33,676 nt of DNA from Kiritimatiellia bacterium. Its GTDB lineage: Bacteria; Verrucomicrobiota; Kiritimatiellia; RFP12; UBA1067. Position 1 is the stretch's first letter. Each line of letters starts with the position of its first letter. Location of the stretch: NCBI GenBank assembly GCA_024405265.1, contig JAKSOZ010000019.1:1-33676 (forward strand). The letters run 5' to 3'. Below the pieces are notes generated by a model that was not told the origin of the DNA, did no database searches, and saw nothing but the letters and a program-made list of their open reading frames with translations. The translations under genes were made by a program, and so were the position numbers. Shown here one piece after another: positions 1-33,676 of this stretch.

Positions 1-245
1 GCTTCACGCTTGAAGAAACCGCCCGGGAACTTACCCGCGGCATAGAACTTCTCGCGATATTCACACTGGAGCGGGAAGAAATCGATTCCTTCACGCGGCG
101 TGTCGGTATTGGTGACCGCCGTAAAGACGGTCGTGTCGCCGTAAGAAACGGCGACGGCTCCCGCTGCCTGCTGAGCGAGAAGCCCGGTCTCGATCACGAG
201 GTCCGTCCCCGCGATGTTGACTCTGAACTGCTTTGCACCTTCCAT
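1..245 (-). CDS. pnp: Polyribonucleotide nucleotidyltransferase, N-terminal part (cut by window edge)
   Basis: Only the first 81 codons are in the window; the gene runs off the left edge. The product is the 3'-5' phosphorolytic exoribonuclease of mRNA turnover. The visible part is the start of the first RNase PH-like domain, with the family pattern G-x-x-A-x-Q-A-x-G-A-V-x-V-x-x-G-x-T-x-V around residues 21-40, then [11 protein letters not shown] and [11 protein letters not shown] near residue 80. The ATG at 243-245 gives the normal family start; a purine-rich AGAAAGAAG upstream is a weak ribosome binding site. It lies 114 bases downstream of rpsO on the same strand, the widely conserved rpsO-pnp order, and no separate promoter is evident. 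Confidence 0.93.
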
Positions 246-359
246 TGGTGTTTTTCTTCTTTCTTTTTGTCTCTATTTACTGTTCGTAAATTAGAATCGC
301 GTGGTTTTCGCAAGTCTACCGTAGTCGTAAGACGTAGGTGGACGAACGAAAATCACTCC

Positions 360-620
360 TTAGCGGCGGAGGCCGAGCTTCTTGATGAGGTCCTTGTAGC
401 TCGCTTCGTTCTCACGCTTAAGGTAGTCGAGGAGGTTACGACGGTTCTGAACCTTGCGGAGAAGACCATAACGCGAGCTGTGGTCCTTCTTGTTGGCCTT
501 GAGGTGCTCGGTGAGCGCGGCGATTTCCTTGGTGAGGATAGCGATCTGAACTTCGCTGGAGCCCGTGTCACGGTCATGACGCTGGAATTCGTTCTTGATG
601 GCGGCCTTATCGATCTTCAT
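360..620 (-). CDS. rpsO: 30S ribosomal protein S15
   Basis: S15 is the primary 16S rRNA-binding protein that helps organise the central domain of the small subunit. The 86-residue product has the family core: F-Q-R-H-D[11 protein letters not shown] near the start, H[14 protein letters not shown] in the middle, and a C-terminal [11 protein letters not shown] chose the ATG at 618-620. An in-frame ATG at 675-677 would add 19 residues with no resemblance to S15 and no ribosome binding site, while the purine-rich AAAGAAAG lies just upstream of the internal start. The gene has its own promoter at 753-782 and a leader of about 125 bases with a strong hairpin. It precedes pnp. Confidence 0.97.
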
Positions 621-745
621 GGTATTTTTTCTTTCTTTTATTTCTTCTACGGACCGGGAAGCTGAATGCGAATGCATCGTTCGCCCACTATAGGCGAAAA
701 TGATGCACCCGCGACAGGGATAACCTCCTGAGACAGTCGCAGATT
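621..745 (-). promoter_or_regulatory. rpsO 5' leader with strong hairpin
   Basis: The stretch between the expected transcription start (about 745) and the rpsO ATG holds a long hairpin at 674-706. Its outer arms are GCATC/GATGC and its inner arms TTCGCC/GGCGAA around a TATAGT loop. A free AGGAGG at about 725-731 has no start codon at a usable distance. S15 is known to repress its own mRNA through leader structures that differ between phyla, so an autoregulatory role is a reasonable inference but untested. Confidence 0.4.
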
Positions 746-752
746 GCTGGGT

Positions 753-782
753 ATTATATCACATTTACCTTCGGGAATGCAA
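753..782 (-). promoter_or_regulatory. Promoter of rpsO-pnp
   Basis: On the minus strand TTGCAT (777-782) and TATAAT (753-758) are separated by 18 bases, and TGA immediately precedes the -10, making an extended -10. The TATAAT contains the TAA stop codon of plsC. Confidence 0.7.
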
Positions 783-1494
783 CATCCCTATGTAAAATTC
801 GTTCCGCTATCTCAGCGGTAAGACGCGCGGCGTTTTTATGATTCGCCTCGCCTTTCACTTCAATTACGTCTTTAACATATAAATCATAGCGGATTATTTT
901 ATCTCCCACGTCCCACCAAGGCTGTCCCTTCGCTAAAATCGCGGGGACCAGCCTTTGATGTATCGGCAAAATATCCGCTCCTGACTCAAGAGCAAGTCGC
1001 GCAGCGCCTCGTTGGAGCTTATGCACTTTCGCGGATGCCGGGATTCTGGTTCCTTCAGGAAAGATAATGAGATTCGTTCCCTTTTCAATAAGCCCTTTTA
1101 CTCGCTTAAGAGTCTTTACCGGGTCTTCGGTCGCTAAAAGGAACATCGAATTGACGATCTTCGAATAGAAGAAGTTCTTGGAAGCGGCTTCCTTGACGAT
1201 ACAGGTAGAGTCGGGCAATTTCGACATCAGAATCACGACGTCGATAAGCGAAAGATGATTCATCACGACGATCTTGCCACGGACTTTCGACAGATCTCCA
1301 TGAACCGTCACGCGAAAAAGTCCCGTTATATGCGCGAGGCCGACGAACATCTTGTAGCAAAGGATGATAAGTCTGTTGAGACTTCCGGGAACAAGCGCGA
1401 GTACGGGGATTATTCCGGCGAACAACAGCGACACCGAGCCGTAAAGAAAGAAGAATATACCCGAAAGGCAAGAACGTAGAAAACGAACACTCAT
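754..1494 (-). CDS. plsC: 1-acyl-sn-glycerol-3-phosphate acyltransferase family protein
   Basis: A membrane-bound acyltransferase of the PlsC family, expected to transfer a fatty acyl group to the sn-2 position of lysophosphatidate in phospholipid synthesis. Seen in the 246-residue product: one or two N-terminal hydrophobic segments (about 10-60), the catalytic H-x4-D box N-H-L-S-L-I-D at 79-85, and the substrate-binding F-P-E-G-T-R at 145-150. A third block reads [17 protein letters not shown]. The ATG overlaps the ruvA stop by four bases (ATGA), so it is probably translated by coupling as the last gene of the valS-nitroreductase-ruvA-plsC operon. The exact acyl acceptor cannot be read from the sequence. 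Its stop codon is part of the next gene's -10 box. Confidence 0.88.
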
Positions 1495-2087
1495 TTTCCG
1501 GAAAGCGCGAGACGAATGAGCTTGTCGGTTTCTTTGATGTCGGGATTCTTGGCGATAACGTCAGCGACCATCTTGTTCGCGGTTTCTTCATTAAAGCCGA
1601 GCGCGGACAAGGCGAGAATCGCATCGCGCAAGATTGGCGAGGCGCTCTTTCCTTCGGCGCGTTCACTACCGGCGAGAGCTTCGATGGCGTTGACCTTATC
1701 TTTCAGCTCAATGCAAATCTTCTCCGCGGTCTTCTTGCCGACGCCCTTTATCGAGGAGATTCGCTTCGCGTTCCCACCTGCTATAGCGAGCGAGAGTTCG
1801 CCGATCGAAGAACCGGAGAGAATCGAAATCGCGATCTTCGCGCCGACTCCCGATACCCCAAGTAACTTTTCGAACATCGCCTTTTCGGCGGGCGTCGCGA
1901 AGCCGTACAAAGTCTCGTCGTCTTCTCTTACTTGATGAAACGTCAAAAGTTTCGCCTCCGCTCCCGTCCGCGGCAGTTTATCGTAGGTCGAAAGCGGAAT
2001 GAAAAGTTCGTAGCCGACTCCGGCCGCCTCGACGATAATGCGAGTCGGCTCTTTTTCAGCTAAAACTCCTTTGATGTACGCGATCAT
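1491..2087 (-). CDS. ruvA: Holliday junction branch migration protein RuvA
   Basis: RuvA binds the four-way recombination junction as a tetramer and loads the RuvB motor. The 198-residue length is normal. An N-terminal OB fold starts M-I-A-Y-I-K-G and runs to about residue 63. Two helix-hairpin-helix motifs follow, L-L-G-V-S-G-V-G-A-K near 75 and S-S-I-K-G-V-G-K-K-T-A near 111-121. The small C-terminal RuvB-binding domain contains A-L-S-A-L-G-F-N-E-E-T-A. The start overlaps the upstream nitroreductase stop (ATGA) and its own stop overlaps plsC, so the three genes are translationally coupled. Its partner ruvB is in another operon of this window (23422-24411), so ruvA and ruvB are not adjacent and ruvC is not here. 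Confidence 0.96.
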   Translation of the reverse strand: MIAYIKGVLAEKEPTRIIVEAAGVGYELFIPLSTYDKLPRTGAEAKLLTFHQVREDDETLYGFATPAEKAMFEKLLGVSGVGAKIAISILSGSSIGELSLAIAGGNAKRISSIKGVGKKTAEKICIELKDKVNAIEALAGSERAEGKSASPILRDAILALSALGFNEETANKMVADVIAKNPDIKETDKLIRLALSGK

Positions 2088-2911
2088 TTCCAGACGATCT
2101 TCGCGTCGGTTTCACGCTGAACGCCGCGCGGATATTTGACTGCGGGGAGTCCGAAGAGCATCGCGTAAAACGGAGTCTTCCGATTGAAGCCGATGGTCTT
2201 TTCGAGGAGTTCGGGAACGGCCTTCTGAACGAGATCCAAGAAGCCGCACCAGCAGGTCGAAATCCCGTTCGCTTCCGCGAGCATTTCGAAATAAGTCAAA
2301 GTCGCGATGATGTCTTCTCTCGGCGTCGTCACGGCAGGATTCGTCTCGTCGGAGGAGACGATAAGCATTCCGGGCGCGCCTCTAAAGAACATATCCCCTT
2401 CGCCGTTACGCATCTTGATCGCGGGAACGGCGAGCCAGCGCGGAAGAAGTTTCGTGCCTTCACGATGTTCCTCTATCGCCTTGATGAAGTCGCCGCGGAA
2501 CTTGTTCATCGACTCGCGCGTCGAGAAGCAGGTAAAGGTAAGGCCTCGCGCATTGCATCCGGTCGGAACATTGCCGAGCGTCGCGAGAATCTTCTCCAGC
2601 GCCTGCCTATCGACATCGGCGTCACGATACTGACGAATCGAGCGGCGCGTCTTAAGCCAATTCTCGACTTCTTCGGCCTTAGGAAGCTTAAGATCCGCGG
2701 TCTTGATCGAGTTCTCGGGATCCTTCCCTTCGAACTTGATCGCGCCCTTGGGGCAAATCGCGAAGCAGTGCTGGCAGTGCATGCACTTCTCGCTTTTCGG
2801 GAGCGCAGGGTATCCCTCCGCGTCGAGGCGAAGCGCCTTGAACGCGCAGTCTTTCACGCACATGCCACACTTAAGGCACTTACTCTTATCAAGTTCGATA
2901 GGGTTCGTCAT
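2084..2911 (-). CDS. Ferredoxin-nitroreductase fusion (4Fe-4S / FMN oxidoreductase)
   Basis: A 275-residue cytoplasmic redox protein with two fused parts. The N-terminus is a bacterial 2x[4Fe-4S] ferredoxin with C12, C15, C18, C22 and C43, C46, C49, C53. From about residue 85 a nitroreductase fold follows, starting R-R-S-I-R-Q-Y, the usual FMN phosphate-binding start, with a P-T-G-C-N-A-R segment near 115-122. This ferredoxin-nitroreductase family is common in anaerobes; the physiological substrate is usually unknown and I do not assign one. AAGGAG lies five bases before the ATG. It sits 8 bases after valS and overlaps ruvA, so it is transcribed with them, although no functional link is evident. 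Confidence 0.88.
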   Translation of the reverse strand: MTNPIELDKSKCLKCGMCVKDCAFKALRLDAEGYPALPKSEKCMHCQHCFAICPKGAIKFEGKDPENSIKTADLKLPKAEEVENWLKTRRSIRQYRDADVDRQALEKILATLGNVPTGCNARGLTFTCFSTRESMNKFRGDFIKAIEEHREGTKLLPRWLAVPAIKMRNGEGDMFFRGAPGMLIVSSDETNPAVTTPREDIIATLTYFEMLAEANGISTCWCGFLDLVQKAVPELLEKTIGFNRKTPFYAMLFGLPAVKYPRGVQRETDAKIVWK

Positions 2912-2919
2912 ATTTCTCC

Positions 2920-5592
2920 TTACGCGAAGAGTTTCGCGAGCTTTTCGAGCTGCTGAACCTTTTCCTTGTTTTCGGCAAGCTTCTTGCGCGCGTCTTCTAC
3001 GACTGCCGCGGGGGCATGGGCGACGAAGTTCTCGTTACTTAATTTCGCTTCCGAGGTCTTGATGAAGCCGGCGAGCTTCGCGAGTTCTCCCGCGATGCGC
3101 TTCGCTTCAGCTTGCTTATCGACGAGACCTTCCAAGGAGAGATACACCGTACCGAACGCCGTCATCTTCGAAGGCATCGCGAGATCGGCTCCGGCAGGAA
3201 CGACTTCGATCGACTCCGCGCGCATCGCCTTCTTAAGCGAGGCGATTTCACCCGCGATATCCTTATCGGTCGCAATCGAAACCTTGACGAAAGTCGAAGG
3301 CGTAACCTTGTATTCGGCGCGGAGCGCACGAAGCGCGGTAATCGCCTCGCGCTTGGAATTGACGAACTCGTAAACTTCCTCGGTAAGTCCCCACTCAGCC
3401 TTCTCCGCGGCACTATATCCGGTCGGATAATCGGCCTTCATGATCGTCTCTTCAGCGTTCAAGTAGCCGAGCTGATGCGCGACTTCTTCGGTGACGAACG
3501 GCATATAGGGGTGGAGGAGTTTGAGGGCCTTATAGAAGACATCCTTCAAAATCGCGAGCGAAACGGCCTTATTGGGCGAATCCTTCAAGTATTCGACGTA
3601 CCAGTCGCAAATCTGCGTCCAGAAGAAGTCGTAAACCGCGAGAGCGCCGTCCTGAATACGATAGCTCTCCAAGATCGCCTTCATCTTCTCGCAGGCCTTC
3701 TCGGTCGCGATGAGCATGTGCTTATCGTCGGAGGAAAGATCTTCGGCCTTGAGCGTATCGAGCTTGGAAATGGCGCCCACTTCCGCGGTCTTCATCTCGA
3801 AGAACTTCGCCGCATTCCAAATCTTGGTCGTGAAGTTACGACCGATTTCGAACTTCTCCTTGTTGACTTTCGTGTCGCAATCGAGCGAAGTGATGAGCGC
3901 GATGGAGAAGCGCAACGCATCGGCGGAGTACTGGCTGATAAGTTCCAACGGATCGAGGCTGTTGCCCTTCGACTTCGACATCTTCGAGCCGTCCGCCGCG
4001 CGGACAATGCCGTGAATGACGATGTTCTTGAACGGCGGCTTCTTCATGAAGTGAATACCCGCCATCATCATACGAGCGACCCAGAAGAATATGATGTCCT
4101 GAGCGGTAACGAGATCCGCGGTCGGATAGTAGTAGTCGAGGTCTTCCGTCTTCTCCGGCCAACCGAGCGTTTCAAAAGGCCAGAGCCAGCTCGAGAACCA
4201 CGTATCGAGCACATCGGGATCCTGTTCGAGGTCGTTGAGCGTAAGTGCGGCATTGCCGGTCTTTTCCTGCGCGGCCTTAAGGGCTTCTTCTGCAGTTTCC
4301 GCGACGAAGATATCTTCGCCCAAGTACCAAGCGGGGATGCGGTGCCCCCACCAGAGCTGACGCGAAATGCACCAGTCCTGAATGTTGTTCATCCAGTTGA
4401 AATAGATATTTTCCCAACGCTTCGGGACGAACTTGACTTCACCCGACTTGACCGCTTCGATAGCGGGCTCGGCGAGCGGTTTCATCTTCACGAACCACTG
4501 CTTCGAAAGGCGCGATTCGACGACTTCGTGGCAGCGGTAGCAGTGACCGACCTGATTGTCGTAATCTTCGATGTGATCGAGGTACCCGCCTTCCTCGAGA
4601 TCGGCAACTAGCGCCTTGCGACATTCGAAGCGGTCCATTCCGCAGTACTTCTCGCCCGCGAGCTCGTTCATATGCCCGTCATCGGTCATGATGTTGATTT
4701 CTTCGAGCCCATGACGCTTGCCGACGAGGAAGTCGTTCGGATCGTGGGCAGGCGTGATTTTCACGATACCCGTACCGAATTCCTTCTCGACATAATCATC
4801 GGCGAGAATCGGGATTTCGCGGCCCGTCAAAGGAAGAATGACGTTCTTGCCGACAATCGCGGCAAAACGCTCGTCCTTCGGATTGACGGCAACAGCCGTA
4901 TCGCCGGGGAGCGTCTCGGGACGAGTTGTCGCGACGACGATGTAGTCCTTGTTGAGCTCGCCCTTCACACCCGCGGTGCTTCCGACGACGGGATAGCGGA
5001 CATACCAAAGATGACCGTGGTTAGCTTCATGCTCGACTTCGTCGTTCGCGAGCGCCGTGCCGCAACGCGGACACCAGTTGACGATGTAGTTGCCCTTATA
5101 GATAAGACCTTCATCGAAAAGCTGCTTAAAGACCTTCATGACCGCCTTGTTGCAGCCGTCATCGAAGGTGAAGCGTTCACGCGCCCAGTCGGTCGAGTTG
5201 CCGAGCATGCGCTGCTGGTGGACAATCGTGCCGCCATACTGCTTCTTCCAATCCCAAACGCGCTCGAGGAACTTTTCGCGACCGAGATCCTGACGACGCT
5301 TACCTTCTTTCTTAAGCGCCTTTTCGACGACGTTCTGCGTCGCGATACCGGCGTGGTCGGTACCGGGGAGCCAAAGCGTGTTATAGCCCGACATGCGACG
5401 CCAACGGACGATGATGTCCTGAATCGTCTGATTGAGAGCGTGGCCCATGTGGAGAATGCCGGTCACGTTCGGGGGCGGAATGACTACCGAGTACGGAGTG
5501 CGCGTATCGGGCGTCTCGTGGAAATGCCCGTTGTCTTCCCAAAACTTGTACCATTTGGCCTCTGCGGCCTTCGCATCGTATTGTTTTTCCAT
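2920..5592 (-). CDS. valS: Valine--tRNA ligase
   Basis: Class I aminoacyl-tRNA synthetase that charges tRNA-Val and edits mischarged Thr-tRNA. The 890-residue length is typical. The N-terminus carries P-P-P-N-V-T-G-I-L-H-M-G-H with the HIGH-type motif HMGH at 48-51. The KMSKS motif is at about residue 537 within D-G-S-K-M-S-K-S-K-G-N. The CP1 editing domain is recognisable by T-T-R-P-E-T-L-P-G-D-T-A, and the C-terminal 60 residues form the usual tRNA-binding coiled coil. Metal-type C-x-x-C pairs occur in V-N-W-C-P-R-C-G and G-H-C-Y-R-C-H. GAGGT lies seven bases before the ATG. It is the first gene of the operon, with a -10 at 5615-5620, and borders the accessory island. Confidence 0.98.
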   Translation of the reverse strand: MEKQYDAKAAEAKWYKFWEDNGHFHETPDTRTPYSVVIPPPNVTGILHMGHALNQTIQDIIVRWRRMSGYNTLWLPGTDHAGIATQNVVEKALKKEGKRRQDLGREKFLERVWDWKKQYGGTIVHQQRMLGNSTDWARERFTFDDGCNKAVMKVFKQLFDEGLIYKGNYIVNWCPRCGTALANDEVEHEANHGHLWYVRYPVVGSTAGVKGELNKDYIVVATTRPETLPGDTAVAVNPKDERFAAIVGKNVILPLTGREIPILADDYVEKEFGTGIVKITPAHDPNDFLVGKRHGLEEINIMTDDGHMNELAGEKYCGMDRFECRKALVADLEEGGYLDHIEDYDNQVGHCYRCHEVVESRLSKQWFVKMKPLAEPAIEAVKSGEVKFVPKRWENIYFNWMNNIQDWCISRQLWWGHRIPAWYLGEDIFVAETAEEALKAAQEKTGNAALTLNDLEQDPDVLDTWFSSWLWPFETLGWPEKTEDLDYYYPTADLVTAQDIIFFWVARMMMAGIHFMKKPPFKNIVIHGIVRAADGSKMSKSKGNSLDPLELISQYSADALRFSIALITSLDCDTKVNKEKFEIGRNFTTKIWNAAKFFEMKTAEVGAISKLDTLKAEDLSSDDKHMLIATEKACEKMKAILESYRIQDGALAVYDFFWTQICDWYVEYLKDSPNKAVSLAILKDVFYKALKLLHPYMPFVTEEVAHQLGYLNAEETIMKADYPTGYSAAEKAEWGLTEEVYEFVNSKREAITALRALRAEYKVTPSTFVKVSIATDKDIAGEIASLKKAMRAESIEVVPAGADLAMPSKMTAFGTVYLSLEGLVDKQAEAKRIAGELAKLAGFIKTSEAKLSNENFVAHAPAAVVEDARKKLAENKEKVQQLEKLAKLFA

Positions 5593-5614
5593 AGTATCTA
5601 CCTCAATTTCAAGT

Positions 5615-5623
5615 ATTATACCA
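5615..5623 (-). promoter_or_regulatory. Extended -10 promoter of valS
   Basis: TGGTATAATAC on the minus strand, with TATAAT at 5615-5620, 22 bases before the valS ATG. No good -35 is seen at 17-18 bases (TTCAAT at best), as is common for extended -10 promoters. The expected leader is only about 15 bases. Confidence 0.65.
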
Positions 5624-5686
5624 TATTCCCCGTCGAAATTGAACCCCTAACGCCTTTTAATCGCTAACTAAACCATCCGCGTATAC

Positions 5687-5827
5687 CTACAACTCCATTC
5701 GCGCGGGTTGTTCGAGCGAGGCGTCGATGAAGTACTTGCTCGCCTCACTCGTCAAATGATCTACCGGCGCCGGCAATCCCGCCGCGCGCATATCCGCGAT
5801 CTTACTCGCCTGTTTGGGAATGCGCAC
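5687..5827 (-). CDS. 46-residue ORF, possible gene remnant
   Basis: A GTG-started frame of 46 codons lies between the truncated recombinase and valS. It opens just after a TGA and ends at a TAG. The composition looks protein-like (A-S-K-I-A-D-M-R-A-A-G-L-P-A-P-V-D-H and a charged C-terminus), and its codon use is GC-rich like the host. I do not recognise the family, and no good ribosome binding site precedes the GTG. It may be the C-terminal remnant of a gene cut when the island formed, or a chance frame. Confidence 0.25.
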   Translation of the reverse strand: MRIPKQASKIADMRAAGLPAPVDHLTSEASKYFIDASLEQPARMEL

Positions 5828-5848
5828 TCCGACTCAAATCGAGAGTAC

Positions 5849-6175
5849 TTACAACGAGGGCGAAGTCAAGGTTCTTGACTGATTAAACACCCTCAAATAC
5901 GGACCCTTGAATGTGTAACATTTGAGGGTCTGAAAACTATTACCATTCCACTGGAAGTCGGGACGGTTGGTCGTGCCGCCCGAGAAGCCGCCATCGGCAT
6001 AGACCGCGCCGGTGAAACGCCACCCATCGTTCTTGTGTCGTTCGATAAAGGTCTTGCAAGTGTCCGCCTGGCAGTCGATGGACGTGTAGTCGCGGTCGAG
6101 TCCGTCAGAGGAACTCTTGCGGCAGTAGATAACGCACCGCTTCGTGCCATGAGTATCGTTTGTGTTGTTCGTCAT
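5849..6175 (-). pseudogene. Serine recombinase, N-terminal fragment
   Basis: The first 75 or so residues match the resolvase/invertase catalytic domain of serine site-specific recombinases. V-I-Y-C-R-K-S gives R19 and the probable nucleophile S21, T-S-I-D-C-Q at 31-36 corresponds to the usual S-x-x-x-Q helix, and D-G-G-F-S-G-G-T-T-N-R-P-D-F-Q lies at 61-75. Similarity stops near residue 76, and the remaining frame is read through an inverted repeat to a stop. Complete members of the large serine recombinase group are several hundred residues long, so the DNA-binding part is missing and the protein cannot be an active integrase. AAGGAG five bases before the ATG and a 9-base gap to the DUF2924 gene show that the start is authentic. 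It was presumably the integrase of this island. Confidence 0.85.
5890..5930. repeat. Nested inverted repeat at the recombinase truncation
   Basis: CCCTCAAAT (5890-5898) is repeated inverted as ATTTGAGGG (5920-5928). Inside it, GACCCTTGAATGT (5902-5914) and ACATTTGAGGGTC (5918-5930) form a second hairpin with two mismatches and a three-base loop. It lies just beyond the point where similarity to serine recombinases stops, so it may mark a deletion or insertion junction. Confidence 0.5.
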
Positions 6176-6184
6176 AAGATCTCC

Positions 6185-6622
6185 TTACTTTGCGTTGAGC
6201 GCGGGCATGTGAAAGAACTCGCGCCCATTCCAGTTCGTGCCGGTGATGAGCTTCGCGACGACCGAGGGCGAGCGATAGATCTGCCCGTTGTACTCGTACT
6301 CCTTTTCGCCTCGATAGGTGAGGACGTGTGTCGTTCCTCTCCAGATGCGCGTGTACTGCGTTCCCGGAGAGTGGGGCTCGCGCGTTGCCTTGCGCTCGGT
6401 GCGCTTGACGAGGGACTCGTTGAGGATGTCCACGGTCTGGTCTGAGATCGTCCGTCCGTAGAACTCTTCCTGAAGCTTGTAGATGACCTCGGAGCGGAGG
6501 CTCTGCACATTCCGCGTCGAACGCGAGTCAAAGAACCTCCCATACTTGATGAGGATCTCGTTTGCGTCCATCCGCTGGACGCGGGCGATCTCCGCGAGGA
6601 GACTTGGTGTCGGTGTCGTCAT
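6185..6622 (-). CDS. DUF2924 family protein of a recombinase module
   Basis: A 145-residue protein whose C-terminal third matches DUF2924. It has a P-G-T-x-x-T-R-I-W-R-G stretch, a short hairpin ending E-Y-N-G-x-x-Y-R-S, then V-V-A-K-L-I-T-G-T-N-W-N-G-R-E-F-F. DUF2924 proteins typically stand directly upstream of a serine recombinase in phage-like elements, as here (9-base gap to the recombinase fragment). Their biochemical role is not known to me. I chose the ATG at 6620-6622 because the family begins near there and AAAGGT lies nine bases upstream; a longer frame to 6760 adds an uncharacteristic Ser/Arg-rich tail. It looks intact although its partner is truncated. Confidence 0.8.
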   Translation of the reverse strand: MTTPTPSLLAEIARVQRMDANEILIKYGRFFDSRSTRNVQSLRSEVIYKLQEEFYGRTISDQTVDILNESLVKRTERKATREPHSPGTQYTRIWRGTTHVLTYRGEKEYEYNGQIYRSPSVVAKLITGTNWNGREFFHMPALNAK

Positions 6623-6680
6623 TCCAGTTAGACCTTTCTGCTTACATAATGCCGTAATCGCTGCGAATAATCCACTACGA

Positions 6681-6809
6681 TTATCGAGAAATCTTCCACG
6701 GTTCGATGCCGAGAGATATGAGACGCTCGACGGCAGCCGCGAGGAGCCGCGCCGCGTCAACGAAGTTGTCGGGGACTTGGGGTTCGTTTTTTTGTCTGCA
6801 TGTGTTCAT
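6681..6809 (-). CDS. Small 42-residue ORF heading the recombinase module
   Basis: An ATG frame of 42 codons lies 58 bases upstream of the DUF2924 gene on the same strand. The product has a polar start followed by an amphipathic helix-like stretch D-A-A-R-L-L-A-A-A-V-E-R-L-I and ends G-I-E-P-W-K-I-S-R. Its GC-rich codon use resembles the DUF2924 gene and contrasts with the AT-rich DNA just upstream. A small helical protein in this position is plausible for this kind of module, but I do not recognise the family and no clear ribosome binding site is visible. Confidence 0.45.
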   Translation of the reverse strand: MNTCRQKNEPQVPDNFVDAARLLAAAVERLISLGIEPWKISR

Positions 6810-6887
6810 GATATTGTTTATTGCCACAAAACGGGAAAATTCCCGAAAAAAGATAAAGATACTTTTATGCGCATTATGGTCGAATCA

Positions 6888-6916
6888 TTGACAAAAACCA
6901 CGAATTATGATAGAAT
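6888..6916 (+). promoter_or_regulatory. Strong sigma-70 type promoter of the R-M operon
   Basis: TTGACA (6888-6893), a 17-base spacer and TAGAAT (6911-6916), with TGA directly before the -10. Transcription should start near 6923, about 72 bases before the endonuclease ATG. A near-palindrome CGGGAA-AA-TTCCCG at 6832-6845 lies in the divergent region and could be an operator; nothing proves this. Confidence 0.75.
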
Positions 6917-6994
6917 ATTTTTTGAATTTTTGCTTGGATTAGGTATCCAAACGAAGCAAGTAGTCTAAAGAATAAATCGGAGCAATACGAGAAA

Positions 6995-7891
6995 ATGCCA
7001 TCGCGGAACATTATCGATGCCATCGCAAGTATTTGCTCATTGAAGTCTGTAAAGATCTCCACTGTTAGCTATCGTCAAAATACGATTAACGCACTTGGCG
7101 TTTCTCTTGAGGAGTTTGTTAAAGATTTGTTTGCAGGCTCTCTTGGATTGAAAGCCAAGCGCACTCGCGAGCGTCTACTGAACAGCACATTCTCTTATCG
7201 CGGCAACCAAAACAATCCCCCTGACGCGCTTCTTCGAGGAGGCGATGCCATTGAGATCAAGAAGCTTTCGTCATCCGGCTCGTCGATGCCTCTTAATTCT
7301 TCGTATCCGAAACATACGTTGAAAAGCACAAATCCGATGATCACAAAGGAGTGTCGCGAGGCTGAAACGTGGAGCGAGGAGGACATTATCTATGTTGTAG
7401 GGGTCGTAGACAGCAAAACCGATATCCTCAAGAGGCTGTGGATGGTTTATGGTTCGGATTATTGCGCATCATCAGATTCATACGAGATAGTGCGTACAAA
7501 AATCATTGAAGCCATCAAGACTCTCCCTAATATGCAGTTTGTCAAAACTAACGAGCTTGCGCATCTTAATGGAATTGACCCCCTAGGAATTACATATTTC
7601 AGAGCTAGAAATCTCTGGGGCATAGCCACACCTTGGAAGGTTTTTGAAAAACCTTTTGTTGAGTCTATGGTTAAGCACTTGAAAAGTTTTGATGCCGGAG
7701 ATTTCGAGTTTGTCGCCATCATTAGCGACAAGAAATTACAGACCCTTGAAAATTCAGATCAGATAAAGAAGATGGCACTTGACAAAACCAACGAATTGAG
7801 CGTAAATAGTGTCATGATTAAAAATCCTGATAGGCCAAACGAAAACATCTCTGCAAAAATGATTATTATGACAAGGAACTACAATGGCTAA
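6995..7891 (+). CDS. NgoPII-family type II restriction endonuclease (expected site GGCC)
   Basis: The 298-residue product matches the NgoPII endonuclease family. It has the block [24 protein letters not shown] at 67-90, which holds the PD-(D/E)XK catalytic residues D77, E87 and K89. L-N-S-S-Y-P-K at 100-106 and [11 protein letters not shown] near 130 are also family features. NgoPII cuts GGCC, and the neighbouring methyltransferase is of the GGCC-specific M.HaeIII type, so GGCC is the expected target. The gene has its own promoter. Its end overlaps the methyltransferase start by eight bases, so the two are coupled with the endonuclease translated first. Codon use is AT-richer than in the flanking host genes, consistent with transfer. 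Confidence 0.92.
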
Positions 7892-8900
7892 AAAACTTAA
7901 CCTAATCTCGCTCTTCGCCGGTGCAGGCGGAATGGATCTTGGCTTTGAGAAAGCCGGCTTCAATGTTGCTGTGGCTAACGAATTTGATCCTGAAATCTGT
8001 CCAACGTATAGACACAACCACAAGCATACCCATCTCATTGAAGGCGATATTCGCAACATCAGTGATGCAGACATTGAAATTGACAATGTCGTTGGGCTGA
8101 TTGGTGGTCCGCCTTGTCAGAGCTGGAGCGAAGCCGGTTCTCTTGGAGGAATCGAGGACGCACGTGGAAAACTCTTCTACGATTACATCCGTATTCTTCA
8201 AAAGAAGCAGCCGCTGTTCTTTGTTGCCGAAAACGTATCTGGAATGCTAGCTAAGCGCAACGAGGAAGCAGTAAAGAACATCCTCAAGATGTTTGATGAA
8301 GCAGGCTACGATGTTCAATATAAGCTTCTGAACTCAAACGACTACCATGTTCCGCAGATTCGTGAGCGTGTGTTTTATATCGGATTCAGAAAAGACCTCA
8401 ACATCAGCGACTTCGAGTATCCGACTCCGCTCGACGAAAAACCACTAACCCTCAAGGATGCCATCTGGGATCTAAGAGAGACGGCCGTTCCTGCGCTCGC
8501 AAAGAACAAGCACCGCTCAGATCTTAAGGTCTTGAATCATGAATATTTCATCGGGAACTACTCGACGATCTTCATGAGCCGAAACCGCGTTAAGGCATGG
8601 GATGAACCGGCTTTCACCGTGCAAGCTTCTGGTCGCCAATGCCAACTTCATCCGCAAGCACCTAAGATGGAGAAGTTCGGACCTAATGATATGCGATTTG
8701 TAAAGGGCAAGGAAGATCTTTATCGCCGCCTTACTGTTCGTGAATGCGCTCGCGTGCAAGGCTTCCCGGATGATTTCGAATTTCTTTACACGGATGTCAA
8801 CATGGGCTACAAGATGATCGGCAATGCTGTCCCAGTTAACTTCGCCTACGCCGTTGGCAAACAGGTTCTGGAATGCCTTAAGCGGAACAAGGCAATCTAA
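7884..8900 (+). CDS. C5-cytosine DNA methyltransferase, M.HaeIII/M.NgoPII-like (GGCC)
   Basis: A 338-residue DNA (cytosine-5) methyltransferase. Motif I is [12 protein letters not shown] at 10-21. Motif [11 protein letters not shown], carries the nucleophile C78. Further on are motif VI A-E-N-V-S-G, motif [15 protein letters not shown], and the final [17 protein letters not shown] and [12 protein letters not shown]. The target recognition region has [15 protein letters not shown] and [17 protein letters not shown], which I recognise as closely M.HaeIII-like, so methylation of GGCC is expected. AAGGAA lies just before the ATG. The enzyme should protect the chromosome from both endonucleases of this island. 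A strong terminator follows. Confidence 0.95.
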
Positions 8901-8914
8901 GTCATAAAGCATCT

Positions 8915-8962
8915 AAAGCAAACTGGCGCAGACATCCTATGGTCTGCGCCAGTTTGCTTTTT
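8915..8962. terminator. Strong terminator between convergent island operons
   Basis: A perfect inverted repeat has arms at 8915-8933 and 8942-8960 (core AGCAAACTGGCGCAGAC) around an 8-base loop, followed on the plus strand by a T run. It ends the R-M operon. The minus-strand flank is less T-rich, but the hairpin could also serve the opposing operon, whose last gene stops at 8965. Confidence 0.9.
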
Positions 8963-8964
8963 CG

Positions 8965-9162
8965 TCATTCCTGCTGAGATTCATTGTCATCGAAATAGAC
9001 TTCGTAGCACGAGATTCCTTTCCGCGCTTTCTTAACCAACGAATAAAAACTGTTATAATTATTCTTGGGCGACAAATGCAGAATCTCCGAGCACTCTGCT
9101 GCAGATCCTGTTGCTACGAGTTCATCTGATTCTTTCAGATATACAGTATAAAATCTCGCCAT
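8965..9162 (-). CDS. Small 65-residue accessory protein
   Basis: The last gene of the minus-strand island operon, 10 bases after the nuclease-helicase. The product begins M-A-R-F-Y-T-V-Y and continues with E-L-V-A-T-G-S-A-A-E-C-S-E-I-L, then N-S-F-Y-S-L-V-K-K-A-R-K-G. This layout resembles small phage and mobile-element proteins in which a beta hairpin (x-Y-x-V-Y-D-x-x-x-D-E-L-x-A-x-G-T) precedes a helix-turn-helix-like segment that starts after A-x-E-C. A DNA-binding role is inference. I chose the ATG at 9160-9162 because the family-like N-terminus starts there; GGAGAGG lies about 14 bases upstream, somewhat far. An alternative upstream start would overlap the helicase gene. Confidence 0.6.
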   Translation of the reverse strand: MARFYTVYLKESDELVATGSAAECSEILHLSPKNNYNSFYSLVKKARKGISCYEVYFDDNESQQE

Positions 9163-9172
9163 ATATGATCTT

Positions 9173-10900
9173 TTAGCCTCTCCTGTCAAAATAGACAAAG
9201 CAGCCTCGCTTGCCACGAGTCATCATAATGTAATAACAATTTCTTATGTACTCCGTGCAACGAACAGTGAACTCAGAAAGGAGATCGGCATTTTCTGGTT
9301 TGTGCAAATGAGATATGATATTCTTAAACGAGTTGTAGTAGTCAATGCCGCCTACGCCACCATATTTCCCCGGCTTGTGTGCAATCAAATCTGCATCGAT
9401 TTTTAGATCTTGCGCAATGCTGATGATCATGGCAAACATCTTTACTTTGTCAACATCGGCGATTAATCCGTCAGAAGTTAATATGGCATCTTCGCCTACA
9501 ATGACAGCCGTGTAATCAACATCAAGTCCTGGCATCCACCACGATCCAACCCAGAATCGACCGTTGTACTGCCCTTGATAATTTCGGTTTCTTACATAAG
9601 GAATCCATTCGCATTCGGTTCTACTCCCCCAGTTGGTAAACAAACGTTGGTTCGAGCTTATCGGAAGGGTCTTGAGCATTGATGTGACCGCAATGGTCAT
9701 ATCGGGTCGATCCTTATGTAACGAAAAAATCGCATTCTGAAAATCGTCGTAGTTATCAAAGATCCTAAAATCAAATTTTTCATCTTTAGTAAATTCAGAC
9801 ATCCCGCTCAGACAGTCGCGAATATTTTTCTCAGCAACCAAAGATCCGTTATATCGGACAGATTCTTTTAGTTCAATCGTAACAAAGTCCTCGCGAGACT
9901 CCAAGCGTTTAAGTTCTGCAATTGGATTGTTGGCATTAATGGTTTGCTTTTCATCATAACAAAGTATAAGACGAGCTCCGCGTGAAACCATATTCGATAT
10001 CACGCCCTCGTCGTTATGTTGAGCCTCGTCCATGAAGAGAATAAAGTTTTTTGCAATCTCTGGGCGAACAGTTTTATCAAGTGTCCAAGGCAGAGTAAAT
10101 GTATCTTCCGATGACGGGTAGATACTCCTGTACAGAGCCGTATTCTGTCTTCCGCTTACAAAGATAGGCGTTATCTTGCTTTTAGCACAGCTCTTAAGCA
10201 CCGTAACAAAAAGATTGAGAAGAATGGCTGTTTTCCCTGCACCTGCCGCGCCTGTTACTCGAACAATATGCTTACCGGCCTTAAGTGCGTCTCGTATCTT
10301 ATCAACGGCTTTGCTTTGCTCTTTTGTAAGAATGAAAGGCTCTTCGTGGGTAACTATGGAATGCATCGCTTCAACAATACCCTTGCAAGGCGAGAAGGTT
10401 GCATCGCGCAAATCTGTTAATGCTTCTGGACATCCATGCGGAAGAAACTTTGCAATTTCCTCGATGAATGAATTCATGTTGTTCCTGACGGTTACGCGCG
10501 TTCCTCCGGGGAAAGGATGTTTATCCCCTAGAAGTCGAACGCCATCCGTGGAGGCATTGCGTACAAAGACAAGGGGATAGACTTTGTATTTCGCTCCAAT
10601 ATCAAGATAGTCGCGAAAGCTTATGGCGTGACGAGCCACCTGAACTTCAGGATGCAGCTCATAACCACTCCGCCTATACGAAGAAAATCGAGACTCTTTA
10701 ATATACGAATCATCCCATTGCTTTGATTCGATTATAAATGCACACGCATAGCCTTTAGCATTTCTTCCAAGAAACACGAGATCCGCAGCCATGCCGTCGG
10801 TTGGCAAAGAATACTCCACTGCTACCACAACATCATGTGGCAGCTTATTCTTTTTCAGTGCAGCCTTAACATCGTTTACAAGAACGTGCCAAGAATGCAC
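9173..10900 (-). CDS. PD-(D/E)XK nuclease fused to DUF2075-type helicase
   Basis: A 575-residue protein with two parts. Residues 1-115 look like a PD-(D/E)XK nuclease: A-A-D-L-V-F-L-G with D40, a strand, then F-I-I-E-S-K-Q-W with E58 and K60. From about 190 there is a superfamily 1-like helicase of the DUF2075 type. Q195 lies in the family-type L-T-K-E-Q-S-K-A-V-D, Walker A is G-A-A-G-A-G-K-T at 217-224, Walker B is F-M-D-E-A-Q-H at 289-295, and the C-terminal M-M-T-R-G-K-R-G with R562 is the arginine motif. The start is GTG at 10898-10900 with GGAGG eight bases upstream; the preceding 33-codon ORF ends in TAG directly against it, so translation is probably coupled. Nuclease-helicase fusions of this kind are often found in defence islands. 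A role in restriction of foreign DNA or end processing is inference from the neighbours. Confidence 0.85.
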   Translation of the reverse strand: MHSWHVLVNDVKAALKKNKLPHDVVVAVEYSLPTDGMAADLVFLGRNAKGYACAFIIESKQWDDSYIKESRFSSYRRSGYELHPEVQVARHAISFRDYLDIGAKYKVYPLVFVRNASTDGVRLLGDKHPFPGGTRVTVRNNMNSFIEEIAKFLPHGCPEALTDLRDATFSPCKGIVEAMHSIVTHEEPFILTKEQSKAVDKIRDALKAGKHIVRVTGAAGAGKTAILLNLFVTVLKSCAKSKITPIFVSGRQNTALYRSIYPSSEDTFTLPWTLDKTVRPEIAKNFILFMDEAQHNDEGVISNMVSRGARLILCYDEKQTINANNPIAELKRLESREDFVTIELKESVRYNGSLVAEKNIRDCLSGMSEFTKDEKFDFRIFDNYDDFQNAIFSLHKDRPDMTIAVTSMLKTLPISSNQRLFTNWGSRTECEWIPYVRNRNYQGQYNGRFWVGSWWMPGLDVDYTAVIVGEDAILTSDGLIADVDKVKMFAMIISIAQDLKIDADLIAHKPGKYGGVGGIDYYNSFKNIISHLHKPENADLLSEFTVRCTEYIRNCYYIMMTRGKRGCFVYFDRRG

Positions 10901-11002
10901 CTAACTAGCCTCCGAGTCTGGGTAGATTCTTTTTAACGAATCAACTATGACATCTGACTCAGTTGTCTCAAAGTCAGAGATTAATGCGTAGTACCCGTTC
11001 AT
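10901..11002 (-). CDS. Overlooked 33-residue ORF between endonuclease and helicase
   Basis: An ATG at 11000-11002 begins one base after the TAA of the upstream endonuclease frame, and the TAG at 10901-10903 touches the GTG of the helicase gene. The frame therefore fills the gap exactly. The product is acidic (begins M-N-G-Y-Y-A-L-I-S-D-F-E-T-T-E) and matches nothing I know. The ribosome binding site of the helicase (GGAGG) lies inside it. It may be a real small protein or a coupling device that delivers ribosomes to the GTG start. Confidence 0.5.
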   Translation of the reverse strand: MNGYYALISDFETTESDVIVDSLKRIYPDSEAS

Positions 11003-11003
11003 A

Positions 11004-11901
11004 TTACATCACAGGGATGATGCGTCGGGGAAGAGGCATATCAATGGGCTGTGTGTCGAATTTAAGGCTTGGAGTAGACCCGCTGGCTGCAAGTCGAGAA
11101 CTTGCCGTATGAAGCCGCAGGCTGAGTTTCCATCCGTTGTTAAACGTCAAATAGATATAGCTAGGAATCTCTTTGTTAAAAGCTACATCGCAAGAAGTAG
11201 GCTTCTTGATGCTTGAGAAATCCACAAACTCTAAGTTGCCGTTCTGAAAAATGACTTTAATATAGTCCGTATTACCTACTAGGAATGTGAAGAACGTAAT
11301 GCAAATATTTGCATCCTTCAAATAATTACGAAGGAAGCAAACTACTAAATCACAAACCGGCGCATAAAGATGCGAGCTGATAAAATTCGGATCAGCAAGT
11401 TTTAGTTCCGGGAATGTGGTTGCCTTTGGGCATAAAAGCTTTGCCTCACGATAGAAGGCATCAAATCGTTTCTGTAGTTCTGTTCGGTAGTTAAAATCCT
11501 CATAGGATTTCTTGGGAAAGCCGAGTTGCTGCATCAAGGACGGCGGTCTTTGATGCTTGAGTGCATGATGATTATTCTTTATGGACAGATTAATCGTACA
11601 CCCATTAGGCTTATGAATGCGGATATCTGTAACATCTCCTTCCCGAGCATCGTCATCAGGCAATCTGTCAACAAGCCCGGTTGCAAACATAAATGGCTCT
11701 CCTCGTAGGATGGTAGCCAGCGCAGAAAGCAGCTCTTTGAAAGCTCCTCATTCGATATTGATCTAGTGTACGAAACTTTACGCCATCGCGAACCTGATCA
11801 GTCTGCGCTCTATCTGTTAAAGAAACGCCAGCTTGTTTTCGCAGCTCATCAACGATGGCGAACTCAAATCCTCTTCCGGTTTGATCGGAGATGTTATCCA
11901 T
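11004..11901 (-). pseudogene. HaeIII-family restriction endonuclease, broken by a frameshift
   Basis: Two frames on the minus strand together give one HaeIII-family endonuclease of about 300 residues. The first (ATG at 11899-11901) begins M-D-N-I-S-D-Q-T-G-R-G-F-E-F-A, like the D-Q-G-R-A-F/Y-E-Y start of the family. It runs out of similarity near 11740 and stops at 11668. The second frame, open from 11747, continues with F-K-E-L-L-S-A-L-A-T-I-L-R-G-E-P, then G-D-V-T-D-I-R-I, L-S-I-K-N-N-H-H-A-L-K-H and the C-terminal G-W-K-L-S-L-R-L-H-T-A-S with P-S-L-K-F-D-T-Q. Skipping one base near 11735-11745 joins them cleanly. AAGGAG lies nine bases before the first ATG. HaeIII cuts GGCC, the same site expected for the neighbouring NgoPII-type system. 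It could be real decay, an assembly error or, less likely, programmed frameshifting; no long homopolymer is at the junction. Confidence 0.82.
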
Positions 11902-11926
11902 TTTGTTTAACTCCTTACTATGTAAT

Positions 11927-11955
11927 AGTATATCAAATCTATTACTTTTATCATA
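11927..11955 (-). promoter_or_regulatory. Probable promoter of the endonuclease-helicase operon
   Basis: TGATATACT on the minus strand gives an extended -10 (TATACT at 11927-11932), 25 bases before the ATG at 11901. A weak -35 (TATGAT) lies 17 bases further upstream. Nothing else promoter-like is seen before the operon. Confidence 0.45.
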
Positions 11956-12004
11956 GGCTACAACACCCGCCGCACTCTATGCTCAACTGCCATCTGGAAA
12001 AGTG

Positions 12005-12229
12005 ATTTTTCGGATAGACCTCAATTTCGACCAATAAAATAAGGGGTCTCGGCTCTGTCCGAAAAATAGAGACCCAAATAGGAAATAGGGAAACTATAGG
12101 GGATAGAGCCGTAGAGAGCGAGTCGGCGCAGCCCTATTTGCACACGGGCGCGAACCCACCACAAAGCAAAAAGCCCAAAGTTTATTGGGGTTTTTCGTGA
12201 TTCTTCTGCAGCCCGATTTTTCGGACTGA
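12005..12229. repeat. Three copies of a 14-bp motif and overlapping inverted repeats at the island's tmRNA end
   Basis: ATTTTTCGGA(C/T)(A/T)GA occurs at 12005-12018 (+), inverted at 12054-12067, and at 12216-12229 (+). GGGTCTC (12044-12050) pairs with GAGACCC (12069-12075), and GGCTCTGTCC (12051-12060) pairs with GGATAGAGCC (12101-12110, one mismatch). The arms of these two stems interleave, as in an H-type pseudoknot. The stretch 11902-12249 has no convincing coding frame. It could be an attachment or accessory site of the island or a structured RNA; neither is shown. Confidence 0.5.
12168..12195 (-). terminator. Probable tmRNA terminator
   Basis: On the minus strand AAAAACCCCAATAAACTTTGGGC is followed by TTTTT: a short stem CCCAA/TTGGG with A and T flanks, about 55 bases past the tmRNA 3' end. 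Two more small hairpins lie between: 12229-12244 (AATAGG-GACT-CCTATT on the minus strand) and 12210-12227. They may stop exonucleases or guide 3' processing. Confidence 0.6.
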
Positions 12230-12249
12230 ATAGGAGTCCCTATTTTTTA

Positions 12250-12605
12250 TGGTGGAGGTGAGGGGAGTCGAACCCCTGTCCGAAACGGCGTCACCCAAAC
12301 ATCTACGCGTGTAGTTCATCTTTAATCTCGAAGCCGATAAGCGGACAAACACGCTAAGCCGACCTCATCCTCTCGATTCGTCACGCTTAAGCGAGCGAGA
12401 GGAGCCCCCTTAAGCGTGATCTGCTATGATAATGCCTAGGCGCTCAGCAGACATCGGCGCTTCGACATGCGGCCTTTATATATTAGGCGGCAAGAGCGTA
12501 ATCGTTGTTCGCAATTACATTTTCACTCGTTTATTAACGTGGCCAACGAGTATCCACGACGCGCAATCTGACCTCAACACATTCCGTCGAAACCGGATCA
12601 CCCCC
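12250..12605 (-). ncRNA. ssrA: Transfer-messenger RNA (tmRNA)
   Basis: A one-piece tmRNA of 356 bases that rescues stalled ribosomes with SmpB. The 5' end GGGGGUG pairs with CACCUCC before the encoded ACCA (CCA at 12250-12252), forming the acceptor stem with GU pairs. The 5' segment shows the typical GGUUUCGACGG, and the 3' segment the T arm GGACAGGGGUUCGACUCCCC. The tag reading frame begins GCG-AAC-AAC-GAU and ends GCC-GCC-UAA, encoding ANNDYALAA, so with the alanine from the tRNA part the tag ends in the usual Y-A-L-A-A degron. A hairpin with T run separates it from tRNA-Phe. Its 3' flank borders the accessory island, a common location for integrated elements. Confidence 0.97.
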
Positions 12606-12611
12606 GTAAAC

Positions 12612-12632
12612 AAAAAAGACCGCTTTCGCGGT
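12612..12632 (-). terminator. Hairpin plus T run between tRNA-Phe and tmRNA
   Basis: On the minus strand ACCGC-GAAA-GCGGT is followed by C and six T. It lies 4 bases after the tRNA-Phe 3' end and 6 bases before the tmRNA 5' end. It looks like an intrinsic terminator or attenuator, yet no promoter for tmRNA is visible downstream of it, so partial read-through or use as a processing signal is likely. Confidence 0.7.
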
Positions 12633-12636
12633 TATT

Positions 12637-12712
<76 letters not shown>

Positions 12713-12730
12713 ACAAGGGTTGGTTGGAAA

Positions 12731-12806
12731 TGGTAGGAGCGCAGGGATTCGAACCCTGGACCCAGTGATTAAGAGTCACTTGCTCTACCAGCTGAGCTAC
12801 GCCCCC
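12731..12806 (-). tRNA. tRNA-Lys (CTT)
   Basis: A 76-base cloverleaf with encoded CCA. The acceptor is GGGGGCG/CGCTCCT with two GU pairs, and the anticodon loop CTCTTAA gives CTT. The T loop TTCGAAT is standard. It is the middle gene of the tRNA cluster. Confidence 0.97.
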
Positions 12807-12822
12807 ATTCACTGTTTTCTAA

Positions 12823-12898
12823 TGGAGCGAGCTAAGGGACTCGAACCCTCGACAACCACCTTGGCAAGGTGGCACTCTACCAACTGAGTTAAGCTCGC
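12823..12898 (-). tRNA. tRNA-Gly (GCC)
   Basis: A 76-base cloverleaf with encoded CCA and discriminator U. The acceptor is GCGAGCT/AGCTCGC, and the anticodon stem CCACC/GGTGG encloses TTGCCAA (anticodon GCC). It is the first gene of the cluster, about 20 bases after the -10 box. Confidence 0.97.
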
Positions 12899-12920
12899 CT
12901 GTTGCCCGAAAACGTTGTGT

Positions 12921-12950
12921 ATTATATCATATTTCCTTCGCTCTGCGCAA
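12921..12950 (-). promoter_or_regulatory. Promoter of the tRNA cluster (and probably tmRNA)
   Basis: TTGCGC (12945-12950), an 18-base spacer and TATAAT (12921-12926), preceded by TGA as an extended -10. Its -35 side shares CCCCCTTG with the promoters of tRNA-Cys and rpmJ. Confidence 0.8.
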
Positions 12951-12985
12951 GGGGGTTTTTTCACTTTTTTTCAAAAAAGTTTTTT

Positions 12986-12993
12986 GGTATAAT
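12986..12993 (+). promoter_or_regulatory. Extended -10 seven bases before a start codon
   Basis: TGGTATAAT ends at 12993 and the lipoprotein ATG is at 13001. Transcription should therefore start at or within a base or two of the start codon, giving a leaderless or nearly leaderless mRNA. No Shine-Dalgarno sequence is present. An A/T-rich stretch lies at the -35 position. Confidence 0.6.
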
Positions 12994-13000
12994 ATTCATC

Positions 13001-13990
13001 ATGAAAAACATCATATTCCTTACTTTTTTAGCTCTTCTCACCGGCTGCGAAAGTGTGAAAAACGCGATTGATGATCATCGACGCGTCGCAAAACTCGGCG
13101 TAATCGCATCTTCCGAGATAACTTGGATCACCGAAGCGAAAACTTTTGAACGCGTCATGTCTTATTATCGCGACCAAAACGTCGACGCTGTCGTTATCGC
13201 AGGAGGAGCGACCAAGAACGGATACAAGAACCAATACGAGGTATTAAACAAAGTGTACACAAAAGTATTCGCCACAAAGAAAACTCCGCTAATAATTACC
13301 GAGGGCGAGCACGAAGTGAACGGCTTCAAGTTCCGCGTCTCTTTCACCCATCCCTACGAGAATCAGTCCATACCCACTTTCTTCGGAGAAGGCAAAACAC
13401 CTTTAACCGATGAATCAACCGTCTATCCGATCGAGAACAACGCGTTTTACGCGGGTTCTTTAAGCGGACTTAAACTCGCAAGCGGCTATGAATATCTCGG
13501 CAAGCTCCCGAACGTCGTACAAGGACTTTTGGTAAGCGCATACGAAGACGAAACGATTATCCGGAGACTCGACTTCTCAGGCAAAACTCCTGTCGACGTA
13601 GCGAAGCCTTGGCGCTATCCCGCCGACAAGCTCGATCTCAAAAACCTTCCCGCTCCCGATTTCCCCGAGGACTCCTACCTTCAAGTCATCCCCGGTTATA
13701 TTGGAGCCGATAGCGTTTATACCCTCCGTTTCGCCAGCGTCAGAAGCGCTTTCGCCGCGTCGCGCGCATATTCGTATGAGATGACAGCAGCGTTCGCAGA
13801 CAATCCCAAAGCCCCCTTCCTTCGTCGCACGCTCCTCTCCTCAGGCTTTTACACTTCAGAAGCAAACGACACGCTACCGCTAAGCGTCATCATAAAGAAA
13901 GATGATCTCCCGGAGGGGAAGCTCATCTTCAGCGTCACACCCATATCTTCAATGGGCAAACGCGGCAGAAGCATCAGTGCTCAATTGTGA
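13001..13990 (+). CDS. Lipoprotein with a degenerate phosphoesterase-like domain
   Basis: A 329-residue envelope protein. Residues 1-16 form a lipoprotein signal with lipobox L-T-G-C, so C16 should be lipidated. The stretch V-D-A-V-V-I-A-G-G-A-T-K-N-G near 60-75 and P-L-I-I-T-E-G-E-H-E near 95-105 look like the G-D-x-T-x-x-G and G-N-H-E/D blocks of calcineurin-like phosphoesterases. The metal ligands D and N are replaced by G and E, so activity is doubtful. The C-terminal half resembles a beta-sandwich ligand-binding module. I chose the internal ATG because the lipoprotein signal starts there and the -10 box sits just before it; a longer frame from 12902 adds no sensible sequence. The 3' end overlaps the convergent purF end by ten bases. 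The function is unknown. Confidence 0.6.
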   Translation: MKNIIFLTFLALLTGCESVKNAIDDHRRVAKLGVIASSEITWITEAKTFERVMSYYRDQNVDAVVIAGGATKNGYKNQYEVLNKVYTKVFATKKTPLIITEGEHEVNGFKFRVSFTHPYENQSIPTFFGEGKTPLTDESTVYPIENNAFYAGSLSGLKLASGYEYLGKLPNVVQGLLVSAYEDETIIRRLDFSGKTPVDVAKPWRYPADKLDLKNLPAPDFPEDSYLQVIPGYIGADSVYTLRFASVRSAFAASRAYSYEMTAAFADNPKAPFLRRTLLSSGFYTSEANDTLPLSVIIKKDDLPEGKLIFSVTPISSMGKRGRSISAQL

Positions 13991-15459
13991 CAACAGGGGC
14001 AAGAAGCGCAGACGTGAGCGCAATCACCCGTAATCGCGTGGTCCTTACCTGTCCAGCAGTAGGTGCAGAGCTGATCTTCAGGAAGGCCAATCGCCTGGAT
14101 GAGATCGTCGACACGCTGGAACGCAAGCGAGGTTAAGTTAAGCTTCTCGCGGATATACTCGACCATCGCCTTGTATTCGGGCGTATCGGGATTAGAGTAC
14201 TTGGCGAGCGTCTCTTCCTTCTCGCAATTCTCCCCTTCATGACCGCGGATATAGCGGCGCGTAATGAGGTCGTAGACCGACTTCGAGCGCGAGAAGTTGA
14301 GGAACTTGCAAGGATAAACGAGCGGAGGGCAAGCGATGCGGACATGCATCTCCTTGCAACCGAGCGAATAGAGCTTCGCCGCCTGCTTCGAGAGCTGAGT
14401 GCCGCGGACGATCGAGTCGTCGCAGAACGCGAGGCGACGATCCTTGATAAGCCCTTCGATCGGGATAAGCTTCATGGAAGCGACGTGTTCACGTTGCTTC
14501 TGTTCCTGAGGCATGAAGGAACGGGCCCAAGTCGGCGTGTACTTGACGAAAGGACGCGCGAACTTGACGCCCGCTTCCTGAGCATAGCCGAGCGCGTGAG
14601 ACGTGCCCGAATCCGGAATTCCGCAAGCTGCGTCGATTTCGGTAGGCGTACGCTTCGCGAGCGCCGAGCCGCAACGATAGCGAACCATCTCGACGTTGCG
14701 CCCTTCGTAGTAAGAGGCGGGATAGCCGTAGTAGACCCAAAGGAACGAGCAAATCGCCATCTTCTTTTGAGCGGGAGCGAGAGTCTTGATCTCACCGATT
14801 TCGGTAAGCTCGGCGATTTCGCCGGGGCCGAGATCACGGACGTGTTCATAGCCGAGGTTAGGAAGCGCGCAAGATTCCATAAGCGCAATCATCGCACCTT
14901 CCTTCTTACCGACCACAATCGGGGTGCGACCCCACTTGTCACGGGCGCAGATAAGACGGCCGTCTTCGGTCATGATGAGGATGCTCATCGAGCCCTTAAT
15001 CGTCTCCTGAACATAGCGAAGACCTTCAACGATCGAATCCTTCGTCGCAATCATCGCCGAAACGATTTCGGTAATACCGACGGAGCCGGAAGTCGTCGAG
15101 AACTGAAGCTGGGTACCGTTAACCTTGAAGAGCTCGTCCATGATCTCTTTCTGGTTATTGATGATACCGACGGTGGTAATCGCGAAAGTGCCGAGTTTCG
15201 AGACCATGACGAGCGGCTGAGGATCGGTATCGGAAATACAACCGAGGCCAACCTTCCCGGAGAAGGTCGTGACGTCACGCTCGAACTTCGAACGGAACTG
15301 TGCATTCTGAATATTGTGAATCGAACGCTTGAAATGGCCATCCTCCTGAAGAGTCGCCATACCGCCGCGATGCGTACCTAAGTGACTGTGATAGTCAGTA
15401 CCGAAAAAGAGATCGGTAACGCAATCATCCGTCGAAATCACACCACAGAAACCACCCAT
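13981..15459 (-). CDS. purF: Amidophosphoribosyltransferase (PurF), divergent, Cys-rich tail
   Basis: PurF makes 5-phosphoribosylamine from PRPP and glutamine, the first step of purine synthesis. The 492-residue product starts M-G-G-F-C-G-V-I, so C5 would be the Ntn-type glutaminase nucleophile after removal of a four-residue propeptide; T-H-R-G-G-M-A replaces the usual Q-H-R-G-Q-E/D-G. The PRPP loop is D-D-S-I-V-R-G-T at about 346-353. The C-terminus has L-C-T-Y-C-W-T-G, like the cysteine pair of Fe-S-containing PurF proteins, followed by an extra tail rich in cysteines (C-A-H-V-C-A-S-C-P-C-C-H-N). AGGAG lies seven bases before the ATG, which shares a base with the murC stop (TAATG). purN in this window belongs to the same pathway. 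Confidence 0.9.
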   Translation of the reverse strand: MGGFCGVISTDDCVTDLFFGTDYHSHLGTHRGGMATLQEDGHFKRSIHNIQNAQFRSKFERDVTTFSGKVGLGCISDTDPQPLVMVSKLGTFAITTVGIINNQKEIMDELFKVNGTQLQFSTTSGSVGITEIVSAMIATKDSIVEGLRYVQETIKGSMSILIMTEDGRLICARDKWGRTPIVVGKKEGAMIALMESCALPNLGYEHVRDLGPGEIAELTEIGEIKTLAPAQKKMAICSFLWVYYGYPASYYEGRNVEMVRYRCGSALAKRTPTEIDAACGIPDSGTSHALGYAQEAGVKFARPFVKYTPTWARSFMPQEQKQREHVASMKLIPIEGLIKDRRLAFCDDSIVRGTQLSKQAAKLYSLGCKEMHVRIACPPLVYPCKFLNFSRSKSVYDLITRRYIRGHEGENCEKEETLAKYSNPDTPEYKAMVEYIREKLNLTSLAFQRVDDLIQAIGLPEDQLCTYCWTGKDHAITGDCAHVCASCPCCHN

Positions 15460-16643
15460 TATAGTTCTCCTATTCTTTTAGCGAGGTCGGGGAGCCCGGG
15501 ATCTCTCGCCCCCGCGGTCACCACGACATCGAAATCTTGTTTGTTGGCCTTAACGTTTTCGTAGGCCTCGTCCAAATCCTTCACCAATGTACACCTACAC
15601 CTAGGTCCTACACCTTCAATTCGAGCAATCAAATCACTCGAATTGACACTGCGATCGGTCGTCCCGCCCGCATCATAAACCGGCAAAAGAAGAAGTTTAT
15701 CCTGAGGACGCATCGTCTCATTAAACATTTCCGCAAGCGCTTCCATCATCTTTCTCAAGGGCGCATAGCCATGCGGACGCCAAATGACGCAAAGCCCCTT
15801 CTTCGCCTTTTCCTTCAACGTCTCGATCATCGAGCGAAGCTTCTCGGGATTATGAGCATAGTCATCGTAGACGCGATCACTATATTTCTGGAGGCGACGT
15901 TCGACACCACGGAAGGTTTCCATCGCTCCTTTCGCCTTGGCTTCGTCGACACCGAGTTTGACCGCCATACGAATCGCGAGGGAAGCGTTCTGAAGATTGT
16001 AATCCTGAGGACGATAAGTTTCGCCGCGCGCGTCGATTACAGGCCCCGGACAATCCTTGATGAACGCGTCGAAAACTTCGTCCATCTCTTCCTTCGAATA
16101 GTGATCCGCCGACGCGTTCGTCACAATCGCCGCGTAGGGCCTAAAAGCGACGAGCGACTTGTCGCTTTCATCGACTTCGGCTACCGCGTAGGCGCCCTTG
16201 CCGAAACGAACGGCGCCTTCCCAGCCGGGAACATTGGCGCCGTTTACACACATCGGATCAAGGCCCGCTTCGTCAAGAATATGTCCGAGCATCGCTGTTA
16301 CCGTCGACTTGCCACAAGTACCAACGACCGCAACGAGCTTATAACTCTCAAGCGCTTTCGAAAGCGCGGCGGCTCGATGAGTCACCTTAATCCCAAGCTC
16401 TTTCGCCTTAACGAGCCCCGGGTTCGTCTCTTCAATCGCCGTCGAAACGATGACTTCGTCGGTAGTGGAATCGATTAAAGAGCCGTCGTCTCCCGAGACC
16501 TTTACTCCAAGCGACTCGAGGAAGCGAATGTTCTTCGTTCCAAGCGTACGATCCTGACCCGTGACAACATCGCCAAGTCGAAGGAGCGCCGTTGCTAAAG
16601 CGCTCATTCCGACTCCTCCGATACCAATCAAGTGACGCTTCAT
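15459..16643 (-). CDS. murC: UDP-N-acetylmuramate--L-alanine ligase-like Mur ligase, short form
   Basis: A Mur ligase that should add L-alanine to UDP-MurNAc in peptidoglycan synthesis. Seen in 394 residues: I-G-I-G-G-V-G-M-S-A-L-A in the N-terminal nucleotide-sugar domain, the ATP loop V-G-T-C-G-K-S-T near 107-114, G-V-E-R-R-L-Q, and D-D-Y-A-H-N-P at the start of the C-terminal domain. MurC proteins are usually about 450 residues. Here the central domain is shortened after N-A-S-A-D-H, so that P-G-P-V-I-D-A-R-G-E runs almost directly into the D-Y-N-L-Q-N-A-S-L-A segment. MurC is the best fit by G-V-x-R-R; Mpl, which ligates murein peptides, is the alternative. Both ends overlap neighbours as TAATG. 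Confidence 0.8.
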   Translation of the reverse strand: MKRHLIGIGGVGMSALATALLRLGDVVTGQDRTLGTKNIRFLESLGVKVSGDDGSLIDSTTDEVIVSTAIEETNPGLVKAKELGIKVTHRAAALSKALESYKLVAVVGTCGKSTVTAMLGHILDEAGLDPMCVNGANVPGWEGAVRFGKGAYAVAEVDESDKSLVAFRPYAAIVTNASADHYSKEEMDEVFDAFIKDCPGPVIDARGETYRPQDYNLQNASLAIRMAVKLGVDEAKAKGAMETFRGVERRLQKYSDRVYDDYAHNPEKLRSMIETLKEKAKKGLCVIWRPHGYAPLRKMMEALAEMFNETMRPQDKLLLLPVYDAGGTTDRSVNSSDLIARIEGVGPRCRCTLVKDLDEAYENVKANKQDFDVVVTAGARDPGLPDLAKRIGEL

Positions 16644-18283
16644 TATTGGCCCTTTCCTCCCGCAAGCGTCTCTACCATATTGAGATAGTAAGAACGCATT
16701 CTTTCGTAGGAGTTGAGGATATCGAGCTCACCTAAAACACGAACTGACGAACCCGGATCTTCGCGGCCGACACGACCGAGCTGAACGAGGCGGCACTCGC
16801 GAATGTACTCGTGGAGGTCACGCGAAAGTCCGCGGTAGTGATGAAGATCGACGCGAGGACGCGGGGAGCGAATAAGCGGCGTTATATCCGCAGCAAAGCC
16901 GACGAGGCGGTCGTGAATGTCGAGGAGAAGCGCGACCGACTTTTCGCTCATCGTCTCGTTCTTCGAACGGAGGCGCTTCACGACACGAATAATCGCCGCA
17001 CATTCATCGGAGACCGATTCGAGATCATCCGAGAAGCGAAGAAGACGACGCGCACGATCGGAAACGTTCTGAGCGAGACGCTTCGACATGATCGAGCCGA
17101 GGAACTCGGTGATTTCCTTCTGGACATTATCGAGGATTTCTTCGCGGTGAGCGACATGGCGCTCATCGGCTTCGGTTCCATTCCCGTTCAAAACGCGGCG
17201 AATGCACTCGAGAAGCTCGAGATTCGACTTCTTCATGAAGTCGATTTCGATAAGCGACTGATCGCAGGCGAGAACCGGCGAGACACGGCTCGAAAGCTTC
17301 AAGGCCGAGAGATGGGGCTTCTCGTTTTCGGGCTGCTTGATGATCTTCTCGATGAACTTCGCGAAAGGACGAACGATCGGGAAGAAGATGATGCCGCGGC
17401 AAACCGCAAAGACGGTATCGGTAATCGCTATCGCGCCCATAACGGACGGGATGAGACAGTGAATCTTCGTAAAGAGCGGGAAGAACCAGATAAGAACGAC
17501 GGAGCCGATGATGTTAGAAAGCGTATGCGAGAGCGCCGTGCGCTTCGCGTCTGCGGAAGCGCCGATAGCGGCGAGCCAACCGGTCGCAGTCGTACCGATA
17601 TTCGCACCGAAAAGGCAGGCAATCGCGACTTCATACGAGATAAGCCCCTGGTTCGCCATCGTCATCGCAATCATGATCGTCGCAGCGGAAGACTGAATTA
17701 CCGCCGTCAGAACCATCGCGACCAGGGCGACTTTGATGATGCCGAAGTAGTTTTCCGCCGACATCGACTGGAAATAGGTCGCTATCGCCGGGTTTTCCTT
17801 AATCGGAGTGACGCCTTCTTTCATGAAGAACATACCGAGGAAGACGAGACCGAGGCCGATAATCGTAAGACCTAGGTGGTGAATCTTTTCGCCGCGGCAG
17901 AAGAAGTACATGATCGAGCCCGTTGCAATACCGACGAAGCCGAGAAGCTGCGGATCGGGAGCGTAAGCCATAATCCACACGGTAGCGGTCGTACCGATGT
18001 TCGCGCCGATCAATACCGCAAAGGCCTGGGGAAGCGTCATGATCGCCGTCGAAACGAAGCCGACGAGCATGACCGTGATGATTGAAGACGATTGAACGAT
18101 AATGGTCGAGACGATACCCGTCCCGACCCCTACGATTCGATGTCCTGTAGCCTTCGACATGAAGCGGCGAAGTCCTTCGCCGGCAGCCGCCTGGAGACCC
18201 TCGGAGAGGTGTTTCATTCCAAGGAGGAAGATGCCGAGCCCTCCCAGGACGGTAACGAGAATTGTAAGTACTTGTTGGATCAT
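16643..18283 (-). CDS. Na+/Pi cotransporter family protein with PhoU-like tail
   Basis: A 546-residue inner-membrane transporter of the NptA/PNaS family, which couples sodium to phosphate movement. The two inverted repeat signatures are visible: Q-S-S-S at 64-67 with G-A-N-I-G-T-T near 93-99, and Q-S-S-A at 197-200 with G-A-N-I-G-T-T near 226-232. About eight hydrophobic segments are present. From about residue 340 the rest is soluble and helical, resembling the PhoU-like domain often attached to this family. AAGGA lies six bases before the ATG. It overlaps murC by TAATG and starts 10 bases after the membrane protein gene, so the four genes down to purF form one operon. The direction and exact ion cannot be read from the sequence. 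Confidence 0.88.
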   Translation of the reverse strand: MIQQVLTILVTVLGGLGIFLLGMKHLSEGLQAAAGEGLRRFMSKATGHRIVGVGTGIVSTIIVQSSSIITVMLVGFVSTAIMTLPQAFAVLIGANIGTTATVWIMAYAPDPQLLGFVGIATGSIMYFFCRGEKIHHLGLTIIGLGLVFLGMFFMKEGVTPIKENPAIATYFQSMSAENYFGIIKVALVAMVLTAVIQSSAATIMIAMTMANQGLISYEVAIACLFGANIGTTATGWLAAIGASADAKRTALSHTLSNIIGSVVLIWFFPLFTKIHCLIPSVMGAIAITDTVFAVCRGIIFFPIVRPFAKFIEKIIKQPENEKPHLSALKLSSRVSPVLACDQSLIEIDFMKKSNLELLECIRRVLNGNGTEADERHVAHREEILDNVQKEITEFLGSIMSKRLAQNVSDRARRLLRFSDDLESVSDECAAIIRVVKRLRSKNETMSEKSVALLLDIHDRLVGFAADITPLIRSPRPRVDLHHYRGLSRDLHEYIRECRLVQLGRVGREDPGSSVRVLGELDILNSYERMRSYYLNMVETLAGGKGQ

Positions 18284-18293
18284 GGAGGTCCTT

Positions 18294-18845
18294 TTATGCC
18301 ATAATTCCGGCTGTTATAAGCGCTATCCCAACCAAAACCAAGATAGCGCCGAATGTCCGCGGCGTTTTATCGACCAAGAACATAAGCGCCTTCTCGATTC
18401 GCCACGGATAAAACATACCATACATGCCGATAACGGCACAAATATACGCAAAAACCACCATTATATGTACCATCGCGAAACCGCTCTCAGGTACGTAAAG
18501 TCGAGTCAAACGAAAGAGCGAAGCCGGGAAAAGCATCAAAACACCCGTAAAAGCACGAACACTCAAATTCTTAGGCATCAACGCCGCACACATATACGTC
18601 AAAACCGCCGCGAGGATCCAAAGCTCACCCGGAAAGCGCTTCGTGATCATATCGAAACTTTCGATACCGACGATATCGAGCTCATGAGCCGTCCAAAACC
18701 AAGCTACCGCCGTCAACAAAAGCGCCGCTTTTTTGGAAACGAAGAAGCGATTCAGAAGTTCTTTAATCTTCGAAGGGGCGCGAAACATCAACCCGCCTAG
18801 AGCGAGCTCAGGGAAGCCTAAAATTATGCCCCACAATACTATCAT
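18294..18845 (-). CDS. Conserved-looking integral membrane protein of unknown function
   Basis: A 183-residue product with about five hydrophobic segments (near 1-20, 40-55, 75-90, 95-115 and 120-180) and few charged loops. No family is recognised. The W-F-W-T-A-H-E-L and R-L-T-R-L-Y-V-P stretches could be conserved sites, but this is a guess. It begins 23 bases after the tRNA-Cys 3' end with no Shine-Dalgarno sequence; CTAGTGAACTCTAG precedes the ATG directly. No promoter lies between them, so it is probably read from the tRNA-Cys promoter. It is followed closely by the phosphate transporter gene. Confidence 0.65.
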   Translation of the reverse strand: MIVLWGIILGFPELALGGLMFRAPSKIKELLNRFFVSKKAALLLTAVAWFWTAHELDIVGIESFDMITKRFPGELWILAAVLTYMCAALMPKNLSVRAFTGVLMLFPASLFRLTRLYVPESGFAMVHIMVVFAYICAVIGMYGMFYPWRIEKALMFLVDKTPRTFGAILVLVGIALITAGIMA

Positions 18846-18867
18846 CTAGAGTTCACTAGAAAAAAAT

Positions 18868-18941
18868 TGGAGGTGGGAAGCGGAGTTGAACCGCTGTAAG
18901 CGGATTTGCAGTCCGCGACCTAACCGCTCGGCCATCCCACC
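18868..18941 (-). tRNA. tRNA-Cys (GCA)
   Basis: A 74-base cloverleaf with encoded CCA. The acceptor is GGTGGGA/TCCCACC, the D arm GCCG/GGTC with AGCGGTTA, the anticodon loop CTGCAAA (GCA), and the T arm GCGGT with TCAACTC. It has its own promoter at the end of clpB and is followed by a membrane protein gene, an unusual cotranscription. Confidence 0.96.
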
Positions 18942-18959
18942 TCTAAGTTAGTGATGCGT

Positions 18960-18989
18960 ATTATATCATATCCGCCGCTCAACCGTCAA
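18960..18989 (-). promoter_or_regulatory. Promoter of tRNA-Cys, -35 inside the clpB end
   Basis: TTGACG (18984-18989), an 18-base spacer and TATAAT (18960-18965), preceded by TGA. The -35 is formed by the last clpB codons CTT-GAC-GGT and the spacer contains the clpB stop. Confidence 0.8.
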
Positions 18990-21063
18990 GGGGGACTATT
19001 TCCCCCTTGATGGCTGAAACTCGGATCGTAGCTCCGGGCAAATACTTACCTTCTACGATCTTGCGCGCGATCGGATTTTCAAGTTCACGCTGAATCGCGC
19101 GTTTGACGGGACGAGCGCCGAACTCGGGATCATACCCCTTCTCGACCAAAAGCGAAAGCGCCGCATCATCGACCTCGAGCTTGTAACTCTCATCAGCGAG
19201 ACGCTTAGAGAGGTCTTTGAGCTGAAGTCTCACGATAGAAGCGATTTCATCTTTGGTCAGGCTCTTGAACTCAAGCTGCTCGTCGAGACGATTCAGGAAC
19301 TCGGGACGGAAGATATCTTTAAGCGCTTCCTTCGGAGCATTCGAAGTCATGATGATAACGGCGTTCTTGAAACTGACGGTGCGACCATGACTATCGGTCA
19401 GACGTCCGTCGTCCAGAACCTGCAGCAACAAGTTGAAGACATCCGGATGAGCCTTTTCGATCTCATCGAGCAAAATAACCGAATAGGGCTTACGACGAAC
19501 GGCTTCGTTAAGCTGACCACCATCTTCGAAACCGACATATCCGGGAGGCGCGCCGACCAAACGCGAGACCGCGAATTTCTCCACATCCTCGGACATCGCG
19601 CGCCTCCCCAGCGCGTTTCCATCGTCAACGAGCCCCCACGCAAGCGCCTGCGCGCGCTCGGTCTTGCCGACACCCGTAGGGCCAAGAAAAAGAAACGCTC
19701 CCACTGGACGAGCGCGATTCTTTATCCCGGCGCGCGAACGCACTACCGCGTCTGCTACCGCTTGAACCGCCGCGTCCTGACCGATTACGCGCTCATGAAG
19801 CGTATCCGCCAATCTTACGAGCTTCTCGCGTTCACCTTCGACGAGTTTCGTAATCGGAATCCCCGACCAACGCGAGACGACTTCAGCGATTTCTCCCGCC
19901 GTCACTTCTTCGCGCAACAAAGCGACACCGGCGTTTTTCTTGAGATCCTCCTCGTGGAGCTTGAGCTTCTTCTCGAGCTCGGGAATAACGCCGTATTTGA
20001 GCCTGGCAGCAGTTTCGTTATCGCCGCGAGTAAGCGCGGTTTCATAGCGAAGCTTCTCTTCTTCGAGCCGAGAACGAACGCGGCGAACACCTTCCAAAGC
20101 GTCCTTCTCTTCCTTCCACTGCGCCGTCATCTTATCGGAAGAGGCTTTCAGCGTCGCGAGTTCGCTCTGGAGCTCGACCAAGCGAGCTTTACTCGCCTCG
20201 TCTTTCTCCTTTTTAAGTGCGATTTCTTCGATTTCAAGACGGCGAACATGACGCGAAATTTCGTCAAGCTCTTGAGGGCAAGAGTCCATCTCCGTCCTGA
20301 TCCTGGCGCAAGCTTCATCGAGAAGATCGATCGCCTTATCAGGGAGAAAACGATCTTGAATGTAACGCGCGGAGAGGACAACGGCGTTCACGAGCGCTTC
20401 GTCGCGAATATGAACGTTGTGATATTTTTCGAAGCGTTCCTTGATGCCGCGCAAAATGGAAATCGCGTCCTCCTCACTCGGAGGATCGACGAGAACCGGT
20501 TGGAAACGACGCTCGAGCGCGGCATCCTTCTCCATGTATTTTCGATACTCATCGAGAGTGGTCGCGCCGACGCAATGGAGTTCGCCGCGCGCAAGCATCG
20601 GCTTAAGCATATTTCCGGCATCAGAGGAGCCCTCGGTTTTACCCGCGCCGACTATAGTGTGAATTTCATCGATGAAAAGAATGATCTTACCTTCCGATTC
20701 CTTCACCTTCTTAAGCACGGCCTTCAAACGTTCTTCGAACTGACCGCGATACATCGCGCCCGCCATCAAAGCAGTCATATCGAGAGAGAAAACGATACGA
20801 TCTTTAAGTCCGTCCGGTACGTCTCCTCTTATAATGCGTTGCGCAAGGCCCTCGACAATAGCGGTTTTACCCACACCCGGCTCACCGATCAGAACGGGGT
20901 TGTTCTTAGTTTTTCGCGACAAAATCCTGATCACGTCACGAATTTCCGTGTCGCGACCGATTACCGGATCGAGCTTCCCTTTTCGCGCGAGCTCGGTCAA
21001 ATCGCTGCCATATTTCTCAAGGCAGTTTTCATTATCTTCAGGTGGAGTGTAACTGGCTTGCAT
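18979..21063 (-). CDS. clpB: ClpB-type AAA+ disaggregase lacking the N-terminal domain
   Basis: A Hsp100 unfoldase that rescues aggregated protein with DnaK. The 694-residue product starts directly before the first AAA+ module. Walker A1 is G-E-P-G-V-G-K-T at 60-67, with I-L-F-I-D-E-I-H as Walker B1. A long charged coiled coil (about 265-390) is the ClpB middle domain. The second AAA+ module has G-P-T-G-V-G-K-T and L-L-D-E-I-E-K-A-H. The usual substrate-recruiting N domain (about 140 residues) is absent. The second module is also shorter than usual between T-S-N-A and F-R-P-E-F-L-N-R, and its M-S-E-D-V-E-K segment is altered. I chose the ATG at 21061-21063 because GGAGGG lies six bases upstream; 17 upstream in-frame residues lack support. 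No CIRCE-like element is seen. Confidence 0.92.
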
Positions 21064-21098
21064 ATCTTTCCCTCCTTTAAGCTTACACTTTACGATAT

Positions 21099-21128
21099 GC
21101 AAAAAGCGTGCCAACCCGTGGCACGCTT
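21099..21128 (-). terminator. Terminator after purN
   Basis: AAGCGTGCCA (21104-21113) and TGGCACGCTT (21119-21128) form a perfect 10-bp stem with a five-base loop. On the minus strand the stem is followed by a T run. It ends the secG-to-purN operon ahead of clpB. Confidence 0.85.
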
Positions 21129-21134
21129 CATTTC

Positions 21135-21180
21135 GAGACTTTGCGTCTCACTTTCGCACAATATGAGACAAGTTATCTCA
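21135..21180. repeat. Cluster of alternating GAGAC/GTCTC elements
   Basis: GAGAC (21135-21139), GTCTCA (21145-21150), TGAGAC (21164-21169) and TCTCA (21176-21180) alternate in orientation between purN and its terminator. The last two form the 17-base near-palindrome TGAGACAAGTTATCTCA, overlapping the purN stop. The arrangement could fold into alternative hairpins or serve as operators for clpB; neither is proven. Confidence 0.4.
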
Positions 21181-21789
21181 TTCTTGAATACGAACGCGAC
21201 GACCCTCGATCGTATAATTGCCCTTGGCGAGAATACGAAGCGCTTCGGGATAGGCAATATGCTCCTGGACCTGGATGCGCGCATGCAGGGTTTCGGGCGT
21301 ATCGTCTTCGAGAACGGGGACGGCCTTCTGAACGATAATCGGGCCCGAGTCGGTACCGGCATCGACGAAGTGGACGGTGACGCCCGCGACCTTGCAGCCG
21401 TAATCGAGCGCCTGAGTCCAAGAGTGGACACCCGGGAACGCGGGGAGCAAGGCGGGATGGATATTGAGAACGCGATTCGGGAACGCCGCGAGGAGCTTCG
21501 GCTTCACGATGCGCATGAAGCCAGCGAGGACGACCGTATCGACCCCTTCCGATTTTAAGATTTCGATAAGGCGATCTTCCGCGGCACCTTCCAATTTCGT
21601 CTTGAAAGGTGCGCAGTCGAGATACATCCCTTTGAGATTATGCTTTTTCGCTCGCTCCAAGATCTTCGCGTCGGGGAAATCGGCGAGAACGATCTTGATT
21701 TCAGCGTCTAACGTCCCCGCCTCAATGGCGTCGACGATCGACTGCATGTTGGAGCCGGAACCGGAACCGAGAACAGCGAGCTTAAGCAT
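21178..21789 (-). CDS. purN: Phosphoribosylglycinamide formyltransferase
   Basis: PurN transfers a formyl group from 10-formyl-THF to GAR in purine synthesis. The 203-residue length is normal. V-L-G-S-G-S-G-S-N begins the phosphate-binding fold, N109 and H111 lie in L-N-I-H-P-A-L-L-P-A-F-P-G, and the catalytic D147 in F-V-D-A-G-T-D-S-G-P. GGAG lies five bases before the ATG at 21787-21789; an upstream in-frame extension of 51 residues runs into pgi and is not coding. It starts 13 bases after pgi and is the last gene before a terminator. Confidence 0.95.
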   Translation of the reverse strand: MLKLAVLGSGSGSNMQSIVDAIEAGTLDAEIKIVLADFPDAKILERAKKHNLKGMYLDCAPFKTKLEGAAEDRLIEILKSEGVDTVVLAGFMRIVKPKLLAAFPNRVLNIHPALLPAFPGVHSWTQALDYGCKVAGVTVHFVDAGTDSGPIIVQKAVPVLEDDTPETLHARIQVQEHIAYPEALRILAKGNYTIEGRRVRIQE

Positions 21790-21802
21790 AGGAATCTCCG
21801 AA

Positions 21803-23425
21803 TTAACGACCGATGACCTTGCGATAACGCTCGATGAGCTGATTCGTCGAAGGATCGTGGTTGAGCGCGGGCCTCGCGGCGGTAAGATCGGAAAGAACGC
21901 CCTTGGCGAGGACCTTGCCGAGCTGAACGCCCCACTGGTCATAGCTGTAGATATTCCAAATCACGCCCTGGACGAAGACCTTGTGTTCATACAAGGCGAC
22001 GAGCGCGCCGAAGGTCTCGGGATTGAGTTCATCGCAAAGAAGCGTATTTGTCGGCTTGTTGCCTTCGAAGGTCTTGAACGGAACGAGCTTTTCGGGAACG
22101 CCTTCGGCGCGGCACTCATCGGCCGTCTTACCGAACGCGAGCGCTTCGGTCTGAGCGAAGAGGTTAGCCATAAGCTTATCGTGGAGATCCGAAATCGGGT
22201 TATGCGTCTTGCAGCAGCCGATGAAGTCGCAAGGAATAAGGCGAGTTCCCTGATGAATAAGCTGATAGAACGCGTGCTGACCGTTCGTGCCGGGTTCGCC
22301 CCACTCGATCGGGCCGGTAGCATAGTCGACGGGATTGCCGTCCTTGTCGACCGACTTGCCGTTCGATTCCATATCCATCTGCTGAAGATAGGCGGGGAAA
22401 CGCGAGAGATACTGGTCATAAGGAAGGACGCAGTAGCTTTCGGCGCCGTAGCCGTTCGAGTAGAGAATGCCGAGCAAAGCGAGAATGACGGGCATATTCT
22501 TTTCGAAGGGAGCCGTGCGGAAGTGACGGTCCATCTTATAGTAGCCCTTGAGCATCTTCTTGTAATTGACGCGGCCGATCGCGAGCATCAAGGAAAGACC
22601 GATCGCGGAAGGAAGCGAATAGCGGCCACCGACCCAATCCCAGAAGCCGAACATGTTGTTCGTATCGATACCGAACGCGGCGACTTCCTTCTCGGCGGTC
22701 GAAACGGCGACGAAATGCTTCGCAACGGCATCGGCGGAGCCAAGCTCCTTCACGAGCCAATCACGCGCGGCTTCGGCGTTCGACATCGTTTCCTGGGTCG
22801 TGAACGTCTTCGAAGCGACGATGAAGAGCGTTTCGGCGGCCTTGACCTGACGAAGAGTTTCGGCGAGGTGGGTCGAGTCGACGTTCGAGACGAAGTGGAA
22901 CTTCAAATTGCGCTTCGTGTAGGGGGTAAGCGCGATATTGGCCATTACGGGGCCAAGGTCGGAGCCGCCGATACCGATATTAACGATGTACTTGATCTTC
23001 TTGCCCGTATAGCCCTTCCAAGTTCCCTTGCGAACGGAATCGGTGAAGTCGCCCATCTTCGCGAGAACGGCGCGCACATCAGGCATCACGTCCTTGCCTT
23101 CGACCATGACTTTCGCCTTCGGGTCGACGTTGCGAAGCGCGGTATGAAGAACGGCGCGGCTTTCGGTAACGTTGATCTTCGAACCCGTGAACATGCGCTC
23201 GATTTCGGGCTTGAGGTAAGCGTCTTCGGCGAGCTTGATGAGGTTACGCATCACGGCGCGGGAAACGCGGTTCTTCGAGTAGTCAAGCATCCAACCCGCC
23301 GCTTCAACCGTGAATTTACCGGCGCGTTCAGGATCGCGCGCGAAAAGCTCCTTAATCGTGTACTTCGTCGATTCAACCATCGCCTCATCGAGAGGCGCCC
23401 ACTTGATATTGCTAGGGGTGCTCAT
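21803..23425 (-). CDS. pgi: Glucose-6-phosphate isomerase
   Basis: Interconverts glucose-6-phosphate and fructose-6-phosphate in glycolysis. The 540-residue product has [12 protein letters not shown] near 150-161, the substrate-binding S-K-T-F-T-T-Q-E-T, and the signature [12 protein letters not shown]. Further on are G-E-P-G-T-N-G-Q-H with the catalytic Glu region and a C-terminal [19 protein letters not shown] that includes the catalytic Lys. It is the long (E. coli-like) form. The ATG overlaps the ruvB stop by four bases (ATGA), so the two are coupled. Confidence 0.97.
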
Positions 23426-24411
23426 TTCGTTAATCCCAATCTTTCATAGGCGAGCGGCGTCGCCACCCGGCCTTTAGGTGTACGTTCAATGTAGCCTTCC
23501 ATGATAAGGAAGGGTTCGTAAGCTTCTTCAATCGTATCGGGCTCTTCTCCGACCGATACGGCTATCGTCGAAAGTCCGACGGGGCCGCCGCCGAACTTGA
23601 CGCAAATCGTCTCGAGAATCTTGATATCCATCTCATCGAGCCCATGGGGGTCGATTTCAAGGAGCGCGAGCGACTCCTTCGCGACCTCGCCCGTGATGAA
23701 GTTCCCGGCCTTGACCTGGGCATAATCACGGACGCGACGAAGAAGATTATTCGCGATACGAGGAGTGCCGCGGCTACGACGCGCGATTTCCAAGGCGCCC
23801 TCTTCGTCGATGTCGACGCCGAGTTTCGCCGCGGAGCGAATCACGATTTCGGCAAGCTCCTTCGGCTCATAGTAAGAGAGCCGATTGACGAGGCCGAAAC
23901 GAGCGCGCAAGGGCGCCGCGATAAGACCGATTCGCGTAGTCGCGCCGACCAAGGTAAAGCGCGGAAGTTCGAGACGGACGCTTCGCGCATTCGGACCTTG
24001 GTCGATCATGATATCAATCGCATAGTCTTCCATCGCCGAATAGAGATATTCTTCGACGGTCTTGGCCATGCGATGAATTTCGTCGATGAAAACGATGTCT
24101 CCGGGCTCAAGCGAAGTGAGAAGTCCTGCGAGGTCTCCGGGCTTCGTGATAACCGGGCCCGAGGTCGTCTTCACGCTCACGCCCATCGCTTCGCCGAGGA
24201 TATAAGAAAGCGTCGTCTTACCGAGACCGGGCGGTCCCGAAAAGAGAACATGATCGAGAGATTCGCCGCGCTCTTTCGCCGCTTTGACGGCGAGTAAGAG
24301 GCGATCTCTGACCTTCGACTGGCCGACGAAACCGTCAAAGTCCGACGGTCTCAGCTTGTTGTCGAAGGCCGAGTTGCGATTATTAAGTTCTTCTGACTTT
24401 CTTTCGCGCAT
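23422..24411 (-). CDS. ruvB: Holliday junction branch migration ATPase RuvB
   Basis: The hexameric motor that drives branch migration with RuvA. Seen in 329 residues: the family start [12 protein letters not shown], Walker A G-P-P-G-L-G-K-T at 59-66, Walker B V-F-I-D-E-I-H-R, and sensor 1 with L-V-G-A-T-T-R near 155. The small lid domain has [15 protein letters not shown], and a C-terminal winged helix contains [18 protein letters not shown] placed the start at the ATG of the guaA-overlapping TAATG (24409-24411); a longer frame upstream is antisense-like and lies inside guaA. ruvA is elsewhere in the window. Confidence 0.96.
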
Positions 24412-25946
24412 TATTCCCACTCGATCGTGGCCGGCGGCTTCGAGGAAATATCGTAGACGACGCGGTTGATGCCGCGCACTTCGTTGATGATGCGGTTCGA
24501 CATCGTAGCGAGCGTCTCGTAAGGAATGTGCGTCCAGTCCGCCGTCATCGCGTCGATCGAATTGACCGAGCGAATCGCGCAGGTATATTCGTACGTACGC
24601 TGGTCGCCCATAACGCCGACCGACTTGACGGGGAGGAGCACCGCGAATGTCTGCCAAATCGTCTTGTATTCAGGAAGCTTCTTGATTTCTTCCTGAACGC
24701 GAAGATCCGCCTGCTGAAGGAGTTTTACCTTCTCTTCGGTGATCTCCCCGAGGATACGAACGCCGAGGCCGGGGCCCGGGAACGGCTGACGATCAAGAAG
24801 CTCCGAGTCCATGCCCATCACGCGGCCGACCGCGCGGACTTCGTCCTTGAAGAGGTCGCGGAGGGGCTCGACGAGCTCGAACTTAAGATCCGGGGGAAGA
24901 CCGCCGACGTTGTGATGGCTCTTGATCGTGTGCGAAGGCCCCTTCAAAGCGTGGGACGATTCGATGACGTCGGGATAAATCGTGCCCTGACCCAAGTACT
25001 TGCAATCCTTGAACTTGCGCGCTTCCTCGGCGAAGACGTTGATGAACTCGCGGCCGATGATCTTGCGCTTCTGCTCGGGATCGGAGACGCCGGCGAGGGC
25101 AGTGTAGAAACGCTGCGCCGCGTGAGCGACATGGAGATCGAGACCGAGCTTCGCATGGAACATTTCTTCGACCTGCTTGTCTTCGTTGTAGCGAAGAAGA
25201 CCGTTGTCGACGAAGATGCAGTGAAGACGCGTTCCGATCGCCTTGTGAAGAAGGACCGCGACGACCGAGGAGTCGACGCCGCCCGAAAGGCCGAGGACGA
25301 CTTCTTCATCGCCGATCTGCTTTTTGAGCTTCTCGACCGTCGAGTCGATCCAGCTCGAGAGCTGCCAGTCGCCCTTCGAACCGCAGATATGAAAGACGAA
25401 GTTCGAGAGGATCTGGTTGCCGAACTGAGTGTGGACGACTTCGGGGTGAAACTGAATGCCGTAGAAATGCTTTTCTTCGTGACGAATCGCCGCGTAAGGG
25501 CAGTTGTCGGAAGTCGCCGAAGTCTTGAAGCCCTCGGGGATCGCCGAGACGCGGTCACCGTGGCTCATCCAAACGATGAACTTGTCGGGAAGCCCCTTGA
25601 AAAGGTCGTTACCGGGGAGGACGGTCATCTCGGTCTTGCCGTATTCGCGCGCTTCGCCGGGCTGAACCTTACCGCCCAATTCCTGGCTCATGAGCTGCAT
25701 GCCGTAGCAAACGCCGAGAACGGGGATACCGAGGTTGAAAATTTCGTGGTCGATTCCGGGCGCACCTTCTTCGAAGACGCTGTTGGGGCCGCCCGAAAGA
25801 ATGATGCCCTTCGGTTGGCGTTCCTTGATTACCGAAGCGGGAGTGTCGAAGCGGATGATTTCCGAGTAGACGTGCTGCTCACGAATACGACGCGCGATAA
25901 GCTGCGTGTACTGAGAGCCGTAATCCAAAATGAGAATCGTATCCAT
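24411..25946 (-). CDS. guaA: GMP synthase (glutamine-hydrolysing)
   Basis: Converts XMP to GMP with glutamine as nitrogen donor. The 511-residue product has a class I glutamine amidotransferase domain with C80 in G-V-C-Y-G and H167 and E169 in F-H-P-E. The ATP pyrophosphatase loop S-G-G-V-D-S-S is at 221-227, and the C-terminal dimerisation domain ends K-P-P-A-T-I-E-W-E. Its start is unusual: the 28 bases before the ATG-proximal ACC are four copies of a 7-base repeat and contain no Shine-Dalgarno sequence. The end overlaps ruvB as TAATG. Confidence 0.97.
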
Positions 25947-25949
25947 GGT

Positions 25950-25977
25950 GAATAGTGCTTAGTGGTTAGTGATTAGT
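25950..25977. repeat. Four-copy heptanucleotide repeat before guaA
   Basis: GAATAGT, GCTTAGT, GGTTAGT and GATTAGT follow each other exactly (consensus G-N-(A/T)-T-A-G-T; ACTAANC on the minus strand). The array fills the gap between the epimerase stop (25978-25980) and the guaA start, where a ribosome binding site would be expected. Confidence 0.85.
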
Positions 25978-27021
25978 TTAGAAGAAGAGTTTGGCGACTT
26001 TGAGCATGCCCTGCTTCCAAGGAACGCGGTGAGAGACGCCGGACTTACCCGCGAACTCCGAGAGGTGAGAAACGTACCAGTCGTAGTTGCGAACGAGCGC
26101 CGCCTTGTTCGAATATTTGGGTTTGTAGCCGAGGATATTCTCCGCCTTCTCGATCGAAACGAAACTATCGGTCGACGCGGTTTCGTAGACCCAAGGATAG
26201 AGAGGCGATAGGTGAAGCTTCTCGAGAATGCGAAGGATGAAGATAAGGGGCTTTATCGGCATTCCGACGATCTTCTTACCATATCCCGCACGATCGAGAA
26301 CGGCCTGATAATCTTCCTTCATCGTCGTGAACTCTTTCGCGCCGATATTGAACTCGGTCGCGACCTTGTCCTTAGGAAGCGTCATCGCCGACCAAATCGC
26401 CTCGTCGAGATCGTCGACGTCCATAAGCTGATAGCGGTTATTACCCGAACCGATCATCGGGAAGCCGTGACCCGTGTACGCCCAATCGTAAAATAAAGCG
26501 AAAACGCCGAGACGCTCAGGACCGACGAAGGACTTAGGGCGGATAATCGAAACGCAGTACCCTTCCTTAATCGCTTCGCGGCAATAATTCTCCGCGTCGA
26601 TCTTCGCCTGACCATAAGGACCGACGCCGACGAGCGGATCGGTTTCGACAATCGGATGTTTCTTCGGAACGCCATAGACCGCCGTCGACGAAATCTGAAT
26701 CATGCGATCGAGCTTGAACTTGCGCGCGGCATTAAGGACATTCTTGCAACCATCGACCTCGGTAGAGATAATGTCTTCTTCCGAATATAGGGGAAGCGCC
26801 GCGGCGCAGTGGACGACGACGTCGCACCCTTCGGTCACCTTCTCGACCGCGGCGACATCGCGCACATCACCTAAAGTGAACTTAAGCCAGCTCTCATTCT
26901 TTTCGGGATAATCGAAATCGGCGATATCGAGAACACGAATCTCTTCGACCCCTTTCGCTCGAAGAGAGCGAATGAGATTGATGCCTAAAAAGCCACTACC
27001 ACCGGTAACGAGGACTTTCAT
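25978..27021 (-). CDS. NAD-dependent epimerase/dehydratase (extended SDR)
   Basis: A 347-residue extended short-chain dehydrogenase. The NAD-binding T-G-G-S-G-F-L-G is at 6-13, D32 follows the second strand, I-S-S-T-A-V-Y-G near 110-117 gives the catalytic S/T, and Y136 and K140 form the YxxxK pair. The substrate is unknown; 3-beta-HSD-like and nucleotide-sugar epimerase branches are both possible. The C-terminal quarter contains I-K-P-L-I-F-I-L-R-I-L-E-K, which may lie at the membrane. GGAGAAG precedes the ATG closely, and the hlyIII stop is one base upstream of the start, so it is cotranscribed with secG and hlyIII. Confidence 0.82.
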   Translation of the reverse strand: MKVLVTGGSGFLGINLIRSLRAKGVEEIRVLDIADFDYPEKNESWLKFTLGDVRDVAAVEKVTEGCDVVVHCAAALPLYSEEDIISTEVDGCKNVLNAARKFKLDRMIQISSTAVYGVPKKHPIVETDPLVGVGPYGQAKIDAENYCREAIKEGYCVSIIRPKSFVGPERLGVFALFYDWAYTGHGFPMIGSGNNRYQLMDVDDLDEAIWSAMTLPKDKVATEFNIGAKEFTTMKEDYQAVLDRAGYGKKIVGMPIKPLIFILRILEKLHLSPLYPWVYETASTDSFVSIEKAENILGYKPKYSNKAALVRNYDWYVSHLSEFAGKSGVSHRVPWKQGMLKVAKLFF

Positions 27022-27022
27022 C

Positions 27023-27691
27023 TCACTTCTCCATTACGTACCAGAGGATCGAAAAGAATTGGCAGATCGTACCGGCGAGAACGAAGAGGTGCCAAATCAT
27101 GTGATGATAAGGCAGGTTCTTCCAAAGATAGAAGACGGTACCGACGGTATAAGAAACGCCTCCCAAAGCGAGCCACATCGTCCCGAGGCCACCTAAACCC
27201 TTCACGACGGGAACGATGGCGAATACGACGACCCAGCCCATCACGATATAAGCGATGGTCGAAAGAACATGATACTTACCTGTCGTACGGATTTTGAAAA
27301 GAACCCCGACGAGCATCGCCACCCACTCGATTCCGAAAATCGTCCACCCTAAAGCGGCATGATCAGTCGAGCGAAGCGTTTGGAGACAGAACGGCGTATA
27401 GGAGCCGGCGATCAAGACGTATATCGCCATGTGGTCCATGATGTTGAGAACGTCTTTCGCGGGCTTATAGGTAACCGCGTGGTAAGCGCCCGAAATCGCG
27501 TAAAGAAAGACTATTGAGAAACCGTAAACGCAACCGGAGACGATCTTCCAAGCGACATCCGTACCGCTGAGAACCGCTGCGTAGCAAAGTATCGGAATCA
27601 TAGCGGCTCCCAAATGGGAGCCGACTATGTGCGTAACCGCGTTAGCGGTCTCTTCCCCTGCCGTGCAGGGCTTTTCCCACTCAGTTACCAC
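27023..27691 (-). CDS. Hemolysin III / PAQR family membrane protein
   Basis: A 222-residue protein with seven hydrophobic segments and the conserved polar sites of the HlyIII/PAQR family. These are S-G-A-Y-H-A-V near 66-72, D-H-M-A-I-Y-V-L-I-A-G-S-Y-T-P near 86-100, and a C-terminal H-H-M-I-W-H-L-F-V-L-A-G; the Ser, Asp and His residues form the metal site in the family. Despite the name, most bacterial members have no shown haemolytic role. The start is GTG (27689-27691), overlapping the end of secG by eleven bases, so it depends on coupling. Confidence 0.85.
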   Translation of the reverse strand: MVTEWEKPCTAGEETANAVTHIVGSHLGAAMIPILCYAAVLSGTDVAWKIVSGCVYGFSIVFLYAISGAYHAVTYKPAKDVLNIMDHMAIYVLIAGSYTPFCLQTLRSTDHAALGWTIFGIEWVAMLVGVLFKIRTTGKYHVLSTIAYIVMGWVVVFAIVPVVKGLGGLGTMWLALGGVSYTVGTVFYLWKNLPYHHMIWHLFVLAGTICQFFSILWYVMEK

Positions 27692-28019
27692 TGATAGGAG
27701 CCTCAGGCATCACGGGAAGCTCGGGGAGCGTTTCCGTAGCTACGGGAGCAGCCGCCTCGTTCGCCATGAGCGAGTGAGAATGCACCGTCGAAGTAAGACG
27801 CGCGAGAACGAGGGTATTGAGGAGGAAGATGACGCCGAGAACGGCAGTCGTCTTGATAAGGACGTTACCCGCGTCCGCGCCGAGCGCCGATTCGAGCATG
27901 CCGCCACCAAGCGCACCGCCGAGTCCGCCTTCTTTCGGTTTCTGAAGCATAACGACGAGCGCGAGCATGACGCAAACCGCGACTTCAACCACATACAAAA
28001 GACCAATTAAGATCGACAT
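27681..28019 (-). CDS. secG: Preprotein translocase subunit SecG
   Basis: The small auxiliary subunit of the SecYEG channel. The 112-residue product has two hydrophobic segments (about 3-25 and 57-76) around the family loop Q-K-P-K-E-G-G-L-G-G-A-L-G-G-G. It ends in a Pro/Ala/Glu-rich cytoplasmic or periplasmic tail, a little longer than usual. AAAGG lies about 11 bases before the ATG. It is the first gene of a long operon, and its promoter overlaps the end of argS. Confidence 0.9.
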   Translation of the reverse strand: MSILIGLLYVVEVAVCVMLALVVMLQKPKEGGLGGALGGGMLESALGADAGNVLIKTTAVLGVIFLLNTLVLARLTSTVHSHSLMANEAAAPVATETLPELPVMPEAPISGN

Positions 28020-28046
28020 CTTTTTCTAACCTTTCTTTAAGTTGAT

Positions 28047-28075
28047 ATTATACCAAAATCCGCCGCGTAAATCAA
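28047..28075 (-). promoter_or_regulatory. Promoter of the secG-purN operon
   Basis: TTGATT (28070-28075), a 17-base spacer and TATAAT (28047-28052), preceded by TGG (extended -10). The -35 includes the argS stop codon TGA and sits in the loop of the hairpin at 28061-28088. Confidence 0.75.
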
Positions 28076-28088
28076 ATGTGACGCGGCG
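28061..28088 (-). terminator. Hairpin at the end of argS, interleaved with the secG promoter
   Basis: CGCCGCGT (5' arm, 28081-28088 on the minus strand) pairs with ACGCGGCG (28061-28068) around a 12-base loop, followed by GATTTT. It looks like a modest intrinsic terminator for the ribosomal protein-argS operon. The argS stop and the secG -35 are inside its loop. Confidence 0.6.
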
Positions 28089-29766
28089 TTTCGATACCGA
28101 GGATATTGAGTCCTTTGGCGAGAATTTCACCGAAAAGTTTGCAGAGACGAAGGCGCGCGTTTTTCACGTCGTCCTCACTCTTCAAGATCGGGGAATTCTG
28201 ATAGAAGCTCGAGTAAAGCTGGGCCGTCTGGAAAAGATAGTCCGCGAGCACCGAAGGCTTGTAGGCTTCGGCGGCGCGAACGACCGCTCCCGGGAACTCC
28301 AAAAGCTGTAGCGCGAGTCTCTTTTCCGAAGGTGTCGTAACCGCGAAGTCGCCTTCCGGGACTTCGCCGGCCTTTTCCAAGAGCGAGCAAACGCGAGCGT
28401 ATGCGTACTGGAGATAAGGGCCGGAGTTACCTTCGAGAGCGAGAGCCTTGTCCCAGCTGAAGTCGATATCGGTAATCGGATCGTGGGAGAGGTCGGTGTA
28501 CTTCACCGCGCCATAGCCAAGCGACCTGGAAAGCGCCAAATCCTCGGGCGAGGGTTCGGGGGCGCCGGAGTCCCCGTTCGTTGTCCGACGACTCATAACA
28601 ATCGCAAGCGAGCGACGTTGCGCCTCGGAAAGGAGTTCGTCGAGCTTGATGAGATTACCCTCGCGCGTCGAGATCGCCTTACCCTGAAAGCTCATAAGAC
28701 CGAACGGAACATGAACGAGCTTTGCGTTAATGCCCATCTTCGCGGCGATATTGAACCACTGCTTGAAGTGGAGCTGCTGACGCGCGTCGGTCACGTATAT
28801 GATGCGCTCGGGATCATACTCTTCGACGCGCATCTTCACACAGGCGAGGTCGCTCGTCGTGTAGTTATAACCGCCGTCGGATTTGCGAACGATCGCGACG
28901 CCGAGCTTCTCTTCTTCGAGATTGACGATCATCGCGCCTTCGGACTCGACTGCGAGACCCATTTCGATGAGCTTTTCGACGATGCCGGGCATCGTGTCGT
29001 TATAGTACGATTCGCCGCGGTAAGTGTCGAACTTGACGCCGAGTTTATCGTACATGCGGTTAAACTCGTTAATCGAAATCTCGATGAACTTCTTCCACAA
29101 AGCGAGGTTCGCTTCGTCACCTTGCTGGAGCTTCACGAGCTCCTTGCGGCAGTCGTCCTTCCAAGCTTCGTCTTCTTTCGCTTTCGCGGCGGAAAGGACG
29201 TAGCACTTTTCGAGATTGGGCACGGAGAGATTATCGCGCTCTTCCTGAGAAAGGCATTCACGATAACCCTTGATCAAAATACCGAACTGAGTACCCCAAT
29301 CACCGAGATGATTGTCGGCGATCACGTCGTAGCCTAGCGCGCGGAAAATGCGGTCGATGGCGTTACCGATAACGGTAGAGCGGATATGTCCGATGTGCAT
29401 CTGTTTCGCCGCGTTAGGCGAGGAGTAGTCGATTACGATTTTCTTGCCCTTACCGGATTGAGGAATACCGAGAGCCGCGTTCGAAGAGATTTTCGCAAGC
29501 TCCTCGTCGAGCCATTCAGGAGAAACGGTAAGGTTCAAAAAGCCGGGGCCGGCGATTTCGACCTTTAGGGAAGAATCGATATTCGCGGCAACCATCGCGG
29601 CGATTTCGCGAGGGTTCTTTCCGAAACGCTTGGCGAGCTTAAGCGCGTCGTTGCACTGATAGTCGCCGAATTTCGGATCGGTCGCAGGGACGACCTTGAC
29701 GAAAGAGAAATCCGCCTCGGGAAAAGTTTTCCCAAAGGCGGACTTGATAGTGTCCGTGAGGTTCAC
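28072..29766 (-). CDS. argS: Arginine--tRNA ligase
   Basis: Class I synthetase that charges tRNA-Arg. The 564-residue product has the N-terminal Add1 domain (to about 105). The catalytic domain has S-S-P-N-A-A-K-Q-M-H-I-G-H with HIGH at 124-127 and D-N-H-L-G-D-W-G-T-Q-F-G. There is no clear KMSKS; the region reads G-K-A-I-S-T-R-E-G-N, as in many ArgRS. The C-terminal helical domain ends near L-G-I-E-T-P-R. The start is GTG (29764-29766), fifteen bases after the rpsU stop, with AAAGGG about 11 bases upstream. It is the last gene of the extended ribosomal operon. Confidence 0.96.
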   Translation of the reverse strand: MNLTDTIKSAFGKTFPEADFSFVKVVPATDPKFGDYQCNDALKLAKRFGKNPREIAAMVAANIDSSLKVEIAGPGFLNLTVSPEWLDEELAKISSNAALGIPQSGKGKKIVIDYSSPNAAKQMHIGHIRSTVIGNAIDRIFRALGYDVIADNHLGDWGTQFGILIKGYRECLSQEERDNLSVPNLEKCYVLSAAKAKEDEAWKDDCRKELVKLQQGDEANLALWKKFIEISINEFNRMYDKLGVKFDTYRGESYYNDTMPGIVEKLIEMGLAVESEGAMIVNLEEEKLGVAIVRKSDGGYNYTTSDLACVKMRVEEYDPERIIYVTDARQQLHFKQWFNIAAKMGINAKLVHVPFGLMSFQGKAISTREGNLIKLDELLSEAQRRSLAIVMSRRTTNGDSGAPEPSPEDLALSRSLGYGAVKYTDLSHDPITDIDFSWDKALALEGNSGPYLQYAYARVCSLLEKAGEVPEGDFAVTTPSEKRLALQLLEFPGAVVRAAEAYKPSVLADYLFQTAQLYSSFYQNSPILKSEDDVKNARLRLCKLFGEILAKGLNILGIETPRHI

Positions 29767-29781
29767 TTAAGGATTATCCCT

Positions 29782-29985
29782 TTAGTTGAGCTCCATGCGG
29801 CCACGACGGGAACGCATACGGATACGAGCGCGCGCGGATTTCTTGCGCGCCTTGACACAAGGCTTTTCGAAGTAGCGCTGGTCACGGAGCGTCTTGAGAA
29901 GGCCCTCGCGATCGAGGATCTTCTTCATGCGCTTGAGACCACGCTCAACGCTTTCGCCCTTCTTGAGCTTAAGCTGAATAGCCAT
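29782..29985 (-). CDS. rpsU: 30S ribosomal protein S21
   Basis: A 67-residue basic protein of the small subunit. The family pattern is V-E-R-G-L-K-R-M-K-K-I-L-D-R-E-G-L-L, then R-D-Q-R-Y-F-E-K-P and a basic tail of K/R with A-R-I-R-M-R-S-R-R-G-R. GGAGG lies in the end of rplQ, seven bases upstream, and the ATG shares a base with the rplQ stop (TAATG). Placement of rpsU directly after rplQ is not the common arrangement. Confidence 0.95.
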   Translation of the reverse strand: MAIQLKLKKGESVERGLKRMKKILDREGLLKTLRDQRYFEKPCVKARKKSARARIRMRSRRGRMELN

Positions 29986-30386
29986 TATTTCACCTCCTCA
30001 CTCTTCGTCTCGGCGGCGGGAGCGGCCTCACCGGCCGTGACCCACTGGAGAACGCACATCTCAGCCGCGTCGCCCTTACGGGTTCCGAGCTTGACGATGC
30101 GAGTGTAACCGCCCTTGCGGTCCGCCATAGCGGGGGCGATCTTATCGAAGAGCTTCTGGACGGCCTTCGGATCAAGGGTACGGGAGGCGGCGAGACGACG
30201 AGCGGCGAGATCACCCTTCTTGGCGATCGTCACGATCTTGTCGGCGTCCTTGCGCGCTTCCTTCGCCTTGGGAAGAGTCGTCTTGATCGACTCGGCGAGG
30301 ATGAGGTTCGTGACTAAGCTCTTCATGAGCATAGTACGATGGGCGGTAGAGCGCCCGAACTTCTTCATTACTCTCTGGTGACGCAT
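29985..30386 (-). CDS. rplQ: 50S ribosomal protein L17
   Basis: A 133-residue large-subunit protein. The N-terminal M-R-H-Q-R-V-M-K-K-F-G-R-S-T-A-H-R-T-M-L-M-K-S-L is the L17 signature, followed by I-L-A-E-S-I-K-T-T-L-P-K-A-K-E and G-G-Y-T-R-I-V-K-L-G. An Ala/Glu/Lys-rich tail of about 15 residues follows the fold. It lies 18 bases after rpoA, the standard rpoA-rplQ order. Confidence 0.96.
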   Translation of the reverse strand: MRHQRVMKKFGRSTAHRTMLMKSLVTNLILAESIKTTLPKAKEARKDADKIVTIAKKGDLAARRLAASRTLDPKAVQKLFDKIAPAMADRKGGYTRIVKLGTRKGDAAEMCVLQWVTAGEAAPAAETKSEEVK

Positions 30387-30404
30387 TGTTGTAAACTCCT
30401 AAAA

Positions 30405-31400
30405 TTATTTCTTCTCGAGAAGGTCGGCATCGAACTTATAACCGAGGCTGAGACCGAGCGAGACGAGTTTCTCCTTGATTTCCGTAAGCGACTTCTTACC
30501 GAAGTTACGATACTTGAGCATATCGGCCTCGGTCTTCGAAGCGAGCTCTCCGACAGTCGCGATGTTAGCCGTATTAAGGCAGTTCGCGGCGCGGACGGAA
30601 AGTTCGATTTCGTTAACGGACATATTAAGGAGCTTTTTGAGCTTCTCGCGATCGTTCTCGGCCTTCGAGTCCCCATCTTCGAACTCGAGGGTTTCTTCAC
30701 CGGCATAATCGACGAAGACGTCGAGATGACGACGAAGAACGGCACCTGCGGTCTTAAGCGCTTCTTCCGGATCGATACGACCATCGGTCCAGATGTCGAG
30801 GACAAGCTTTTCGTAGTCGGTACGCTGACCGACACGAGTGTTCTCAACGAGGAAGTTGACGCGGGTAACGGGCGAGAAGATCGAGTCAATCGCGATCTTG
30901 CCGATTTCCTGGTCAGGCTTCTTGTTACCTTCGGCGAGGCAGAAACCGCGGCCCGTCTTGACGTCGCATTCCATTTCGATGGAGCCGTCGATATCGAGCG
31001 TGCAGATTTCCTGCTTCGGGTTGAGAACCTGAATATTGTTGTCCTTCGCGAAGTCCTCGGCGGTAACGACGCACGGTCCCTTCGCCTTCAAGGTGATCGT
31101 CTGAGGATCACGCGTGTAGGTCTTGAGGAGAACGCGCTTCAAGTTAAGGATGATGTCGGTGACATCTTCCGCGCAACCCTTGATAGTCGAGAACTCGTGG
31201 TTCACCCCTTTGATCTTGACGGACGAAATCGCCGCGCCTTCAATCGAGGAGAGGAGAACTCGACGAAGCGAGTTGCCGATCGTCCTGGCGTAGCCGATTT
31301 CGAAAGGTTCCGCGGTGAAACGCATGTACGTGGCGGTAGCCGTCGACTCGTCCTTCTGGACGTTCTTCGGCATTTCGAAACGGCTCAAACGGATAGGCAT
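30405..31400 (-). CDS. rpoA: RNA polymerase alpha subunit
   Basis: A 331-residue alpha subunit that nucleates RNA polymerase assembly. The N-terminal domain shows Y-A-R-T-I-G-N-S-L-R-R-V-L-L-S-S near residues 36-51 and G-A-A-I-S-S-V-K-I-K-G-V. The C-terminal domain contains E-L-S-V-R-A-A-N-C-L-N-T-A-N-I-A-T-V-G-E-L and L-K-Y-R-N-F-G-K-K-S-L-T-E-I, the helices that contact UP elements and activators. GGAGG precedes the ATG by about six bases. It sits in the usual rpsD-rpoA-rplQ order. Confidence 0.98.
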   Translation of the reverse strand: MPIRLSRFEMPKNVQKDESTATATYMRFTAEPFEIGYARTIGNSLRRVLLSSIEGAAISSVKIKGVNHEFSTIKGCAEDVTDIILNLKRVLLKTYTRDPQTITLKAKGPCVVTAEDFAKDNNIQVLNPKQEICTLDIDGSIEMECDVKTGRGFCLAEGNKKPDQEIGKIAIDSIFSPVTRVNFLVENTRVGQRTDYEKLVLDIWTDGRIDPEEALKTAGAVLRRHLDVFVDYAGEETLEFEDGDSKAENDREKLKKLLNMSVNEIELSVRAANCLNTANIATVGELASKTEADMLKYRNFGKKSLTEIKEKLVSLGLSLGYKFDADLLEKK

Positions 31401-31432
31401 TATTGACCTCCCTTGTGGGTGAAAGTTTTAAA

Positions 31433-32041
31433 TTAACGAGAGAAGAATTCGACGATGAGCTGCATCTCGACGTTTTCGGGGATTTCCGAACGTTCCGGGA
31501 CGCTGAGCATCGTGCCCTGCATCGTCGTATCGTCCCAAGCAAGCCAGTTCATCATCGGCGACTTGTGGCTCTTGAGCGAATCGACGACCGCGATCATGTT
31601 GCGATCCTTCTCGCGAATCGAGACGACATCATTCGGCTTCAAAATCGCGCTCGGAACGTTGCACATCTTACCGTTGACGGTGACGTGGCGGTGCGTGACG
31701 AGCTGACGAGCGCCGGCGCGAGTCGGGGAGAGACCGAGGCGGTAGACGATATTGTCGAGACGGCTTTCGCACATCGCGAGCATGACGTCACCGGTAATGC
31801 CCTGCTTGGCCTTCGCGCGCTCGAAGAAGAGGCGGAACTGACCTTCGCGCATACCGTAGATGGCCTTGGCCTTCTGCTTTTCGCGGAGCTGGATGCCGTA
31901 TTCGGACATTTTTTTGCGACGCTTACCGGCACCATGCTGGCCCGGGGGATTGGGGCGACGCTCGAGAACCTTATCGGGGCCGAAAATCGGCTCACCGAAA
32001 CGGCGGGAAATTTTGCTTCTAGGACCTGTGAAGTGACCCAT
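31433..32041 (-). CDS. rpsD: 30S ribosomal protein S4
   Basis: A 202-residue primary assembly protein of the 30S body, often a repressor of its own operon. It has G-P-R-S-K-I-S-R-R-F-G near the start, P-P-G-Q-H-G near 32-37, L-R-E-K-Q-K-A-K-A-I-Y-G, and an S4 RNA-binding domain with R-L-D-N-I-V-Y-R-L-G and A-R-Q-L-V-T-H-R-H-V-T-V-N-G. The N-terminal zinc cysteines of some S4 proteins are absent, so this is the zinc-free form. It starts two bases after rpsK, with GGAGGG upstream. Confidence 0.97.
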   Translation of the reverse strand: MGHFTGPRSKISRRFGEPIFGPDKVLERRPNPPGQHGAGKRRKKMSEYGIQLREKQKAKAIYGMREGQFRLFFERAKAKQGITGDVMLAMCESRLDNIVYRLGLSPTRAGARQLVTHRHVTVNGKMCNVPSAILKPNDVVSIREKDRNMIAVVDSLKSHKSPMMNWLAWDDTTMQGTMLSVPERSEIPENVEMQLIVEFFSR

Positions 32042-32043
32042 GA

Positions 32044-32472
32044 TTAGACCCTCCTGCGCTTACGAGCACGGCAACCATTGTGAGGAACGGGAGTCGTGTC
32101 AGTGATCTGAGTAACGCGAATACCGGCGGCCTGGATGGCACGAACCGCGCTCTCGCGGCCGGCACCGGCGCCCTGCATACGAACTTCGCACTCGTGCATG
32201 CCCTTGGCGACAGCGACGCGAGCGGCGTCCTGAGCGACCATGGTAGCGGCGAAAGCGGTCGACTTACGCGAACCCTTGAAACCGGCCTTACCGGCAGAGC
32301 TCCAGGAGATCACGCCGCCACGAGCGTCGGCGATCGAAACCTGGGTGTTGTTGAAGGTCGAGCGGATGAAGGCGATACCGGCAGGAATCGACTTACCGGG
32401 ACGCTTCTTGGACTCGGTACCCTCGGCAGGAACTTCCGCCGCGGGAGTCTCATTCTTGATTTCTTCGGACAT
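32044..32472 (-). CDS. rpsK: 30S ribosomal protein S11
   Basis: A 142-residue protein of the 30S platform. The family core starts at [16 protein letters not shown] and includes [18 protein letters not shown], and the end [15 protein letters not shown]. The first 27 residues are an acidic Pro/Ala/Glu-rich extension, longer than in typical S11 proteins of about 129 residues. It lies 13 bases after rpsM. Confidence 0.97.
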
Positions 32473-32485
32473 TGTCTAAACTCCT

Positions 32486-32866
32486 TTAGCGACCGGCCTG
32501 CTTGGGCATCGCGATCGAGACGCGCTTGCCACCCTTACGGGTACGGGCATTGGTCTTCGTACGCTGACCGCGAACGGGGAGACCCTTCTTATGACGGAGA
32601 CCGCGGTAAGAACCGATCTGGATCAAACGGCGGATGTTCTGAGAAACTTCACGACGGAGGTCACCTTCAACACGGAAATGATCCTGGATGTACGTGGTGA
32701 GCGCGTGAATTTCATCCTGAGTGATATCGTCCGCCTTCTTCATCGGATCGACATTGCAAGCCGCCAAAACGTCATCGGCGCGTTTCGGCCCAATACCATG
32801 GATATAGCGAAGAGCATAGCGAATATGCTTCTTGCCGGGAATATCCACACCCATCATTCTAGGCAT
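32486..32866 (-). CDS. rpsM: 30S ribosomal protein S13
   Basis: A 126-residue protein of the 30S head that contacts the 50S subunit and P-site tRNA. It begins with V-D-I-P-G-K-K-H-I-R-Y-A-L-R-Y-I-H-G-I-G and has L-R-R-E-V-S-Q-N-I-R-R-L-I-Q-I-G-S-Y-R-G-L-R-H. It ends with R-G-Q-R-T-K-T-N-A-R-T-R-K-G. AAAGG lies upstream in the gap after rpmJ. Confidence 0.97.
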   Translation of the reverse strand: MPRMMGVDIPGKKHIRYALRYIHGIGPKRADDVLAACNVDPMKKADDITQDEIHALTTYIQDHFRVEGDLRREVSQNIRRLIQIGSYRGLRHKKGLPVRGQRTKTNARTRKGGKRVSIAMPKQAGR

Positions 32867-32883
32867 ATTATTTATTACCTTTC

Positions 32884-32997
32884 TTAGCCCTGACGCTGCT
32901 TATGGCGCGGGTTGGTGCAGATCACGCGCACCACGCCCTTGCGGCGGATGATGCGGCAGTTCTCGCAAATGCGACGAACGGAACTACGTACTTTCAT
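32884..32997 (-). CDS. rpmJ: 50S ribosomal protein L36
   Basis: A 37-residue protein, read directly from the minus strand. It starts [14 protein letters not shown] and ends [11 protein letters not shown]11, C14, C27 and H32 form the zinc-binding set of the zinc form of L36. It is the first gene of the operon, about 39 bases after its -10 box, and is followed by rpsM as in many bacteria. Confidence 0.97.
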
Positions 32998-33035
32998 GTT
33001 TGTTTTACTCTTTTGAGTGGTCGAATTTTCTGAGT

Positions 33036-33065
33036 ATTATATCAAATTTGCCGCCTATGGCGCAA
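33036..33065 (-). promoter_or_regulatory. Promoter of the rpmJ-rpoA operon
   Basis: TTGCGC (33060-33065), an 18-base spacer and TATAAT (33036-33041), preceded by TGA. It lies between the pckG terminator and rpmJ and shows that this alpha-type operon is transcribed apart from any secY/spc operon. Confidence 0.8.
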
Positions 33066-33076
33066 GGGGGTATTTT

Positions 33077-33112
33077 AAAAAGAAGAAAGCGACCCTTTTC
33101 GAGTCGCTTTCT
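33077..33112 (-). terminator. Terminator after pckG
   Basis: AGAAAGCGAC and GTCGCTTTCT (33084-33093 and 33103-33112) form a 10-bp stem with a 9-base loop. On the minus strand TTCTTTTT follows. Confidence 0.88.
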
Positions 33113-33117
33113 CTCTT

Positions 33118-33142
33118 GACCTTGGCCTAAGACCTTGGCCTA
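33118..33142. repeat. Tandem duplication of GACCTTGGCCTA
   Basis: Two exact copies (33118-33129 and 33131-33142) are separated by one A, between the pckG stop and its terminator. Next to them the odd palindrome AGCGCGT-C-ACGCGCT (33142-33156) overlaps the stop codon. Confidence 0.7.
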
Positions 33143-33155
33143 GCGCGTCACGCGC

Positions 33156-33676
33156 TTACTTGCACTTCTTGAGCGCGGCGGTAACGTCGGCGAGAACCTG
33201 ACGGAGAGCCTTCGGGACGCGGTGAGCGGTCGCCGACTTCTCGGTCGAGTCCTTCGAAGCCTTGGCATCGTATTCGTCGTACGAAGCGCCGATGGTTTCG
33301 ATTTCCTTGATCCAGCCCTTCTTGTCAACCGTGAGGATGTCCTTGAGGAACTTGGGATTGACGGTGTCCTTGCCGGTGTTGTTCTCGAGCGAGATATCTT
33401 CGACCTTGGGGAGGTTACCGATCGCGGTAGCGCGAGCTTCAACCTTGCCTTCGATACGGTCGCAGACCCACTTGAGGACGCGCGAGTTGTCGCCGAAGCC
33501 GGGCCACATGAATTCGCCCTTGTCGGTCTTACGGAACCAGTTCACGAAGTAGATCTTCGGGAGCTTGGTCGCGTCGGCGGAGGTGCGCTCCATCTCGAGC
33601 CAGTGCTGGAAGTAGTCGGCAACGTTGTAGCCGAAGAACGGGAGCATGGCCATCGGGTCGCGGCGAACCTGACCGA
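33156..33676 (-). CDS. pckG: Phosphoenolpyruvate carboxykinase (GTP), C-terminal part
   Basis: The last 172 residues of a GTP-dependent PEPCK, which converts oxaloacetate and GTP to PEP. The visible [33 protein letters not shown] and [15 protein letters not shown] are typical of the GTP family and include the nucleotide-contacting F-W-P-G-F-G-x-N region. The catalytic P-loop lies outside the window. The gene ends in its own terminator, so it is independent of the ribosomal operon. Confidence 0.96.

What the first reader, a model, noticed from the sequence alone, without database searches (positions are those of the whole stretch)
8965..11901. Candidate undescribed defence operon: HaeIII-type nuclease, 33-aa ORF, PD-(D/E)XK-helicase fusion, 65-aa protein
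Four minus-strand frames follow each other with gaps of 1, 0 and 10 bases behind one promoter. A type II endonuclease coupled to a separate nuclease-helicase is not the standard R-M layout. The helicase could process or extend restriction products, or be an independent anti-phage effector sharing the operon. The order and motifs are seen; the function is inference.
Basis: partly seen in the sequence, partly recalled or inferred. Interest (0 to 1): 0.75.

Follow-up and report, generated by a model that had tools for sequence, protein, structure and literature searches.

The report
Decayed restriction operon with nuclease-helicase gene
A small foreign DNA island carries one intact GGCC restriction-modification pair and, facing it, a second GGCC-cutter gene tied to a nuclease-helicase gene, but both genes of that second operon are broken here; an intact distant relative shows that such a nuclease-helicase does sit inside a restriction operon.

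Summary
The frames and the gaps of 1, 0 and 10 bases are as described, but they are not four genes. The 33-aa ORF is the start of the helicase gene, cut off by an in-frame TAG where all 28 relatives compared carry Glu or Gln. The HaeIII-type gene is split between two reading frames. So the operon holds two broken genes (HaeIII-type endonuclease; PD-(D/E)XK + SLFN-g3/DUF2075 nuclease-helicase) and a 65-aa ORF without detectable relatives. It lies in a low-GC island, convergent with an intact NgoPII-type R-M pair; NgoPII and HaeIII are recorded convergent GGCC isoschizomers. The only close helicase relative found (44%, a Tenericutes MAG) lies between a nuclease-like gene and a C5 methyltransferase; relatives of that nuclease-like gene pair with a similar methyltransferase in seven other genomes. 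Ordinary DUF2075 genes instead neighbour MazG-like genes, and other HaeIII loci lack the helicase. Best reading: a rare type II R-M variant with an accessory nuclease-helicase coupled to the endonuclease, here pseudogenised. Its function is inference.

The parts
11004..11901 (-). HaeIII-type restriction endonuclease gene, broken by a frameshift (frame 1: 11901-11668; frame 2: 11690-11004; lesion roughly 11740-11680)
   Evidence: PF09556 on frame 2; tblastn of an intact relative hits both frames
9173..11002 (-). Nuclease-helicase gene (33 + 575 sense codons around one in-frame TAG at 10903-10901); N-terminal PD-(D/E)XK domain (D74, E92, K94 in 609 numbering) and SLFN-g3 SF1 helicase domain
10901..10903 (-). 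Premature TAG stop at a position that is Glu (25) or Gln (3) in 28 relatives
   Evidence: TAG acts as an ordinary stop in this genome
8965..9162 (-). 65-aa ORF, third of the operon, no relatives detected
8915..8960 (.). Perfect inverted repeat (19-bp arms, 8-nt loop) between the convergent operons, probably a bidirectional terminator
7884..8900 (+). Intact C5 cytosine methyltransferase, 64% identical to the Neisseria gonorrhoeae protein next to an NgoPII-type endonuclease and 66% to one next to a Streptococcus HaeIII-type gene
6995..7891 (+). Intact NgoPII-type restriction endonuclease
   Evidence: PF09521 2.7e-84; 44% identical to the N. gonorrhoeae relative
5849..6760 (-). DUF2924 gene and truncated serine recombinase (remnant of a mobile element)

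Best explanation
The island is a remnant of a mobile element carrying two GGCC restriction units that face each other: an intact NgoPII-type R-M pair, and a second unit made of a HaeIII-type endonuclease translationally coupled to a PD-(D/E)XK nuclease-SF1 helicase, protected by the same methyltransferase. When intact, the nuclease-helicase would most likely load on DNA opened by the endonuclease, unwind and degrade it from the cuts, and so stop the phage from repairing or using restriction fragments. In this genome the second unit is pseudogenised: a frameshift in the endonuclease and a nonsense codon in the helicase. Shown: gene content, order, lesions, domain assignment, conserved catalytic and helicase residues, and one relative with a nuclease-like gene - helicase - methyltransferase order. 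Inferred: translational coupling, GGCC specificity, end processing, loss of function.
For: Frameshift. Nonsense codon at an E/Q position conserved in 28/28 relatives; TAG works as a stop here (13 of 262 long ORFs end in it, and no Pfam domain found crosses an internal TAG). A 44%-identical full-length helicase in L007 starts 2 bases after a 225-aa nuclease-like gene and 58 bases before a C5 methyltransferase; relatives of the 225-aa gene neighbour a methyltransferase like that one (mostly 59-61% identical) in all seven other genomes found. The 1-base gap in the window and the 2-base gap in L007 suggest coupling to the endonuclease. Both proteins share a helicase motif-V change (Q to P) absent from 27 ordinary DUF2075s. 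NgoPII + methyltransferase + HaeIII recurs in a Vibrio plasmid (L025) and in G265, where methyltransferase and HaeIII are one ORF. HaeIII and NgoPII are cited as convergent enzymes (PMC4081073).
Against: Linkage of this helicase clade to R-M rests on two loci; no HaeIII-type locus examined elsewhere (7 in the phylum sample, 5 plasmid regions) has the helicase. Good Shine-Dalgarno-like sequences stand before the internal GTG (10900) and ATG (11690), so truncated proteins may still be made. The lesions come from one MAG assembly and no reads were available. No evidence bears on DNA-end processing itself.
Confidence: 0.5

Rival explanations
1. The nuclease-helicase is an independent single-gene anti-phage effector (Nhi-, AbiO- or PDC-S41-like) that merely shares a defence island and transcript with the endonuclease.
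For: PADLOC profiles for Nhi, AbiO and PDC-S41 match it; several DUF2075 relatives on plasmids lie near varied R-M and other defence genes; other HaeIII loci do without it.
Against: In both close loci the helicase follows the endonuclease or nuclease-like gene by 1-2 bases and a methyltransferase is beside it, tighter than chance sharing of an island suggests.
Confidence: 0.3
2. The operon is still active: HaeIII is made as two chains and the helicase restarts at GTG 10900, giving a 575-aa protein that keeps the PD-(D/E)XK core.
For: GAGGAG- and GGAGG-type sequences stand about 8 nt before ATG 11690 and GTG 10900; D40/E58/K60 and all helicase motifs lie downstream of the restart; each gene has only one lesion.
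Against: The compared HaeIII relatives are single chains with the conserved N-terminal GRxxE stretch that the 228-aa product lacks; the first 33 residues are conserved in layout across the family and form a confidently predicted strand and helices of the N-terminal domain.
Confidence: 0.12
3. The two lesions are assembly or consensus errors and the operon is intact in the living organism.
For: Single MAG assembly (77% complete, 56 contigs); each gene has only one lesion and the rest of both frames is open.
Against: The neighbouring housekeeping and NgoPII R-M genes are long and open over the rest of the 33 kb; no homopolymer run lies at the frameshift.
Confidence: 0.15

Closest known systems
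HaeIII / NgoPII type II R-M systems (GGCC)
   Same: RE_HaeIII and RE_NgoPII domains, C5 methyltransferase 64-66% identical to proteins next to such endonucleases, NgoPII-type R gene directly followed by M
   Different: Both endonuclease families share one methyltransferase in one island, and the HaeIII-type gene is followed by a nuclease-helicase
SLFN-g3 helicase (DUF2075, PF09848) proteins with N-terminal PD-(D/E)XK/NERD-like domain; PADLOC candidate PDC-S41
   Same: Same two-domain architecture, catalytic D/E/K, Walker A/B and arginine residues
   Different: Only 20-25% identity; motif V Q replaced by P; neighbour is an R-M gene instead of a MazG-like gene
Nhi (nuclease-helicase immunity)
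   Same: Nuclease fused to SF1 helicase; Nhi profile matches the helicase part
   Different: N-terminal part not matched; directly behind a restriction gene
Accessory ATPase-nuclease candidate beside a HaeIII-type R-M (Streptococcus agalactiae plasmid, L026)
   Same: HaeIII-type endonuclease and methyltransferase followed by a large ATPase with a weak C-terminal NucS-like stretch
   Different: GHKL-type ATPase, not a helicase; unrelated sequence

Membership tests
Type II R-M, HaeIII type | RE_HaeIII endonuclease domain | tested here: met
   PF09556 2.6e-16 on the 228-aa frame; 49.5% identity to an intact HaeIII-family protein
Type II R-M, HaeIII type | Intact endonuclease reading frame | tested here: not met
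   Gene split between two frames
Type II R-M, HaeIII type | Cognate C5 methyltransferase nearby | tested here: met
   Convergent methyltransferase 7884-8900, 66% identical to the one beside a Streptococcus HaeIII-type gene
Type II R-M, HaeIII type | Cleavage and methylation at GGCC | not testable with these tools
   Inferred from family
NgoPII R-M | RE_NgoPII endonuclease plus C5 methyltransferase in one operon, both intact | tested here: met
SLFN-g3 helicase (DUF2075, PF09848) | Profile above curated cut-off and SF1 helicase motifs | tested here: met
   90.6 bits against 24; Walker A/B, D350, Q353, R383, R596 invariant
PD-(D/E)XK nuclease domain | Conserved D...ExK on a helix-strands-helix-strand core | tested here: met
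   D74/E92/K94 in 29/29; N-terminal model pLDDT 81.9 resembles Can2, EndoMS, Kpn2I and BsoBI at Z 5.4-8.0, no strong single match
Nhi | Match over the whole single-gene nuclease-helicase | tested here: inconclusive
   PADLOC Nhi profile matches only positions 178-377 of 470
PADLOC PDC-S41 | Match over the whole profile | tested here: inconclusive
   5.1e-10, positions 39-274 of 657

The most novel reading that the evidence does not exclude
A rare clade of PD-(D/E)XK-helicases is a dedicated accessory of type II R-M systems, inserted directly behind unrelated endonucleases in different phyla, and destroys DNA from the endonuclease's cuts.
Probability: 0.3. Interest if true: 0.6.

Novelty: new variant of a known kind. 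Interest (0 to 1): 0.4.

Why it matters
Type II restriction is usually pictured as cutting alone, with the host's RecBCD-type enzymes cleaning up. A nuclease-helicase encoded with the endonuclease would mean that some type II systems bring their own fragment-destroying machine, which is directly testable with the intact Tenericutes operon. The window also places two convergently evolved GGCC endonucleases beside one methyltransferase, an arrangement found here in two other organisms, and suggests how the second endonuclease can be lost without risk because the methyltransferase is kept.

Tried and rejected
Recoding of TAG as Gln (0 of 28 genes in the window end in TAG, and L007 has Gln there): rejected, as 13 of 262 long ORFs in 400 kb of the genome end in TAG and no Pfam domain found crosses an internal TAG; tgt ends just before one. 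The 33-aa ORF as a separate gene: rejected. More close helicase relatives: none in 115 family genomes, 388 phylum genomes, 395 + 245 genomes around L007's organism, plasmids, phages or viral contigs. Relatives of the 65-aa ORF: none. Clear att repeats: none. Empty site: none of 14 same-genus tmRNA regions has valS or purF beside it, so no clean empty site could be read. The whole-helicase model is poor (pLDDT 56) and its PDB matches show only the ATPase core; SLFN and Gabija B were among them. Papers on DUF2075 with R-M: none useful.

Full report
Where it is. The window is a whole contig (C11) of a 1.71-Mb draft genome, 77% complete. Between valS (ends at 5592) and a tmRNA gene (12250-12605) lies a stretch of 43.7% G+C against 54.4% in the flanks. 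It holds a DUF2924 gene and the first part of a serine recombinase, an NgoPII-type endonuclease and C5 methyltransferase on the plus strand, and the reported operon on the minus strand. The two operons converge on a perfect 19-bp hairpin at 8915-8960. This looks like the remnant of a mobile defence island.

The observation. The frames and the gaps of 1, 0 and 10 bases are right. The gene count is not. The 33-aa ORF and the 575-aa ORF share a frame and are separated by one TAG. Read through, the protein aligns from its first residue with the 602-aa relative in L007 and with ordinary DUF2075 proteins; at the TAG, 25 relatives have Glu and 3 have Gln. The TAG is an ordinary stop in this genome. 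The HaeIII-type gene is also broken: the intact 300-aa relative of genome G317 matches window 11895-11710 in one frame and 11672-11058 in another. Each gene has one lesion and is otherwise open, which fits recent loss. Both downstream fragments have a good ribosome-binding sequence before an internal start, so truncated products are possible.

What the helicase is. Pfam gives SLFN-g3 helicase (PF09848) with a weak NERD match in front. The N-terminal 206 residues fold at pLDDT 81.9; the structural matches are modest (best Z 8.0, Can2), and the list is rich in PD-(D/E)XK enzymes (Can2, EndoMS, Kpn2I, BsoBI, NucC, FokI) and also holds the corresponding region of Schlafens. The first 33 residues, cut off here by the TAG, form a confident strand and two helices of that domain.

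Context in relatives. Only one close relative was found in the collections searched: L007, a Tenericutes MAG, 44% identical. There a 225-aa gene, the helicase (2 bases on) and a C5 methyltransferase (58 bases on) run in one direction. The 225-aa protein has no Pfam match itself, but its relatives, mostly about 400 aa, sit beside a methyltransferase like L007's in all seven other genomes where they were found, without a match to the helicase in the stretches read. So in L007 the helicase appears to have been inserted into an existing R-M pair, and the nuclease-like gene there lacks the N-terminal half of its relatives. In the window the same clade of helicase follows a HaeIII-type gene. Both helicases share a motif-V change (Q to P) absent from 27 others. 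By contrast, ordinary DUF2075 genes often have a MazG-like neighbour (16 of 108 neighbours from 23 loci) and rarely a C5 methyltransferase (2), and no other HaeIII locus examined had a DUF2075.

Two GGCC endonucleases, one methyltransferase. HaeIII and NgoPII are cited as examples of convergent evolution on the same site (PMC4081073). NgoPII, one methyltransferase and HaeIII lie together also in a Vibrio alginolyticus plasmid and in genome G265, where methyltransferase and HaeIII are a single 665-aa ORF. Sharing the methyltransferase would explain why the second endonuclease can be lost harmlessly (inference).

Mechanism and standing. The most likely original role is an R-M accessory that unwinds and degrades DNA at the endonuclease's cuts; an independent Nhi-like effector is the main rival. 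Neither can be settled by sequence. The known kinds here are type II R-M and DUF2075 nuclease-helicases; what differs is their tight pairing, seen in two loci of distant organisms, and here in a broken state.

Noticed in passing
5849-6760: DUF2924 gene followed by a serine recombinase cut off after about 75 residues; in a same-genus genome (G064, L120) an intact 489-aa recombinase and DUF2924 lie right beside the tmRNA gene.
   Followed up: partly
L067:1864-3861: Natural fusion of a GGCC-type C5 methyltransferase with a HaeIII endonuclease in one 665-aa ORF, with NgoPII just upstream.
   Followed up: partly
L025:4768-5750: The methyltransferase between HaeIII and NgoPII in the Vibrio alginolyticus plasmid falls into two pieces and has no listed gene.
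   Followed up: no
L026:4926-6617: HaeIII-type R-M on a Streptococcus agalactiae plasmid is followed by a GHKL-type ATPase with a weak NucS-like C-terminal stretch: another possible R-M accessory.
   Followed up: partly
L007:5222-5899: The nuclease-like gene in L007 lacks the N-terminal half present in its about 400-aa relatives; in the closest one (L124) the whole protein carries an MTaX1 domain there.
   Followed up: partly
L074-L096: Ordinary DUF2075 nuclease-helicases have an adjacent MazG-like gene of about 105 aa in many loci.
   Followed up: partly
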